From: Rhizobiaceae bacterium
GTDB lineage: Bacteria; Pseudomonadota; Alphaproteobacteria; Rhizobiales; Rhizobiaceae
Length of the DNA: 64,000 bases
Direction of reading: 5' to 3'
Assembly: GCA_019635775.1 (NCBI GenBank)
Contig: JAHBYU010000001.1
Span: 744,001-808,000 of the forward strand
Positions 1 through 64,000 of this stretch are shown here, one piece after another. Made by a program: the position numbers and the translations under genes. The notes under the pieces are model-generated. The model was given only the letters and a program-made list of their open reading frames with translations, had not been told where the DNA came from and searched no databases. Every line of letters starts with the position of its first letter. Position 1 is the stretch's first letter.

Positions 1-771
1 GCCGACCGGCCTTACGTATCGATGGAGCTGTCGGCCGCCATTGCGGAAATCGCCGAGGCTGAAGCGTGCAGGGCGCTTATCGAAAATCATGGCGCTGACA
101 TCGCATCCCTTTCGTTTCGCCGCATGGCGGAACGGTTCGGGCACCTGGCAAGCCTGCGTGAGGCGTTGATTGCGGATTCTCGTTTGCCCGCCGACTGCAG
201 GCACATGCTTCTGGTCAAGCTGGGCGAGGCGTTGAAGGGCTCGCCGCTGGTGGTTGCCATCATGGGAGAGGCACGCGCCGAGCGTCTGATGAAGGATGCC
301 TGCGTGAAAGCTTCATTGACGCTGATCGATGGAACGGACGCGACCGACTATCCCGCGCTGGTCTCGCACCTGCGTGTACGGGGCGACCTTACCGCGTCTT
401 TCATCGTGCGTGCGATCGCGCACGGCAAGGTCGATTTCTTCGGCGAGGTCATCGGCGCGCTTTCCGGTCAGTCCGAGGAACGGGTACGATCGCTGCTTTC
501 GTCAGGCAGCGACGTTGCCCTGTCAGCAGCATTTCGCAAGGCAGGCCTGCCTGAAACGGTCCATGCCGCGCTGATCCGCGCACTCAAGGTGTGGCGTGAG
601 GTTGCCAACGGCAAGCGACTGGCAGGTGCTCAGGAAGTCTCCTGGCTGATGCTCAAGGAGATTGGCGGCGAGAAGGCGGAGGGCGATCTCGCCGTCCTGC
701 TCAGGTCGATCCACCTCGACGCCTTGCGCGACAACGCGCGTGAGCACGCGCGGGCTATCGCAGCGGCCTGA
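1..771 (+). CDS. DUF2336 domain protein, 5' end outside window
   Basis: The reading frame is open from base 1 (codons for Ala-Asp-Arg-Pro-Tyr-Val-Ser precede the first Met at 22), so the start most likely lies upstream and this is the C-terminal part. The visible 256 residues are helical and alanine/leucine-rich, with the repeating helical-hairpin look and the late segment (around FSGQSEERVRSLL-like residues, about 150-165 here) typical of DUF2336 proteins of alphaproteobacteria. No catalytic motif is visible. The family has no settled biochemical function. The gene ends 3 bp from the convergent EamA gene, so it probably belongs to a transcription unit upstream of the window. Family assignment is from recalled sequence pattern only. 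Confidence 0.7.
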   Translation, partial: ADRPYVSMELSAAIAEIAEAEACRALIENHGADIASLSFRRMAERFGHLASLREALIADSRLPADCRHMLLVKLGEALKGSPLVVAIMGEARAERLMKDACVKASLTLIDGTDATDYPALVSHLRVRGDLTASFIVRAIAHGKVDFFGEVIGALSGQSEERVRSLLSSGSDVALSAAFRKAGLPETVHAALIRALKVWREVANGKRLAGAQEVSWLMLKEIGGEKAEGDLAVLLRSIHLDALRDNAREHARAIAAA

Positions 772-774
772 AGC

Positions 775-1647
775 CTAGCGCGGCCGTGCCCGCAATGCGT
801 GAAAGACCACCGCCGCCACAACGACTGCTCCTCCGGTAATGCTGGCGGCCGGCGGCAGTTCGGACAGAAATATCCAGGCGAACAGAATGGCGAAGGGCAC
901 CTCGGCCGAGCCGAGCAGGCCTGCCTCGGAGGCAGATATCAGGCGGGTGCCCTCGGTCCAGAGAATGACCGCGCACGCAAAGGTGAAACCGAAACACAGA
1001 AGGCGCCAGACGTCGTGAATGGAAACGGAGAGGGGGTCGACAATCAGCCAACCGGTGCCAAAAAGAATGAATGCCGCGATCGCGCCGACCCACACGACGG
1101 GGGTGTCGCGGAACGCACGAATCATGACCATGTAGAGCGCGCTCAGGGCGGTCATTGCCAGCGCCATCAGGTCGCCGAAGAGATTGCCCTGACCCAGTCC
1201 CCCGGACACGATGATACCCACGCCGCCGAGACACACCAGAGCCATCGCCAGCGTAATGGGTCTTGGCCTGACACGCAGGAAGAGCCATTCGAGCGCGGCG
1301 GCGACGAGAGGGGCTGTTGCATAGATGATCGCGACGTTGGCGACGTAGGTGTTCTTGAACGCCGAGATGAAGGCGAGGGTGGCCAGACATCCCACTGCGA
1401 CCATCGACCAGCCCTGCCACCCGATGTCGATCCTCAGCCCACTTCGCCCGGACCGCCACAGCACATAGCCGGTCACCAGAATCCCGCCGACCAGGCCCCG
1501 CCAGCAAGCGATCGTCCAGGGGTCGGTGGAGATCGACTTTGTGAAGATCCCGGTCATGGCGAAGAACGCAGCCGAGGCCAGCACAAGGCTGACACCCAGG
1601 GTTCGCTCGCGGGTGGGGCTGGATAGAATCGAGGCGTCTGCGGACAT
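775..1647 (-). CDS. EamA/DMT-family inner membrane transporter
   Basis: A 290-residue protein with about ten hydrophobic segments forming two repeated EamA halves (roughly residues 15-145 and 155-285), the usual length and architecture of drug/metabolite-superfamily exporters. The first half carries the typical ITKSISTDPWTIACWRGLVGG-type segment (FTKS, WRG), the second the SAEVPFAILFAWIFL-like segment, where EamA proteins usually read LEPVFAxLxAxLxL. The frame could begin 6 codons earlier, but the Met at 1647 gives the normal cytoplasmic N-terminus. Substrate cannot be deduced; members export amino acids, metabolites or drugs. It stands alone, convergent with the DUF2336 gene. Confidence 0.85.
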   Translation of the reverse strand: MSADASILSSPTRERTLGVSLVLASAAFFAMTGIFTKSISTDPWTIACWRGLVGGILVTGYVLWRSGRSGLRIDIGWQGWSMVAVGCLATLAFISAFKNTYVANVAIIYATAPLVAAALEWLFLRVRPRPITLAMALVCLGGVGIIVSGGLGQGNLFGDLMALAMTALSALYMVMIRAFRDTPVVWVGAIAAFILFGTGWLIVDPLSVSIHDVWRLLCFGFTFACAVILWTEGTRLISASEAGLLGSAEVPFAILFAWIFLSELPPAASITGGAVVVAAVVFHALRARPR

Positions 1648-1751
1648 GCAGGTACAATAGACCACGCTCTGGCCGGCGTACTGTCAGTAAAGCGGCTGGA
1701 GCAATCCAAATTCCGCATCGCAGAATCGGCTACCAAGAAGCATGCGCGGAT

Positions 1752-1967
1752 TCAGCGCCAGTCCCGCCTGCGCGGCGTTGCAAGCGCGGTGAAGGCCAGG
1801 GCGACCAGCAAGGTGGTAATGCCGACAGTCACGATCCCGGCAGGCGTGATGCGCGCGCTGCCCTGAAGCGAGATGCTTTTGCCTATCTTCAGATTATAGG
1901 TGGCCTTGATCTCTTCAGGATGCGTCGGGATATCGTTGTCGCTCGACGGTGCAGTCAAGTCGGCCAT
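1752..1967 (-). CDS. Small single-TM protein, unknown function
   Basis: A 71-residue ORF with an acidic N-terminus (MADLTAPSSDND), a central polar region with a KATYNLKIGKSISL segment and one hydrophobic helix (about residues 42-64) ending in a basic RRRDWR tail, so probably a bitopic inner membrane protein with a cytoplasmic C-terminus. It lies 35 bp upstream of the parE start region on the opposite side of its stop, in the same orientation as parE and EamA. I do not recognise the family. Support is coding-like composition, position and the membrane segment. Confidence 0.5.
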   Translation of the reverse strand: MADLTAPSSDNDIPTHPEEIKATYNLKIGKSISLQGSARITPAGIVTVGITTLLVALAFTALATPRRRDWR

Positions 1968-2002
1968 TTAAGCGTCCCTGCCCGGAATTGTTGTGACGAT
2001 CC

Positions 2003-4072
2003 TTATATATCCAGTACTTCTGCGTCGGCAAATTCCGCACGTTCCTGGATGAAGCGGAAGCGAGCCTCCGGTTTCGTACCCATCAGCGCGTCGACCGACG
2101 CCTTTGTCCCCTCGGGATCCGTCTCGTCCACTTCGACGCGCAACAGAGTGCGCCTTTTCGGGTCCATCGTTGTTTCCTTGAGCTGCGCGGCCATCATCTC
2201 GCCCAGGCCCTTGAACCGTCCGATCTCGACCTTCCCGCGTCCCGTGAACTCGGTTTTCAGCAATTCATCCTTGTGCGCATCGTTGCGCGCATAGAGCACC
2301 TTTCCACCCTGGCTGATCCGGTAAAGGGGCGGAACCGCCATGAACAGATGGCCACCACGGACGAGACTCGGCATCTCCTGATAGAAGAAGGTGATGAGCA
2401 GCGAAGCGATGTGTGCGCCGTCGACGTCAGCGTCGGTCATGATGATCACGCGGTCGTAGCGCAAGTCCTCGTCGCGGTATTTGGTGCGCGTGCCGCAGCC
2501 CAGCGCCTGAACGAGATCCGAGATCTGCTGGTTGGCGGCAAGCTTGTCGTTCCCGGCGCTGGCGACGTTGAGGATCTTGCCGCGCAGGGGCAGAACCGCC
2601 TGGCTTGCGCGATCGCGTGCCTGCTTGGCCGAGCCGCCGGCGGAATCGCCCTCGACGATGAAGAGTTCAGCGCCCTGCGCCGCGCTCTGCGTGCAGTCGG
2701 CAAGCTTGCCAGGCAGCCGCAGCTTGCGCACCGCCGACTTGCGGCTGATTTCCTTTTCCTGCCGGCGGCGGACGCGCTCGTCTGCGCGCGCAATCACCCA
2801 GTCGAGCAGTTTGGAGGCTTCCTGTGGGTTGTCCGCCAGCCAGTGGTCGAACGGATCGCGTACGGCAGCCTCGACGATGCGGATCGCCTCCATCGTCGCC
2901 AGCCGGTCCTTGGTCTGGCCGACGAATTCCGGTTCGCGGATGAAGACGGAGAGCATGCCGGCTGCCGAAATCATCACGTCGTCGCTGGTGACGATGGACG
3001 CCCGTTTGTTGCCGATCAGTTCGGCATAGGAACGCAGGCCTCGCAGCAGCACGTTGCGCAGGCCGGCCTCATGCGTGCCGCCTTCATGCGTGGGGATGGT
3101 GTTGCAGTAGGAGTTCAGGAAGCCGTCGCCGCCGAACCACGTCACAGCCCATTCCACCGAGCCGTGGCCGCCCTGGCGCTCGCTCTTGCCGGAGAATATC
3201 TCGCGCGTGACCTGGAAATCGGAGCCCAGTTGCGCGGCCAGATAGTCCTTCAGCCCGCCGGGGAAGTGGAAGACCGCCTTTTCCGGGGTCTCGTCCTTCT
3301 CCTTTAGAAGCCTGGGGTCGCAGTTCCAGCGAATCTCGACGCCACCGAAGAGGTATGCTTTCGATCGCGCCATGCGGTAGAGGCGCGCGGGCTCGAAATG
3401 GGCGTTCTTGCCAAAGATTTCGGGGTCGGGGTGGAAGCGTACGCGTGTACCGCGCCGGTTATGCACATCCCCGAGCTGTTCGAGCTTGCCCTGCGGGATG
3501 CCGCGCGCAAAACGCATCCTGTAGAGCTGGCGCGCGCGCGCCACTTCGACTTCGAGCGTGTCGGACAAAGCGTTCACGACGGATACGCCGACGCCATGAA
3601 GTCCACCGGACGTCTCATAGACCTTCGAGTCGAACTTGCCGCCGGCATGCAGCGTGCACATGATGACTTCGAGAGCCGACTTCTTCGGGAATTTCGGATG
3701 CGGATCGACCGGGATGCCGCGTCCGTTGTCGGTGACGGTCAGGAACCCGTCGGCTGAAAGCTCGACCTCGATGAACGTCGCGTGGCCCGCAACCGCCTCG
3801 TCCATCGAGTTGTCGATCACCTCGGCGAAAAGGTGGTGCAGGGCTTTCTCGTCGGTGCCGCCGATATACATGCCGGGACGCCGCCGCACAGGCTCAAGAC
3901 CTTCCAGAACCTCGATGTCAGCCGCCGAATAGCCTTCGCTGCCGTCCTTGGCAGAAGCGCCGGATTGGGCGCTGCGCTTGGCCGCCGCCTGCAGGATCGG
4001 GTCAAGCGGGCGGGATACCGAACGGGGCGCGGGTTTGTCCGAGCGGGAAAAGAGGTCGTCTCTGTCGTCCAT
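2003..4072 (-). CDS. parE: DNA topoisomerase IV subunit B
   Basis: A 689-residue type IIA topoisomerase ATPase subunit that powers ParC in decatenating daughter chromosomes. The GHKL ATPase domain shows EVIDNSMDEA (about 84-93, Mg/ATP asparagine) and DNGRGIP (115-121), followed by GLHGVGVSVVNALS in the ATP lid. The Toprim domain begins near residue 470 with EGDSAGGSAKQARDR, with the acidic DADVDG motif downstream, and the protein closes with a FKGLGEM-type segment. The length fits alphaproteobacterial ParE (shorter than GyrB, which carries about 110 extra residues). The roughly 45-residue N-terminal extension before the ATPase core is normal in Hyphomicrobiales. parC is not in the window. Distinction from GyrB rests on length and sequence style. 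Confidence 0.95.
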   Translation of the reverse strand: MDDRDDLFSRSDKPAPRSVSRPLDPILQAAAKRSAQSGASAKDGSEGYSAADIEVLEGLEPVRRRPGMYIGGTDEKALHHLFAEVIDNSMDEAVAGHATFIEVELSADGFLTVTDNGRGIPVDPHPKFPKKSALEVIMCTLHAGGKFDSKVYETSGGLHGVGVSVVNALSDTLEVEVARARQLYRMRFARGIPQGKLEQLGDVHNRRGTRVRFHPDPEIFGKNAHFEPARLYRMARSKAYLFGGVEIRWNCDPRLLKEKDETPEKAVFHFPGGLKDYLAAQLGSDFQVTREIFSGKSERQGGHGSVEWAVTWFGGDGFLNSYCNTIPTHEGGTHEAGLRNVLLRGLRSYAELIGNKRASIVTSDDVMISAAGMLSVFIREPEFVGQTKDRLATMEAIRIVEAAVRDPFDHWLADNPQEASKLLDWVIARADERVRRRQEKEISRKSAVRKLRLPGKLADCTQSAAQGAELFIVEGDSAGGSAKQARDRASQAVLPLRGKILNVASAGNDKLAANQQISDLVQALGCGTRTKYRDEDLRYDRVIIMTDADVDGAHIASLLITFFYQEMPSLVRGGHLFMAVPPLYRISQGGKVLYARNDAHKDELLKTEFTGRGKVEIGRFKGLGEMMAAQLKETTMDPKRRTLLRVEVDETDPEGTKASVDALMGTKPEARFRFIQERAEFADAEVLDI

Positions 4073-4154
4073 TGAATACCAGCTTGGCTCTGCGAATCAG
4101 TCTAGATACTGCCATGCCTGCTATGCCGAGGAACAGGGTTCACGTTCCGTTCGG

Positions 4155-4766
4155 TCAGCGCAGTCGGGGGATCATCCGGACGAACGCCAGGGCAATAAGG
4201 CCGATTGTAGGCAGCCACAAGGCGACAAGGCCGATTTCTCCATAGGCTATCACCCCGCTGACCACACCGCTGATCATCCCAATCCAAAGCAGCAGGAAAG
4301 GCAGCCAGCCCCAGGGGCCGCCACCCTGGAACGCGGCGACGATCGTCTGGCCCAGCTTCACAAGATTGCCCGTCATATAGGTCACGGCCATGCCGCCCTG
4401 GCCGGTTCGAAGCACGGTGTTCATGGCACCCATGACGAACGGTGTGGCAAGAACCGCGACATTTTCCAGCTTCATGGCTGAAACCGCTGCGGCGAGACCC
4501 AGAAGCGCTGCGAGGACGAGAAGTCCAAGCGAACTGGAAAAGCGCTGTTCCATCAGCGTCCCGGCGACGACGCCGGCCACGAAAAGTCCGATCAGCGAAG
4601 CTGGAAGCACCGCGCCGGCCAGACCATCCGGAAGCGCGGACGCCATCTGGGTGGTGTTTCCGCTCATGAACGCGACGAAATAGCCGCCAAGATGCATGAA
4701 CCCCAGCGCGTCGACGAACCCCGCCAGGAAGGAAAGACCGACAGCAATGGCAATCCGCGCGATCAT
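4155..4766 (-). CDS. DUF1275 (YoaK-type) membrane protein
   Basis: A 203-residue hydrophobic protein with six or seven predicted membrane helices. The N-terminal GLSFLAGFVDALGFMHLGGYFVAFMSGNTTQ segment is the signature of DUF1275 (YoaK) proteins, and the mid-protein GMAVTYMTGNLVKLGQ segment repeats the TGN element. Function is unknown in the family; it is assumed to be an inner membrane transporter-like protein. The gene is minus-strand, 83 bp upstream of parE in the same direction, and its start faces the Tad pilus operon, so the 148-bp gap to cpaB carries divergent promoters. Confidence 0.85.
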   Translation of the reverse strand: MIARIAIAVGLSFLAGFVDALGFMHLGGYFVAFMSGNTTQMASALPDGLAGAVLPASLIGLFVAGVVAGTLMEQRFSSSLGLLVLAALLGLAAAVSAMKLENVAVLATPFVMGAMNTVLRTGQGGMAVTYMTGNLVKLGQTIVAAFQGGGPWGWLPFLLLWIGMISGVVSGVIAYGEIGLVALWLPTIGLIALAFVRMIPRLR

Positions 4767-4914
4767 GCAAAACGGTTGGTAAGTTGAACCTAAAGCAGCA
4801 CGTCAGTTCAAACCATTCGATAACCAACAAAGCCGAAATGGAACACCCGCAGCCCCGCAGATTCCTGAATCTTTAACAAAGCCCGCTAGCCTGACGCCAA
4901 TAACAAGAACAGGA

Positions 4915-5895
4915 ATGCAGGGGTTTAGGTTGCGGGGTAAGGCTGTCACCATGATCGGAATCGCCGCCGTTTTCGGCGCGATCTCGATCTTTGCCGCGGA
5001 TCTATGGATCAAGAGCGCCGGGAATCAGCGCATCGATCCGATCGAGGTCAGCGTTCCTGTGCCGGATGTGCCCAAGGTGGCGTTCGGCAGGATCGTGGTT
5101 GCGTCCGCGCCGCTGCGTTTCGGCATGGCGCTCGACCGCACGCAGCTCAGCGAAATCCCCTGGCCGCAGGACAGCCTGCCGGACGGCGCTTTCGGTTCGA
5201 TCGAGGAACTGTTCGCCGACGGTACGCGGGTCGTCCTGTCCCCGATCGAGACGAGCGAGCCGGTGCTGCTGGCGAAGCTGTCCGGCGCGAACGGACGTGC
5301 GACACTCTCCAACCTTCTTTCACCCGGCATGAGGGCCGTCACGATCCGTACCGACGAAATCGCAGGCGTTGGCGGTTTCATCACGCCAGGTGATCGCGTC
5401 GACATCCTGCTTACACGCGATGCGGGCGCAATTCAGGAGGTGTCGGGCAACGCTTCCGGCGCTGCGGGCTCCACGATCGCTACGGAGGTTGTGGTTGAGA
5501 ACGCCAGGGTGCTGACCGTCGGGCAGGGCGCGGATGAGCGCCAGACCAGTCCGCAGGTCGTGGGATCGGTGACGGTGGAAGTCGGCATCGACGGGGTGAA
5601 GAAAATCGCTCTCGCGCGCAACATCGGCCAACTTTCGCTCTCGTTGCGCTCGGCAGCCGATGTGGGTGCTGCCGGCGACGGATTGACGACCATTTCCTCG
5701 TTTGGCGGCTCTGTGGCCAGTGGGGCTGCCGACGTTGTCAGTTCGATCTTCGATGCAGCTACAGCCGAGCCGGAAGGGCCGAAATTCAAGACGGTAATCG
5801 TGACGCGCGGCCTGCAGCCGCAAAGCTACCAGGTGGTCAAGCCGGAACGGCAGGCTGCGCCCGGTGCGATCAGGCAAACCGAAGACTTGAACTGA
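4915..5895 (+). CDS. cpaB: Flp/Tad pilus assembly protein CpaB
   Basis: A 326-residue protein with one N-terminal membrane helix (about residues 11-32) and a periplasmic SAF domain (about 60-125; segment PLRFGMALDRTQLSEIPWP) followed by the RcpC/CpaB domain with the ALSPGMRAVTIR-like and GDRVDILLTRD segments. RcpC/CpaB proteins are periplasmic parts of the Tad secretion system, thought to work with the secretin. An internal Met at 4951 has a better-spaced purine-rich stretch (GGGGTAAGG) upstream than the ATG at 4915, where AGGA touches the start, so translation may begin 12 codons later. It is the first gene of a tightly packed pilus operon; the usual flp pilin and cpaA genes do not precede it. 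Confidence 0.9.
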   Translation: MQGFRLRGKAVTMIGIAAVFGAISIFAADLWIKSAGNQRIDPIEVSVPVPDVPKVAFGRIVVASAPLRFGMALDRTQLSEIPWPQDSLPDGAFGSIEELFADGTRVVLSPIETSEPVLLAKLSGANGRATLSNLLSPGMRAVTIRTDEIAGVGGFITPGDRVDILLTRDAGAIQEVSGNASGAAGSTIATEVVVENARVLTVGQGADERQTSPQVVGSVTVEVGIDGVKKIALARNIGQLSLSLRSAADVGAAGDGLTTISSFGGSVASGAADVVSSIFDAATAEPEGPKFKTVIVTRGLQPQSYQVVKPERQAAPGAIRQTEDLN

Positions 5896-5930
5896 AACCC
5901 GGCGGGACACCGGGATTGGGGATAAAGACC

Positions 5931-7358
5931 ATGATTGAGGGGACACAAAAGAGAGAGCGACGCATTCTGCATGCGATGGTGGCATCGCTGATGGCCGCGT
6001 CGATCGCTCTTGCAGGATTGATTGCGGCGACGTCGGCATCGATGGCGAGCGACGTCATCCGCATCTCGGCCAACAAGACGACATCGCTGAAAATCGCCAA
6101 GGGCAAGCCCAGGACGATCAAGACCAGCGTACCGTTCTACGAGATCGTTCTCGGCGATCCCGAGGTAGCCAACGTCAATCCGCTGACCGATGATTCCTTC
6201 TATGTGCTGGGCAACAACCTCGGTACCACCGGGATCGCACTCTTCGACGAGAACAAGCAACTTGTCGGCACAGTCGATATCGAGGTTACGCTCGACACCG
6301 ACCGCCTGGCGTCCACGATCCGCAGCAGCGTGCCGGGGGGCGAGGACATCCAGGTCAGTTCGGCCAATGGGCGCGTGGTGTTGTCCGGCTCGGCCAATGA
6401 TCAGGTTGCAGCCGACAAGGCTTCCAAGATCGCATCGAACTTCTCAGGCGAGGAAACCGTCATCAACTCGGTCAACATCTCGTCTTCGCAACAGGTGCAG
6501 CTCAACGTCCGTTTCGTCGAGATCAATCGCGAGGTTGGCCAGGAATTGGGCACCAAGATCGGCGTGCGCTATCTCGGTTCGTCGGGAGGTGTGTCCTTCA
6601 ACTCGAATCCGGCCGCCTCGACCAATGCGCCGGCAGGACAGATCATCGGGGCGCTGCTGACCAATGGCTGGACGATCGACGTCGCGATCAAGGCGCTGGA
6701 GGATCGTGGACTGGCGCGCCGCCTTGCCGAGCCGAACCTGATTGCGCGTTCCGGCCAGAAGGCGAGTTTTCTTGCGGGCGGCGAGGTTCCGATCCCCGTG
6801 GCGGAGGACGATGGCGTCATCACGGTCGACTACAAGAAGTTCGGCGTCGGGCTCGATTTCACGCCCACCGTGCTCGCCGATGGACTGATATCGCTGGATA
6901 TCGCGCCGGAGGTTTCTTCCGTCGACCGCTCGCAGTCCTACAGCGTGGGCAACATCTCGTTGCCGGGCTTCGTTGTGCGCCGCGCGCAGACGTCAGTAGA
7001 CCTGAAGAGCGGCCAGAGCTTCATGATGGCAGGTCTTCTGCAAACCGAAAACGACATGATCCAGCAGCGCGTACCGGGCCTCGGCAAACTACCGGTACTT
7101 GGGCCGCTTTTCTCCTCGAAAGCCTATCAGCGCCGCGAGACCGATCTGGTGATCATCATCACGCCCTATCTGGTCAAGCCGATCGACCCTTCAAAGAAGA
7201 TGCGCGAGCCGACCGATGCGACAGTGCCGGTTAGCGCCGTCGATTACTTCCTCGGCAACGCCGAGGAGGTCAGGGTCTCGGATGCCGGCACACCGGTGGC
7301 GCGCAGGGGCGGATCTGCGGCGCAGGTCGGTTCCGGCCATATCCTCGACCTGCAGTGA
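5931..7358 (+). CDS. cpaC: Tad pilus outer-membrane secretin CpaC/RcpA
   Basis: A 475-residue secretin subunit that forms the outer membrane pore of the Tad system. It has a signal peptide (basic RERR, then a hydrophobic stretch to ASMAS at about 35-43), a pilus-assembly N domain (VVLGDPEVANVNPLTDDSFYVLG-type, near 70-90), a BON-like region (about 110-175) and the secretin domain with the late VPGLGKLPVLGPLF signature (about 380-395) and a LVIIITPYLVKP strand. The frame extends to a TTG at 5916, but the ATG at 5931 after GGGGATAAAG is the natural start. It is 35 bp after cpaB and 11 bp before the following lipoprotein. Confidence 0.93.
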   Translation: MIEGTQKRERRILHAMVASLMAASIALAGLIAATSASMASDVIRISANKTTSLKIAKGKPRTIKTSVPFYEIVLGDPEVANVNPLTDDSFYVLGNNLGTTGIALFDENKQLVGTVDIEVTLDTDRLASTIRSSVPGGEDIQVSSANGRVVLSGSANDQVAADKASKIASNFSGEETVINSVNISSSQQVQLNVRFVEINREVGQELGTKIGVRYLGSSGGVSFNSNPAASTNAPAGQIIGALLTNGWTIDVAIKALEDRGLARRLAEPNLIARSGQKASFLAGGEVPIPVAEDDGVITVDYKKFGVGLDFTPTVLADGLISLDIAPEVSSVDRSQSYSVGNISLPGFVVRRAQTSVDLKSGQSFMMAGLLQTENDMIQQRVPGLGKLPVLGPLFSSKAYQRRETDLVIIITPYLVKPIDPSKKMREPTDATVPVSAVDYFLGNAEEVRVSDAGTPVARRGGSAAQVGSGHILDLQ

Positions 7359-7369
7359 AGGACGTCAGG

Positions 7370-7642
7370 ATGCGTACAGCTCTCAAACTCGCAGTTGTTG
7401 CCGGCCTTGCCGGGCTTGGCTCCGGGTGCATGACGGAATCCCGGCGGCAGGCTGACGGCCTGACCGATGGCGCAGGTGACGCCATTGCCGCCAACACGGT
7501 CATGCAGATGGTCGATCCCTGGCCGTACGGCGTGCAGGACACGCGGCTTCAGGTTCCGGCAGACCGGGGAACGAGCGCCAGCAGCCCGGATGGGTCTGCC
7601 AGCGCCAAGCCGTCGCAGACAACCGGCAGCAGCAGCAACTGA
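7370..7642 (+). CDS. Short lipoprotein in the cpaD position of the pilus operon
   Basis: A 90-residue protein with a basic start (MRTALK), a hydrophobic helix and a cysteine at about residue 20 (LGSGC), which resembles a lipobox although the -3 position is atypical. After the cysteine it is polar and low-complexity, ending in Ser/Gly/Asn-rich sequence, with one distinctive DPWPYGVQDTRL element in the middle. In the usual Tad order this slot holds cpaD, a lipoprotein of roughly 200 or more residues; I see no CpaD domain here. It may be a reduced functional substitute or an unrelated accessory lipoprotein. Spacing of 11 bp to cpaC and 15 bp to cpaE makes co-transcription very likely. A GTG at 7355 would add five residues but leaves the signal peptide less tidy. 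Confidence 0.7.
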   Translation: MRTALKLAVVAGLAGLGSGCMTESRRQADGLTDGAGDAIAANTVMQMVDPWPYGVQDTRLQVPADRGTSASSPDGSASAKPSQTTGSSSN

Positions 7643-7657
7643 TCGCGGACAACGAGT

Positions 7658-8860
7658 ATGGCAAATTCCACCAAGAGGATCGTTCTTGTCTCTACGGACA
7701 AGACCTTTGTCCAGGACAGCAAGGCGGCTTTTGCATCGTCGGATCTTATCCGCCTCGCGACCGTCGACAAGAACGTGGTCGAGTTGCGCGGCGAAATCCA
7801 GGAAGCCGACTGCGACGCCGTCATCATCGACATGGACGCGGCGAAACTCGAAGAGATCGAGGCCTTGCAGCGTATCACGCGCCGGCTGGAGGGCAGGGCG
7901 CCGATCCTCGTGGTGACGCAGGAATTCAACGCCGCCGCCGTTCGTATTCTCGTGCAGTTGCAGGTCGCCGATTTCCTGGTGAAGCCACTCACGACCGCTG
8001 ATCTGGTCCGATCATGCCTCCGTGTCCTGCAAGGCAAGGGACGTGAGCAGAATTCGGAGTCGCAAATCTACACCTTCATGCCGGCTGCCGGAGGCGTGGG
8101 CTGCACGACGCTGGCGCTCCAGACAGCGTTCCAGCTTCATCATTCGGTGACGCGTGGCGCGTCGACCTGTGTCGTGGATTTGAATTTTCAGCAGGGTGCA
8201 TGCGCGGAATATCTCGATCTCGAGCCGCGCTTCGACATCACCGAAATCGAGAACCAGCCTGAGCGTCTCGACCGGCAGCTTCTCGACGTGATGTTGTCGA
8301 AACATGCCAGCGGCCTTTGCGTTCTTGCGGCGCCGACCCGCCCGTCGGAAATGAGATCTTTCAACGCCGATGTGGTCGTGCGCATGCTCGATCTGGTCTC
8401 CGCCTATTTCGACAATGTTGTCATCGACATGCCGCGCACGTGGTTCCCCTGGACGGAAACCGTTCTGCTCGGGTCTAACAAGCTCTACATCGTGACCGAA
8501 ATGACAGTGCCCTGCCTGCGGCACACGCAGCGCTTGATCCAGGCGATCTACGAGACGGTCGGAAAGGAAGTGAAGCCGAACGTCATCGTCAACCGCTTCG
8601 AGCAGCGCATGTTCGATAACGGGGTGAAGCAGGCGGACGTCGAGGAGATTCTCGGCGACCATTTCGTGGGCGGAATTTCCAACAACTACCGGCTGGTGCG
8701 CGAGGCGGTCGACCGCGGCGTGCCGCTGCATGAAGTGGACGCGAACGCCAACGTCATCAACGACCTGAAGCGGATCATTTTGCCGGAGGAAGACGTTGCG
8801 GGCCCGAAGAAGCGCTCTTTCCTCGACCTTGGACGTAGCCTGTGGAGGAAATCGGCATGA
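7658..8860 (+). CDS. cpaE: Tad pilus localisation ATPase CpaE/TadZ
   Basis: A 400-residue protein with a receiver-like N-terminal domain (about 1-130; VVTQEF and DFLVKPLTTADLV resemble the beta4-beta5 region of CheY folds, without a full acidic pocket) and a MinD/ParA-type ATPase domain (about 140-370). The P-loop reads PAAGGVGCTT: both lysines of the deviant Walker A motif are replaced, as in several CpaE/TadZ proteins, so ATP turnover may be weak or absent. The motif NVIVNRFEQ and the C-terminal basic tail are typical. TadZ/CpaE proteins position the pilus apparatus at the pole. The stop codon overlaps the cpaF start (ATGA), indicating translational coupling. Confidence 0.9.
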   Translation: MANSTKRIVLVSTDKTFVQDSKAAFASSDLIRLATVDKNVVELRGEIQEADCDAVIIDMDAAKLEEIEALQRITRRLEGRAPILVVTQEFNAAAVRILVQLQVADFLVKPLTTADLVRSCLRVLQGKGREQNSESQIYTFMPAAGGVGCTTLALQTAFQLHHSVTRGASTCVVDLNFQQGACAEYLDLEPRFDITEIENQPERLDRQLLDVMLSKHASGLCVLAAPTRPSEMRSFNADVVVRMLDLVSAYFDNVVIDMPRTWFPWTETVLLGSNKLYIVTEMTVPCLRHTQRLIQAIYETVGKEVKPNVIVNRFEQRMFDNGVKQADVEEILGDHFVGGISNNYRLVREAVDRGVPLHEVDANANVINDLKRIILPEEDVAGPKKRSFLDLGRSLWRKSA

Positions 8861-10275
8861 GCGTCAGCCGCTTCTCTGCGCTGAAGAATCGGGACGCTAG
8901 GCCGACCGTTCTTTCCGAGGTCGCTCCTGTGGCTCATCAGGGTGTCGTCATTCCGACGACACGCAGGGCGCAGCCTCGGGCAGATCTCGCGCCAAAGGCC
9001 TCCAACAAGGTTGTCGATGCGCGCGCGCGTCTCCATCGTATGCTGATAGAGGAGATCAATCTCGTCGCGCTGGAGCGTTTGCCGAAGGACGAGATGCGTC
9101 GTCAGGTTCACGAGTTCGTCTCTGAGAAGACCCGGCACGAGCGCATGGCGATCAACGTTGCCGAACTGGAGGCGCTGGTCGATGACATTGTGGATGAGAT
9201 GGTGGGTCTGGGACCGCTTGAACCGCTACTCAAGGATCCCGAGATCAACGACATCCTGATCAACGGACACCAGAACTGCTTTGTCGAGCGCAAGGGCAAG
9301 CTCCAGCAGGTCCATATCCCATTCAAGGACGAGGCGCATCTGCTGCGCATCATCAACAAGATCGTTTCGGCGGTCGGACGGCGTGTGGATGAAAGCCAGC
9401 CGATGGTCGACGCGCGCATGCTGGACGGTTCGCGCTTCAACGCCGCGATCCGTCCCGTTGGCGTCGATGGCCCACTGGTTTCGATCCGCAAGTTTTCCAA
9501 GAACAAGCTCGGTCTGCACAAGCTCGTCGAGTTCGGTGCGATCCCGCAAAACGTTGCCGAAGTGCTGGCGGCGGCAGTCCATGCGCGCAAGACCACGATT
9601 ATCTCAGGCGGCACCGGCACGGGCAAGACGACAATGCTGAACGCCTTGTCTGCCTTCATCCCCGAAGACGAACGCCTGATCACCATCGAGGATGCGGCCG
9701 AACTACAGCTTCAGCAGCCGCATGTGGCGCGCATGGAAACGCGCCCCGCGAACATCGAGGGTCACGGCGAGCTAAAGCAGCGCGACCTTGTGAAGAACGC
9801 GCTTCGCATGCGCCCGGATCGCGTCATTCTCGGCGAGTGTCGTGGCGAGGAGGCCTTTGACATGCTGCAGGCGATGAACACCGGCCACGAAGGGTCGATG
9901 GCGACCATCCACGCCAACACCCCGCGCGATGCGATCAGCCGCCTTGAGCAGATGCTCGGCATGACCGGTATGCCGATGACGGTGCAGTCGATCCGCAGCC
10001 AGATTGCAAGCGCCATCGACGTGATCGTTCAACTGACGCGGCTTTCCGATGGCCGCCGCAAGGTGACCAGCGTCGCCGAAGTCACCGGCATGGAGGGCGA
10101 TGTCATCCAGATGCAGGAGATTTTCCGGTTCGTGCGTACCGGCATGGAAGCGGATGGCAAAATCCTCGGTCATTTCGAAGCCACCGGCATCAGGCCCCGC
10201 TTTCTCGAAGATATGCGCGCCATGGGCATCGAGTTCCCTGGTAAGTATTTCGAGCCGGGCAGGCCGTTGGAGTAG
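8857..10275 (+). CDS. cpaF: Tad pilus assembly ATPase CpaF/TadA
   Basis: A 472-residue type II/IV secretion ATPase that powers pilus extension. It has an unconserved N-terminus (1-50), an N1B region with [23 protein letters not shown], and the ATPase core with Walker [10 protein letters not shown] (about 251-259), an Asp box ([11 protein letters not shown]), Walker B ([12 protein letters not shown]) and a His box ([12 protein letters not shown]). All catalytic elements are present. The ATG at 8857 is preceded by GGAGGAA and overlaps the cpaE stop by 4 bp; an upstream GTG at 8842 is less likely. Three bases separate it from tadB. Confidence 0.95.
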
Positions 10276-10277
10276 CC

Positions 10278-11231
10278 ATGAGCGGTATGCTCTACGTCGT
10301 TTACGCAGGAGCTGCGCTCTTCGGCATCATGATAGCCGAGGCGCTCTACCTGCTTTATGCGGGCCAGAAAGATCGCCGCGCCGCCATCAACCGGCGTGTC
10401 AAGCTGCAGGAAAAAAAGATCAGCCAGGAGCAGGTGCTTATCCAGTTGCGCAAGGAACGTGGGCTTGACGGTCGCTCCTTCCTGTCGCTGGAGTCGCTGA
10501 AGAAATTGCGGGTGCAGTCCGGTATCATCATGCCGATGCCGAGGTTCCTCACCATCACTTCCGGCGTCGCGCTGGCAATGGTCGCCACTGCGGCCCTCTA
10601 TGGGTTGCCGCTGCTTTTCGCGTTTCTGGTGTTTCCATTCCTCTGCTTTGTCCTGCCGGTCCAGGTGCTGAAATTCAGGCGGGGCCAGCGGCACAAGGCG
10701 TTCGGCATCCAGCTGCCCGAGGCGCTGGAACTGATCACGCGAAGCCTGAAGGCCGGTCATCCCGTGCCGGTGGCGATCGGCATGGTGTCGCGCGAGATGC
10801 CAGACCCGATCGGCAGCGAGTTCGGCGTCGTAGCGGACGAGGTGACCTACGGGTCAGACCTCGTTTCTGCGCTGCACAATCTTTATGAGCGCGTTGGCCA
10901 TGAGGACCTGCCCCTCTTCGTGACCGCGGTGTCGATCCAGAACTCGTCGGGCGGCAATCTGCGCGAGATACTGGACGGTCTGTCGACGACCATCCGCGAG
11001 CGCGGCAAGCTGAAGCGAAAGGTGCGCGCGATCTCGACCGAAGGGCGCATGTCCGCCTACATCCTGACTGCCGTTCCCTGCCTGCTGGGCGTTGGCATCA
11101 TGGTGCTGATGCCCAGCTTCTACAACGACGTCTGGAATGAACCGATGACCTGGTACCTGCTGGGGGGATCGGTGGCCTGGCTCATGCTGGGCAATGCGAT
11201 GATGTTCAAGATGGCGAGCTTCAAGTTCTGA
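10278..11231 (+). CDS. tadB: Tad pilus inner-membrane protein TadB
   Basis: A 317-residue type II secretion F-domain protein. N-terminal membrane helix (about 4-24), then a cytoplasmic basic region, two central helices (about 95-135), the GspF domain (about 150-275, containing LPEALELITRSLKAGHPVPVAIGMV and IQNSSGGNLREILDGLSTTIRER) and C-terminal helices. TadB and TadC form the inner membrane platform on which CpaF acts. Only two bases lie between the cpaF stop codon and the tadB ATG, and one base separates it from tadC, so the three form a coupled block. Confidence 0.93.
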   Translation: MSGMLYVVYAGAALFGIMIAEALYLLYAGQKDRRAAINRRVKLQEKKISQEQVLIQLRKERGLDGRSFLSLESLKKLRVQSGIIMPMPRFLTITSGVALAMVATAALYGLPLLFAFLVFPFLCFVLPVQVLKFRRGQRHKAFGIQLPEALELITRSLKAGHPVPVAIGMVSREMPDPIGSEFGVVADEVTYGSDLVSALHNLYERVGHEDLPLFVTAVSIQNSSGGNLREILDGLSTTIRERGKLKRKVRAISTEGRMSAYILTAVPCLLGVGIMVLMPSFYNDVWNEPMTWYLLGGSVAWLMLGNAMMFKMASFKF

Positions 11232-11232
11232 G

Positions 11233-12195
11233 ATGGAGGAGGTCGTCGCTGCCATAGCCTCGTTGCGTCCGACTTCGCTAATGCCGGTGGCGATCCTGCT
11301 GCTGGCATGCGGCGGAGTTGCGGTCGGCTGGTCGACGCTGGTGCAACGGGGAGAGCAGAACGATGTGAAGCGCAGGCTGAAGGTCGATGCGCTTACTCGC
11401 CATTCGCCAGATGAGCCTGAAAAAAAGAAGAATGTCGGCGTCGTGCGGGAAAAGGCTGCGAAGACCGCGCAGGATTTCTACGCGAAGAGCGATCCTGAGA
11501 ACGTTGCCCGGCTGCGGCTGAAACTCATCCAGGCCGGCTACATGGACCCTGGTGCCGTCGGCACCTTTTTCCTGATCCGGTTCGGATGCCTGTTTGCTGC
11601 TGCCATCGGCGCCGTGGTCATAAACAACTGGATGGCAAGCGCAGAGGCGACGGCCTTCAGCCGCTGGTCTTTCGTGCTGATCACTGCCGCAATCGGCTAT
11701 TTCGTTCCCAATTTCGTTCTTGCACGGCTCATCGCGGGCAAGAAGCGCGAATACCGCAACGGATTCCCCGATTTCATGGACCTCATGATCGTGTGTTCCG
11801 ATGCTGGAATGGCGATGGAAGCGGGCATCGAGCGTGTGTCGAAGGAACTGGCGACAACCTATCCCTCGCTCAGCCAGAACCTCACGCTGGTGTCGCTGGA
11901 GCTGAGAGCAGGCCGCAGCCTCGACGATGCGCTGAAGTCGCTCGCAGACCGGCTGAGCCTCGATGAGGTGCGCTCCTTCGCTACCCTCTTGCAGCAGTCG
12001 AAGGAACTGGGAACCAGCCTGTCCGGTGCTCTGCGGGTATTTTCCGACGAGATGCGGCACAAGCGAATGTCTCTCGCCGAGGAAAAGGCTCATGCCCTGC
12101 CGGCAAAGATGTCCGTGCCTGTGACCGTCTGCATCCTGCCGGTGGTGCTGATGGTGGCGATTATACCCATCCTTGTGAAGATGACCGCCGAATGA
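11233..12195 (+). CDS. tadC: Tad pilus inner-membrane protein TadC
   Basis: A 320-residue paralogue of TadB: N-terminal membrane helix (about 14-32), two central helices (about 105-165), F domain (about 175-300) with the FPDFMDLMIVCSDAGMAMEAGI segment and RSFATLLQQSKELGTSLSGALRVF, then a last membrane helix ending LPVVLMVAIIPILVKM. It pairs with TadB as the pilus platform. It ends the tight operon; a 135-bp gap follows before the TPR lipoprotein, which may have its own promoter. Confidence 0.93.
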   Translation: MEEVVAAIASLRPTSLMPVAILLLACGGVAVGWSTLVQRGEQNDVKRRLKVDALTRHSPDEPEKKKNVGVVREKAAKTAQDFYAKSDPENVARLRLKLIQAGYMDPGAVGTFFLIRFGCLFAAAIGAVVINNWMASAEATAFSRWSFVLITAAIGYFVPNFVLARLIAGKKREYRNGFPDFMDLMIVCSDAGMAMEAGIERVSKELATTYPSLSQNLTLVSLELRAGRSLDDALKSLADRLSLDEVRSFATLLQQSKELGTSLSGALRVFSDEMRHKRMSLAEEKAHALPAKMSVPVTVCILPVVLMVAIIPILVKMTAE

Positions 12196-12330
12196 AGCGG
12201 TTTCGTCAGTAAACGAAGCGTGACGCGGTAAGTTAATCTTAAGCGCGCTTGGGCACCGAAGATTAAAAGCCTTTGAGTAAAGTCGGACCGTTAAACGACC
12301 CGGGGAAACCGGGCGGGCGGGACAGGGACC

Positions 12331-12801
12331 ATGGGTAAGCTAACCTCGACGGGGATGGCCGCTATACTTGCGGCATTGATGGTCGGCGGCTGCACCACGC
12401 AGGGCGTCGACAAGACTGCCACGAAGGCAATCGCGCCGGTGCCTGCGGATGTCAGCGCTGCGGATCTTTCGGCTGGCAAGAGCCAGTTCAGACAGGCCAA
12501 TTACGGACTGGCTGAGCGACATTTCCGAAAGGCGGTGGAATTGCGCGCCGACAATTCCGAGGCGTGGATGGGCCTTGCGGCCTCTTATGACCAGCTTGGC
12601 CGTTTCGATTTTGCGGATCGCGCCTACGACCAACTGCTGAAGGTTGCCGGTCGCAGGCCAGAAGTCCTCAACAACATGGGTTATTCGCAGCTCCTGCGTG
12701 GCGATCGGAAGAAGGCGCGCAAATTGCTGAACGAGGCGAAGAAGGGCATGGCGGATCCCGCAGTGGTCGACGCCAACTTGGCGCTTCTGGACAGGGAATG
12801 A
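12331..12801 (+). CDS. tadD: TPR lipoprotein, TadD-like
   Basis: A 156-residue protein with signal peptide and lipobox (MVGGC, cysteine about residue 21), then two or three tetratricopeptide repeats from about residue 48 (GKSQFRQANYGLAERHFRKAVEL, GLAASYDQLGRFDFADRAYDQLL, NNMGYSQLLRGDRKKARKLLNEA). TadD proteins are TPR lipoproteins that serve the Tad secretin much as PilF-type pilotins do in other systems. The protein is shorter than many TadD homologues (200 or more residues). Position just after tadC supports a pilus role, but the 135-bp gap allows separate transcription. Confidence 0.75.
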   Translation: MGKLTSTGMAAILAALMVGGCTTQGVDKTATKAIAPVPADVSAADLSAGKSQFRQANYGLAERHFRKAVELRADNSEAWMGLAASYDQLGRFDFADRAYDQLLKVAGRRPEVLNNMGYSQLLRGDRKKARKLLNEAKKGMADPAVVDANLALLDRE

Positions 12802-12998
12802 TCGAGGCCGGTCCTCTCATTCCGATATCAGCCAACGCAGTGACGCAGCCGCCGCGATTTACGGTTTGGCAACCACGTTCGCGCAGGTGCGACGCTATCG
12901 ATGTGGAGAACGTTGAACCGATGGGGTAACAAACCATACTCTTGATGTAGTGGAGGCGCAGATTTAGTCCGGGATCGACTGGGTTTGCAGGAATACCA

Positions 12999-14150
12999 AT
13001 GTTTGACATGACTTCGATGCTGCTGGGTGCGGCGGTGGCCGGCGTCGGCATCAGTCTGACAATGGTTTCCATGTGGCTGATGGATCGGCATGCCTACTAC
13101 AAAATGGGCTGGGCTGCCGGCGTCGGCTTCCTCATTCTTCATGTGTTCGCATACTGGTTTTACGCACAAGGCGGGCTCGTGGCTGCGGGCGTCCTTGCTT
13201 GCGCATTTCAGCCGGTTGGCGCAGCTTTCCTCTATGCATCCGTTCGGCAGTATTTCGATGAAAAATACCGCCTACTAAGGACAGTCCTTGCCGTCTCGAT
13301 ACCGTATCTTCTGATCGTACCACCGATTTTTGCAGTCGGTTATGACGGTATTGCCCTGGTGTTGCAAAATGCGTTGACGGCAACCCTCCTGTTCCTTGGA
13401 GGCGTAACCTATTTTCGACGGTGGAAGGACTCGCCGTTCGCGATCGGCAGTCTAGCCTTCCTCTACAGCATAACGGCCATCAGCTTCGCCCTCTGCGGTG
13501 TCCTGGTCCTCGTCGCAGGCCAGTGGACCATTGGCTATCCTCCCCAGAACTGGGCCGAGGAACTGAACACGGTCGTCTCCATCCTGTCCCTTACCGGCGC
13601 GGGCGCAATAACGCTTTCGGTGGATCAGATGAGGCTGGCAAGGCGCAACCAGCTCTCGGCTATGAGCGACCCGTTGACCGGCCTGCTGAACAGGCGCGGG
13701 CTGGCTTCCGCCGCCGCTGATGTGCTGCGGGAAGACGAGGCCATTATTCTGTTCGACCTCGATCATTTCAAGCGTATCAACGATCGTCACGGTCATGCCG
13801 TAGGCGATGAGGTAATCCGCAGCTTTGCCGACACCCTGCGCGCGCATGGGAGGCAAGGGGACCCGAAGGCACGTCTCGGCGGCGAAGAATTCGCAATGGT
13901 CATGTCGGGCGTTTCCCTGCAGGAGGCCCGTGGCATCGCCGAACGTATCCTGGTTGCCTTTGCCGGGGTGAGCATAGCTACCTCGGATGCCGAGCCGCTA
14001 TGCTGCACGGTCAGTGCCGGAATCGCGTTCGGGCAGGCCAAGGGCATTCCGATCGATCACGTCATGGCGCGTACTGACAGCGCCCTCTATTCCGCAAAGC
14101 GCGCAGGACGCAACCGCGTCGAAACCGTGGAACTCAGGCTCGTGGGCTGA
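12999..14150 (+). CDS. Membrane diguanylate cyclase (GGDEF domain)
   Basis: A 383-residue protein with six predicted N-terminal membrane helices (about 1-205) and a C-terminal GGDEF domain (about 220-378). The active site reads GGEEF, an accepted active variant, and the inhibitory I-site RQGD sits exactly five residues before it, so product inhibition by c-di-GMP is expected. Also visible are DPLTGLLNRRG and the metal-binding FDLDHFKRIND. It should synthesise c-di-GMP at the inner membrane. It lies 197 bp downstream of the Tad locus on the same strand; c-di-GMP commonly controls surface attachment, so a link with the pilus is plausible but not shown. Confidence 0.92.
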   Translation: MFDMTSMLLGAAVAGVGISLTMVSMWLMDRHAYYKMGWAAGVGFLILHVFAYWFYAQGGLVAAGVLACAFQPVGAAFLYASVRQYFDEKYRLLRTVLAVSIPYLLIVPPIFAVGYDGIALVLQNALTATLLFLGGVTYFRRWKDSPFAIGSLAFLYSITAISFALCGVLVLVAGQWTIGYPPQNWAEELNTVVSILSLTGAGAITLSVDQMRLARRNQLSAMSDPLTGLLNRRGLASAAADVLREDEAIILFDLDHFKRINDRHGHAVGDEVIRSFADTLRAHGRQGDPKARLGGEEFAMVMSGVSLQEARGIAERILVAFAGVSIATSDAEPLCCTVSAGIAFGQAKGIPIDHVMARTDSALYSAKRAGRNRVETVELRLVG

Positions 14151-14161
14151 TTTACCTGATC

Positions 14162-14184
14162 TTCCGGGACGATATGCCCCGGAA
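14162..14184. terminator. Possible shared hairpin between convergent genes
   Basis: Arms TTCCGGG (14162-14168) and CCCGGAA (14178-14184) form a 7-bp stem between the diguanylate cyclase stop and the gcvP stop. There is no clear T-tract on either side, so termination is only suggested by position. Confidence 0.3.
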
Positions 14185-14207
14185 CGAGACAGGAAAGCGG
14201 TGCCTCG

Positions 14208-17015
14208 CTACTCGGCCGCCGTCACATATTCGCTGAGCGGCGGACACGAGCAGACAAGGTTTCGGTCGCCCGCCACGTTGTCGATTCGTGACACGGGTGG
14301 CCAGTATTTCGCGCCATTCGCATCGCCGGTCGGATTTGCGGCCTGTAGCCGTGAGTAGGGGTGTTTCCAATCGTCCGCCAAAGCCTCGGCGGCGGTATGC
14401 GGGGCGTTTGCCAGAGGGTTGTCGTCTCGCGGCCACTCGCCCTTTTCGACCTTTCCGGCTTCCGCGGCGATCAGCGTCATCGCCTCGCAGAAGCGGTCGA
14501 GTTCCGCCTTGGGCTCGGATTCGGTCGGCTCCACCATGAGCGTGCCGGCCACCGGCCAAGACATGGTTGGCGCATGGAAACCGTAGTCGATCAGGCGTTT
14601 CGCGATATCCTCGACACTGACGCCGGCGCTCTCCTTCAGAACACGGGTGTCGAGGATGCATTCATGCGCGACGCGGCCATTTTTTCCCTTGAAGAGCACG
14701 GGATAGTGCTGGCTGAGGCGCGTCGCGATGTAGTTGGCATTGAGGATGGCCATCTCGGTCGCCTGCTTCAGGCCGGCCGCTCCCATCATGCGTATGTACA
14801 TCCAGGTGATTGGCAGGATCGACGCGCTGCCGAAAGCTGCTGCGGCGACCGCGTGAGAGCTGCCTTCGGAAACGTGCCCCGGCAGAAATGGCGCAAGGTG
14901 CGCCTTTACCCCGATCGGCCCTACTCCCGGTCCGCCGCCGCCATGCGGGATGCAGAAAGTCTTGTGCAGGTTCATATGGCAGACGTCGGCGCCAATGTCG
15001 CCTGGACGCGCCAGCCCGACGAGAGCATTGAGGTTGGCGCCGTCGAGATAGACCTGGCCGCCATATTCGTGAATGGCTGCGACGATCTCCTTTACGCCTT
15101 CCTCGAACACACCGTGCGTCGACGGGTACGTGATCATGAGGGCGGCGAGGTTGTCCGCGTGCTCGGCGGCGCGCGCGTTAAGGTCCTCAATGTCGATGTC
15201 GCCCTCGTCGGTGCACTTCACCACCACCACATGCATGCCCGCCATCGCCGCGCTCGCCGGGTTTGTGCCGTGGGCGGAGGAAGGGATCAGGCATATCGTG
15301 CGGTGTGTATCGCCGCGTGATGCGTGATAGCGGCGGATCGCGAGCAGGCCGGCATATTCGCCCTGGCTGCCGGCATTCGGCTGTAGCGACACGGCGTCGA
15401 AACCGGTGATCTCGGCCAGCCACGCCTCGAGATCCGCGAACATGGCGCGATAGCCCGCAGAATGCTTGTTCGGGGCGAATGGGTGGACGTTGCCGACGGT
15501 TGCCCAGCTTACCGGCATCATCTCGGCTGCCGCATTCAATTTCATCGTGCAGGAGCCAAGGGGGATCATGGTGCGATCGAGGGCGAGATCTTTGTCAGAC
15601 AGGCGGCGAAGCAGCCGCATCATCTCGGTCTCGGAGCGATTTTCATGGAAAACCGGCTGCGTGAGGAACGCCTTGCTTCGCGACTTGCCGGGCAGGGTGG
15701 GGCTTGCCTGCGACGGGGGGCTTGCGCCGAAGAGTCCGGCTATCGCCTCGAGATCGGCCTCCATGGAGGTCTCGTCGAAAGCGATGGAAACGAGGTTCTC
15801 ATCGACGACGCGAAGCAGGCGGCCATCCTTTTCTGCCGCAGCAGCGATACTGGCAGCATTTCCCGTCACCTCGACCGTTACCGTGTCGAAGCGGCGTTCG
15901 CCCGATACGGCCAAGCCTTTTGCCGTGAGGGAGGCAGCCAGGCGCGAAGCAAGCGCGTGCACCCGCCCGGCGATTTCCTGCAGTCCTTCCGGTCCATGCC
16001 AGATGGCGTAAGCGGCCGCCATATTAGCGAGCAGCGCCTGCGCGGTGCAGATGTTGGACGTCGCCTTGTCGCGCCTGATGTGCTGCTCGCGCGTCTGCAA
16101 GGCCAGGCGGTATCCGGGACGTCCATGCGCGTCGACGGACTGGCCGACTAGGCGTCCCGGCATCAGGCGCGTCAACTTGTCGGACACGGCGCAATAGGCG
16201 GCGTGTGGTCCGCCGAAGCCCATCGGCACCCCAAAACGCTGCATCGATCCGACCGCGATGTCTGCACCCAGCGCGGCGACAGGCTCGGTTACCGTAAGCG
16301 CCAGCGGGTCTGCGACGAAGACCACGACCGCACCGGCGGCCTTTGCCTTCTCGATCAACGTGCCAAACTCTCCGTAGACACCCAGAGTATCCGGCCACGG
16401 TACCAACAAAGCCGCGGTGCTTTCGTTTATCGTGTCGTCCTCGATCGTGATGCCGAGCGGTTCGGCGCGCGTTCGAAGCACGTCGAGCACCTGCTGGTGG
16501 AGCGGGCCTGCAAGGGCAACGCCGGTACGCTTCTCGCGATGATGCCGGAAGGCGATGCCAACCGCCTCCGCGGCGGCAGTTGCCTCATCAAGAAGGGATG
16601 CGGAAGCGACGGGCAGGCCGGTAAGTTCGGTCACGAGCGTCTGGAAATTGAACAGCATCTCCAGTCGACCCTGGCTGATCTCAGCCTGATAGGGAGTATA
16701 GGCCGTGTACCACGCAGGGTTCTCGAACATGTTGCGCTGGATGACCGGTGGCACGACCGTGCCGTGATATCCTGCGCCGATGAAGCTTTTCATCACCGTG
16801 TTGGCGCCAAGCTTCATAGCCAGTTCCGCCAATGCAGTCGCTTCGGTCGCCGGTTCAGGCAAGTCTAGCGGGCGATCCAGGCGGATTGCCTTGGGGACGG
16901 CCTGGGAGATCAGCGTTTCGAGCGATGGCAGGCCAATGGCGGCAAGCATTGCGCGTGTGTCGGAAAGGCGGGGGCCGATGTGGCGGGCAGGAAAATTGTC
17001 GGTTGAGGCCGTCAT
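14208..17015 (-). CDS. gcvP: Glycine dehydrogenase (decarboxylating), P-protein
   Basis: A 935-residue single-chain P-protein, the PLP enzyme that decarboxylates glycine and passes the aminomethyl group to lipoyl-GcvH. The N-terminal half begins RHIGP and contains [21 protein letters not shown] and [22 protein letters not shown]. The C-terminal half contains [10 protein letters not shown] and the PLP-lysine region [20 protein letters not shown] (lysine near residue 687). Full length for a bacterial fused P-protein. It is the last gene of gcvT-gcvH-gcvP, 14 bp after gcvH, and under the riboswitch ahead of gcvT. Confidence 0.97.
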
Positions 17016-17029
17016 GGGATCACTCCGGG

Positions 17030-17398
17030 TCAGCCGATGTGGGCTTTGTAGCCGGCCTCATCAAGAAGGCCCGAAAGCTGGCCTTCGTCGGCCAGCTTCA
17101 TCTTCCAGAGCCAGCCGTCGCCGGTGGCAGCGGAGTTGACCAGAGAAGGGTCCCCCGATAGCGCCGCGTTCGCCTCCACGATCTCCCCATCGACGGGCGC
17201 ATATACGTCCGACGCCGCCTTGACGGACTCGACGACCACGGCGACGTCGCCCTTCTTCAGCGATTTTCCCGCTTCCGGCAGTTCAACGAACACGAGATCG
17301 CCGAGTTGTTCCTGCGCGTAGTCGGTGATGCCGACGGTTGCCACACCGCTCTCGACGCGGATCCATTCGTGGTCTTCGGTGAAATAGGTCGTTGCCAT
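17030..17398 (-). CDS. gcvH: Glycine cleavage system H protein
   Basis: A 122-residue lipoyl carrier. It starts with the characteristic [12 protein letters not shown] and carries the lipoylation site ESVKAASD with lysine at about residue 60, plus the C-terminal [10 protein letters not shown]. It shuttles the aminomethyl and dihydrolipoyl intermediates among P, T and L proteins. Six bases after the gcvT stop and 14 before gcvP, so clearly one operon. The L protein (dihydrolipoamide dehydrogenase) is shared with other complexes and is not here. Confidence 0.97.
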
Positions 17399-17404
17399 AG
17401 GAGC

Positions 17405-18505
17405 TTATCCCTTTCGGTAGCGATGAGGCGTGAATGGAAGTGGTGAGACGTCGACAGGAATTTTTGTGCCGCGCACGTCGGCAAAGAGCCTTGTGCCGGC
17501 TTTCGCTGACGCGGCGGTGACGTAGCCCATTGCGACCGGCGTACCGGCGGAAGGTCCGAAGCCTCCGGAAGTGACGCGTCCGATCGCGTTGCCGTCGTTG
17601 TCGAAAAGCGCAGATCCCGCCCGGACCGGCTGGCGGCCCTCCGGCCTCAGGCCGACACGTTTTTCGGCTGGACCGTTCGCGACCAACTTGCGCAGCGCGG
17701 CCGCTCCAATGAAGTCACCTTCGGAACGAACATCCTTGGAGATCGCCCACATCAGGCCGGCCGAGCCCGGATCCGTGTCGGGTGTGATGTCCTGCCCGTG
17801 CAGGCAGAGCCCTGCCTCCAGCCGCAGACTGTCGCGTGCTGCAAGGCCGATCCACATGGCGCGGGGATCGCTGAGTATCTTGCCGACCAGCGTTCGGGCG
17901 TCTGCTTCCGGCAGCCCGATCTCGAAGCCATCCTCTCCGGTGTAGCCGGAGCGGCTCAGAAACCAGTTCGCGTGTGGCTCGATGCCGTGCATGAAGGTGA
18001 GGCTGTCGGTTTCGATGCCCGCCTTGCTCAGGATGTCCGCCGCTTCAGGTCCCTGCAGGGCCAGGAAAACGCGATCCAGCGGCGTGACTGTCGCGTCGCG
18101 CCCCTTGGCGATTTCCCTCAAGTGGGCTTCGTCGATCGCGGCGTTGCCCGCGTTGGCGACCACCATGAAACGATCTTCGCCGAGACGCGTGACTATCAGG
18201 TCGTCGATGACGCCGGCGGTATCGGTGAGCAGGAAGGTATACTTCGACTGCGACGTCGAAAGTGCGCCGGCATCGAGAGGGCAGGCCCGGTTGAGCAGGC
18301 CGATGCTGCCCGGACCCGAAACCTCGAACAGCTTCATGTGCGAGATGTCGAAAAGGCCTGCATGCTCACGTGTGTGAAGGTGCTCCTTCATCACACCCGG
18401 CGGATAGGTGAGCGGCATGGACCAACCGGCAAAGCCGCCGAAACGCGCGCCGGCGCCCTTGTGCATGTCTTCGAGTGGTAGTGACTTGAATTGCCCGTCC
18501 GCCAT
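17405..18505 (-). CDS. gcvT: Glycine cleavage system T protein (aminomethyltransferase)
   Basis: A 366-residue folate-dependent aminomethyltransferase releasing ammonia and 5,10-methylene-THF. Visible motifs are FGGFAGWSMPLTY, HTREHAGLFDISHM and the SGYTGEDGFEI loop, with the C-terminal GFGPSAGTPVAMGYV. The frame is open far upstream through the riboswitch, but the ATG at 18505 is preceded by GGAGAAG and aligns with the conserved N-terminus, so the upstream part is not coding. First gene of gcvT-gcvH-gcvP. Confidence 0.96.
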   Translation of the reverse strand: MADGQFKSLPLEDMHKGAGARFGGFAGWSMPLTYPPGVMKEHLHTREHAGLFDISHMKLFEVSGPGSIGLLNRACPLDAGALSTSQSKYTFLLTDTAGVIDDLIVTRLGEDRFMVVANAGNAAIDEAHLREIAKGRDATVTPLDRVFLALQGPEAADILSKAGIETDSLTFMHGIEPHANWFLSRSGYTGEDGFEIGLPEADARTLVGKILSDPRAMWIGLAARDSLRLEAGLCLHGQDITPDTDPGSAGLMWAISKDVRSEGDFIGAAALRKLVANGPAEKRVGLRPEGRQPVRAGSALFDNDGNAIGRVTSGGFGPSAGTPVAMGYVTAASAKAGTRLFADVRGTKIPVDVSPLPFTPHRYRKG

Positions 18506-18550
18506 GACTTCTCCAGAACAACACGTACCCGGCCGCTGCGTGCGACCGCT

Positions 18551-18730
18551 CCGTGCCCCTCTGTCTGAAGCCTGAGAGACTCGCGCAACCGGAACCCTGT
18601 CGGCGGCGCTTACACCTTCGGCGCGGGGTTTCCCCCGACTTTCCAGAGCGTCCTTCCCGTCTACGGTTCTTTTGCCTGAGAGATTTCGGGCGATTTCCCC
18701 TTCGGCGGCAGCAGTTGCTGCTCTCTCCCG
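18551..18730 (-). promoter_or_regulatory. Tandem glycine riboswitch (two aptamers)
   Basis: Read on the minus strand, the leader of gcvT contains two glycine aptamers in series. Aptamer 1 (about 18730 to 18640) starts CGGGAGAG, has GCCGAAGG and ATCTCTCAGGCAAAAG, then GACGCTCTGG. Aptamer 2 (about 18639 to 18551) has GCCGAAGGTGTAAG, GTCTCTCAGGCTTC and ACAGAGGGG. These are the conserved cores of the class, joined by a short linker. It lies 45 bases before the gcvT start. In known cases glycine binding turns on gcv expression. No obvious intrinsic terminator follows, so control may act at translation initiation. Confidence 0.95.
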
Positions 18731-18937
18731 CAAACAGATGGGCGAAACCATGCCCCGGACGGCAACACGCATAGCCGATCCAAAAAGCCTTGTCACCTGT
18801 CCACGGGATGGCCGTACATGGGTTGCGAAAGGATTCGCTAACCAATCCCCTTTGCGGTTCCTAAAAACTGTCCTGCTACCTTGGGTCATCGTCTGAGCTG
18901 CCGGAAGCAATCCGGCGCGGCCGAAGGGGGCAAGGGC

Positions 18938-19936
18938 ATGGGCGTGGAAAAGGGAATTGCGCGGGTGGCGCAGATTGCGTCCGGAAAAGGCATCTCGCCA
19001 CTGGACGTCTTCGAACTGAGGAACGTGGTTTTCCGTGACGGCCTTGTTGCTTGCGAGGAGGCGGAAGCGCTTTTCAAACTGAACCATTCATGCGCTCAAA
19101 CGTGTCCTGAGTGGCGCGCTTTCTTCATTGAGGCGCTGACCGACTATGTCCATCAGGAGAAGCCTGCCGGCTATGTCTCCGCGCAGAAGGCGGACTGGCT
19201 GATCGACATGATCTCCCATGACGGCGTTGTCGATACGGCCACGGAACTGGAACTTTTGATCAGGATACTGGAGAAGGCGAAGTTCTCGACAGAGCGCTTG
19301 GCAGCCTTTGCGCTCAATCAGGTGAAGCTCGCGGTTGTCTATGGCGAGGGGCCACTTATGGATGGGAGCCGGCTTGTCCCGGGCGTCATCGATAAACCCG
19401 AGGTCGATCTGCTGCGCCGCATCCTCTACGCGTTCGGCGGCGACGGAAACATCGCGATTACCAGGTGCGAGGCGGAAGTGCTCTTCGACATCAACGATGC
19501 CGTCGCAGATGCCCGCAACGACGCTTCATGGAACGACCTGTTCGTAAAGGCTGTCGCGAATTTCCTCATGTGCGCTTCGGGCTACCAGGCGCCGACGCGC
19601 GAAGTTGCTTTGCGTCAGGAGAACTTTCTTGACCGTGCGGATGCCGACATCGGCGGCTTCCTCTCGCGCATCGCCAAGACAGGCGGCAGGGAGTTGCTGG
19701 CAGCCTATCGTGAGTCGGTGGACATCGACGTCGAGTGGGAGGCGCGCAACCAGTGGTACGACGCACGCCAGCGACAGGCCGAGCGCTGTGACAGCGCCGA
19801 AGCCCGCTGGCTGGCGGAACGGATCGGCAGGGATGGGCGCATCCAGGAGAATGAACTGGCTCTCGTCCGCTTCATCAAACAGACGTCGCCATCGGTTCAT
19901 CCTGCCCTGGAATCGCTATTGGCCAAGGTGGCCTGA
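18938..19936 (+). CDS. Conserved unknown protein with internal repeats
   Basis: A 332-residue soluble, helical protein. Two related blocks can be seen: EAEALFKLN with EWRAFFIEALTDYV (about 50-85) and EAEVLFDIN with SWNDLFVKAVANFL (about 165-195). A third shorter element near the C-terminus (EARWLAERIGRDGRIQENELALVRFI) resembles the end of the first repeat (KADWLIDMISHDGVVDTATELELLI). Acidic loops such as HDG, GGDGN and RDG recur, so the fold may be TerB-like or EF-hand-like, but no family is certain. ATG at 18938 follows GGGGGCAAGGG; a start at 18881 is less likely. It is divergent from the gcv riboswitch leader and convergent with the Xre regulator gene. Confidence 0.75.
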   Translation: MGVEKGIARVAQIASGKGISPLDVFELRNVVFRDGLVACEEAEALFKLNHSCAQTCPEWRAFFIEALTDYVHQEKPAGYVSAQKADWLIDMISHDGVVDTATELELLIRILEKAKFSTERLAAFALNQVKLAVVYGEGPLMDGSRLVPGVIDKPEVDLLRRILYAFGGDGNIAITRCEAEVLFDINDAVADARNDASWNDLFVKAVANFLMCASGYQAPTREVALRQENFLDRADADIGGFLSRIAKTGGRELLAAYRESVDIDVEWEARNQWYDARQRQAERCDSAEARWLAERIGRDGRIQENELALVRFIKQTSPSVHPALESLLAKVA

Positions 19937-19955
19937 TACGCTTTTCGGCGAGGCG

Positions 19956-20339
19956 TCAGCGCGCAGCGGAGAGACGCTCGACCTCGCCCTTGAGCTTTTC
20001 GATAAGCTGGCCGGTCTCAAGGTGCAGGAGCCTCAGCCTGTCGAGTTGCTGCGCCATCTCTTGATTCGTCTCGTCATCAAGGTCTTCGGCCGGGCCGATT
20101 CCCACGCCGTGCACGATCCACGAAAGGCTTACATGAAGGAGGCCGGCGAGATTGGTCAGACGATGAGATCCGGGTTGGGAGCGGTCGCTTTCCCAAGCCT
20201 TGATCGTTGCGACCTTGACGCCCAGACGCCAGGCAACTTGCTTGACGCTCAGTCCGACCGCTTCGCGGGCGCGTCCTATGCGTCCGCCGATGGTATCCTC
20301 GTCAGGTAGTTCTTCAAATATGTTCATGGTGTCGGACAC
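19956..20339 (-). CDS. Xre/Cro-type helix-turn-helix regulator
   Basis: A 127-residue DNA-binding protein. The HTH spans about residues 18-75: GGRIGRAREAVGLSVKQVAWRLGVKVATIKAWESDRSQPG, then LTNLAGLLHVSLSWIVHGVG, the usual five-helix HTH_3 pattern ending in the SxxWLLxG-type turn. The C-terminal 45 residues form a Gln/Leu-rich segment likely to be a short coiled coil for dimerisation. No ligand domain is seen. A nested inverted repeat 25 bp upstream (20364-20398) is a candidate autoregulatory operator. Confidence 0.85.
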   Translation of the reverse strand: MSDTMNIFEELPDEDTIGGRIGRAREAVGLSVKQVAWRLGVKVATIKAWESDRSQPGSHRLTNLAGLLHVSLSWIVHGVGIGPAEDLDDETNQEMAQQLDRLRLLHLETGQLIEKLKGEVERLSAAR

Positions 20340-20363
20340 CAGACAGACCTCCGGATGTTCGTG

Positions 20364-20398
20364 TTGGGATTGCCAGCATGTTTGGCGGATGATCCCAA
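20364..20398. promoter_or_regulatory. Nested inverted repeat upstream of the Xre gene
   Basis: Outer arms TTGGGAT (20364-20370) and ATCCCAA (20392-20398) are perfect complements; inside them TGCCA (20371-20375) faces TGGCG (20383-20387). Position just upstream of the Xre start suggests an operator or promoter-overlapping site. Confidence 0.4.
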
Positions 20399-20529
20399 TA
20401 TTTTAAGGAGCATTCCGAGGACATACAAGCAAAGAGGATAAATCCTTTTGGAACAATCATTTAACCCCGTGCTCCAGCTTTTGTGCGTCTCCGCCTCATG
20501 CGAGTCGGCCGGTAGCTCGTGGGGTTCGC

Positions 20530-21183
20530 TCAGCCCCCGGCGAGCGACACGGCGACATTGACCGCAGCGGCGACGAGAACGGTGTTGAAGAAGAACGACA
20601 CCACGCTGTGGATCATCGTCAGCTTGCGCATGGCGGTCCTAGTGATGTTCACGTCGGCGGTCTGCGCCGTCATTCCGATCACCAGCGCGTAATAAAGGAA
20701 GTCATAGATTCCAGGCTCGTCGTCTCCGGGAAACTCCAGCCCTTTTTGGAGCGCTTCCTTCTCCTCTCGATCCAAATCCTTATCGGGACGCCAGTAGAGA
20801 TGGGCATAGTGCAGGGCGGTCATTGTATGGATGCTTATCCAACCAAGCGCCACCGAAACGAGAGACAGAGCAAGATCAAGTGCCTTGGGTGCGCCGCCTG
20901 TGTTCAGCAAGAGAAAAAGCGAGCCCACGGCGACCATGACAGCGCCGAAGGTCACGATGACGATGACCCAAGCCGGCTCGTCTGTGCTGGCCGCGTGCTT
21001 TTTCAGGAAGGCTGGGGTGAGGTGCCGGAACTTGGCGTATTCGATCAGAAGATAGACAAGAAAGAAGGCGTTTGCCGCCACCTGGATCGCCATATGCGGC
21101 TGCAGGCGCAGGGAAACGACCAGAGCGGCAAATCCACAGGCGAGAGCCGCATAGAACGCGGCATACCTGCGAAGCGATGTCAT
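20530..21183 (-). CDS. DUF1345 membrane protein
   Basis: A 217-residue integral membrane protein with five or six helices. The segment HTMTALHYAHLYW (about 120-135), a short acidic cytoplasmic loop, then FPGDDEPGIYDFLYYALVIGMTAQTADV is the hallmark of DUF1345. Function is unknown. The ATG overlaps the stop of the YaiI gene by 4 bp (ATGA), so the two are translationally coupled. Confidence 0.85.
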   Translation of the reverse strand: MTSLRRYAAFYAALACGFAALVVSLRLQPHMAIQVAANAFFLVYLLIEYAKFRHLTPAFLKKHAASTDEPAWVIVIVTFGAVMVAVGSLFLLLNTGGAPKALDLALSLVSVALGWISIHTMTALHYAHLYWRPDKDLDREEKEALQKGLEFPGDDEPGIYDFLYYALVIGMTAQTADVNITRTAMRKLTMIHSVVSFFFNTVLVAAAVNVAVSLAGG

Positions 21184-21638
21184 TGTTCTGACTTCAATGC
21201 ACGCCGGGCAGCATGGTCGAGCGCGCTCAGGAAGGCAGACCGGTCCCTTGGCGTGAAGCTGGCATTGTATCCCTTGCTTTCCCCGGTCTCGCGGAGGTGC
21301 TGCTTAAGGTCGCGCATTGCGACCGCCATGCCAATGGTTTCTGTCGTGAAGGGCTTGCCTGTCGGGCCGATGACATGCGCGCCGAGCGCCACCGTGCGAG
21401 CGGCAAGTGGAATGTCGGCCGTGACGACGATGTCGTTCGCCTTGGCGTGCTGCGCGATCCAGTCGTCGGCAGCATCGGCGCTCTTGGGCACGACCACGTT
21501 GCGGATCATGGGGTCCCTGGATGGCCGAAGACCACCATTCGCAACGAAGGTGACGACGAGGCCGTGGCGCTCGGCCACGCGAACAACCTCCTCCTTCACG
21601 GGGCAGGCGTCCGCATCGACATAGATCTGCGTGGCCAC
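21180..21638 (-). CDS. YaiI/YqxD family (UPF0178, DUF188) protein
   Basis: A 152-residue protein starting with the family motif IYVDADACPVKEEV and containing DDWIAQHAKANDIVVTADIPLA and AHVIGPTGKPFT. The conserved acidic residues (YVDADACP, VTADIPLA) match a PIN/NYN-like nuclease fold, though no activity is established for the family. Upstream of and overlapping DUF1345; 24 bp after the frmA start side in the same direction of reading places it in a possible frmA-yaiI-DUF1345 unit. Confidence 0.9.
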   Translation of the reverse strand: MATQIYVDADACPVKEEVVRVAERHGLVVTFVANGGLRPSRDPMIRNVVVPKSADAADDWIAQHAKANDIVVTADIPLAARTVALGAHVIGPTGKPFTTETIGMAVAMRDLKQHLRETGESKGYNASFTPRDRSAFLSALDHAARRALKSEQ

Positions 21639-21661
21639 GCGGACGCCTCCGGACGTTGCCG

Positions 21662-22789
<1,128 letters not shown>

Positions 22790-22919
22790 GGGGTATTCTC
22801 CTCTTCACGGTCGGCGGGAAAGTTTCAGGAATCTACTGGTTGTTCAAGTCCTGATAAGCCGCTCCCGCCTTGATATCCAGCCGCAGGCACGGCATGCATA
22901 AGTTTCAGGCGGGCGGAAA

Positions 22920-23351
22920 ATGATCGCTAATCTTCTGGCAGGCACCTTGCTGATATCGGGGACTGTGGTCATCCATACTTTCGGACTTATGGCGATCACG
23001 CGGGCCATAGGACCCGTGACCAGTTTCCTCCGCCTACAAGGCAGGCGAAGCCACATCGTGGCAATGCTCGTCGCGGTGATTGGCGTCTTCGGCGTCCTCA
23101 CAGTCGAGATTTGGCTCTGGGCGGTTGTGTACTACGGGTTGAGGGTGGTCGGGGATTTCGAAACGGCACTCTATTTTTCGACGGCTACCTTTGCGACTGT
23201 CGGGTATGGCGATGTCGTCGCAGACGGAAAGTGGAGACTGCTCACCTCGCTTGAAGGCGTCAGCGGATTTCTTCTGATCGGGTGGTCTACCGCCTATCTG
23301 GTTGCGGCCGGGGTTAGGGTAGGCCCTTTCCGTTCCGGCGAGCATTTCTGA
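22920..23351 (+). CDS. Two-TM potassium channel protein
   Basis: A 143-residue membrane protein. An N-terminal helix (about 1-30) precedes an amphipathic linker, then an ion-channel module: TM1 (about 45-70), a pore helix with the selectivity filter TVGYGD (about 93-98), and TM2 (about 105-130). The filter is canonical for K+. No cytoplasmic RCK or cyclic nucleotide domain is present, so gating is unknown. Probably tetrameric in the inner membrane. Confidence 0.88.
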   Translation: MIANLLAGTLLISGTVVIHTFGLMAITRAIGPVTSFLRLQGRRSHIVAMLVAVIGVFGVLTVEIWLWAVVYYGLRVVGDFETALYFSTATFATVGYGDVVADGKWRLLTSLEGVSGFLLIGWSTAYLVAAGVRVGPFRSGEHF

Positions 23352-23418
23352 CGGCTCGGCAAGCTTGAGCAGCCGTGCCTAAGCGCATAAGCGTGTTTGA
23401 GGCACGTTCGAGGGACGC

Positions 23419-25431
23419 ATGTTCAAGAAGTTACTGATCGCCAATCGCGGCGAAATTGCCTGCCGGGTAATCAAGACGGCGAGGAAGATGGGCATTGCTA
23501 CGGTCGCTGTCTATTCCGACGCGGATCGTGATGCGGTGCATGTGGAAATGGCCGACGAGGCCATGCATATCGGGCCGTCTCCTGCCTCGCAAAGCTATCT
23601 TTTGGGCGAGAGTATCATCGAAGCGTGCAAGGCCAGTGGGGCCGAGGCGGTTCATCCAGGTTACGGCTTCCTTTCCGAGCGCGCGTCCTTCTGCGAGGCG
23701 CTGGAAAGGGAAGGGATCGTGTTTATCGGACCCAAGCCGCGAGCAATCGAGGCAATGGGCGACAAGATCGAGTCGAAGAAATTCGCCAATGCGGCCAGGG
23801 TATCGACCGTGCCCGGCTTTCTTGGCGTCATCGAGGACGCCGCACATGCAGAGGAGATTGCCGCGGAAATAGGATATCCGGTGATGATCAAGGCGTCTGC
23901 CGGCGGCGGGGGCAAGGGGATGCGGATCGCCTGGGATGCCTCCGAAGTGCGCGATGGCTTTGACCGCGCCCGCTCGGAAGCCCAAAGCTCCTTTGGTGAC
24001 GACCGGGTGTTCATCGAAAAGTTCGTGGTCGACCCGCGACACATTGAGATTCAGGTGCTGGGAGACGCTCATGGCAACGTAATCTATCTCGGCGAACGCG
24101 AATGTTCGATCCAGCGCCGCAACCAGAAGGTCGTGGAGGAAGCCCCTTCGCCCTTTCTGGATGAGAAGACCCGTCGCGCTATGGGGGAGCAGGCGGTCGC
24201 TCTGGCAAAGGCCGTTGACTATCAGAGCGCCGGCACGGTCGAGTTCATCGTCGACAAGGACCGCAATTTCTATTTCCTCGAGATGAACACGCGCCTGCAG
24301 GTCGAACATCCGGTGACCGAACTGATCACTGGCATCGATCTGGTCGAACAGATGATCCAGGTCGCAGCCGGAGAAAAGCTGTCGGTCACTCAGGATGAGG
24401 TTAAACTGAATGGATGGGCGGTCGAAAGCCGTCTTTACGCCGAAGATCCGTATCGGAACTTCCTGCCCTCCATTGGCCGGCTGACCCGCTATCGTCCGCC
24501 GCAAGAGGGACGATCCGGGGACGTGATCGTTCGCAACGATACAGGTGTTACAGAGGGATCGGAAATCTCGATTTTCTACGATCCCATGATCGCCAAGCTG
24601 TGCACCTGGGCGCCCACTCGCGAGCAGGCGATCGATGCAATGTCAGAAGCACTCGACGGTTTCGTCGTCGATGGCATCCAGCACAACATGCCTTTCCTAG
24701 CGCCGCTTATGCGTCATCCGCGCTGGCGGGAAGGGCGCCTTTCGACCGGTTTCATCGCGGAGGAGTATCCGGACGGATTTTCGCCGGTTAAACCCAACGA
24801 CGAGGAAAAGTCCGTGCTCGCGGCCGTGGCGACCACGATCGAGTTGCTGCGTCGGGACAGGCTCGACCGTCTTTCGGGCCGGCTTGCGCCACATTCAGGT
24901 ATTCTGAAGTCCGAATGGGTTGTTCGCCTCGATGACGAGTATCTGCCCGTATCGGTCGGCGAGGGCATGGTATCGATACCGATGGAGATCGATCTTGCGG
25001 TCTCTGGCGGGGCGCCTCGCACGGTGACAAGCGACTGGCGACCGGGCGAACCGGTATGGCGCGGGAAGATGGGCGAGCGGCGGGTCGCCGCCCAGATTCG
25101 CCCCGCCCTCAACGGTATCCGCATCGACTGGCAAGGCATGTCGGTTGTTGCGCGCACGATGTTGCCCCGCACGGCGGAACTCGATCGGCTGATGCCGGTC
25201 AAGGTGGCCCCCGACACGTCCCGGCTTCTGCTTTGCCCAATGCCGGGCCTCGTTGTCTCCATCGCGGTTACCGCCGGCCAGGAGGTGAAAGCGGGCGAAA
25301 CGCTGGCGGTGGTCGAGGCGATGAAGATGGAAAACGTGCTGCGGGCCGAACGCGACCTGACCGTTTCCAATATTGTCGCAAAACAGGGTGACAGCCTTGC
25401 TGTCGACGCCGTCATCATGGAATTCGCCTGA
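23419..25431 (+). CDS. pccA: Acetyl/propionyl-CoA carboxylase biotin-containing alpha subunit
   Basis: A 670-residue biotin carboxylase/BCCP fusion. It starts FKKLLIANRGEIACRVIKTARK, has the ATP-grasp loop KASAGGGGKGMR (about 155-166), EMNTRLQVEHPVTE and RLYAEDP, then a BT-type linker domain and a C-terminal biotinyl domain with EAMKMEN (biotin lysine near 636). Size and linker match propionyl-CoA carboxylase alpha, which makes methylmalonyl-CoA with PccB; a methylcrotonyl- or acyl-CoA carboxylase alpha is the alternative. No beta subunit gene is in the window. Overlaps the HAD gene start (TGATG). Confidence 0.88.
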   Translation: MFKKLLIANRGEIACRVIKTARKMGIATVAVYSDADRDAVHVEMADEAMHIGPSPASQSYLLGESIIEACKASGAEAVHPGYGFLSERASFCEALEREGIVFIGPKPRAIEAMGDKIESKKFANAARVSTVPGFLGVIEDAAHAEEIAAEIGYPVMIKASAGGGGKGMRIAWDASEVRDGFDRARSEAQSSFGDDRVFIEKFVVDPRHIEIQVLGDAHGNVIYLGERECSIQRRNQKVVEEAPSPFLDEKTRRAMGEQAVALAKAVDYQSAGTVEFIVDKDRNFYFLEMNTRLQVEHPVTELITGIDLVEQMIQVAAGEKLSVTQDEVKLNGWAVESRLYAEDPYRNFLPSIGRLTRYRPPQEGRSGDVIVRNDTGVTEGSEISIFYDPMIAKLCTWAPTREQAIDAMSEALDGFVVDGIQHNMPFLAPLMRHPRWREGRLSTGFIAEEYPDGFSPVKPNDEEKSVLAAVATTIELLRRDRLDRLSGRLAPHSGILKSEWVVRLDDEYLPVSVGEGMVSIPMEIDLAVSGGAPRTVTSDWRPGEPVWRGKMGERRVAAQIRPALNGIRIDWQGMSVVARTMLPRTAELDRLMPVKVAPDTSRLLLCPMPGLVVSIAVTAGQEVKAGETLAVVEAMKMENVLRAERDLTVSNIVAKQGDSLAVDAVIMEFA

Positions 25432-26090
25432 TGAAGCATGCCCCGCCAGCCGTCCTCTTCGATCTGGACGGCACGCTAACCGATCCGTTCATAGGCATTA
25501 CAGGCTCGCTGCAACATGCGATCGGGGAAATGGGGCGCGAACCGCCGCCCCGCGATGAACTGCGCCGCTTTATCGGGCCGCCGATCCACCAGACGTTCCT
25601 AGCCATTTTCGGGGATGAGGCGCTGGCGTCGCAGGCGCTCGGCCACTACCGAAAGCGTTACGGTGAAGTCGGCAAGTTCGAGAACGAACTTATTCCGGGA
25701 ATCGTCGAGGCGCTCCAGGCTGCGGTCGAAGCCGAGCAAACGCTCTTCGTGGCGACGTCAAAGCTGAAGTCGCATGCCATCGACATTATCGAGCATTTCA
25801 ACCTGAGCGGCTTTTTCCGCGGCGTACATGGTTCCGAGCCGGACGGAACGCGTGCGGACAAGGGCGAACTGATCCGCCATATCCTGGAGACAGAAGGCCT
25901 CGCCGCTGGTCGGTCGGTCATGATCGGCGACCGGCTCCACGATGTGGTGGGAGCGACGAAAAACGAACTCCCGGCGATAGGTGTACTCTGGGGGTTTGGC
26001 GATCGGGCCGAACTGGAGGAGGCGGGTGCCGCCCGCGTGGCCGAGCGTCCTGCCCAACTTCAGGGTATGATCGCCGAGTTCGTCGGCTAG
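25431..26090 (+). CDS. HAD-family hydrolase, phosphoglycolate phosphatase-like
   Basis: A 219-residue HAD phosphatase. Motif I FDLDGTLTDP (about 10-19), motif II near VATSKL, and motif IV with GDRLHDVVGA (about 165-175) are present, and the alpha-helical cap (about 20-90, with RRFIGPPIHQTF) is of the Gph/PpaX C1 type. Likely dephosphorylates a small phosphorylated metabolite such as phosphoglycolate. Its ATG overlaps the pccA stop, so it is co-translated with pccA. It ends 10 bp before the convergent DUF815 gene. Confidence 0.85.
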   Translation: MKHAPPAVLFDLDGTLTDPFIGITGSLQHAIGEMGREPPPRDELRRFIGPPIHQTFLAIFGDEALASQALGHYRKRYGEVGKFENELIPGIVEALQAAVEAEQTLFVATSKLKSHAIDIIEHFNLSGFFRGVHGSEPDGTRADKGELIRHILETEGLAAGRSVMIGDRLHDVVGATKNELPAIGVLWGFGDRAELEEAGAARVAERPAQLQGMIAEFVG

Positions 26091-26100
26091 CCTGGACCGA

Positions 26101-26979
26101 TCAGTCCTTCAGCGGCTTTCCCAGTCTGCCCGCCAAGTCCTGCGTGAACTGCCAGGCGACACGCCCCGAACGCCCTCCGCGCGTGGTTGCCCACTCCAGC
26201 GCTTCCGCGCGTAGCTGGTCAGGATCGATGTCCAACTCGTGGTAGGTCGCATAGGCATTGATCATGTCCAGGTAATCGTCCTGCGAGCATTTGTGGAAGC
26301 CAAGCCACAGCCCGAACCTATCCGACAGGGAGACCTTTTCCTCGATCGCTTCTCCCGGATTGATGGCCGTCGAGCGTTCATTGTCGATCATGTCGCGCGG
26401 AAGAAGGTGCCGCCGGTTGGAGGTCGCGTAGAAGATGACGTTTGCGGGCCTTCCTTCCACGCCGCCTTCGAGGGCGGCCTTCAGCGACTTGTACGAGGTG
26501 TCGTCGTGGTCGAAGGAAAGGTCGTCGCAGAACAGGATGAAACGGTAGGGTGCGGCCTTCAGTTGCGTCATGAGGCGCGGCAGGGTGTCGATGTCCTCGC
26601 GGTGGATTTCGACCAGTTTCAAAGGTGGCTCGCCAGCTTTGCGCGCAGCGTTTATGGAGGCGTGCACCGCCTTGACCAGCGAGGACTTGCCCATGCCGCG
26701 CGCGCCCCACAGCAGCACGTTGTTGGCCGGAAGGCCGGTGGCGAAGCGCTCTGTATTGTCGGAAAGGATGTCGCGGACGCGGTCCACACCACGGATAAGG
26801 CCGATATCCACGCGATTTACCCGATGGACCGGCTCGAGAATTCCAAGCTCGGCCGACCAGATGAAGCAGTCTGCGACAGCGATGTCGGTGGGTGCCGGTT
26901 TGGTAGGGGCCAGCCGCCCCACTGCCTCTATCAGCCTGTCTAGCTTTTCAGTCAGCGTTTCCAACGTCGTGTCGTTCAT
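26101..26979 (-). CDS. DUF815 AAA-type ATP-binding protein
   Basis: A 292-residue P-loop protein. Walker A GARGMGKSS (about 92-100) and Walker B ILFCDDLSF, then a sensor-like ATSNRRHLLPRD segment and NDTTLETLTEKLDRLIEAV coiled N-terminus, all typical of DUF815. The C-terminal ATTRGGRSGRVAWQFTQDL segment is highly characteristic. Function is not established for the family. Start chosen at 26979 since it gives the conserved MNDTT N-terminus; the 15 codons upstream are not typical. Divergent from yajC. Confidence 0.88.
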   Translation of the reverse strand: MNDTTLETLTEKLDRLIEAVGRLAPTKPAPTDIAVADCFIWSAELGILEPVHRVNRVDIGLIRGVDRVRDILSDNTERFATGLPANNVLLWGARGMGKSSLVKAVHASINAARKAGEPPLKLVEIHREDIDTLPRLMTQLKAAPYRFILFCDDLSFDHDDTSYKSLKAALEGGVEGRPANVIFYATSNRRHLLPRDMIDNERSTAINPGEAIEEKVSLSDRFGLWLGFHKCSQDDYLDMINAYATYHELDIDPDQLRAEALEWATTRGGRSGRVAWQFTQDLAGRLGKPLKD

Positions 26980-27129
26980 TCTGCATGCAATCCCTGCGCC
27001 CTGGCGGCCGTGCGGCTGTAACACGCGGAAGTGAGGCGGGAAAGCAGAGGATATCCGGTTGCAAACACAGCTTCAGGCTCTATATTCCGGCAACTTTTCG
27101 GCCCGACGGGCCCCAATCAGGAGTTTTCC

Positions 27130-27468
27130 ATGTTCGTGACGCCCGCATACGCGCAGGGTACCGGGGCCGGCGGGCCCGACATGCTGATCAGCATCTTGCC
27201 GTTTGTCCTGATCTTCGTGATCATGTATTTTCTGATCATTCGGCCGCAGCGCGCCCAGGTCAAGAAGCGTGGGGAGATGCTGGCAGCAATCAGGCGTGGC
27301 GACACGGTCGTGACCGGCGGCGGCTTGGTTGGCAAGGTGACCAAGGCCTCGGACACGGAGTTGGAGGTGGATCTCGGCGGCGGCACCAAGGTCACGGCAC
27401 TGCGTTCCACGATCATGGATGTTCGGGTCAAGGGTGAGCCCGTTGCCAACGAGAACGCCAAGAAATAA
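27130..27468 (+). CDS. yajC: Preprotein translocase subunit YajC
   Basis: A 112-residue Sec accessory protein. It begins MFVTPAYAQ and has one membrane helix (about 17-40, ILPFVLIFVIMYFLIIRPQ) followed by the conserved RPQRAQVKKR and RRGDTVVTGGGLVGKV segment. AGGAG precedes the ATG at 27130. It associates with SecDF, whose gene follows after 85 bp. A 5-bp hairpin (CCGCT/AGCGG, 27469-27483) directly follows the stop codon between the two genes. Confidence 0.95.
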   Translation: MFVTPAYAQGTGAGGPDMLISILPFVLIFVIMYFLIIRPQRAQVKKRGEMLAAIRRGDTVVTGGGLVGKVTKASDTELEVDLGGGTKVTALRSTIMDVRVKGEPVANENAKK

Positions 27469-27553
27469 CCGCTATCGCAGCGGAAACCATTAGTTCCAGG
27501 GCGAAACGGGGGAGTTGCCGGTCGCCTGTTCCGCCTTACACGGAAGACCGACG

Positions 27554-30109
27554 ATGCTCTATTTCTCTCGCTGGAAAACAGTCCTGATATGGGCGATCGT
27601 TGCGCTGGGCGTGATCGTCGCGCTGCCAAACCTTTACCCACAGTCCTGGCTCAATGCGATGCCGGACTGGATGCCGAAGCGCACCATGACGCTCGGACTG
27701 GATCTCCAGGGCGGCTCGCACATCCTCCTGCAAATTGACCGCGAGGATCTCGCCACCGAAAGGCTTAACAGCACTCGCGACGAAATACGTACCACATTGC
27801 GCGACGCCCGCATCGGCTATACCGGCCTGACGGGAACCGGCAACTCGGTCCAGGTTCGCATCAGGGATACAGAACAGCTGGAAGCAGCCAAGACCGCACT
27901 GGCGCCGCTGATACAGCCTGTTGCGTCGAGCCTCTTCGGTGCGGGCAGTGTCACAGAGCTAGCGCTTGACGAGCCGGAGCCCGGCGTTCTGCGCTACACG
28001 CTGACCGAGGATGGCCTCAACTATCGTCTCGGCACGGCGCTCAACCAGTCGATTGAAGTTGTAGGTCGCCGCGTTAACGAACTCGGCACGACAGAGCCGA
28101 TCATTCAGCGCCAAGGCAGTGACCGAATTCTCGTACAGGTCCCGGGACTGCAGGATCCACAGCGTCTCAAGGATATCCTCGGCCAGACCGCCAAGCTGAC
28201 CTTCCAGATGGTTGATCAGACCATGCCGGTTCAGGAGGCCATCGAAGGCCGCCCCCCAGCGGGGTCAACGGTCATGTACTCGATCGACGATCCGCCCGTT
28301 CCGTACCTCATCGAGAACCGCGTTATCGTATCGGGTGAGAACCTCGTAGACGCGCAGGCTTCTTTCGACCAGCGGACAAATGAGCCGGTTGTCAGCTTCC
28401 GTTTCGATTCAAGAGGGGCTCAGCGCTTTGGGCAGGCCACCCAGCAGAACGTCGGCAAGCTTTTCGCCATCATCCTCGACAATCAGGTGATCTCGGCTCC
28501 CCAGATCCGCGAGCCGATCCTTGGCGGAACAGGACAGATTTCCGGCAGCTTCAGCGTGGAGGGGGCAAACGATCTGGCGGTTTTGCTGCGCGCGGGTGCG
28601 TTGCCAGCCGACCTGACGATAGTGGAGGAACGGACGGTAGGGCCGAGCCTCGGGGCCGACTCGATCGCCGCCGGCCAGGAAGCCTCGCTTGTCGGCGCCC
28701 TGCTGGTCATCGTCTGCATGATACTGGTCTATGGAAAGCTCGGTATTATCGCCAACATCGCGCTCGCGGCAAACGTCGCGCTGATCGTTGCGGCGCTGAC
28801 GATGCTTGGCGCAACGCTGACGCTGCCCGGTATTGCGGGTATCGTTCTGACGATGGGCATGGCGGTGGATTCCAACGTCATCATCTTCGAGCGCGTTCGC
28901 GAGGAGAGGGCGCAGGGGCGCTCCATCGTCCAGTCTTTCGATCAGGGTTTCCAGCGGGCGCTCGCAACGGTCGTCGACGCCAATCTGACGACCTTCATCG
29001 TCGCGGTCATCCTGTTCTACATGGGCACCGGGCCGGTTCGCGGATTTGCCGTCACGCTCGGCATAGGCATCATCACGACCGTGTTCACAGCCTTTACGCT
29101 CACGCGCTGGCTCGTCGCGGTCTGGGTGAGGCGCGACAAACCGACCGAGTTCCCAAAAGGGCTGGTTCACTACCTCCCGCTTCAGCCGAGCATCCCGTTC
29201 ATGAAGTGGCGCAATATCGGCTTTGCAGTGTCGGGCATCATGTCGGTTCTGGTGGTCGTTGCGTTTTTCGTGAAGGACTTCAACTACGGCATCGATTTCC
29301 TTGGAGGCTCGATGATCGAGGTCCAGGCCAAGAACGGCAGTGCCGACCCGGGCGAAGTACGCTCACGCCTAGGGGATCTCAATATCGGCGAGGTGCAGGT
29401 ACAGGAATTCGGTACCGAAGGCTCGTTGCTGATCAGGTTGCAGTCACAGGGCACCGGCGACAACGCCGAACAGTCCGTCGTGCAGATGGTTCAGTCAGAA
29501 CTGGCAGACGAATACGACTTCCGGCGTGTCGAGGTTGTCGGACCGACTGTCTCGAGCGAGCTGGCGATGAGCGGCACGATCGGCATTGCGCTCTCCATGC
29601 TGGCGCTCCTCATCTACATCTGGTTCCGCTTCGAGTGGCAGTTCGGCTTAGGGGCGGTTGTTTCGACGATTCACGACGTGATCATTATTGTCGGCGTCTA
29701 TGTCGTGCTGGGTCTGGAGTTCAACCTCTCCAGCATCGCGGCGATCCTGACCGTGATAGGCTACTCGATCAACGACACGGTGGTCATCTACGACCGCATC
29801 CGGGAGACATTGCGCAAATACAAGAAGATGCCGATCGAAGAGATCATCAACATCTCGCTCAACCAGACGCTGTCGCGTACGATCCTGACGGGTCTGACGG
29901 TGTTGCTGGCCTTGTTCGCGCTGTATTTCTTCGGTGGTGAGGTCATTTCTTCCTTCGTGTTCGCCATCATCCTGGGCGTCCTAATCGGCACATACTCCTC
30001 GCTGTTCATCGCCGGTCCGATGCTGATCCTGTTCGATCTGCGGCCGTCTTCGGAAAAGGATGACGGCAGCGTTTCAACGGCGGTTGCCGCGCAGCCGTCG
30101 AAAACGTGA
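27554..30109 (+). CDS. secDF: Protein translocase SecD/SecF fusion
   Basis: An 851-residue fusion of SecD and SecF, the proton-driven RND-type factors that pull translocating proteins out of SecYEG. The SecD half runs from MLYFSRWKT to about residue 535 and contains GLDLQGGSHILLQ, the large periplasmic P1 domain, and the GMAVDSNVIIFERVREE motif in the membrane domain. The SecF half has NYGIDFLGGSMIEV and the equivalent GYSINDTVVIYDRIRE motif. Twelve membrane helices are expected. Fused SecDF is common in alphaproteobacteria and Bacillus. ATG at 27554 is preceded by GGAAGACCGACG; the in-frame ATG 13 codons earlier is not conserved. Confidence 0.96.
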   Translation: MLYFSRWKTVLIWAIVALGVIVALPNLYPQSWLNAMPDWMPKRTMTLGLDLQGGSHILLQIDREDLATERLNSTRDEIRTTLRDARIGYTGLTGTGNSVQVRIRDTEQLEAAKTALAPLIQPVASSLFGAGSVTELALDEPEPGVLRYTLTEDGLNYRLGTALNQSIEVVGRRVNELGTTEPIIQRQGSDRILVQVPGLQDPQRLKDILGQTAKLTFQMVDQTMPVQEAIEGRPPAGSTVMYSIDDPPVPYLIENRVIVSGENLVDAQASFDQRTNEPVVSFRFDSRGAQRFGQATQQNVGKLFAIILDNQVISAPQIREPILGGTGQISGSFSVEGANDLAVLLRAGALPADLTIVEERTVGPSLGADSIAAGQEASLVGALLVIVCMILVYGKLGIIANIALAANVALIVAALTMLGATLTLPGIAGIVLTMGMAVDSNVIIFERVREERAQGRSIVQSFDQGFQRALATVVDANLTTFIVAVILFYMGTGPVRGFAVTLGIGIITTVFTAFTLTRWLVAVWVRRDKPTEFPKGLVHYLPLQPSIPFMKWRNIGFAVSGIMSVLVVVAFFVKDFNYGIDFLGGSMIEVQAKNGSADPGEVRSRLGDLNIGEVQVQEFGTEGSLLIRLQSQGTGDNAEQSVVQMVQSELADEYDFRRVEVVGPTVSSELAMSGTIGIALSMLALLIYIWFRFEWQFGLGAVVSTIHDVIIIVGVYVVLGLEFNLSSIAAILTVIGYSINDTVVIYDRIRETLRKYKKMPIEEIINISLNQTLSRTILTGLTVLLALFALYFFGGEVISSFVFAIILGVLIGTYSSLFIAGPMLILFDLRPSSEKDDGSVSTAVAAQPSKT

Positions 30110-30113
30110 TGAG

Positions 30114-30503
30114 ATGGGCGACGGTATCGTTATCCGGAAGGCCCATTTCCCTGGGCGTGCGCCGATAGACGCATACGGCAATGGTGGTTTCCGCTTTGCC
30201 GATATGTCTCATCGCGGTTCGATACTGTGCCTGCCGTCCGGCATTCACGGCTGGGAGCCCGAAGACGCGTCGGCGCTGCGGGCTAGTGATCTTGATCTGA
30301 TCTTGCAACAGTCGGATCGGATCGAAATCCTGCTTGTCGGCACGGGGCTCAGCCTCAAACCGTTGCCGAAGGACCTGCGGCAAGCTCTCCGCGAGGCCGG
30401 CATCGGCGCTGATCCCATGTCTACCGGTGCTGCCGTCCGTACCTACAACGTGCTGCTCGCCGAAGACCGTGCCGTGGCGGCTGCCCTTGTCGCCGTTGAC
30501 TGA
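30114..30503 (+). CDS. Mth938-like (DUF498) domain protein
   Basis: A 129-residue protein of the Mth938/NDUFAF3 type. Characteristic segments are RFADMSHRGSILCLPSGIHGWEP, EILLVGTGLSLKPLPKDLRQALR and MSTGAAVRTYNVLLAEDRAVAAAL. In mitochondria the homologue NDUFAF3 assists complex I assembly; bacterial function is inferred only. Starts 4 bp after the secDF stop and overlaps the following gene, so it is part of a yajC-secDF unit. Confidence 0.88.
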   Translation: MGDGIVIRKAHFPGRAPIDAYGNGGFRFADMSHRGSILCLPSGIHGWEPEDASALRASDLDLILQQSDRIEILLVGTGLSLKPLPKDLRQALREAGIGADPMSTGAAVRTYNVLLAEDRAVAAALVAVD

Positions 30504-31347
30504 AACAGGCGCGACCGCGCCGCTTCTCGACGTCGTGCGAACGGTCGATCGCGATCGCTACGTTGCCGCACTGTACGCGCCTGAAGAGAAGAGAGGCGAC
30601 CTGCTCGCACTCTACGCCTTCAACGCGGAGATCGCAGGCATTCGGGATCGTGTCAGCCAGGCTCTGCCAGGTGAAATGCGTATCCAATGGTGGCGCGATG
30701 TCATTGAAGGGAGAAGCATGGATGCCGCGACCGGGCACCCTGTCGCTTCGGCGCTGCTGACAGCGATTGAACGCAATGCGTTGCCGATACATGCATTCCA
30801 GAACTACCTCGATGCGCGCATCTTCGACCTGTACGACGATCCGATGCCGTCGCGCGGAGACCTGGAGGGCTATTGTGGTGAGACGGCTGCCGCCATCATC
30901 CAGCTCTCGGCGCTCATCCTCGATTCGAGAGAAGCGGCGGGTGTTTCCGGGCTGGCAGGACATGCGGGTTGTGCAATGGCGATCTGTGGCTTGCTCAGGT
31001 TGCTGCCTCTGCATCGCAGCCGAGGACAATGCTACGTGCCGAGCGACATTCTCGCTGCGGTCGGAAGCAATCCTGAGGAATTCGTTGCAGGCGAGGGTGG
31101 CGAGAACAGGCCACGCGCCGTTGCAGCCATGATAGCACTGGCGCGCGAGCATCTGTCGGCCTTTGAGAAGCACGCGGGCATGTTGCCGGAGGCGCTCAGG
31201 GCGGCCTTTTTGCCTGTTGCGCCCGTTGGCGCCCAACTGTCAAAGATGCAGGGCCGCGAACGAGAGGTGTTGACGACCGGCCTGGACATTGCTGCGTGGC
31301 GAAAGCAATGGCTGATGTTTCGCCGCGCCTCGAAAGGCTGGAGTTGA
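30487..31347 (+). CDS. Squalene/phytoene synthase-fold protein (NDUFAF6-like)
   Basis: A 286-residue member of the squalene/phytoene synthase superfamily: DRYVAALYAPEEKRGDLLALYAFNAEIAGIRDRVSQALPGEMRIQWWRD (about 22-75) and the YCGETAAAIIQL helix. The first aspartate-rich prenyl-diphosphate motif (DDxxD type) is absent, with FNAEIAGIRD in its place, so a terpene-synthase role is unlikely. This matches the NDUFAF6-like branch, tied to complex I assembly in mitochondria, and its neighbour is an NDUFAF3-like gene. No ATG fits; TTG at 30487 or 30496 is the likely start, overlapping the previous gene. The longer frame from 30334 is out-of-family sequence. Confidence 0.8.
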   Translation: MSPLTETGATAPLLDVVRTVDRDRYVAALYAPEEKRGDLLALYAFNAEIAGIRDRVSQALPGEMRIQWWRDVIEGRSMDAATGHPVASALLTAIERNALPIHAFQNYLDARIFDLYDDPMPSRGDLEGYCGETAAAIIQLSALILDSREAAGVSGLAGHAGCAMAICGLLRLLPLHRSRGQCYVPSDILAAVGSNPEEFVAGEGGENRPRAVAAMIALAREHLSAFEKHAGMLPEALRAAFLPVAPVGAQLSKMQGREREVLTTGLDIAAWRKQWLMFRRASKGWS

Positions 31348-32763
31348 CTACTCAGCCGCTTCCGTGAGGCGGGGAAGGTTGAGCCATGTGCGGCAATCCT
31401 CGAGCGCTCGCGCGGTGATCGCGCGGCGTTTGGCAATCGTCTTTTCCTTGCCACGCAGGCGCTTGCCTTCGGGTTTCACCGCTTCGGCGGGCGGGAAAAG
31501 TCCGAAATTGATGTTCATGGGCTGGAACGAACGTTTGCCCGGCTCGTCGTCCGAGACGATGTGGCCGCCAGTGATGTGGCCGAGCAGCGCACCGAAAGCG
31601 GTGGTCGCCGGTGGCAGGCAAACACTCTGGTCGAGCCGTTCCGCGGCTGCGAAGCGACCGGCCAGAAGGCCAATTGCGGCGGATTCGACATAGCCTTCGC
31701 AACCGGTGATCTGCCCGGCAAAACGCAAGCCCGGCCGTGATTTCAGCTGGAGCGAGCCGTCCAGAAGCGTCGGCGAATTGATGTAGGTGTTACGGTGCAG
31801 GCCGCCGAGGCGGGCGAATTCGGCGTTTTCGAGACCCGGGATCGTTCGGAAGATGCGGACCTGTTCGGCATGCTTCAGCTTTGTCTGGAAGCCGACCATG
31901 TTGTAGAGCGTACCGAGCGCATTGTCCTGCCGAAGCTGGACGACAGCATAGGCCTTGACCGTCGGGTTGTGCGCATTGGTCAAGCCCATCGGCTTCATCG
32001 GGCCGTGACGCAGCGTTTCGGGCCCACGCTCCGACATAACCTCGATGGGCAGGCAGCCGTCGAAATATGGGGTGCCCTCCCATTCCTTGAATTCGGTCTT
32101 CTGGCCATCGATCAGCGCGGCGACGAAGGCGTCATATTGCGCCTTGTCCATCGGACAGTTGATGTAGTCCTTGCCTGTGCCTCCGGGACCAACCTTGTCA
32201 TATCGTGACTGGAACCAGGCGACATCCATGTCGATCGTATCGAAATGGATAATCGGCGCGATCGCATCGAAGAAGGCGAGGGCATCCGATCCGGTTTCCG
32301 CCGCGATTGCCTGCGCCAGCGAAGGGGCAGTCAAAGGGCCGGTGGCAATAATCGACTGGTCCCACTGCGCCGGCGGGAGTCCGGGCACTTCCTCCCGCAC
32401 GATGGTTATGAGCGGATTGGCTTCGAGCTTTGCCGTCACTGCGGCGGAAAAGCCGTCTCGATCAACCGCAAGCGCGCCGCCGGCCGGAACCTGGTTGGCA
32501 TCGCCGGAATCCATGATCACAGATCCGGCGAGCCGCATCTCCGCGTGGAGAAGACCAACAGCGTTGTTTTCCGCGTCATCGGAGCGGAACGAGTTGGAGC
32601 AGACGAGTTCCGCCAACCCTTCCGTCTTGTGCGCCTCGGTGCCGCGAACGGGTCGCATCTCGTGCAAAATCACTGGAACGCCGGCCGTCGCGATCTGCCA
32701 AGCTGCTTCCGAGCCGGCGAGACCGCCGCCGATGACATGAATGGGTGCTATGCTTGTGTTCAT
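31348..32763 (-). CDS. trmFO: Methylenetetrahydrofolate-tRNA-(uracil-5-)-methyltransferase
   Basis: A 471-residue FAD/folate-dependent enzyme forming 5-methyluridine at position 54 of tRNA. It has the N-terminal FAD motif [14 protein letters not shown], then [38 protein letters not shown]-like [12 protein letters not shown], and [40 protein letters not shown] near the C-terminal part. Full length. It converges on the squalene/phytoene-synthase-like gene with no spacer (stops are adjacent at 31345-31350). Confidence 0.96.
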
Positions 32764-32818
32764 CGCGGTGGCAATAAGGCCTTGACCTCGTCAATGCAAT
32801 TGCTGACCCTCGTTCCCC

Positions 32819-33460
32819 ATGTCTCATCAGCACAATAGGACACGCACGATCGTTGGACAGATAACCGTCGGGCTGGCGGTTCTGGCACTGTTTGCAGGAT
32901 ACGTGTTCACTGTGTCCCTGTCGTGGATATCTACTGCTAGCGCGGCCACGCCTGCGACGAAGCCGAAAACAATACAGATCTGTCACGGTTACGGGTGCGC
33001 CTTCCGCTCCCGCCTGACGCTTACGGCGGCCGATGGCGCAAGATTTCGGTCGATAATGGCGGCCGGGTCCGGCTCCGCCCGCGCAGAGCGGGCGGCCTTG
33101 TCGCGCGCCGTCGTCTATTACGAAGGCCGTGCGGGTCAAGCCACCGGGTTCAAGGATCGGGCCAAGACCCAAGTCGGAAAGCCGGAGCGGGGCCAGATGG
33201 ACTGCGTCGACGAGGCGACGAATACACGCAACCTCCTTCTGTATCTGAAAGAGCGCGGATTGATCCGCTTCCACAAGGTGGAGCGGAATGTCTCGCGCGG
33301 CTATTTCCTGGACAAGCGCTATCCGCACTTTTCCGCGCTGATCAGCGAACCTTCCGGGACGAAGTGGGTGGTGGATTCCTGGTACAAGCCGATGGGCGGC
33401 GCGCCGGACATCATGCCTTACGACCAATGGAAAGTGCGCGGGCAGCTCGGGACAGAATAG
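32819..33460 (+). CDS. Exported transglutaminase-like protein, unknown function
   Basis: A 213-residue protein with an N-terminal signal or anchor helix (about 13-43, ending STASAATPAT) and a periplasmic domain. Conserved-looking features are ICHGYGC (about 53-59), QMDCVDEATNTRNLLLYL (about 127-144) and HFSALISEPSGTKWVVDSWYKPMGG (about 174-198). The Cys in DCVDEATN followed by a His segment and an Asp in VVDSWY is reminiscent of a Cys-His-Asp transglutaminase-like arrangement, but that is my inference. Similar proteins are widespread unknowns in alphaproteobacteria. No clear Shine-Dalgarno sequence precedes the ATG. Confidence 0.7.
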   Translation: MSHQHNRTRTIVGQITVGLAVLALFAGYVFTVSLSWISTASAATPATKPKTIQICHGYGCAFRSRLTLTAADGARFRSIMAAGSGSARAERAALSRAVVYYEGRAGQATGFKDRAKTQVGKPERGQMDCVDEATNTRNLLLYLKERGLIRFHKVERNVSRGYFLDKRYPHFSALISEPSGTKWVVDSWYKPMGGAPDIMPYDQWKVRGQLGTE

Positions 33461-33484
33461 TTCGTCCTAGCGCCAAGGCAGTCT

Positions 33485-33526
33485 GAAAAAGACAACACCC
33501 GCCGAGGGAGGAGGTTCGGCGGGTGT
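33485..33526 (-). terminator. Likely terminator of the DUF1127-hairpin transcript
   Basis: On the minus strand, the last and strongest hairpin (11-bp stem, 33526-33516 with 33505-33495) is followed after four bases by TTTTTC (33490-33485). This is the only hairpin of the array with a T-tract behind it, so the primary transcript probably ends here. Confidence 0.55.
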
Positions 33527-33598
33527 CGTTTTTGTGGACGGCTCCCCGGGAGGAGATGAGGAACCGGCCTATCCGTCATGGCCGGGGAGGAGGTCGGC
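33495..33598 (-). ncRNA. Anti-Shine-Dalgarno hairpin unit 2 (cuckoo/CcsR-like sRNA)
   Basis: Second of two homologous units downstream of the DUF1127 gene. In transcription order: hairpin d (33598-33581, stem GCCG/CGGC, loop with CCTCCTCCC), hairpin e (about 33565-33542, stem GGTTCC/GGAGCC including one G-U pair, loop TCTCCTCCC) and hairpin f (33526-33495, 11-bp stem ACACCCGCCGA/TCGGCGGGTGT, loop CCTCCTCCC). The loop is complementary to ribosome binding sites. The arrangement is that of the cuckoo RNA family, described as CcsR1-4 in Rhodobacter downstream of a DUF1127 gene. Expression is inferred. Confidence 0.75.
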
Positions 33599-33658
33599 GC
33601 TGACGAAATTCCTTTCGCCCGATTTTTGAGAAGGGGCGAAACCTTCTGTGGGGAACAA

Positions 33659-33760
33659 CGCCCGCCGAGGGAGGAGGTTCGGCGGGCGCCGTTTCGTTGG
33701 CCAGCAATCGGGAGGAGGTGAAAGCTGGCCTATTCGTCGGGGTCGGGGAGGAGGTCGACC
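33659..33760 (-). ncRNA. Anti-Shine-Dalgarno hairpin unit 1 (cuckoo/CcsR-like sRNA)
   Basis: First unit, 23 bases after the DUF1127 stop. Hairpin a (33760-33741, stem GGTCG/CGACC), hairpin b (33730-33699, stem GGCCAGC/GCTGGCC) and hairpin c (33688-33659, stem CGCCCGCCGA/TCGGCGGGCG) each expose CCTCCTCCC in the loop on the minus strand (GGGAGGAGG at 33746-33754, 33710-33718 and 33669-33677 on the plus strand). No T-tract follows hairpin c, so read-through into unit 2 and later processing is the likely route. Confidence 0.75.
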
Positions 33761-33782
33761 CTGGCGAAATCTATTGAATTCC

Positions 33783-33923
33783 TTAGATCGCCTTGCGGGC
33801 GACTTCGCGAATGCTTGCGCGGGCAATACCCAGATCGTTCAGCTCGCGGTTCGTCAGGCGGTTCAGCTCCGTCACGGTTTCGCGATAGAGGCGCCAGTTG
33901 CGATAGTTGCGGATCAGGTTCAT
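33783..33923 (-). CDS. DUF1127 small basic protein
   Basis: A 46-residue ORF, ATG at 33923, stop TAA at 33783. It begins MNLIRNYRNWRLYRETVTEL and ends ARASIREVARKAI, with NRLTNRELNDLGIAR in the middle, the full DUF1127 domain (RxLxxLsDReLxDIGI pattern). DUF1127 proteins are arginine-rich and include CcaF1 of Rhodobacter, an RNA-binding protein encoded upstream of CcsR sRNAs and acting on them. The same pairing here, with six hairpins directly downstream on the same strand, suggests a shared transcript and a partner role. The upstream 244-bp gap is comparatively AT-rich and should carry the promoter. Confidence 0.9.
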   Translation of the reverse strand: MNLIRNYRNWRLYRETVTELNRLTNRELNDLGIARASIREVARKAI

Positions 33924-34167
33924 GGTCTTTTCGAGTCGTCTTTGGTTCGTTCGTTTCTTTGGTACGCACTACAGATACGTATGGTCGGAACGGTTTAAAA
34001 GCGCATTTGGTGCATGGCAGCAATGCAATTTGTGCAATGCAGCAAAATCGATTAGGTAGCGGGACACAAATTCGACGGAATCACAAAAGCTCATTTGTTT
34101 CAATCGGTTGTAGGGTTTAAAACTGCTCTCGCTAAGGTTGGAGCGGTCGCTGCGGCGGGAGAAAGGT

Positions 34168-35283
34168 GTGGCGAGTTATTCCTCACGCGTGCGTGGTGAT
34201 GCGGCCAGGTGGGTGGAGCGGGGCTTCATTGACCAGAAGGCCGCGCAGGCAATCGTTGCCGATGCGGAGGCTCACGACCGCCGATCGCTGAGCTTTGGCT
34301 CCATTCTGGCGATCATGGCGGCGCTGCTGTTCGGTGCGGCGATCCTGATATTCGTGGCTGCAAACTGGGAAGCATTTCCGAGGCTTGGTCGCGTCGGCAT
34401 GCTGTTCGCGATCATCTTCGGCGGTTATGTCGGTGGCGCCGGGCTAAAGCTGGCGGACCATGCGGCCATCGGCGAAGCGCTCTGGCTCATCGCGGCCGCC
34501 GCATTTGGCGGGTCTATCGCGCTGATCAGCCAAATGTATCATCTGTCTGGTGACGAGGCGCAGGCCATCCTCATCTGGTGCGCCGGTACGACGCTTGCGG
34601 CGGCTGCGCTCAGGTCCGGGCCTCTGACAATGGCGGCGGTTGCGCTGTCGGCGGCTTGGCTTTTCCTCGTCGGCGTCAGCTTCTGGCGAAATGAAGATTT
34701 CCCACACCTTTTCATGGTGTTAGCGTTCGTGGTGTGGCTGCTCTCCTATTGGACGAGAAGCGCTGGCGCGCGACATTTGCTGCTGCTGTCGCTGGTCTTA
34801 TATGCAGCATTGCTTGCTGCAGAAACGGAAGTGATGCACGTCGCCCCCGTTCTGGCTGCAGTGTCGGCAATCCTCTTTGGCCTCGCGGTCTTTCTTCCCG
34901 AGGACACGGAGAGAATCGCCCGGATCGACGGCCTTCTGCCCGTCCATGGCCTGATCGGTTTCCTCACCGGGATGGTTATGCTCCAGATAGACATCGGAGA
35001 CGATTTTGCGGCGGGATTTGCAATTGCCGCGGCGATCACGCTTGCCGGCATTGTCGCTGCAGTTGTCTTTGGCGGGCGCGATAGCAGGGGGCTGCGCTGG
35101 ATCGCCTATACAGGCTTCGCGTTCGAGCTTTGCCTCATCTATGCGGTCATGATCCAGGGTATGCTGGGCACCGCTGGGTTCTTCCTGGCGGCCGGAACCA
35201 TTCTGGGTGTGCTGGCGATCGCGATCATACGGATCGAGAAGCGCATGGCAGCCCCCGCCTCTGCCTCGGGAGTCGTGTCATGA
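34168..35283 (+). CDS. DUF2157 membrane protein
   Basis: A 371-residue protein with a short soluble N-terminus (RWVERGFIDQKAAQAIVADAEAHD, the DUF2157 signature) and about ten membrane helices from residue 45, including GAAILIFVAANWEAFPRLGRV. Function unknown. The GTG at 34168 has a good ribosome binding site (GGGAGAAAGG) and is preferred over TTG at 34138. Overlaps the GDYXXLXY gene by 4 bp (ATGA). The pair DUF2157-GDYXXLXY is a recurrent gene neighbourhood. Confidence 0.85.
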   Translation: MASYSSRVRGDAARWVERGFIDQKAAQAIVADAEAHDRRSLSFGSILAIMAALLFGAAILIFVAANWEAFPRLGRVGMLFAIIFGGYVGGAGLKLADHAAIGEALWLIAAAAFGGSIALISQMYHLSGDEAQAILIWCAGTTLAAAALRSGPLTMAAVALSAAWLFLVGVSFWRNEDFPHLFMVLAFVVWLLSYWTRSAGARHLLLLSLVLYAALLAAETEVMHVAPVLAAVSAILFGLAVFLPEDTERIARIDGLLPVHGLIGFLTGMVMLQIDIGDDFAAGFAIAAAITLAGIVAAVVFGGRDSRGLRWIAYTGFAFELCLIYAVMIQGMLGTAGFFLAAGTILGVLAIAIIRIEKRMAAPASASGVVS

Positions 35284-35858
35284 CCGGGAAGAAGCTGGTT
35301 CTGGCGGCTATTGCACTGGCTCTTGTCCAGATAGGTTTTCTGTCATGGATTGTTGCCGGGCGTGCAGCAGTATTGCGCGACGGGCGGGAGGTTCTCCTGA
35401 AGGTCGAGCCTGTCGATCCTCGTGATCTTCTGCGCGGCGACTATGTGGTTCTGAACTACGAGATCAGCGCTGTTCCGGTAAGCATCGTCTCGAACGCGCC
35501 TGTAGGCGAGTTCACCTCGCAGGACGGTCCGATCTTCGTTCGCCTGGGCAAGGATGAGGATGGCTACTGGCGCGCAAGATCCGCGACACTCGGCGCCCCT
35601 GCCGGCATACCTGCCGAAGGCGAAGTGGACATACGCGGAGAGGTCCGTCCGGGGTGGTCGAGTGGTCCGGACGGCACCTACAACGTAAGTTACGGGATCA
35701 ACCGATATTATGTGCCGGAAGGCGAGGGGAGCGAAATCGAGACCAACATGCGTGATCGGCCCTTCTCAATCCTCGCAGCGGTAGGCCCTGACGGGCAGGC
35801 GCAGATCAAGGCGCTCATGGACGGCGAGACAAGGCTCTATGCCGAGCCCTTATATTGA
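35280..35858 (+). CDS. GDYXXLXY domain membrane-anchored protein
   Basis: A 192-residue protein with one N-terminal membrane helix (about 4-25) and a periplasmic beta-rich domain. The naming motif is intact: PVDPRDLLRGDYVVLNYEIS (about 47-66), followed later by YGINRYYVPEGEGSEIE (about 138-154), the other conserved block. Function unknown; likely acts with the DUF2157 protein, whose stop codon overlaps this ATG. Starts further upstream in the frame lie inside the DUF2157 gene and are rejected. Confidence 0.88.
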   Translation: MTGKKLVLAAIALALVQIGFLSWIVAGRAAVLRDGREVLLKVEPVDPRDLLRGDYVVLNYEISAVPVSIVSNAPVGEFTSQDGPIFVRLGKDEDGYWRARSATLGAPAGIPAEGEVDIRGEVRPGWSSGPDGTYNVSYGINRYYVPEGEGSEIETNMRDRPFSILAAVGPDGQAQIKALMDGETRLYAEPLY

Positions 35859-35935
35859 ATGATGAAAGCGCGGGATGTGACTCCATGCGGGAGCCAGCAT
35901 GTGGTATTGCGTCTGAAAAAGCGGGGAGATGCACT

Positions 35936-36109
35936 ATGAGATGTGTCGTGGCGGCTGTGATTGTTCCCCTTGTCCTTATTGCGGCGTGCCAGTCCGCGCC
36001 GCCTTCTGCCAGCACGAAGGGACGGGCCTGCACCCAGCGCGTCATTGACGCGGGTCAATGCGACGGGAAGTCGATCAGCAGCTTCCCCGAACTGGCCAAC
36101 GTCCAGTAG
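35936..36109 (+). CDS. Small lipoprotein, unknown function
   Basis: A 57-residue ORF with signal peptide MRCVVAAVIVPLVLIAAC and lipobox IAAC, followed by QSAPPSASTKGR, a CTQRVIDAGQC segment with two further cysteines, and DGKSISSFPELANVQ. The paired cysteines could form a disulfide. ATG at 35936 follows GGGGAGA. It ends 7 bp from the convergent nudK. Not assigned to a family. Confidence 0.6.
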   Translation: MRCVVAAVIVPLVLIAACQSAPPSASTKGRACTQRVIDAGQCDGKSISSFPELANVQ

Positions 36110-36116
36110 CTATCTT

Positions 36117-36705
36117 TCAGGGCGTACCTTCGAGAAGTTCGAGTTGCAGGTGCTGCAGCAGGATGATCGTCTTCGCGTCGATGATCCGGCCATCGCGCAC
36201 CATCTTCATGGTGTCGTCGAGCGGGACCTCGATGATCTCGATATCCTCGCCTTCTTCGACAGCTCCGCCGCCGTCCGATAGTCGGTCAGTCGGGCTGTAT
36301 TCGGCAATAAACAAGGTGATGCGTTCAGTGACACTGCCGGGGCTCATGTAAGGGGAAAAGATTGTCCTCAGGCCGTTAAGGCGATATCCGAGTTCCTCCT
36401 CCGCCTCCTTGCGTATCGCGGTCTCGGGATCGTTGGCATCGAGCAGGCCGGCGCAAGCCTCGATGAGCGGGGCTGAATGGCCGGTGACGAAGGCTGGATA
36501 GCGAAACTGGCTGATAAGCAGCACCGTGGAGCGCCCCCTGTCATAAGGCAGCACGGCGGCTCCGTCGCCCCGGTCAGTCATACGTCTCGCGGGTCTGGGT
36601 CTCCCAGACGCCGTCGTTTCGCCGGTAGTCAAAGGTCGTTTTCGTCAGCCTCGCCCAGTTGTCAGAAAGCAGCTCGGTCGACCTTACTCGTATTCTGTCC
36701 TGCAA
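36117..36705 (-). pseudogene. nudK: NudK-type Nudix hydrolase split by a 4-bp duplication
   Basis: The N-terminal part (36705-36574) encodes DRIRVRSTELLSDNWARLTKTTFDYRR to QTRETYD and stops at TGA (36576-36574). The rest, from RGDGAAVLPYD onward with Nudix box GLLDANDPETAIRKEAEEEL and an intact C-terminus, lies in another frame. Removing one copy of a tandem TGAC (TGACTGAC, minus strand) restores the family sequence YDRGDGA. NudK hydrolyses GDP-mannose and related compounds. Start: TTG at 36705 after ACGGAGG. An ATG (36581-36579) overlaps the TGA, so reinitiation could make a 154-residue C-terminal chain. Sequencing error is an alternative. Confidence 0.75.
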
Positions 36706-36898
36706 GTTCAAGCCTCCGTGAAACCGCGCGGTCTCGGGTTTTTCGGCCATTTCGCCGCGTCGAGAGGCATGCCCGAAGATGAGGTCTTTGCGCAACCCAT
36801 GGCGTGGGCTGAAAGCCGGGGTTGAACCGAAAGCGATACGGTGCCAAATCAGGGGAAAGAAATCCGGTCCTTTCCAAGGGCACCCTCAGAGACGTTTC

Positions 36899-37726
36899 AT
36901 GGTCACCTATCTTGACGCCGCATCGGCGCCGCTTCGCAACACCGGGCAGATCAGGCTCTATGGACCCGACGGGTTCGAGGGCATGCGCAAGGCAAGCGCA
37001 ATCACCGCCGCCTGCCTCGATGAACTCGCCGGCATGGTTGCGCCCGGCGTGACAACTAACGCAATCGACCGGTTCGTTTTCGAATTCGGGATGGACCACG
37101 GAGCTATCCCGGCGACCCTTAATTATCGCGGCTACACGAAATCGACCTGTACATCGATAAACCATGTCGTCTGCCACGGTATCCCTGACGATAAACCGCT
37201 GAGGGAGGGGGACATCGTAAACATCGACGTGACCTACATCCTGGACGGTTGGCACGGCGATTCCAGCCGGATGTATCCTGTCGGCCAGATCAAGCGAGCT
37301 GCCGAGCGATTGCTCGAGGTGACGCATGAATGCCTGATGCGCGGCATCGCCGCGGTAAAACCCGGCGTCCGCACAGGCGCGATCGGGGCGGCGATACAGG
37401 CCTATGCCGAGGCGGAGCGCTGCTCGGTGGTGCGAGACTTTTGTGGGCACGGTGTCGGCCAGCTCTTTCACGATGCGCCGAACATTCTTCACTACGGCAA
37501 CGTGGGCGAGGGCGTGGAGATGCGCGAAGGCATGATCTTCACCATCGAGCCGATGATCAATCTCGGTCGCCCGCACGTTAAAGTGCTTTCCGATGGCTGG
37601 ACGGCTGTCACGCGGGATCGTTCCCTTTCGGCGCAATACGAACACGCTATCGGCGTGACAGCCACCGGCTGCGAGGTCTTCACCTTGTCTGCGAAAGGGC
37701 TCGACCGCCCCGGCCTGCCTTCGTAA
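36899..37726 (+). CDS. map: Type I methionine aminopeptidase
   Basis: A 275-residue metallopeptidase removing initiator methionine. The metal ligands are in NIDVTYILDGWHGDSSRMY (two Asp), GHGVGQLFHDAPN (His), FTIEPMI (Glu) and QYEHAIGV (Glu), and the substrate loop reads NYRGYTKSTCTSINHVVCHG. About 20 residues longer at the N-terminus than the E. coli enzyme, normal for alphaproteobacteria. The ATG at 36899 starts MVTYLDAASAP; upstream codons in the frame are not conserved. Followed by radC after 45 bp, the usual alphaproteobacterial order. Confidence 0.95.
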   Translation: MVTYLDAASAPLRNTGQIRLYGPDGFEGMRKASAITAACLDELAGMVAPGVTTNAIDRFVFEFGMDHGAIPATLNYRGYTKSTCTSINHVVCHGIPDDKPLREGDIVNIDVTYILDGWHGDSSRMYPVGQIKRAAERLLEVTHECLMRGIAAVKPGVRTGAIGAAIQAYAEAERCSVVRDFCGHGVGQLFHDAPNILHYGNVGEGVEMREGMIFTIEPMINLGRPHVKVLSDGWTAVTRDRSLSAQYEHAIGVTATGCEVFTLSAKGLDRPGLPS

Positions 37727-37771
37727 TATTGCTGTCTGAGGGCGGTGCTTTACGTCGCTGGTGGGGAAGTC

Positions 37772-38575
37772 ATGGCGAACGAGGAGAGCGACGAGCGCGG
37801 GTTCTTTGCCGAACGACCTGTACGCACCTTGCCGAAATCCGGCAGCGACAAGGCGTTTGAGGGCGTTGCTCACGATGAAGTCGCCCCACGGCAGCCTGCA
37901 GAAGAGAAGCCCCACTATCTGGGACATCGAGACCGCCTGAGGAAACGTTTTGCCGTGTCCGGCGACACGATGCCGGACTACGAACTGCTGGAACTTCTCC
38001 TCTACAAGGCGATACCGCGCGGCGATACCAAGCCTGTCGCCAAGGCGCTGCTGAAGCGTTTCGGAACGCTTGCAGAAGTCCTTGGCGCGCCTCCGCACCT
38101 GCTGCAGGAGGTCAAGGGGGTGGGCCCCAGTGCCGCACTTGAGCTCAAGGTCATCGCGTCTGCCGCCAGCCGCATGGCGCGCGGCGAAATCCACAAGCGC
38201 GAAATCCTCTCTTCATGGGAGAAGGTACTGGAGTATTGCCGCGCCGCGATGGCTTTTGAGGAGCGCGAGCAGTTCCGGATACTCTTTCTCGACAAGAAGA
38301 ACGCGCTGATCGCCGACGAGGTACAGCAGGTCGGCACGGTAGATCACACGCCTGCCTACCCGCGTGAGGTTATACGCAGGGCACTGGAACTGTCATCGAC
38401 CGCGATCATCCTTGCCCATAACCACCCGTCCGGCGACCCGACGCCCTCACGCGCCGACATCGAGATGACCAAGGAGATCATCGAGGCCGGCAAGCGTCTC
38501 GGTGTCGTGGTGCATGACCATATCATCATCGGCAGGAAGGGATTCGCCAGCATGAAGGGTCTTCTGCTGATCTGA
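37772..38575 (+). CDS. radC: RadC family protein (JAMM/MPN domain)
   Basis: A 267-residue protein. A UPF0758 N-terminal helix-hairpin-helix region (about 45-125, [34 protein letters not shown]) precedes the MPN domain, with the JAMM metal motif [19 protein letters not shown] (about 210-228) and the upstream glutamate region. Despite the name, a repair role is not established. ATG at 37772 (MANEESDER) follows GTGGGGAAG. Confidence 0.93.
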
Positions 38576-38587
38576 TCGCGCAATGAA

Positions 38588-38610
38588 AAAGGCCGCACGA
38601 GGCGGCCTTT
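38588..38610. terminator. Intrinsic terminator between radC and tig
   Basis: Stem AAAGGCCGC (38588-38596) with GCGGCCTTT (38602-38610) and a 5-base loop. On the minus strand the stem is followed by TTTTTC, giving a standard terminator for tig; on the plus strand the arm ends in TTT only, so it may also stop radC transcripts weakly. Confidence 0.8.
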
Positions 38611-38635
38611 GTCATGTTGCCCAATGGGGCGAATG

Positions 38636-40123
38636 CTATTCCGCGTCGTCGGCCTTCTTGGCCTTCTTTGGCGCAGCCTTCTTTTTCGGCGCCTCTGCCT
38701 TCGCCTCGTCGGCGCCGGAGTCGTCGGCCTTCTTGGCCTTCTTTGCAGACGCCTTCTTGGCGGGCTTCTCAGCGCCGCTTTCCGGCTCGTCGTCGGCCAT
38801 CAATTCTTCTTTCGTGACCTTGTTGTCGGTCACGGAAACCTGGCCGAGGAGATGGTCGATGACCTTTTCCTCGAAAAGCGGAGCCCTGATGGACGTGATG
38901 GCTTCCGGATTGTTGCGGTAGAAGTCGAATGCCTGCTGCTGCTGGTCGGCGGGGAAGCGGCGAACCGTTTCGAAAAGCGCACGCTGAACTTCCTCGTCGG
39001 CGACCGTCACGCCGGCCTTCTCGCCGATCTCGGCAAGCACCAGGCCCAGACGAACACGGCGTTCGGCAAGGCGCATATACTCCTCGCGAGCCTCGTCCTC
39101 CGTCGTTTCCTCGTCCGCGAACGTGCGTCCAGCGGCCTGAAGATCGCGATTCACCTGATTCCAGATGTTCGTGAACTCAGCCTCGACCAGCTTGGAGGGC
39201 GCCTCGAACTTGTAGTTCGTGTCGAGCTGGTCGAGCAGCTGGCGCTTGACCTTCTGGCGGGTCATCGAGCCGAACTGGTTTTCGATCTGGCCCTTGACGA
39301 TCTCACGCAGCTTGTCCAGCGATTCCAGGCCGAGCGCCTTGGCAGTCTCGTCGTTCAACTCAAGCGGGCCGGGCTTGGCTACTTCCTTGACGGTAACGTC
39401 GAAGGTGGCTTCCTTGCCTGCCAGGTGAGTGGCCGTGTAGGCCTCCGGGAAGGTGACGGTGACAACTTTCTCCTCGCCAGCCTTCGTTCCGATGAGTTGA
39501 TCCTCGAAGCCGGGGATGAATTCCTTGGAACCAATCACCAGAGGCTGGTCGGTGCCAGCGCCGCCGTCGAAGGGCACGCCGTCGATCTTGCCGACATAGT
39601 CTATCGTCACGCGGTCGCCTTCGGCGGCCTTGCCATCCTTGGGCTCGTAGCTGCGGGTGGACTCCGCGACGCGCCTTACCTGTTCCTCGATCTCGCTGTC
39701 CGGCACGTCATAGATCGGGCGGGTTACGGAGATGTCGGAGAATGTCTTGATCTCGATCGCCGGGATGACCTCGTAGGCGAGTTGGAACTCGAAGTCCGCG
39801 TTTCCGGCGAGGATTTTCTCGGCTTCCTTCTCGTCCTCGGTCATGGTGACCTCGGGCTGCATGGCTGCCTTCTCGCCGCGGCCGGCGATGATGTGCCTGG
39901 TCTGGTTCGACAGAATGTCGTTCACGACCTCGGCCATGAAGGACTTTCCGTAGAGCTTGCGCAGGTGCTGGAGCGGAACCTTGCCGGGACGGAACCCGTT
40001 GAGGCGGGCCTTGTCCTTTATCTCGTGCAGCCGGGCGAGCAGCTTGGCTTCCATGTCCCCGGCCGGAACGGTCACCTTAATCTCGCGCTTGAGGCCGGAA
40101 TTCAGAGTCTCGGTTACCTGCAT
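38636..40123 (-). CDS. tig: Trigger factor (ribosome-associated chaperone and PPIase)
   Basis: A 495-residue trigger factor. Ribosome-binding signature [19 protein letters not shown] is at about 39-57 ([17 protein letters not shown] start), the FKBP domain about 155-245 ([23 protein letters not shown]) and the C-terminal chaperone domain after that. The last 45 or so residues are a low-complexity tail of lysine, alanine and aspartate with three KKAKKADD-like copies, long even for alphaproteobacteria. The upstream frame (11 codons before 40123) is unlikely to be translated. Terminator at 38588-38610. Confidence 0.96.
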
Positions 40124-40476
40124 CGTCAAAAACCTTCGTTTCCAGAATCCGCGCACTCTGTACGGCCTTGCCGTTCAGCCTGCCGGTGTATCCGTGCCGG
40201 AGTGGCTAGTTGGGCGTGAGGGCGGAGCGCGCGGTCCTACAGGCCGCTCACGGCCCGGATTCCTTGGCGCTCGACACGCATTTCTGCGGGTAAGTCCTTG
40301 TTTATCAAGCATCTTACCGCGTCAGTAGGTCGCGGATCTTTCACTCCCGTCACAATTGCCACGCCTTTTGTCATACGTGCCGCGGATTTTCAACACTTCT
40401 TAGTGTCACATTGGTGGCAACTGATGTGGTCCGCGAGATTGACAGAATGATGTCTGCATGTGATCTGCGGCTGAAT
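40124..40476. other. Intergenic region between tig and tRNA-Leu
   Basis: This 353-bp gap holds the tig 5' region on the minus strand and, near its right end, a TTGACA candidate for the tRNA promoter. No open frame with recognisable content was seen on either strand, and no strong hairpin apart from short GC-rich inverted stretches. Confidence 0.6.
40439..40466 (+). promoter_or_regulatory. Candidate sigma70 promoter for tRNA-Leu
   Basis: TTGACA (40439-40444) is followed after 16 bases by TGATCT (40461-40466), 11 bases before the mature tRNA 5' end. The -35 is perfect, the -10 poor. Confidence 0.4.
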
Positions 40477-40561
40477 GCGGATGTGGCGGAATTGGTAGAC
40501 GCCCTGGATTTAGGTTCCAGTGCCGAAAGGCGTGGGGGTTCGAGTCCCTTCATCCGCACCA
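40477..40561 (+). tRNA. tRNA-Leu (anticodon UAG)
   Basis: An 85-base tRNA including encoded CCA. Acceptor GCGGATG pairs with CATCCGC, discriminator A precedes CCA (40559-40561). The D arm has the AATTGGTAGAC sequence, the anticodon loop reads TTTAGGT with TAG in the middle, a long variable arm (class II, TGCCGAAAGGCG) is present, and the T loop is GGTTCGAGTC. It reads CUA codons (and possibly other CUN). Confidence 0.97.
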
Positions 40562-40673
40562 CGCTCCACGCCGCGTCCCTCCCTTACTGAAAGACGACTG
40601 AGCATGAGCAAGGAAGGAGTCTGACTTTTCACCGCGCGTAGGCTATCTTGTCATCGACAGGATCGGGAAAGCG

Positions 40674-41114
40674 ATGATCATCAGGGAACTTTCCGAACAG
40701 GAATGCATCGAAATTCTGGCAGCCGCGCGGGTGGGGCACTTGGCTTGCGCGCGCGATGACCAACCTTACGTCGTTCCGATCACGATCGCGTTCGCACAGC
40801 GTTCCATCTACAGCTTTTCCCTGTCCGGCCAGAAGATCGACTGGATGCGACACAACCCGAAAGTCAGCCTTCAGGTCGGCCACCCCGAAGGCGATGGCTG
40901 GAAGAGTGTCGTTATCCAGGGAATCTACAAGGAACTGCCTGACAGGATCGGCTCCAAGCTCGAAAGAGAGCGCGCCTGGTCCCTGCTCAGCAGCCATGCG
41001 AACTGGTGGGAGCCCGGGAGCCTGAAGCCCGTGACTGCTTCCATTCCGTCTGATCACATCTTCTATTGCCTGTCCATTGAGAGCATGACTGGTCGTCAAG
41101 CGGTGCCGGAATAG
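40674..41114 (+). CDS. Pyridoxamine 5'-phosphate oxidase-fold flavin-binding protein
   Basis: A 146-residue split-barrel protein. It begins IIRELSEQECIEILAAARVGHLACARDDQPYVVPI, typical of the NimA-like/PNPOx group that binds FMN or F420-type cofactors, followed by GQKIDWMRHNPKVSLQVG and a C-terminal strand region. Enzymatic role unknown; it lacks the full PNPOx length and active-site set for vitamin B6 synthesis. It precedes the AI-2E family gene by 8 bp, suggesting an operon. Confidence 0.85.
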   Translation: MIIRELSEQECIEILAAARVGHLACARDDQPYVVPITIAFAQRSIYSFSLSGQKIDWMRHNPKVSLQVGHPEGDGWKSVVIQGIYKELPDRIGSKLERERAWSLLSSHANWWEPGSLKPVTASIPSDHIFYCLSIESMTGRQAVPE

Positions 41115-41122
41115 CCGCGCCG

Positions 41123-42175
41123 ATGCGCAAGGCCACGATAGAGGGTGTAAGTTTCGTCACCGTGGTCGTACTGGTGACTGCAGCCTTCGTTTGGCTGCTG
41201 ATACCCTATTATGGCGCGATCCTTTGGGCCGTGATCCTCGCCATCCTATTCCGGCCGCTGTACCGACGGCTGTTCAACAGGTTCGGAGGGCGAGCCAACG
41301 TGGCGGCCGGACTGAGTCTGCTGGCATGCGTTTGCATCGTCGTAATACCCGGAGCGGTGGTTCTTGCCTCGCTGGCGCAGGAGGCAAGCAGCCTTTACGA
41401 GCGCATCGATACGCGAGAGTTCGACGTCTCCAAGGTATTGCAGCAGGTCTATGATTCCCTCCCAAGCTTCATTACAGGCGGCTTGGAATCGCTGGGCCTA
41501 GGCGACATATCCCAAGTCCAAAGCGGTCTGACCTCTTTCATGGGACAACTGGCGCAAGCGTTCGCCGCGCGCGCCGTCATCATCGGCCAGGGCACCATGC
41601 AGTTCGTGGTTAGCCTGGGTGTGATGCTGTACCTGCTGTTCTTCCTGTTCCGGGACGGGCATTCGCTTGCGCTCGCCATGCGCCGAGCGAGCCCGCTGAA
41701 AGACCGCTATACTGACCAGATATTCGCAAAATTCGCTTCGGTCGTCAGGGCGACCGTCAAGGGCAACGTCATCATCGCGATCATTCAGGGTACCATCGGT
41801 GGCGTGATGTTCTGGCTGATCGGTATTGAGGCAGCGCTTTTGTGGGGGGTGCTGATGGCTCTGCTCTCGCTGCTGCCAGCAGTTGGAGCAGCAATCGTTT
41901 GGGCGCCTGTCGCCTGCTACCTGCTTCTTTCCGGAGAGTACGGCAAGGGACTGGCGCTGTTGGCGGTCGGAATCCTGGTTATCAGTATGGTCGACAACCT
42001 GCTTCGGCCCCAGCTCGTCGGCAAGGATCTGCGTTTGCCGGACTTCGTCATACTTATCTCGACAGTCGGAGGCATATCGCTTTTTGGTATCAACGGCTTC
42101 GTCATAGGTCCGCTTATCGCAGCCCTGTTTGTCGCGGTGTGGTCCCTTTTCAGCGACGATCGCACGATTTCCTGA
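41123..42175 (+). CDS. AI-2E family (PerM/YdiK-type) inner membrane transporter
   Basis: A 350-residue protein with about eight membrane helices in the arrangement of the AI-2E family: two N-terminal helices (ILFRPLYRRL after the first pair), a large hydrophilic loop (about 70-145), paired helices, then GVMALLSLLPAVGAAIVWAPVACYLL-type and LRLPDFVILISTVGGISLFGINGFVIGPLIAALF. The last segment is the family signature. Substrates vary (AI-2, Na+/H+ exchange in some members), so specificity is open. Ends 8 bp from the convergent GntR gene. Confidence 0.88.
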   Translation: MRKATIEGVSFVTVVVLVTAAFVWLLIPYYGAILWAVILAILFRPLYRRLFNRFGGRANVAAGLSLLACVCIVVIPGAVVLASLAQEASSLYERIDTREFDVSKVLQQVYDSLPSFITGGLESLGLGDISQVQSGLTSFMGQLAQAFAARAVIIGQGTMQFVVSLGVMLYLLFFLFRDGHSLALAMRRASPLKDRYTDQIFAKFASVVRATVKGNVIIAIIQGTIGGVMFWLIGIEAALLWGVLMALLSLLPAVGAAIVWAPVACYLLLSGEYGKGLALLAVGILVISMVDNLLRPQLVGKDLRLPDFVILISTVGGISLFGINGFVIGPLIAALFVAVWSLFSDDRTIS

Positions 42176-42183
42176 AACGACAT

Positions 42184-42858
42184 TCAGGCGATCATGTCAG
42201 CCGCGATCTTCAGCGTGTTGCCCAGCGATGTCGCGAGGTGGTCGCGCATATGACTTGCAGCGAGTTCGCTGTCGCCGATCTGCATCGCCTCCAGGATCAA
42301 TTTGTGCTGCCTGATGGTCACGGCGCCCAGTCCGGGTTCGGGAATGGCAAGATGGCGTCCGCGATCCATTTGCGCCTTCGATACGTCCACGGCGCGCCAC
42401 AGCATGTGCAGGCCGTTCACTTCCGCGATCATCCGGTGAAACGTATCGTCGAGCCGGATCGCGTCGGCGAAATGCCGGCGGCTTATGGCGCGTTCGTGGG
42501 CCGCGATGTTGTCCTCGAAGGCCTCAGCTTCGGCTTCCTTAAGGCGGCCGGCTGCACGTGATGCGCTTTCCGCTTCAAGCGCGGTCCGGATTATATAGGC
42601 TTCTTCGAGTGCCTTGCGGCTGATCGGGGCAATGAATGTTCCGCTTTGGGCGAAGACCTGGATGAGCCCCTCGTCGCTCAGACGCTTCAGCGCCTCGCGC
42701 ACCGGTGTTCGTGAAACAGCAAGCCGCGTTGCGATAGCCGCCTCCACGACAGCCTCGCCGGGGCGCATGCGGCCGGCCACGATCAAGCCACGCACGACCT
42801 GGTAAACCTGATCGCTCAGGGCGACGCCACGCTTCAGCGGTGTGGGTTCGACATCCAT
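42184..42858 (-). CDS. GntR-family regulator, FCD-domain subfamily
   Basis: A 224-residue repressor-type regulator. The winged helix is at about 12-75 (LSDQVYQVVRGLIVAGRMRPGEAVVEAAIATRLAVSRTPVREALKRLSDEGLIQV) and the FCD ligand domain at about 85-215, with the metal-binding Asp/His residues in RLDDTFHRMI and SHMRDHL. It follows the sugar transporter genes on the same strand and is the likely regulator of that operon; a GntR-type palindrome occurs at 47323-47342. Start at 42858 (MDVEPTPLKRG); the upstream 42 codons in the frame look non-coding. Confidence 0.9.
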   Translation of the reverse strand: MDVEPTPLKRGVALSDQVYQVVRGLIVAGRMRPGEAVVEAAIATRLAVSRTPVREALKRLSDEGLIQVFAQSGTFIAPISRKALEEAYIIRTALEAESASRAAGRLKEAEAEAFEDNIAAHERAISRRHFADAIRLDDTFHRMIAEVNGLHMLWRAVDVSKAQMDRGRHLAIPEPGLGAVTIRQHKLILEAMQIGDSELAASHMRDHLATSLGNTLKIAADMIA

Positions 42859-42958
42859 CTTTCTGCATCCGGCGTGGAAAACGGGTCCGACGGTCGCCGC
42901 AGCCGTCGGGGAAATCGAGGCGGGTATCTCCCGCCTCGATCCTGTCGACGAGGTCTGG

Positions 42959-43963
42959 CTATTTTGCAATGCAGGTATCTGCATTGTCGGGGGTGCAGAC
43001 GTCGAGACCGGTATAGGTCGGGTCCGCAGGCCCCGGCTTGCCGTCGGCGATGTCCTTCAAGGCCATCATCGACTTGTAGCCCATTTCATACGGCCGCTGG
43101 CCAACCTGGCCCTGTGACAGACCTTCCTTCATCTGGTCGATCTGGGTGGGGAGGGTGTCGGCATAGACCACGGCGAGTTCGTTCTTGGCAATCTTGTCCT
43201 TGAACGGCTCGGTCGCAGCGCGGTTTGCGTCCGGAACGAACTGCGCAAAGCCGCCGGTTGCCGCGAATGCATCAAGGTTCGGCATCTTGGTCAGGAGGTC
43301 CTGGAACTGCTGGGCTGCCAGCGGGAAATCGTCATTGGTGTAGAGCGGGCAGCCGTCCACTTCCGTCCAGCCATTCTGTCCTTCCAGCCGGTCACCGGGG
43401 GCGGTAGCCGATTCCTTGCCGGCGAGGCCGTCGCGAATACCCTGCATGCGCTCGTTGAGGTTTGCGGCAGCGGCACCGCCGGACTGGATGCAGATCGTGC
43501 CGCCCTGCGGCTTCAGCGTCTGCAGGATCTTGGCAATGTTGGTGCCGATCTCGTAATTGTGCGTTCCGATATAGGCGACCCGCAGATCCTTGTTTTCCGG
43601 CAGGACGTCGGAATCGAATGTGATGACCGGGATGCCGGCTTCTTTGGCCGCCTGCAGAGCGGGAAGGATCGCAACCGCGTTGGATGGCGAAACGGCGATG
43701 CCTGCAACACGCTTGGCTACCAGATCCTGCACGATCTGAACCTGCTCGTCGCCGCCGCCATGCGCGCCCGGTCCGATATACTGGCATTCGAACGCTCCGC
43801 CGGCGTCCTCTACGGCCTTTTTGCAGCCGGCAAGCGCCTGATCGTAGAATGGATTGTCCATCGCCTTCGGAACCAGAGCGAATACAGGCTTGTCCTGTGC
43901 GAATGCCTGAGCGCCAGCAAGCGCTGTAAAGGCGAGGGCAGCGCCCAATAGAACTTTCTTCAT
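42959..43963 (-). CDS. Sugar ABC transporter substrate-binding protein (system 1)
   Basis: A 334-residue periplasmic binding protein of the ribose/galactose (type I, Peripla_BP_4) class. Signal peptide MKKVLLGAALAFTALAGAQAFA, then FALVPKAMDNPFYDQALAGCKKA (the first strand-helix with the sugar-ring aromatic), AVSPSNAVAILPALQAAKEAGIPVITFDSDV and the late YEMGYKSMMALKDIADGK. Several cysteines (CQY, CKK, DVCTPDNADTC) are unusual and could form disulfides. Sugar unknown. Encoded last of the transporter genes, after permease and ATPase. Confidence 0.9.
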   Translation of the reverse strand: MKKVLLGAALAFTALAGAQAFAQDKPVFALVPKAMDNPFYDQALAGCKKAVEDAGGAFECQYIGPGAHGGGDEQVQIVQDLVAKRVAGIAVSPSNAVAILPALQAAKEAGIPVITFDSDVLPENKDLRVAYIGTHNYEIGTNIAKILQTLKPQGGTICIQSGGAAAANLNERMQGIRDGLAGKESATAPGDRLEGQNGWTEVDGCPLYTNDDFPLAAQQFQDLLTKMPNLDAFAATGGFAQFVPDANRAATEPFKDKIAKNELAVVYADTLPTQIDQMKEGLSQGQVGQRPYEMGYKSMMALKDIADGKPGPADPTYTGLDVCTPDNADTCIAK

Positions 43964-44043
43964 GACTGTCTATTCCTCCACGTGATTTGAATTCTCTGCC
44001 CGATAGGGCGGTTTCGAGGATGTCTCCCATCATCCATTGGTCG

Positions 44044-44143
44044 TCAGGTCGTCGCCTGCCGGGATGGGCTGGCGGTCGCGAACGATCAGAGTGCTCTCAT
44101 CTAGTCCTCCACGTTGACTGCGTTGGTCGCAGGTCGTCTCCTG
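44044..44143. repeat. Twin hairpin-forming repeats between permease and binding protein genes
   Basis: Two 14-base sequences, CAGGTCGTCGCCTG (44044-44057) and CAGGTCGTCTCCTG (44130-44143), differ by one base and each has CAGG/CCTG arms. They sit in the 187-bp gap between the system 1 permease stop and its binding protein start. Such intercistronic hairpins can stabilise upstream mRNA or mark processing sites; role inferred only. Confidence 0.45.
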
Positions 44144-44150
44144 CGATGTG

Positions 44151-45248
44151 TTACGGGCGGCGGCGGATCGGCAGCCAATGGTGGGTCAGGGCACGAATGG
44201 ATGTGCCGCTTGTCTGCATGCCGAGCAGAACCGCAACGATAATGAAGACGCCGACGAAAGCGCCCTGCCAGTTGGAATCGACCCCGGCCATGAGAAGCGC
44301 GTTTCGGATCACCTCCAGGAAGGCGGCTCCGATGAAGGCTCCGAACGCCGTGCCGTAGCCGCCCATGAGGCTGGCGCCCCCGATCACCGTGGCTGCGATG
44401 ACGCGCAGTTCGTAGCCTGTGCCCAGAGCATTCAGGGCGGATCCGTTGTAGCCGAGCAGCAAGATCGATGCGAAGGATGCGGTGAAGGCCGAAAAGACAT
44501 AGGCTTGGAACTTGATCCGGTCGACCGGCACGCCGGTAAGGCGTGCGGCCTGCTCATTGCCGCCAATGGCGAATAGGTGGCGCGCCCATGCCGTGTAGTT
44601 GAAGATCCAGCCCACGATCAGCGTCAGGATGATGAGCGCCCAGAAATGCGACGAGAATTCAGGCATCCAGGGTGGCGCCCATCCCAGCGGTTCGCGCAAC
44701 GGCCATTTTGCTTGTCCAATGGCCTTCACGATCGGCGCATCCGGTCCGAACTGGTAGAGCATCTGGTTGCCGGAGAGCACGATCGCCAGAGACCGCGCAA
44801 TCGACATCATCCCGAGCGTGACGACAAACGATGGCATGTTCAGATACGCCACGAAGAAGCCGTTGACGACGCCACAGGCGATCCCGGCAAGCATTCCCAT
44901 AGCAAAGGCGACATACCAGGTATGGTGCCAGGTCAGGAACAGCCCGGCCACGATTGCGACAAGCGCCATGATCGAACCGACGGAAAGGTCGATGCCGCCA
45001 GTGATCAGCACGACGGTCATCCCAAGCGCCATGATGCCGATCGGTGCGAAGTTGCGCGAGATGTTGCCGATGTTTTCGACGGAGCCGAAGGTCGGCTCGA
45101 TGACAGTCATGACAAGCATGAGTACGGCAAGCGCGACGGCGACCCAGAACGACTGGGCTCGCAACAGCTTCTGAAGGGCGGTCTGCTCTCGAACGCCAGC
45201 GACTTCGTCAAGCGCTGCGTGGTCGGGGGCAGCCGGCGTGGCTGCCAT
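44151..45248 (-). CDS. Sugar ABC transporter permease (system 1, RbsC-like)
   Basis: A 365-residue inner membrane permease of the BPD_transp_2 family with about ten helices. Signature segments are GMTVVLITGGIDLSVGSIMAL, GMLAGIACGVVNGFFVAYLNMPSFVVTLGMMSIARS, FAIGGNEQAARLTGVPVDRIK (the coupling EAA-like loop) and GTGYELRVIAATVIGGASLMGGYGT. Start taken at ATG 45248, 10 bp past the ATPase stop; a GTG seven codons upstream would overlap the ATPase gene end. Confidence 0.92.
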   Translation of the reverse strand: MAATPAAPDHAALDEVAGVREQTALQKLLRAQSFWVAVALAVLMLVMTVIEPTFGSVENIGNISRNFAPIGIMALGMTVVLITGGIDLSVGSIMALVAIVAGLFLTWHHTWYVAFAMGMLAGIACGVVNGFFVAYLNMPSFVVTLGMMSIARSLAIVLSGNQMLYQFGPDAPIVKAIGQAKWPLREPLGWAPPWMPEFSSHFWALIILTLIVGWIFNYTAWARHLFAIGGNEQAARLTGVPVDRIKFQAYVFSAFTASFASILLLGYNGSALNALGTGYELRVIAATVIGGASLMGGYGTAFGAFIGAAFLEVIRNALLMAGVDSNWQGAFVGVFIIVAVLLGMQTSGTSIRALTHHWLPIRRRP

Positions 45249-45258
45249 TGAAGAGGCC

Positions 45259-45999
45259 TCAGGCTGCACGTATGGCTCCCGTAATCAATCCGGTGATTTC
45301 TTCCGGCGATGTCGAAGCGGTGGACTTGTCCGCCACCTTCGTGCCACGCCGCATGACGACTATGCGGTCGCACACGGCGAAGACGTCCGGCATGCGGTGG
45401 CTGATAAGCATGACCGATACGCCTTGCGCCTTCAGGCGGCGTATCAGTTCCAGAACCTCAGTCACCTGCCGCACCGAGATTGCGGCCGTTGGCTCATCCA
45501 TCATCACCAGCTTGGCGTTCGACAGACGAGTGCGCGCGATAGCCACGGCCTGACGCTGTCCGCCCGACATCTTGCGCACAAGATCGCGCGGGCGCGTCTC
45601 TGATTTCAGTTCTGCAAACAGTTCGGCGGACCGCTCGATCATCGCCTGCTTGTCGAGCACACGAAAAGGCCAGAAACCCTTCTTGATCTCGCGTCCGAGA
45701 AAAACGTTCTGTGCCGCAGTCAGATTGTCGGCCAGCGCCAGGTCCTGATAAACGACCTCAATGCCCTTGCCGCGGGCTTCTATCGGCTTGTTGAACTCGC
45801 ATGTCTCGCCGTCGACGCGCACTTCGCCCTCATCGGGCCGGAAGTTGCCGGCGATCATCTTGACCATGGTGGACTTGCCCGCGCCGTTGTCGCCCATAAG
45901 CCCGACGACCTCGCCCGGTTCCACCGAAAAGCTGATGTCCGTCAGCGCCCGAATGGCTCCAAAACTTTTCGAAACCTTCCGGATTTCCAGAAGTGGCAT
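45259..45999 (-). CDS. Sugar ABC transporter ATPase, single domain (system 1)
   Basis: A 246-residue ATPase. Walker A GDNGAGKST (about 38-46), signature MSGGQRQAVAIAR, Walker B LVMMDEPTAAIS and switch His in ISHRM are intact. Unlike RbsA-type CUT2 ATPases it has one ABC domain, like FrcA of Sinorhizobium, so it should dimerise. GGAGGAG precedes the ATG at 45999; the frame upstream to 46050 is not conserved. Followed by the permease and binding protein. Confidence 0.92.
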   Translation of the reverse strand: MPLLEIRKVSKSFGAIRALTDISFSVEPGEVVGLMGDNGAGKSTMVKMIAGNFRPDEGEVRVDGETCEFNKPIEARGKGIEVVYQDLALADNLTAAQNVFLGREIKKGFWPFRVLDKQAMIERSAELFAELKSETRPRDLVRKMSGGQRQAVAIARTRLSNAKLVMMDEPTAAISVRQVTEVLELIRRLKAQGVSVMLISHRMPDVFAVCDRIVVMRRGTKVADKSTASTSPEEITGLITGAIRAA

Positions 46000-46080
46000 T
46001 CGGCTCCTCCCCATGTCCGCCGTTGGCCCTCCGGCGAGGCGCGACATCATTCTTTGCTGCTATGCTGTTCTGCTTCCCAT

Positions 46081-47253
46081 TCACGCCGCGCCTTCCAGCC
46101 CGGCAGACTTCGCAGTGGATTCGACTGTCTGCCAGCTTCTCGACCTCGCCGACTTGAGGACAGCATCGACCACCGCGTCGGCGGCAAGGCCGTCCCTGAA
46201 GTCGGGTACTGTTTTCGTGCCGCTGCGAATTTCGGCGAGAAAATCCGCCATCTGATGGATGAAGGTGTGTTCGTAGCCGATCTGGAGGCCGGGAACCCAC
46301 CATGCCTTCATGTATGGATGATCCCCGTCGGTGACGTGTATGGAGCGCCATCCGCGCATTGCGCTGTCGCCGTCATAGCTGAAATACTGCAGCCGATGCA
46401 GGTCGTGCAGGTCCCATGCAATGGATCCCTTCTCTCCGTTGATCTCAAGTGTGAAAAGAGCCTTGTGACCGCGTGCAAAGCGCGTTGCCTCGAATGTCGC
46501 AAGGGAGCCATTGTCGAACCGCGCCATGAAAAGGCTGGCGTCGTCGAGCGTGATCGGCTCGCGCTTTCCGCTTAACGCGTGGAGGCGCTCGGGTACGAAC
46601 ACCTCCGTCGTGCCGCAGACTTCGGACATAGGACCAACCAACCAGAGTGCGGCATCAATGCAATGGGCCAGCAGGTCCCCGGTAACGCCGCTTCCCGCGA
46701 CGGCAGAGTCCAGTCGCCAGGTTCCTGCCCCGCCCTGCGGGAGGTCGGGCGAGATCGTCCAGTCTTGAAGGAACTTGAATCGGCTGTGGAAGATGCGCCC
46801 CAGGCGGCCCTCATCGATCATCTGTCTGGCAAGTGTCAGGGCAGGGACACGACGATAGTTATACCAGACCATGTTCGCGACACCCGCCGTCTCGACGGCT
46901 TCGACCATGCGACGGGATTCCTCCAGGGTTCGTCCCAGAGGCTTTTCGCTCGCCACCATCTTGCCGTTTTGCGCTGCGGCAACAGCTATCTCGGCATGGG
47001 TATCGTTGGGGCTGGCGATGTCGATCAGGTCGATGTCGTCGCGTGAGACAAGGTCGCGCCAGTCCGTCTCATGGGATGCGAAGCCCCATTGCTTCGCGAA
47101 GTCACGTGCCTTGGCGCCATCTCGCGAGCAAACCGCTACGAGCTCAACGCCTACATTATCAGGAAAGAAACGGCGCGTCTGATGGTAGGCATTGGAATGC
47201 GTCCGGCCCATGAAACCAGTTCCGACGAGCCCAACCCTCAAGCTTCTGTCCAC
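46081..47253 (-). CDS. Gfo/Idh/MocA family sugar dehydrogenase
   Basis: A 390-residue NAD(P)-dependent oxidoreductase. Rossmann motif [18 protein letters not shown] at the N-terminus, then [18 protein letters not shown] (the catalytic EKP lysine region), and the C-terminal substrate domain with [11 protein letters not shown] and [14 protein letters not shown] (catalytic Asp/His region). It likely oxidises the sugar or inositol imported by the flanking transporters. GTG at 47253 is chosen since GGAGGAGG lies seven bases before it. The first gene after the palindromic operator. Confidence 0.88.
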
Positions 47254-47322
47254 CGGTAGTCCTCCTCCGAAAAGATGCAAGGTTGGCAATCTTTACGGTC
47301 AAGCGGAGGGAGTCAACGGAAA

Positions 47323-47342
47323 TTGGTATATTAGTGTACCAA
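47323..47342. promoter_or_regulatory. Putative GntR operator
   Basis: TTGGTATATTAGTGTACCAA: perfect 6-base arms TTGGTA (47323-47328) and TACCAA (47337-47342), in the promoter region of the dehydrogenase-transporter genes. GntR/FCD regulators bind such short TnGTnnnACnA-like palindromes. Likely site of the regulator encoded at 42184-42858. Confidence 0.6.
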
Positions 47343-47377
47343 ATCCATTTCACACAGCGGGTGTTGGTTTTTCTCGG

Positions 47378-47521
47378 TCAGCCGTGATGGCTGCGCGAGC
47401 ATGATGATCCCACCATAGCGCAGTTTTCGGGATGATAGGGCGCTTTGGTAGAGACGGTCTGACAGCCTATCGTTGCGGACGCCGCCATGCCGAGGATGAC
47501 AAGTGTCAATGTCTTGCGCAT
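47378..47521 (-). CDS. 47-residue lipoprotein inside the sugar locus
   Basis: An ORF with ATG at 47521 and TGA at 47380-47378. It begins MRKTLTLVILGMAASATIGC, a clear lipoprotein signal peptide with lipobox TIGC (Cys 20), and continues QTVSTKAPYHPENCAMVGSSCSRSHHG, with two further cysteines. GGACGAAAG precedes the start. It lies 103 bp after a permease stop and just before the GntR-type operator. Too short for a confident family; support is the signal peptide and lipobox. Confidence 0.5.
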   Translation of the reverse strand: MRKTLTLVILGMAASATIGCQTVSTKAPYHPENCAMVGSSCSRSHHG

Positions 47522-47624
47522 CTTTCGTCCAATCGATTTCTAAAAGATGGCCGCTCTGTGGGCCTCTCAGGCATAATAGGCAGCGTATGATCCAGAGTCG
47601 ACAGTCCGAGCGGGCCAATCGCCG

Positions 47625-48572
47625 TCAGCGCAGCGACTTTTCCCCTCCGGCTGCGGTGATCACTCCAACGATGATCAGGCCCGTCAGCAGAAGCCTCACG
47701 CCGGCGCTGACCCCGAACGTGTTGAGCATCGTTAACAGCAGTACCAGGAACAGAGACGCTCCCCAGATGCCGGGTATGTTGGCCTTGCCGCCCGCCACAG
47801 ACGTACCGCCGATGACGACGACGGCAATGGAGGACAGCAGATATTCATTGCCGATATCGACATTGGCTCCGCGGAAGTATCCAGCCAGCAGCGCGCCGTT
47901 CAGGCCGCCGAGCATGCCGCACAGCGTATAGGTGAAAAAGCGTATCCAGCCAACATTGACGCCTGCAAGCCAAGCAGCACGCAGGTTCTGGCCTATGGCG
48001 AGCACCGAGCGACCATATATCATCCGGTTGAGCGCAATGCCTGCGCCGATTGTGAACAGCACCGTCAGCATCGCCATGACCGGGATGCCGAGAAACTGGA
48101 CGTTGGTAAAGTCCGCGAAACCCGGCGGCGGCTTGATCTGCAGACCGCGTCCAAAAGCGATATCGATTGAGTGGATGATGAAGCTTGCCGACAGCGTCGC
48201 GATGATCGGCGGGATCCGAAGTGCCCAGATCAGCATGTAGTTTGCCGCTCCGACCGCCGCGCCGGAGGCTAGGGCGGCCAGGATGCCAAGGGCGATGCGT
48301 GAGTCCTGTCCGTTCATGACAGTCATCGCCACGGCACTAGCCAGCCCGATATTGGCGGGCAGCGACAGGTCGACGTTGCCCGGCCCAAGCGTGATGACGA
48401 ACATCTGGCCCACGCCCACGATGACCATGAAGACGGCGAGCGAAAGTGCCGCCGTGAGCATGCCACCGCCGCCCACACCTCCGGTAAAGGTTATGGTGGC
48501 CAGCCAGACAACGAACGCGCCGACAAACGACCAGATCCAGGGTGTGGAGAAAACGGCTCGAATCTGGGTCAT
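47625..48572 (-). CDS. Sugar ABC transporter permease B (system 2)
   Basis: A 315-residue BPD_transp_2 permease: MTQIRAVFSTPWIWSFVGAFVVWLA opening, GPGNVDLSLPANIGLASAVAM, YMLIWALRIPPIIATLSASFIIHSI and ANVDIGNEYLLSSIAVVVIGGTSVAGG. Second of two consecutive permease genes, one base after the first stop (TGAGATG). The two probably form a heterodimer with ATPase 2. Confidence 0.9.
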   Translation of the reverse strand: MTQIRAVFSTPWIWSFVGAFVVWLATITFTGGVGGGGMLTAALSLAVFMVIVGVGQMFVITLGPGNVDLSLPANIGLASAVAMTVMNGQDSRIALGILAALASGAAVGAANYMLIWALRIPPIIATLSASFIIHSIDIAFGRGLQIKPPPGFADFTNVQFLGIPVMAMLTVLFTIGAGIALNRMIYGRSVLAIGQNLRAAWLAGVNVGWIRFFTYTLCGMLGGLNGALLAGYFRGANVDIGNEYLLSSIAVVVIGGTSVAGGKANIPGIWGASLFLVLLLTMLNTFGVSAGVRLLLTGLIIVGVITAAGGEKSLR

Positions 48573-48573
48573 C

Positions 48574-49548
48574 TCAGCGTTCCCGCCGGCTGATGAGGAC
48601 ACGCGCCGCAAGGACGACGATCAGGATGACGCCATTGGCGGCAACCTGCCAGTCCGGCGGGATTTTCATGAATGTGAGCAGCGGTGACGCGGCCAATGCC
48701 AGCGTGAGCGCACCGAGCACGGCTCCGATGGGCGAGACGCGCCCACCGACGAATTCACCACCACCCAGGATGACACCAGCGATGGCAAGCAGCGTGTAGC
48801 CGTTGCCGATGTTTGCGTCGCCTGCCGTAGTGATGCCGACCAGTGTCATGCCCGAAAGCACCCCGAAAAGTCCGGCAAGTGCAAACAGCGTCATCTTGAC
48901 CCTGAGGATCGACCAGCCCGCGCGCCCGAGCGCGACGGGGTTTCCGCCTGAGCCGCGCAGGATCGCCCCATAGGAGGTACGCATCAGCCCGAAATGCACG
49001 ATGAGGGCGATGACGATCGCCGCCAAGATAGGGAAGGGGATGAAGGGAGGCTTGAAGCCGACTATCGCCGACAACCAGTCGGGAGCTTTTCCGCCGGGGG
49101 TCGGCAAGGTCAGGATGGCAAGCCCTTGCCAGACGAAGCTCATACCCAGCGTCACGACGATGGAAGGCAGGTTGCGCAGGTGGATCAGCGCTCCGAGAAG
49201 CGCGTAGACGCCGATCGAACCCAATAGGATCAGCGCGCCGACGAGCGGCGCGTCACGAAGCCACGTCGCGGTGACGCATCCAACAAAACCCACGAAAGTG
49301 CCAATCGAAAGGTCGAGTTCGTTGCTGGCTATCACGAACATCTGGGCAATTGTCGCCAGAGCGATGGGGATGGCGAGATTCAGCATGAGGCTGAATCCGA
49401 AATAGCTGATCGCCCGAGGATTTAGCCAGGCGATCGCGATTACGACCAAGGCGAAGGAAAGCGCTGGCAGCATGGCGCGCAGCATGCGTGCCCGGGCTGC
49501 CGAATTTGCTGCGCGCGATGAGGATGGTTCCACGACGGCGTCGGTCAT
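48574..49548 (-). CDS. Sugar ABC transporter permease A (system 2)
   Basis: A 324-residue permease of the same family: [13 protein letters not shown] start, about ten helices, [20 protein letters not shown]-type segment ([16 protein letters not shown]), [17 protein letters not shown] and [34 protein letters not shown] overlaps the ATPase 2 stop (ATGA). Upstream frame to 49998 runs antiparallel-like through the ATPase gene and is not real. Confidence 0.9.
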
Positions 49549-51011
49549 GACGCCTCGCTGAAAGAGGACTGAATCACCTTTTCTTCCGTCACTTCGCCTC
49601 TGTTCAGGCTGGCGACGATCACGCCGCTGCGAAACACGTAGACGCGGTCGCAATGTTCGAGTTCGTCGGTTTCTGTCGTGTACCAGAGGAAGGTGCGCCC
49701 GGCCTTGGCCTCGTCCCGGATCAGGTCGTAGACCTCCAGCTTGGTGCCGATGTCGACGCCGCGCATCGGATCGTCCATCAGAATGATCCTCGCGTCGGAC
49801 CCCAGAGCGCGCGCGAAGAGAGCCTTTTGCTGGTTTCCGCCCGATAAGGACAGGATGTTGTTGTTCATGTCGGGCGTACGGATGCCAATCTTTTTTTTCC
49901 ACGCCTCGGCCATTTCGTTCTCCTTGCGGGGCGAAATGAGTAGACCGTTGCGCAGACGCGTAAGCGAGCGGATGCCGATGTTCTTGCCAATGGACCATTG
50001 CGCAAAAATGCCATCGGTCTGGCGGTCGCCGGCTACCAGCGCGACGGGTGCGGTTACTTCCACGTTGCGTCCCGCGGCGCGGGCATCGAAAATCGACAAA
50101 AGCAGTTCCGTTTGACCGTGACCGGCCAGCCCGGCCAGCCCTATGATTTCGCCCTCGTGCGCCACGAGCTCGGTGCTATCCGTCTGCCGGCCAGATCTTG
50201 CGCGAACGCGCTGCGGTCCCGCCTGTTTCGCGATTGTTTCAGCCCGTGTGGCGGGCTTCTCAGCGTGGTTACCGCCTCCCATGGTGGTTACGAGACGCGT
50301 TCGGTCGAACGAGGATGCGTTGTCGATTGCCACGACCTTGCCGTCGCGCATGACCACGATGCGGTCGGCATTGTCGAGGATTTCTCCGAGGAGATGGGAG
50401 ATCAGGATGCAGCTTTTGCCAGTCTCGACAAAGCGTCTGACGAAGGCGAGCAGTTGACCTGCCGTGTGTGCGTCGAGCGAGGATGTCGGCTCGTCCAGGA
50501 TGACGAGGTCGAGCGGAGCCTCGGTAACCGTGAATGCACGGGCGACCTCGACCATCTGGCGCTTACCGATGGAAAGGTCGCTTACGACGTCGGACGGGTC
50601 TATTCCGTGGCCGGGGAAGATCTCGTCCAGCTTGGCCGAAATCAGCGCCGCGGAGCGTCTGCGCCAGCCGAAACCCTTTAGCGATGCGTGGTTAACGCGC
50701 GTGTTCTCGGCAACGCTGAGGTTTGGACAGAGCGACAATTCCTGGAAGACGCAGCGTATGCCCAGGCGCTGGGCGCGGATGACCGAATAGTTTTCCTCGA
50801 CGGTTCCGCGAATTGCGATTCGACCCCGGCTCGGGGCTAGGGTGCCGGCCAAGGTGTTCATCAGGGTCGACTTACCCGCGCCGTTGTGACCGACGAGTCC
50901 GATGCATTCGCCGGTATCGACCTGGAAGTCGACGCCATCGAGCGCACGGACGGCGCCGAAATGCTTTTCGACGCCGTCCAGCCTGACAATATTGGAACGG
51001 GGGACGGACAT
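49545..51011 (-). CDS. Sugar ABC transporter ATPase, two domains (system 2, RbsA-like)
   Basis: A 488-residue double ATPase. Domain 1: Walker [10 protein letters not shown] (about 41-49), signature [14 protein letters not shown], Walker [13 protein letters not shown]. Domain 2: degenerate Walker [12 protein letters not shown], signature [15 protein letters not shown], Walker [13 protein letters not shown]. This is the RbsA/MglA/XylG layout, with only one competent site expected. ATG at 51011 ([19 protein letters not shown]) selected; the frame extends 390 bp upstream through the binding protein gene without homology. Confidence 0.92.
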
Positions 51012-51048
51012 CAGCGTCCGCACCCCGAAAATGCCATGCCCTTCACGA

Positions 51049-52065
51049 TCATTTCTTGATGTTGGCTTCGATGGCCTTGATCGCGTCTTCCTGGGTGTAT
51101 TCCGCGCTTGCAACGGAACCGACCTCGATGTTTGGCAGCGCCGCCTCGAAATCGTCCTGCGTGAAGGCAAGGTACGGAACCAGCAGGTCATGCGGCACGT
51201 CGGTGCGTCCGTCGAGCACCTGTTGTGCGACCCAGAAGGCCAGCGACGACACGCCCGGGGCGATGGAAGCGGACCAGGTCTTGTAGCCGTCCTTTTCCTT
51301 CTGCTCCTTCCACCAGGCGAGTTCGTCCTGGCGGTTGCCCATGATGATGGTCGGGCGCGGCTTGCCTGCGGCCGCGAAGGCCTGCGCGGTACCGTAGCCA
51401 TCGCCGCCCTGCGTCACCACGGCCACGATGTCGGGAAGCGAAGGGAGCACCGTCGCAACCGCTTTCTGCGCGGTCGTCTGGTCCCAGTTACCTGTCACCG
51501 AATTGACGATCTTGAATTGCGGGTTTTCTTCAACGCCAGCGAGGATGCCCTTGTGGATTTCCTCATCGATCGATGTGCCGGCGAGACCCCGGATTTCCAG
51601 CAGGTTTCCGCCTTCCGGATGCAGCTTTTTCAGTTCTTCGATTTGCTGCTTTCCCATCGCGAAGAAGTCGACCACCACGCGATAGGCGCACGGCTCGGTT
51701 ACGATGCCGTCGAAGGAAACGACAACGATGCCCGCATCGCAGGCCTGCTTGACCGCGCCGTTCAGCGCGTCCGGCGAGGAAGCATTGATGACGATTGCGT
51801 CATAGCCCTGCAGGATCAGGTTCTGGATCTGCGCGGCTTGGGTCGGAACTTCCTGGTCGGCTGTCGTGAAGACGTCGGAAGCAGCAACCACTCCATCGGC
51901 GACGGCCTTCTTGGTCACGGCCTCATAGCTCTTCAGCATAGCCTGGCGCCAGGAGTTGCCCGCGTAGTTGTTCGAAAACGCAATTTTCTTGTCACTCGTG
52001 TCGGCCATCGCGGTGCCCGACGACAGCAATGCCGCGAGTGCACCCAAAACTAGCAGCTTCTTCAT
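51049..52065 (-). CDS. Sugar ABC transporter substrate-binding protein (system 2)
   Basis: A 338-residue periplasmic protein with signal peptide [21 protein letters not shown]. The mature N-terminus [25 protein letters not shown] and [30 protein letters not shown] mark the ribose-type (Peripla_BP_4) fold; [16 protein letters not shown] is the late ligand segment. GGAGGAGTGG precedes ATG at 52065. It heads the transcript binding protein-ATPase-permease-permease. The 278-bp upstream gap contains a strong hairpin. Confidence 0.9.
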
Positions 52066-52092
52066 TCCACTCCTCCATCACCTTACACAATT

Positions 52093-52115
52093 ACGCCGGC
52101 ACCTCCTGCCGGCGT
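52093..52115 (-). promoter_or_regulatory. Hairpin in the leader of the system 2 operon
   Basis: Perfect 9-bp stem ACGCCGGCA (52093-52101) / TGCCGGCGT (52107-52115) with a 5-base loop. Transcribed from the minus strand the loop is GGAGG, 28 bases upstream of the binding protein start. No T-tract follows, so it is more like a leader element than a terminator. Confidence 0.5.
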
Positions 52116-52343
52116 TCGCCTGGACCACGTCCTGCGTCGGCGTTGGCGGCCGACGAGCATTTCCAGGGTCCTGCTTACAGTTGCTCGCCTTTTGCGCAAG
52201 TGCAAGTCCGATAAGTCAGACAAAAACAATTCGTGACGCCTGCTTCTGTCAACGCAACGCGCTACCCTTGGGCCGATGTTGCCAAGATTGGGCAGGGTGA
52301 GCAGGCTGAAGTCGCTTTCCCGCCAATGCTCTCGGAATCGCTG

Positions 52344-53099
52344 TTATGCCGGCCAGGCCCTGAAATCAGGCGGCACGCGCAGATGCAGGTAGGACGGATC
52401 GAAATCGCCCGCTGCCTGAAGACCATCCCAGTCGAGGACGGAAAGCTTCGAATCGCGCCAGTCCACGAGACCCTTTCGGCGTAGCGACTGAAGCGTCCGG
52501 TTGACATGAACGGCAGACATGCCTGTAGCGTCAGCGAGTTCGCTTTGCGTGATCGGCAGATGGCAGACGTGGTTCTCGGCCAGTCCCACGGCGCCCAGGC
52601 GCATCGTCATCTCGCAAAGCAAATGGGCAAGCCTTGCATATGCCTGCCGCCCGCCGAGATTGGCCACCCATTCCCTGAAAACGGCAGCGTCAATCAGTGT
52701 CATTCTCCAAAGTGCGTTGGCCACCTTGGGGCGTTCAGCGCAAACGGCATGCAGCGCTTCATGCTGGACAAAGGCCATACGGCACGGGCTAACCGTGGAC
52801 AGTGTGCTATCCATTTTCGTCAGGTGGATGCTCTGCAGGTCCGGAAGATCTCCCGCGACGTGAAAGGACAATATCTGACGCTGGCCCTTGCCGGTGATCT
52901 TGAACCAGCAGGTCATTCCGCTGATGATGAAGCAGGATCGGGTCGGCCGCTCACCCTCTCGCACGAGATCCTGGTCGGCACGCAGGTCAGCCACTTGCAC
53001 GGGAAGTCGATCCACTGCTGCGATGTCGTCGGCGTCAAGCGCATAGATGCTGTTCAATCTGCGAAGCAGGTATTCTGCGAGAGACGGCTTGGATGACAT
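52344..53099 (-). CDS. Crp/Fnr-family regulator
   Basis: A 251-residue regulator: cyclic-nucleotide-binding-fold domain (about 25-140, REGERPTRSCFIISGMTCWFK and RQILSFHVAGDLPDLQSIHL), then an HTH_Crp_2 domain (about 165-230, LPITQSELADATGMSAVHVNRTLQSLRRKGLV). No Fnr-type cysteine cluster is visible. Rhizobial proteins of this group often act as general stress or redox regulators. Start chosen at 53099 (MSSKPSL). Divergent from the DUF6894 gene, with a perfect palindrome between them. Confidence 0.9.
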   Translation of the reverse strand: MSSKPSLAEYLLRRLNSIYALDADDIAAVDRLPVQVADLRADQDLVREGERPTRSCFIISGMTCWFKITGKGQRQILSFHVAGDLPDLQSIHLTKMDSTLSTVSPCRMAFVQHEALHAVCAERPKVANALWRMTLIDAAVFREWVANLGGRQAYARLAHLLCEMTMRLGAVGLAENHVCHLPITQSELADATGMSAVHVNRTLQSLRRKGLVDWRDSKLSVLDWDGLQAAGDFDPSYLHLRVPPDFRAWPA

Positions 53100-53132
53100 G
53101 GTCGGAGTCTCGGTGAGCAATTTCGGGCGCTT

Positions 53133-53147
53133 ATTGGTTGAACCAAT
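53133..53147. promoter_or_regulatory. Perfect palindrome in a divergent promoter
   Basis: ATTGGTTGAACCAAT: 7-base arms around a central G, between the Crp/Fnr regulator start (53099) and the DUF6894 start (53204). A likely binding site for a dimeric regulator; not a textbook Crp or Fnr site. Confidence 0.5.
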
Positions 53148-53203
53148 ACTCTCCCGATTCGTTGAGTCTGAAACTTAATCCTTCGTGCCTTTCTTGGCGT
53201 CAA

Positions 53204-53449
53204 ATGGCCCATTACTTTTTCGACTGGCGGGACAACGGTTCAATGGACCTCGATGAGGAAGGCGTGAGCCTTCCTGATCTGGCGTCAGCGCAGGCAGAGG
53301 CCTATCGATCCTTGCTTGAACGGGCGCGCGAGATACCTCCAGGAAACGAACGGCGTTCACTGTCAATCGATATCAGGGACGACGCAAGCCATCATCTTCT
53401 GACTGTATCGGTGGTCGTCGAGGTAGTGGTTGCGCCGTCGGTCTCCTGA
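53204..53449 (+). CDS. DUF6894 small protein
   Basis: An 81-residue protein starting AHYFFDWRDNGSMDLDEEGVSLPDLASAQAEA, the DUF6894 pattern (YFFDxxDGxxxxDxEGxxLpdlxxAxxxA), ending with a strand LTVSVVVEVVV. Function unknown; common in rhizobia. ATG 53204 picked since it gives the conserved start, though no good ribosome binding site is seen. Its last 58 bases overlap the end of the convergent 93-residue gene. Confidence 0.75.
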   Translation: MAHYFFDWRDNGSMDLDEEGVSLPDLASAQAEAYRSLLERAREIPPGNERRSLSIDIRDDASHHLLTVSVVVEVVVAPSVS

Positions 53450-53673
53450 AGGTTTCCGGGTAAATGTGGTTTTCGGCCCAGATTCTGTACCTCCAAAGAG
53501 GCTGCCAGCTGTACGTCGTCCACTATTCCGCTTTCATAAAGTGCAATCAGCGACGCGGCGAGAAGCTCGCGTTCGTGTGAATTCGCCAAAATTCCTCTTT
53601 GACCGCAATAATCGTTTAAGACCCTGGTCAGCATCGCCAGCTGTCCAGGGTCGGCAATTCCATTGTGTTTCAT
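53392..53673 (-). CDS. Conserved small protein, unknown function
   Basis: A 93-residue protein with QLAMLTRVLNDYCGQRGILANSHERELLAASLIALYESGIVDDVQLAASL (about 11-60), a helical segment seen in small hypothetical proteins of rhizobia. The C-terminal 15 residues are Thr/Ser-rich and lie antisense to the DUF6894 gene end. GAGG precedes ATG at 53673. No function assigned. Confidence 0.6.
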   Translation of the reverse strand: MKHNGIADPGQLAMLTRVLNDYCGQRGILANSHERELLAASLIALYESGIVDDVQLAASLEVQNLGRKPHLPGNLQETDGATTTSTTTDTVRR

Positions 53674-53846
53674 TCAGATTGACCTCACTCACTTTCTTGA
53701 AGTGGGGCCGGGATCGACAAACGGTCAATAACCTTTGATAGGCCGCCGAAAAAATTGGTCGTTTCGGGCTGCGTAGGGCGTCCGCTTGCTGAGGGGGACA
53801 AACTTTCTTGCGCGTCGCGGGGCAGGGAAGGCTGGTTTGAAAAGTG

Positions 53847-53861
53847 TTGGTACGCCCAAGG
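53847..53861 (+). repeat. Direct repeat of tRNA-Glu 3' end (possible att copy)
   Basis: TTGGTACGCCCAAGG here is identical to 54859-54873, which contains the end of the T arm, the acceptor and CCA of tRNA-Glu. The copies are in the same orientation 1012 bp apart and flank the outer membrane protein gene. Flanking bases do not match. Confidence 0.65.
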
Positions 53862-53977
53862 CGTGCGGTGGTTTCCCGGCTGTGCCGCAGTGTCCCGCGA
53901 TAGTAGTCGAGGCTGGTTTGGCGGACAGTCGCTGGGACAGACACATCTGGTCCCGGTCACCTCAACAGCCGATACAA

Positions 53978-54007
53978 GAAACCCGCAGCCTATCGGTTGC
54001 GGGTTTC
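53978..54007 (-). terminator. Terminator of the outer membrane protein gene
   Basis: Arms GAAACCCGCA and TGCGGGTTTC with a 10-base loop, starting 27 bases after the Omp stop. On the minus strand the second arm ends TTTC and TTG follows, a weak T-tract. Confidence 0.65.
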
Positions 54008-54033
54008 AGAACTACCGAGCTTTAGTTGTGGAG

Positions 54034-54747
54034 CTAGTTGAAGCGTGCGTTGAAGCCGATCTTAATAAGGCTCAGGCTGTTATCGAAATCGATGTTCGGT
54101 GTAGGTCCTCCCTGAGCCGGGAATGATCCGTCCCCAAAATCCATGTAGGAGTACTCAGCAAAGAGCGAAATGTTATGCTGAACCTTGTATTCCGCACCGA
54201 ACCCTACAACCCACCCGGTTTCCGTGTCGCTGAACGACGAGTCGTTCCAAGGACCGTCGTTTGCAGGGTTCAGATTGATGTCAGCAAAGGCCACGCCTCC
54301 ATGGGCATAGATGAGAAAGTTGTCGGTTGGAATATAGCCCGCCCGAGCTCTAAGGGTGGCTATCCAGTCAAATTCAGTCGTATACTCCGCAGGTGGGCCA
54401 GGAGGCCCCTTCGATCCTGACCCGTTGATGTGGGTCCAGGCTATATCGGCCACAGCCCCTACCAGCCACCTATCCATTTGGTAATCATAGCCGACCTGAA
54501 TTCCTCCAAACCATCCATCTGCATCTGTATCAATGAGCCATGGGGCGTTAGCCCCCGTCCCATCATTAGATGCCTGCTTTGAGACGTCGGTGCTTCCCCA
54601 ACCGTAGCCGGCGAAACCGCCTAGGTATAAGCCTGACCAACCAGACGGCGCCTCAACAACTACGACTTCATCGACAACTGCATCTGCGGCATTGGCTGCC
54701 ACTAACGACAACCCAAACGCAGCAGCGGCGAAAACAATCTGTTTCAC
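54034..54747 (-). CDS. Omp25/Omp31-type outer membrane beta-barrel protein
   Basis: A 237-residue outer membrane protein: signal peptide to about residue 20 (AANAADA), then GLYLGGFAGYGWGSTDV, GGIQVGYDYQMDRWLVGAVADIAW, LRARAGYIPTDNFLIYAHGGVAFAD, GWVVGFGAEYKVQHNISLFAEYSYMDFGDG and terminal IKIGFNARFN (C-terminal aromatic-type end). This is the eight-stranded porin-like family of Brucella Omp25/31 and rhizobial RopB relatives. Base composition is lower than neighbours (about 48% G+C over 54061-54180 by hand count). Flanked by tRNA-Glu 3' end repeats. Confidence 0.88.
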   Translation of the reverse strand: MKQIVFAAAAFGLSLVAANAADAVVDEVVVVEAPSGWSGLYLGGFAGYGWGSTDVSKQASNDGTGANAPWLIDTDADGWFGGIQVGYDYQMDRWLVGAVADIAWTHINGSGSKGPPGPPAEYTTEFDWIATLRARAGYIPTDNFLIYAHGGVAFADINLNPANDGPWNDSSFSDTETGWVVGFGAEYKVQHNISLFAEYSYMDFGDGSFPAQGGPTPNIDFDNSLSLIKIGFNARFN

Positions 54748-54858
54748 GGCACACTGCGAGCTACATGCCTGGGGAACCGAAATGCGGCAAATGCTGGGCC
54801 TTGAGGGCTCAGAACCGCAGAGTTCCGCGCTCTGTGGCAGGTTCGGTTATGGCGGGGA

Positions 54859-54873
54859 TTGGTACGCCCAAGG
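54859..54873 (+). repeat. tRNA-Glu 3' end copy matching 53847-53861
   Basis: The second copy of TTGGTACGCCCAAGG, made of the 3' end of the tRNA-Glu gene plus one base outside it. With 53847-53861 it brackets the Omp gene region. Confidence 0.65.
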
Positions 54874-54934
54874 GGAATCGAACCCCTGTTTGCGCCGTGA
54901 AAGGGCGCCGTCCTAACCGCTAGACGATGGGCGC
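54860..54934 (-). tRNA. tRNA-Glu (anticodon UUC)
   Basis: A 75-base tRNA on the minus strand with encoded CCA (54862-54860). It reads GCGCCCATCGTCTAGCGGTT at the 5' end, anticodon loop CTTTCAC with TTC, and the T loop GTTCGATTC. The acceptor closes with one G-T pair at position 1-72 and six Watson-Crick pairs. Confidence 0.95.
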
Positions 54935-55064
54935 CCCGGACGAAGCGCCTTATAATTGCGTTGTAGCCGGCGGGCAACCCGTCAAACGCTGACCATGGAA
55001 AACTTTTTCATGGACGGGCTCAGCAACTGGTTGAAGGGACCGGATCCAGAAATGTCGCCCGAGA

Positions 55065-56324
55065 TCAGCTTTTGCGGCCGCCGCACTTCCAGTTCCAGTC
55101 CCGTTCCGGGCCGATGTCGATATGGATGGAAGAGTGACAATATGTGCCGACGCCACCTCGACCCGGCATGGCGCGGACATATCGCGCCAGTTCGAACTTG
55201 TGGACGCCGGGCATCTGCACGTCGACCGCTGCGCAATACATGTGCTGCGATTTCTCCGCGCCTCGAACCTTCTTGTTGTATGCCGGGCTACGATAGCCGG
55301 ATGTCACGATGAGGCGTTTTCCAAAGTGCGCTTCGACCTGCTTGAGCATGCGCACCAGTTTCGGCTTCAGGCAGGCCGTATCGACTGTCTCACGTTGTTT
55401 CAGCAGACCATTTGGAGCAAGACGTGCCATGCCCGCAGCGGAAGCGACCTGATAGGAGCCGATATCCTCGTAGACGTCGATATCGCTGTCGTCGTCGATT
55501 CCCGACTTGCGCTTGATCTCGAACAGATTGGTCGTTCGTACCCCGGGCAACGAAAAGTCGCCCTGGCCATCCTCAAGCCCGTTGTCCGAGGCGCCGAGCG
55601 CGGCGAAACGGACTGCCGCTTCCTGCTTGCGCTTTTCGGCATTCTGATCGGGCAGGGCGATGACGGGCTTGGTCTTCGGTTGCCGCGCGGCGATGGCAGG
55701 GGTAGCCGCTTCGGCCGGTGTTGTTCCGAAGAAAGACGAGAGAAATCCCTTCTTCTTCGGTTCGATCGTTTCGGTGGGCATCGTGCCGGCGGTGAGAATC
55801 GGGCCGCCATTGGTCAGAATCTGACCTGTGGGGGACGGTGGCAGGGTTTCGTCAGTCACTGACGCTTGCTTGGCGGGCTGGCTGCGTCCGTTTTTCCCTT
55901 CGGACGCAAGCTCGGCAACTTGTTGCGGTGGCACGCCTTCGGCAGCGGTCGATTCGGTCGGCGCTGCCGGCTCGTTCTTGTCGGCCTTTGCGGCAGAAGG
56001 AGCCGCTTCCTTTTCGGACGCCTTGTCGTTCGCGGTCAGAGCTGCGGTAGCCTCAGTGACGGCGGTGTCCAGATCGGCGGCTGGGGCGCCTGCCTCGGAT
56101 GTCTGGGCCAACTGCAATGACGGCTCGGTGTTTGACGAGCATGAAGCAACGAGACCCAAGAGCAACGCCATCGCGAGGCTGGCGCTTCCCCTTTTCGATG
56201 GGCGCTCTATTCGAATCAAAACCTTCCCCAGCTCACGCGCGGCATCCTGTGACGGATACAAATTCAGGGCAGGGACAGCTTCCAACAGTGGTCCAAACCC
56301 AAAGCGGGCGGAAATCCGCACCAT
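55065..56324 (-). CDS. YcbK-like (DUF882/M15) peptidoglycan peptidase lipoprotein
   Basis: A 419-residue protein if started at ATG 56324. A hydrophobic segment ending LVASC (about residue 60) looks like a lipobox, but lies far from that start; TTG at 56219 would give a normal lipoprotein signal. The middle is long, low-complexity and acidic/alanine-rich. The C-terminal M15-type domain (about 310-419) has LIVTSGYRSPAYNKKVRGAEKSQHMYCAAVD and CHSSIHIDIG, with zinc ligand candidates His/Asp/His. Such proteins are D,D- or L,D-peptidases or binders of peptidoglycan. Gene lies 63 bp after phaC in the same direction. Confidence 0.8.
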   Translation of the reverse strand: MVRISARFGFGPLLEAVPALNLYPSQDAARELGKVLIRIERPSKRGSASLAMALLLGLVASCSSNTEPSLQLAQTSEAGAPAADLDTAVTEATAALTANDKASEKEAAPSAAKADKNEPAAPTESTAAEGVPPQQVAELASEGKNGRSQPAKQASVTDETLPPSPTGQILTNGGPILTAGTMPTETIEPKKKGFLSSFFGTTPAEAATPAIAARQPKTKPVIALPDQNAEKRKQEAAVRFAALGASDNGLEDGQGDFSLPGVRTTNLFEIKRKSGIDDDSDIDVYEDIGSYQVASAAGMARLAPNGLLKQRETVDTACLKPKLVRMLKQVEAHFGKRLIVTSGYRSPAYNKKVRGAEKSQHMYCAAVDVQMPGVHKFELARYVRAMPGRGGVGTYCHSSIHIDIGPERDWNWKCGGRKS

Positions 56325-56386
56325 GCTCAGGCCACCTTTTCGCCCGCTTCGGCCCCGGAGGTCAATCCTCGTCGCTTCAAACAGTG

Positions 56387-58249
56387 TTACACTCGAACCT
56401 TCACATAGGTGCCGGGCGCGTCGCCCAGTGTCTTTACGCCCTTTCCAGGCTTTCTCGCCTTTGTCTTCCGGTCGTCGAGGGCCAGGATCCAACTCTGCCA
56501 ATGTGGCCACCATGAACCGGGGGTCTCGGTTGCCGTTGCAAACCAGTCTTCCATGTCGCCGACCGGCTTGCCGCCCGTCCAGAACTGGTATTTTCCAGAC
56601 TTCGGCGGGTTAACCACTCCTGCGATATGGCCCGATCCGGTCAGGACATACTCGACATCTCCGCCGAAGAACCTGCTGCCCAGGAAGACCGACCGAGCCG
56701 GAGCGATGTGATCTTCTTTGGTTGCCAGATTGTAGACCGGAATCTTTACGTCAGACAGCGACAGGGTTTTACCGGCCAGTTTCATCTTGCCTTGGGACAA
56801 TGTGTTGTCGAGATAGCAATTGCGCAGATAGTAGGAATGGTTGGCGGCCGCCATGCGTGTTGAATCGGCATTCCAGTAAAGGAGGTCGAAGGGCAGGGGG
56901 TCCTTGCCGCGCATGTAGTTGTTGACGACATAAGGCCAGATCAGGTCGCCCGAGCGCAGCATGTTGAAGGCAGTGGCCATGCGGGTGCCGTCGAGATAGC
57001 CCTTCTCGTCCATAGAGCGCTCGACTGCGGTGACCTGGTCTTCGTCGACGAAGACCTTAAGGTCGCCGGCGTAGGTGAAATCGACCTGCGTGGCGAAGAA
57101 GGTGGCCGAGCGGATGCGATCATCGCCTTCCTGCGCCATCAGCGCCAGGCCGGCTGCCAGCAGCGTGCCGCCGACGCAATAGCCGACCGCGTTGACCTCG
57201 CGTTCTCCGGTGACCCGTTCGATCGTGTCCAGGGCGTATTGCAGGCCTTCCCGGATATACGCTTCCCAGTCCTTCGTGCCGTGTCGCTGGTCGGGATTTA
57301 CCCAGGAGATGACGAACACGGTGTGACCCTGCTCGACGGCCCATTTGATGAAGGATTTTTCCGGATTCAGGTCGAGGATGTAGAACTTGTTGATCCACGG
57401 CGGGCAGATCAGGAGCGGGCGTTTGAGCACCCGATCGGTTGACGGATCGTACTGGATGATTTCCGCAACGTCGCTGCGCCCGACAACCTTGCCGGGGCTC
57501 ATCGCTATGTTCCGACCGATTTCGAAGCTGGAATTGTCGGCCTGGCGCAGCTTCAGGTCGCCATGTCCTGCGGCGATGTCTTCCGCCAGCATCTTCATCC
57601 CGCGAACGAGGTTCTCGCCATTGGAGGCGACCGTTTCGCGGAACAGCTCCGGATTGGTGAGGATGAAGTTGGAGGGCGAGATCGCGTTGGCAATCTGCTT
57701 CACGTAGAAGCTGGCCTTGTGCCGCGTATGTTCGTCAAGCCCCTCGGCGCGGTCGACCAGGTCGCCAGCCCAGCGCGAGGTGACCAGATAGGCCTGCTTC
57801 AGGAAGTCGAAGAATGCGTTTCTGCCCCATTCGGGGTCCTGGAAACGCTTGTCGCCCTTGTCGGGATTGATCGCATCGGAAGGCGGTTCGCCTGTGCGGA
57901 CATGGGTTATCGCGTTGCTCCAGACGGTCAGGTAACCCGCGAAGAGCCTCGTCTGCGCCTCAAGTGCGCGGCTGGGGTCTGCCAGCCAGTATTCGGTGAC
58001 TTTCGAGAAGGTCTTGACCATGTCGGCCATCGGCTCGGCAACCGTGTCGCGCCGTTCGCCCTTTTCCCGAGGCTCTACCCAGGCGGACGCGGCCTTGCCG
58101 GCCTGCTCGATCATGCGCGCGACATTGATGGCGAACCGCTCCGGATCTTTCACCAGATACTGTTCGACATCGGAAGGCTCACCGGCTGCATCCTTGCCGG
58201 GCTCCTTGTCGCTTTTGCCTGCCTTGCCCCTCTGGGCTGCCGTCGACAT
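56387..58249 (-). CDS. phaC: Class I poly(3-hydroxyalkanoate) synthase
   Basis: A 620-residue PHA synthase that polymerises 3-hydroxyacyl-CoA. The N-terminal domain (PhaC_N, about 90-260) contains FFDFLKQAYL and MSPGKVVGRSDVAEIIQY; the alpha/beta-hydrolase part has the lipase-like box GYCVGG (catalytic Cys near residue 357), the Asp in TKEDHIAP and His in GSGHIAGVVNPP. WPYVVNNYMRGK... and WNADSTRM complete the family signature. AAGGAGGAAGG precedes the ATG at 58249. No phaA, phaB, phasin or phaR is adjacent. Confidence 0.95.
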   Translation of the reverse strand: MSTAAQRGKAGKSDKEPGKDAAGEPSDVEQYLVKDPERFAINVARMIEQAGKAASAWVEPREKGERRDTVAEPMADMVKTFSKVTEYWLADPSRALEAQTRLFAGYLTVWSNAITHVRTGEPPSDAINPDKGDKRFQDPEWGRNAFFDFLKQAYLVTSRWAGDLVDRAEGLDEHTRHKASFYVKQIANAISPSNFILTNPELFRETVASNGENLVRGMKMLAEDIAAGHGDLKLRQADNSSFEIGRNIAMSPGKVVGRSDVAEIIQYDPSTDRVLKRPLLICPPWINKFYILDLNPEKSFIKWAVEQGHTVFVISWVNPDQRHGTKDWEAYIREGLQYALDTIERVTGEREVNAVGYCVGGTLLAAGLALMAQEGDDRIRSATFFATQVDFTYAGDLKVFVDEDQVTAVERSMDEKGYLDGTRMATAFNMLRSGDLIWPYVVNNYMRGKDPLPFDLLYWNADSTRMAAANHSYYLRNCYLDNTLSQGKMKLAGKTLSLSDVKIPVYNLATKEDHIAPARSVFLGSRFFGGDVEYVLTGSGHIAGVVNPPKSGKYQFWTGGKPVGDMEDWFATATETPGSWWPHWQSWILALDDRKTKARKPGKGVKTLGDAPGTYVKVRV

Positions 58250-58322
58250 TTGGAAGCCTTCCTCCTTAGGCGTTTTCTTGACATAATAACACGGGACGTC
58301 CAATGCGTTCTATGTCGCAGCG

Positions 58323-58598
58323 ATGGGCGAAGATATGGCATATGGTAAAGACAACCGGTTTTTCCCGCTTTCGGGCGCAGCGGTGCTCGTAGCCATGCTG
58401 GGCCTTGGCGCATGCACCACGCCCACCGAGGACGTCGCACAGGCGCCCGGGCGCAGCGGCCAGCCGACAGATACGGGTACGTTCCCGAACCTGAACATCC
58501 CGCCGCAGGCGGCCACAGCCCAACTGACCGACGAGGAGACCGAAGCGAAGCTTCGCCAACTCGAAGCCCTGAAACGCCGGCAGCAGCCAAGCTTCTAG
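58323..58598 (+). CDS. Small lipoprotein, unknown function
   Basis: A 91-residue protein with signal peptide and lipobox LGAC (Cys about 31), followed by TTPTEDVAQAPGRSGQPTDTGTFPNLNIPPQ and a charged C-terminal helix TDEETEAKLRQLEALKRRQQ. The FPNLNIPPQAATAQLTDEE motif is recurrent in rhizobial lipoproteins next to phaC. Met at 58335 is an alternative start. Divergent from phaC across 73 bp. Confidence 0.7.
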   Translation: MGEDMAYGKDNRFFPLSGAAVLVAMLGLGACTTPTEDVAQAPGRSGQPTDTGTFPNLNIPPQAATAQLTDEETEAKLRQLEALKRRQQPSF

Positions 58599-58698
58599 GC
58601 TGGGCCCAGAGGCTCACCCGGCTCCTCCCGTTACCGTCGGAGCTACATTACGCAAATCCGCTGCCCGTGCGGTAGCAGCCTCGACCCTGCCGCAAAAT

Positions 58699-58710
58699 CC
58701 GTATATACGG
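58699..58710. promoter_or_regulatory. Perfect 12-base palindrome upstream of alaC
   Basis: CCGTATATACGG, a perfect palindrome 37 bp upstream of the aminotransferase start. Possible operator; alternatively part of a promoter -10 region (TATATA). Confidence 0.35.
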
Positions 58711-58747
58711 CGCGACCATCGCCCCTGAGCACCCGGATTCCTTTGCC

Positions 58748-59965
58748 ATGGAAGAATTTCACAAGGTTCGCCGTCTTCCGCCTTATGTCTTCGAGCAGGT
58801 CAATCGGCTCAAGGCCAGCGCCCGTTCCGCCGGGGCCGACATCATCGATCTCGGCATGGGCAATCCAGACCTGCCAACGCCCACGGCAATCGTGGACAAG
58901 CTGGTCGAGGTCGTTCGTGACCCGCGCACGCATCGCTACTCTTCCTCCCGGGGCATTCCGGGCCTGCGCCGCGCGCAGGCGAACTACTATGCCCGCCGTT
59001 TCGGCGTGAAGCTCAATCCCGACACGCAAGTGGTGGCGACGCTTGGCTCCAAGGAAGGCTTCGCCAACATGGCGCAGGCGATCACTGCTCCCGGCGACGT
59101 GATCCTTTGCCCCAATCCGACCTACCCGATCCACGCCTTCGGTTTCATCATGTCGGGCGGCGTCATCCGCTCGCTGCAGGTCGAACCCAACGATGCCTTC
59201 ATCCCGGCGCTTGAGCGTGGCATCCGCCATTCGATTCCCAAGCCGCTGGCGCTGATCCTGAATTATCCGTCGAACCCGACCGCTTTGGTCGCCAGCCTCG
59301 ATTTCTACAAGGACGTTGTCGCCTTCGCGAAGAAGAACGACCTCATCATCCTGTCGGACCTCGCCTATTCGGAGATCTATTTCGACGGCAATCCGCCGCC
59401 CTCGGTTTTGCAGGTTCCGGGAGCGGTCGACGTGACCGTCGAGTTCACCTCCATGTCGAAGACCTTCTCCATGCCGGGCTGGCGCATGGGCTTCGCGGTC
59501 GGCAACGAGCGCCTCATCTCGGCCCTGACGCGCGTGAAGTCCTATCTCGACTACGGCGCGTTCACGCCCATCCAGGTTGCCGCCACAGCCGCCCTCAACG
59601 GTGATGGTGCGGACATCGCGGAAGTTCGGGATGTCTACCACAAGCGCCGCGACATCATGGTCGATTCATTCGGGCGTGCAGGCTGGACGATCCCAGCGCC
59701 GGCCGCCTCCATGTTTGCCTGGGCGCCTATCCCAGAGGCGTTTCGGCATCTCGGCTCGCTGGAATTCTCCAAGCTGCTCATCGAGCACGCAGACGTTGCC
59801 GTTGCCCCTGGCATCGGCTTCGGCGAACATGGCGACGACTATGTTCGGCTCGCCTTCGTGGAAAACGAGCATCGCATCCGGCAGGCGGCCCGCAACATCA
59901 AGCGGTTTCTCGCGTCGTCGTCCAAACAGCCCAACAACGTTGTCTCGCTGGCGACGCGGCGCTGA
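58748..59965 (+). CDS. alaC: Class I/II aminotransferase, AlaC type
   Basis: A 405-residue PLP aminotransferase. It begins FHKVRRLPPYVFEQVNRLKASARSAGADIIDLGMGNPDLPTP, with HRYSSSRGIPGLRRA, NPTYPIHAFGFIMSGG, LNYPSNPTA and the PLP lysine motif SMSKTFSMPGWRMGF (lysine about 238). It is the AlaC/DAP-aminotransferase-like group that makes alanine from pyruvate and glutamate. It precedes hom, a standing order in Hyphomicrobiales. Confidence 0.9.
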   Translation: MEEFHKVRRLPPYVFEQVNRLKASARSAGADIIDLGMGNPDLPTPTAIVDKLVEVVRDPRTHRYSSSRGIPGLRRAQANYYARRFGVKLNPDTQVVATLGSKEGFANMAQAITAPGDVILCPNPTYPIHAFGFIMSGGVIRSLQVEPNDAFIPALERGIRHSIPKPLALILNYPSNPTALVASLDFYKDVVAFAKKNDLIILSDLAYSEIYFDGNPPPSVLQVPGAVDVTVEFTSMSKTFSMPGWRMGFAVGNERLISALTRVKSYLDYGAFTPIQVAATAALNGDGADIAEVRDVYHKRRDIMVDSFGRAGWTIPAPAASMFAWAPIPEAFRHLGSLEFSKLLIEHADVAVAPGIGFGEHGDDYVRLAFVENEHRIRQAARNIKRFLASSSKQPNNVVSLATRR

Positions 59966-60011
59966 TTCAGGTTTTCCAGGCAAGTCTTTGAATTGAGGGA
60001 ATTTTCGGCAT

Positions 60012-61319
60012 ATGGCTGATGCGTTGCGTGTGGGAATTGCGGGTCTTGGTACAGTAGGCGCTTCGGTGGCGCGTGTGCTTGCCGAAAAGTCGGCGGAGCT
60101 CACCCGTCAGTGCGGCCGGCCGATCTCGGTCACTGCTGTCTCCGCGCGCGACGCCAGCAAGGATCGCGGCGTCGACCTTTCCGGCTCGACCTGGTTTGTC
60201 GATCCCGTCAAGCTTGCCGCATATGCGGAGATCGACGTCTTCGTCGAGCTTATCGGCGGCGACGAAGGGCCGGCAAAGGCCTCGGTCAAGGCCGCGCTCG
60301 AAGCTGGCAGGCACGTCGTGACGGCGAACAAAGCCTTGCTCGCAAAGCATGGCGTGGCGCTTGCCGAGATCGCGGAGAAGAATGGCGTTCTCCTGAACTA
60401 CGAGGCGGCTGTTGCCGGCGGCATTCCGGTCATCAAGACCATGCGCGAGGCGCTGGCAGGCAACTCCGTCAGCCGCGTCTTCGGCATTTTGAACGGCACC
60501 TGCAACTACATCCTGACGCGCATGGAAGCGGAAGGACTGTCGTTCGAGGCGTGCCTGGCGGACGCCCAGCGGCTCGGTTACGCTGAGGCCGATCCGACAT
60601 TCGATATCGAGGGCAACGATACGGCCCACAAGCTCTCGATTCTCACGGCGCTTGCCTTCGGGACGAAGATCGCGGCCAGCGACATCTACCTGGAGGGAAT
60701 TTCCAACATCAGCCAGGCGGACATACAGGCAGCCGCAGACCTCGGCTACCGGATCAAGCTGCTCGGCGTCGCTCAGCGTACCGAAAGCGGCATCGAACAG
60801 CGCGTCCACCCCACAATGGTGCCGACCGCCTCCGTCATAGCGCAGGTGCATGGCGTGACGAACGCGGTGGCTATCGAGACCGATATTTTGGGCGAGCTGC
60901 TCCTTTCAGGCCCGGGCGCGGGCGGCAACGCTACGGCATCCGCTGTCGTAGGCGACATTGCGGACATCGCCAAGAGCCGGCCGGGTTTCCAGCACGGACC
61001 AGTGTTCGGCTGGCCGGCCAAGCAGCTCAAGCCTTACAAGAAGGCGCAGATGCGCAGCCACGCCGGCGGTTATTTCATACGCCTGAGCGTTCAAGACCGC
61101 ACCGGGGTCTTCGCCGCCATCGCCAAGCGCATGGCCGATAACGATATCTCGCTGGAATCCATTGTGCAGCGCTCCACTGAGGCGAAAGACAGGAAGACCG
61201 TCATCCTCGTGACGCATGAGACCACCGAAGCCGCCGTCCGCAAGGCGACCGATGGGATCACGAAGGACGGACACCTGATCGACAAGCCCCAGGTCATCCG
61301 GATAGAGCGGGCAGCCTGA
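60012..61319 (+). CDS. hom: Homoserine dehydrogenase
   Basis: A 435-residue enzyme for aspartate-semialdehyde to homoserine, on the path to threonine, methionine and isoleucine. Rossmann GLGTVGASVAR near the N-terminus, VTANKALLAKHG, the signature GILNGTCNYILTRM (catalytic Lys/Glu context continues YAEADPTFDIEGNDTAHKLSIL), and a C-terminal ACT domain (about 350-430, RLSVQDRTGVFAAIAKRMADNDISLESIVQ) for threonine feedback. Forty-six bp after alaC. Confidence 0.96.
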   Translation: MADALRVGIAGLGTVGASVARVLAEKSAELTRQCGRPISVTAVSARDASKDRGVDLSGSTWFVDPVKLAAYAEIDVFVELIGGDEGPAKASVKAALEAGRHVVTANKALLAKHGVALAEIAEKNGVLLNYEAAVAGGIPVIKTMREALAGNSVSRVFGILNGTCNYILTRMEAEGLSFEACLADAQRLGYAEADPTFDIEGNDTAHKLSILTALAFGTKIAASDIYLEGISNISQADIQAAADLGYRIKLLGVAQRTESGIEQRVHPTMVPTASVIAQVHGVTNAVAIETDILGELLLSGPGAGGNATASAVVGDIADIAKSRPGFQHGPVFGWPAKQLKPYKKAQMRSHAGGYFIRLSVQDRTGVFAAIAKRMADNDISLESIVQRSTEAKDRKTVILVTHETTEAAVRKATDGITKDGHLIDKPQVIRIERAA

Positions 61320-61402
61320 GACAGTTGTCGGTATTGACGCCTCCGGCTGTTTCGGCTGCTCCGCGCTTGGCCTATCGTCCGCTTATGGCGGTTTGGCGAT
61401 AA

Positions 61403-63187
61403 ATGGCAGAGAAACGGGTTTTTCTCGGGGTAAAGCGCTCGGCGACGGGCCTTCGCTGGGAGCATCGCCTGACGGAGCGGCAGGAGATGGCCGCACTGAC
61501 AATCGCGCAGACGCATGGCGTGCCCGATATCGTGGCGCGTGTGCTTGCGGGCCGGGGCGTTGCGCCAGAGGATGCGGAACGCTTCCTCGATCCCACTATC
61601 AAGGATCTTCTCCCCAATCCCGCCTCGCTGACCGACATGGAGCGGGCCGCAGACCGCATTGCGAAGGCCATCCGCCATCGCGAGAAGGTGGCGATCTTCG
61701 GTGACTATGATGTCGACGGCGCTGCGTCCTCCGCGCTTCTCAAGCGCTTCCTCAGCTTCTATGGCGTGGATTGCGAAATCTACATTCCCGACCGCATCTT
61801 CGAGGGCTACGGGCCGAATCCGGACGCCATGCGTGAACTGGTGGGGCGAGGGGCGACGCTGATCGTCACGGTGGATTGCGGCACCAACAGCGCACCGTCG
61901 ATAGACGCCGCGCTGCAGGCCGGCGCAGAGGTAGTGGTGCTCGATCATCATCAGGTCGGCGGACCGCTCCCCGTTGCGGTTGCCGTGGTCAACCCAAACC
62001 GCGAAGACGACCTCTCCGGGCAGGGTCATCTGTGTGCCGCCGGCGTCGTGTTCCTCACGCTCGTCCAGACGGCGCGCGTCATGCGGCTTGAGCGGCCAGA
62101 TCGACCGCAGCCCGATCTGCTGTCCATGCTCGATCTGGTTGCGCTGGCGACCGTCTGCGACGTCGTTCCGCTCATTGGCGTCAATCGGGCATTCGTGGTG
62201 AAGGGACTGGTTGTCGCGCGTCAGTTGCAGAATGAAGGGCTGGCTGCGCTGGCGCGGGTTTCTCGCATCGGCGAGCCGGTGGCCGCTTTCCACCTTTCCT
62301 TCCTGATAGGGCCGCGCATCAATGCGGGCGGGCGGATCGGTGATGCCGCGCTAGGCAGCCGGCTTCTTGCAACCGACGATCCGGTCGAGGCTGGCCAGAT
62401 CGCCGAAACGCTGGACCGTCTGAACCAGGAACGGCAGGCGATGGAGCAACAGATGCTGGCCGAAGCGCGCGCCGAGGCGGATGCCGAGCTTGCCGGAGGG
62501 AGCGGGCCGGCGATCGTGGTCACGGCGAGCAGGGACTGGCATCCTGGCATTGTTGGCCTTCTTGCCTCACGCCTTAAGGAACATTCCCGACGACCGGCCT
62601 TCGCTATTGCCTTCAATGCAAATGGCGTAGGGACGGGGTCCGGCCGCTCGATTGCCGGTTTCAACCTTGGCCGTCTGGTGCGAGACGCGGCTGCGGCCGG
62701 CTTGATCGTCAAAGGTGGAGGCCACGCGATGGCAGCCGGCATCACTGTCGAGCGCGAGAAGCTTGGCGCGTTGCGCGCCTTCTTCGAGGAGCAGGCCGCG
62801 CTTGAGGTCTTTCGCCTGCAGGACGAGGAAGTGCTTGACGTCGACGCGGCGCTCGCGGCGGAAGGTGCAACGCTCGCCTTGCTCGAATCCCTCGAGAGGG
62901 CCGGACCATTCGGTGCGGGCCACCCGGCGCCTGTATTCGTCCTGCCGCGCCACAGGCTGGAGGATGCAAGGCTGGTGGGTGCCAACCATGTGCGCGCCGA
63001 TCTTCGCTCGGATGGTGGCGGACGGGTACAGGCCATCGCTTTTCGCGCCGCCGGCACTGTGCTTGGCGATTTCTTGTTCGCAAGCCGCGGGCAAACGATC
63101 CATGTGGCGGGATCGCTGTCCGGCAGCTACTGGAACGGAAGTCGCAAGGTGGACTTTCGCATGACCGATGCCGCCCTGGCGAGCTAG
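61403..63187 (+). CDS. recJ: Single-stranded-DNA-specific exonuclease RecJ
   Basis: A 594-residue 5'-3' exonuclease of the DHH family. Motif DYDVDGAASSALL (about 103-115), second Asp region VDCGTNS, DHH motif VLDHHQVGG (about 178-186), and GPRINAGGRIGDA; the DHHA1 domain holds GGGHAMAAGI (about 435-445) and the OB-fold is C-terminal. Full set of catalytic residues. Follows hom after 83 bp. Confidence 0.95.
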   Translation: MAEKRVFLGVKRSATGLRWEHRLTERQEMAALTIAQTHGVPDIVARVLAGRGVAPEDAERFLDPTIKDLLPNPASLTDMERAADRIAKAIRHREKVAIFGDYDVDGAASSALLKRFLSFYGVDCEIYIPDRIFEGYGPNPDAMRELVGRGATLIVTVDCGTNSAPSIDAALQAGAEVVVLDHHQVGGPLPVAVAVVNPNREDDLSGQGHLCAAGVVFLTLVQTARVMRLERPDRPQPDLLSMLDLVALATVCDVVPLIGVNRAFVVKGLVVARQLQNEGLAALARVSRIGEPVAAFHLSFLIGPRINAGGRIGDAALGSRLLATDDPVEAGQIAETLDRLNQERQAMEQQMLAEARAEADAELAGGSGPAIVVTASRDWHPGIVGLLASRLKEHSRRPAFAIAFNANGVGTGSGRSIAGFNLGRLVRDAAAAGLIVKGGGHAMAAGITVEREKLGALRAFFEEQAALEVFRLQDEEVLDVDAALAAEGATLALLESLERAGPFGAGHPAPVFVLPRHRLEDARLVGANHVRADLRSDGGGRVQAIAFRAAGTVLGDFLFASRGQTIHVAGSLSGSYWNGSRKVDFRMTDAALAS

Positions 63188-63189
63188 CG

Positions 63190-64000
63190 TCAGGTCAGGA
63201 CTGTTTGCAGCCTCTGCAGATCCGCGACTTGGGCGCGCGTTGTTTCGTAGCCTACGCGGATCGCCTCGTCGGCGCGGTGGAATTCGGTCAGGCCGACATG
63301 CCCGAGCCTGGGTTGAAGCGACAGGTCCGGCGGATCGCCGGCCAGTCTTGCGCGTGATATGCGGTCCTGGATGATGTTGAACGCTTCGACCATCACGCCG
63401 GTGACGCCGAGCCGTGCCTCTTTTGACCGGGAATCGGCACGGAAGCGTTCAGCAGGCGAGGCATCCTGTTCCACAAGCAGTTCGCCCGCGCTGTGTTTTA
63501 TGACGGCCGCGCGACCGAACAGGTCGTAATGCAGGTTTACCGCCACCACCAGCGGTTGTTCATAGGCCCGACAAACCGAAACCGGAACCGGGTTCACCAA
63601 CGCGCCGTCGACCAGCACGCGGCCATTGGTCGGAACGGGCTCGAACACACCGGGCAGCGCATAGGATGCCCGCATGGCTGTGATGAGGGCCCCGCTTGAA
63701 AGCCATATTTCGTGGCCGGTGCGGATTTCGGATGCGACGCAGACGAATGGCTTGGGAAGATCCTCGAAGCGCATGCCGTTCAGGTGCTGGCGCAGCCTTG
63801 CATCGAGCTTCATGCCGCCGAACAGCCCATTGCCGCCAAAATTGAGGTCGAGCAGGCCGAAGATACGGCGCTTTGTCAGGCTGCGAGCGAATTCCTCCAG
63901 CGTATCCAGCTTGCCGGCCAGATAGCAGCCGCCGACCAGCGCGCCGATCGAGGTTCCTGCGATCATCGAGATTTCAACGCCGGCCTCGTCAAGTGCCCGC
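63190..64000 (-). CDS. Patatin-like phospholipase, N-terminus outside window
   Basis: The frame stays open to the last base (RALDEAGVEIS precedes Met at 63966), so the gene continues beyond the window. The nucleophile elbow GTSIGALVGG (GxSxG serine) and the downstream DGA motif LVDGALVNPVPVSVCR (catalytic Asp) of the Ser-Asp dyad are both present; the oxyanion glycine-rich loop would be upstream. Likely a lipid acyl hydrolase. It ends 3 bp from recJ, convergent. Confidence 0.9.
   Translation of the reverse strand, partial: RALDEAGVEISMIAGTSIGALVGGCYLAGKLDTLEEFARSLTKRRIFGLLDLNFGGNGLFGGMKLDARLRQHLNGMRFEDLPKPFVCVASEIRTGHEIWLSSGALITAMRASYALPGVFEPVPTNGRVLVDGALVNPVPVSVCRAYEQPLVVAVNLHYDLFGRAAVIKHSAGELLVEQDASPAERFRADSRSKEARLGVTGVMVEAFNIIQDRISRARLAGDPPDLSLQPRLGHVGLTEFHRADEAIRVGYETTRAQVADLQRLQTVLT

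Follow-up and report, generated by a model that had tools for sequence, protein, structure and literature searches.

A DUF1127 gene followed by two tandem ar14 (NfeR1-type) RNA units in a Rhizobiaceae genome

On the minus strand of a 64,000-nucleotide stretch of a Rhizobiaceae genome (hereafter the window), a short DUF1127 gene is followed, within 33923-33485, by six hairpins with anti-Shine-Dalgarno (anti-SD) sequences in their loops. The six hairpins form two complete tandem copies of ar14, the family of the S. meliloti small RNA (sRNA) NfeR1; the stems of these units covary, and both the layout and a sequence upstream of the gene are conserved among relatives. The locus is likely to give one transcript, activated by a regulator of the LsrB/VtlR type, that carries DUF1127 together with two tandem NfeR1-type sRNAs blocking ribosome binding sites. 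Co-transcription, processing, regulator binding, target silencing and RNA binding by the DUF1127 protein are proposed for this organism by analogy with NfeR1 and with CcaF1 of Rhodobacter.

The DUF1127 gene and its hairpin array

The 46-residue open reading frame that the initial annotation had assigned to DUF1127 matches PF06568 at 49.1 bits, against a cut-off of 23.3. Its neighbours are a divergent gene for a DUF2157 membrane protein on the other side and, beyond the hairpins, a convergent gene whose 213-aa product has no match in Pfam or NCBIfam, next to which lies trmFO (Table 1). Elsewhere in the window, a glycine riboswitch aptamer (RF00504, 67.8 bits) is found at 18654-18740 of the minus strand.

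The motif CTCCTCCC occurs eight times in the 64-kb window, six of these on the minus strand within 33506-33753, compared with a mean of 2.85 and a largest count of 7 in 100 shuffles of the whole window. All six motifs of the array fall in loops of predicted hairpins, and the 301-nt stretch 33482-33782 has a predicted fold of -132.3 kcal/mol (z = -6.06) that none of 100 shuffles equalled. The previously described run of six same-strand hairpins after DUF1127 is therefore upheld, as is its division into five loops with CCTCCTCCC and one with TCTCCTCCC (33548-33556); the loop core left unpaired in the predicted fold is CCUCCUCCC in five hairpins and UCUCCUCCC in one. The T-tract noted at 33490-33486 is likewise present and, with the last hairpin of the second unit, likely constitutes an intrinsic terminator; a simple scan of 33400-34150, with a loop limit of 8 where the loops here have about 10, returned no minus-strand terminator.

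Table 1. Features of the locus, with occurrences of ar14 units behind phasin genes in other loci
Feature	Position	Strand	Basis
LsrB/VtlR-type box TGCACAAATTGCATTGCTGCCATGCA	34036-34011	minus	sequence match and recurrence in relatives
Predicted -10 element TATCTG	33972-33977	minus	CCTATCT-like consensus, inferred
DUF1127 small protein gene, 46 aa	33923-33783	minus	PF06568 match and relatives
ar14 unit 1, three anti-SD hairpins	33773-33653	minus	RF02344, 86 bits, model 1-123 of 123
Unit 1 loop motifs	33746-33754, 33710-33718, 33669-33677	minus	
Linker hairpin TTTCGCCC-N13-GGGCGAAA, without anti-SD motif	33641-33613	minus	fold
ar14 unit 2, three anti-SD hairpins	33611-33490	minus	RF02344, 84 bits, model 1-123 of 123
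Unit 2 loop motifs	33585-33593, 33548-33556, 33506-33514	minus	
Last hairpin of unit 2 with T-tract, likely intrinsic terminator	33486-33529	minus	sequence and fold
Divergent DUF2157 membrane protein gene	34138-35283	plus	other side of DUF1127 gene
Convergent 213-aa gene	32819-33460		beyond ar14 units
trmFO	31348-32763	minus	next after 213-aa gene
Phasin_2 gene followed by ar14 unit	L004:1024-1613; L152, L153, L154; L158, L159, L165, L172, L173, L175, L176		

A cmscan search identified the array as two full-length tandem copies of RF02344 (ar14), which score 86 and 84 bits where the family cut-off is 58.8. Identity with CcsR1 (RF02791) was rejected, since the cut-off of that model is 65.3 bits and the two units reach 35.1 and 28.2. 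The initial annotation had likened the locus to the CcaF1-CcsR locus of Rhodobacter; the likeness holds in so far as a DUF1127 gene is accompanied by anti-SD hairpin RNAs, but it does not extend to the units, which are ar14. The possession of three hairpins rather than two, which had been taken as a departure, is the ordinary form of such units, since they belong to the NfeR1 type and CcsR is excluded by its cut-off.

The two triplets are separated by a seventh hairpin that was absent from the earlier description. In relatives, the linker between neighbouring three-hairpin units folds at -5 kcal/mol or lower in 31 of 33 loci (raw energies without a shuffled control), and in many loci it reads TTTCGCC-loop-GGCGAAA or a variant thereof. 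That the linker hairpin plays a part in processing is a guess. Several Mesorhizobium loci have extra GGGCGAAA...TTTCGTCC palindromes added at the linker.

The genome as a whole contains four ar14 units above the cut-off, one further weak match at 37.6 bits, and five DUF1127 genes. At its second DUF1127 locus (L115:1495-1780) two anti-SD motifs lie 23 and 73 nt after the gene and are followed by a terminator-like sequence, and this locus has no Rfam match at the gathering level.

Covariation and conservation among relatives

Covariation was assessed in an alignment of 45 units of similarity below 0.83, drawn from 69 loci with 106 units, 101 of them distinct, among which one genome may stand under two identifiers from different collections. 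Changes on both sides are seen in 27 of the 29 pairs. Paired cells amount to 85.3%; shuffles give 67.7%, and sliding the partners gives no more than 46.9%, the latter control favouring the structure because the helices were derived from the alignment's own consensus fold (helices 3 and 4) and from the fold of window unit 2 (hairpin 1). The helices of hairpins 2 and 3 pair in 91.6% and 96.0% of cells and contain most of the covariation. Hairpin 1 is poorly aligned and was omitted by RNAalifold; its two helices, in a structure named by hand, pair in 61.4% and 67.0% of cells. Hairpin 1 is supported by an alignment-free swap test, in which the mean pairing score was 9.26 for own versus 4.93 for swapped partners (8.91 versus 5.28 for hairpin 2, and 13.41 versus 10.26 for hairpin 3), with L001, L002 and L116 left out as repeats of the window. 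Concerted evolution of hairpin 3 between units was considered and set aside: it looks plausible in the closest relatives of the window but does not hold generally, the two units differing in hairpin 3 in many Mesorhizobium loci.

The layout was followed in two sets of loci. The syntenic set was fetched through the 213-aa neighbour and consists of the best 80 of 106 confirmed loci, from related species, with one organism present twice (L053, L055). One of its records (L058) is titled Bacillus subtilis; it holds a relative of a gene otherwise found here in Hyphomicrobiales records and is perhaps mislabelled or from a mixed assembly. In 53 of these best 80 loci an anti-SD motif lies no more than 60 nt after a DUF1127 stop codon, the distance from the first base of the stop to the first motif being 21-33 nt in every case. 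One locus (L065) has DUF1127 without the motif, and a profile search found no DUF1127 in the remaining 26, two of which (L069, L071) end at a contig edge on the side concerned. A tandem pair of DUF1127 genes precedes the hairpins in 27 of the 80 (for example L008-L010, L012-L019, L021-L034, L059 and L068). The number of motifs varies with the genus: Mesorhizobium loci mostly have six (none in L011 and L020, nine in L026), Aminobacter loci four to nine, and Phyllobacterium loci mostly three (none in L035).

The second set comprises the 58 best-scoring loci fetched through ar14, with the window's own genome excluded. Here 40 loci have the motif no more than 100 nt behind a DUF1127 stop, and in 18 ar14 is without an adjacent DUF1127; trmFO lies in the flank of 31, and in 29 the pair occurs together with one or more of the three neighbour genes. 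The expectation that the loops and the DUF1127-plus-hairpin layout would recur in related genomes is borne out by both sets, the motif being kept wherever the locus is present. The association of DUF1127 with ar14 is conserved yet not obligatory, because 18 of the 58 ar14 loci and 26 of the 80 syntenic loci are without DUF1127. At E 0.001 or better, 32 of 41 close genomes contain ar14 (25 above the family cut-off), as do 103 of 297 genomes from across the order (55 above the cut-off); the window's own genome is counted in both, and none of 14 control genomes was matched. A run of four DUF1127 genes lies beside trmFO in a small, AT-rich genome from the same order (L110:881-2520), three of them with an anti-SD motif at 42-43 nt and the first without; the RF02344 matches of this genome are under the cut-off.

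Units of ar14 also stand behind phasin genes (PF09361), in all four examined genomes of the window's genus (its own, G001, G002 and G003) and, among 20 other ar14 loci chosen by hand, in 7; the distance from phasin stop to first motif was 28-99 nt in the ten measured. Among the papers listed by literature searches, none apparently describes this link. At two further loci (L171, L174), ar14 units lie 103-111 nt after a reading frame that by eye resembles a LacI-type regulator. It is conceivable, at somewhat less than even chances, that ar14 is a portable 3′ module, carried both by LsrB/VtlR-controlled DUF1127 transcripts (as one to three units with linker hairpins) and by phasin mRNAs. If true, the release of an RNA that blocks ribosome sites would be tied to two different physiological programmes, and the phasin link would connect the module with storage-polymer metabolism.

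The upstream box and the proposed transcript

The box upstream of DUF1127, away from the start of the sRNAs, contains TGCA-N6-GCAT exactly, which is the LsrB box of PMC10746234, and agrees in 13 of 15 letters with CAATGCAGCCATGCA, the Brucella VtlR motif of PMC12595884. Within the window the extended box pattern matches exactly at this site only, and the short pattern by itself occurs five times. Across 30 hand-picked, aligned upstream regions, TGCA-N6-GCAT-N-GCT-N4-TGCA is present in the majority of rows, with a CCTATCT-like element about 30 nt beyond the box. Frequencies were taken from 73 upstream regions: one from the window, 53 from the syntenic loci that possess the pair, and 19 from additional loci. 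Of the 25 additional loci tried, the remaining six had no DUF1127 gene with a motif up to 110 nt behind it. TGCA-N6-GCAT lies no more than 300 nt upstream in 60 of the 73 regions, counting the window, and in 39 of 1460 random 300-nt stretches; for the Brucella VtlR motif with up to three mismatches, the numbers are 45 of the 73 regions and 73 of the 1460 stretches. The random stretches were drawn from the same loci and may include the true box. The exact short pattern is missing from 13 of the 73 regions, among them L096, of the same genus, and L115, of the same genome.

The conserved upstream sequence suggests that a regulator of the LsrB/VtlR type switches the locus on. LsrB activates transcription of NfeR1 in S. 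meliloti (PMC10746234), three DUF1127 genes are under positive VtlR regulation in Brucella (PMC12595884), and atu1667 of Agrobacterium is directly activated by VtlR (PMC7486931). A candidate regulator is present in the window's own genome, where a LysR gene lies 93 nt before an ar15/AbcR RNA in an arrangement resembling the Brucella vtlR-abcR2 neighbourhood (PMC12595884); the gene has general LysR matches only, below cut-offs, and its LsrB/VtlR identity is putative. The LsrB box of NfeR1 stands 60-72 nt before the transcription start (PMC10746234), and by the same spacing transcription here would start near 33965, just past the predicted -10 element.

According to the proposed mechanism, the regulator would activate a single transcript with the two ar14 sRNAs in its 3′ part, after DUF1127. 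The precursor would probably be cut between gene and units and again between the units, releasing three-hairpin RNAs whose CCUCCUCCC loops would pair with the G-rich Shine-Dalgarno regions of many mRNAs and block their translation, and the DUF1127 protein may bind these RNAs or help to mature them in the manner of Rhodobacter CcaF1. The layout is compatible with co-transcription and RNase E processing as in CcaF1-CcsR. In relatives, activation by LsrB/VtlR is known for NfeR1 or AbcR sRNAs and for DUF1127 genes; a conserved operon joining DUF1127 and NfeR1-type units behind one LsrB/VtlR-type box would unite these observations, and would make the question of whether DUF1127 proteins bind RNA or protein directly testable on the adjacent RNAs.

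The two units might instead be independent sRNAs with promoters of their own, DUF1127 being a mere neighbour outside any common transcript. NfeR1 of S. meliloti does have its own sigma70 promoter (PMC10746234), and a DUF1127 gene with the motif behind it is missing from 18 of the 58 ar14 loci; but the gap of only 21-33 nt between DUF1127 stop and first motif in the 53 syntenic loci leaves little room for a separate ar14 promoter, and the conserved box sits upstream of DUF1127, so that this arrangement is considered unlikely. A sigma70-type scan of 33400-34150 found no promoter for either the single transcript or independent sRNAs. Still less probable is that the hairpins act mainly in cis, either as a 3′ UTR through which the DUF1127 message is stabilised or tuned, or as a sponge that binds ribosomes or RNA-binding proteins: they lie close behind the stop in relatives and a T-tract follows the last of them, but the loops are the best conserved part of ar14 units while the stems vary, ar14 units also occur without DUF1127 or behind phasin genes, and trans-silencing is the mode of action of NfeR1, a member of this family (PMC10746234).

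Comparison with known systems

The locus shares features with several described systems. As in ar14/NfeR1 (RF02344), each unit consists of three hairpins whose loops all carry the anti-SD motif, the 123-position model being matched end to end twice, and as in S. meliloti NfeR1 an LsrB-type box lies upstream of the presumed transcript; unlike NfeR1, there are two tandem units behind DUF1127, and the box is upstream of that gene. The three anti-SD loops of NfeR1 pair with the ribosome binding sites of mRNAs and silence them in a redundant manner (PMC10746234). The S. meliloti target ntrB, which is not a family criterion, is unsupported as a conserved target, there being no GGAGG before its start in the window's own genome, where AAAAGGCGGCAGC precedes the ATG (L150).

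CcaF1-CcsR1-4 of Rhodobacter sphaeroides shares the order of a DUF1127 gene and then several anti-SD sRNA units, whereas the units here have three hairpins and fall below the CcsR1 cut-off, and an LsrB/VtlR-type box is seen here, the promoter of the Rhodobacter locus being RpoHI/RpoHII (PMC10253847). CcaF1 is co-transcribed with CcsR and acts with RNase E in maturing the downstream CcsR RNAs (PMC10253847); the binding partner of DUF1127 proteins, RNA or protein, is a matter of dispute (PMC12501420). The small protein genes regulated by VtlR, namely the Brucella DUF1127 genes and atu1667 of Agrobacterium, are similar in their upstream motif.

Short DUF1127 genes with CcsR-like sRNAs are in print as the CIN1 locus (PMC10253847), and descriptions of three-hairpin anti-SD RNAs go back to 2011 or earlier. 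The locus shows the CIN1 arrangement, a short DUF1127 gene adjoining anti-SD hairpin sRNAs, and resembles the cuckoo RNA family (Reinkensmeier and Giegerich 2015) in placing DUF1127 beside CCUCCUCCC-loop hairpin RNAs, a likeness drawn from the descriptions in PMC10253847 and PMC10746234. Among the papers listed by the literature search, none contains both DUF1127 and a name of ar14/NfeR1; the search covered papers other than the cuckoo RNA study of 2015, in which the two may be joined. The type of locus is already known, and what is added here is the upstream box, the linker hairpin and the ar14 units behind phasin genes.
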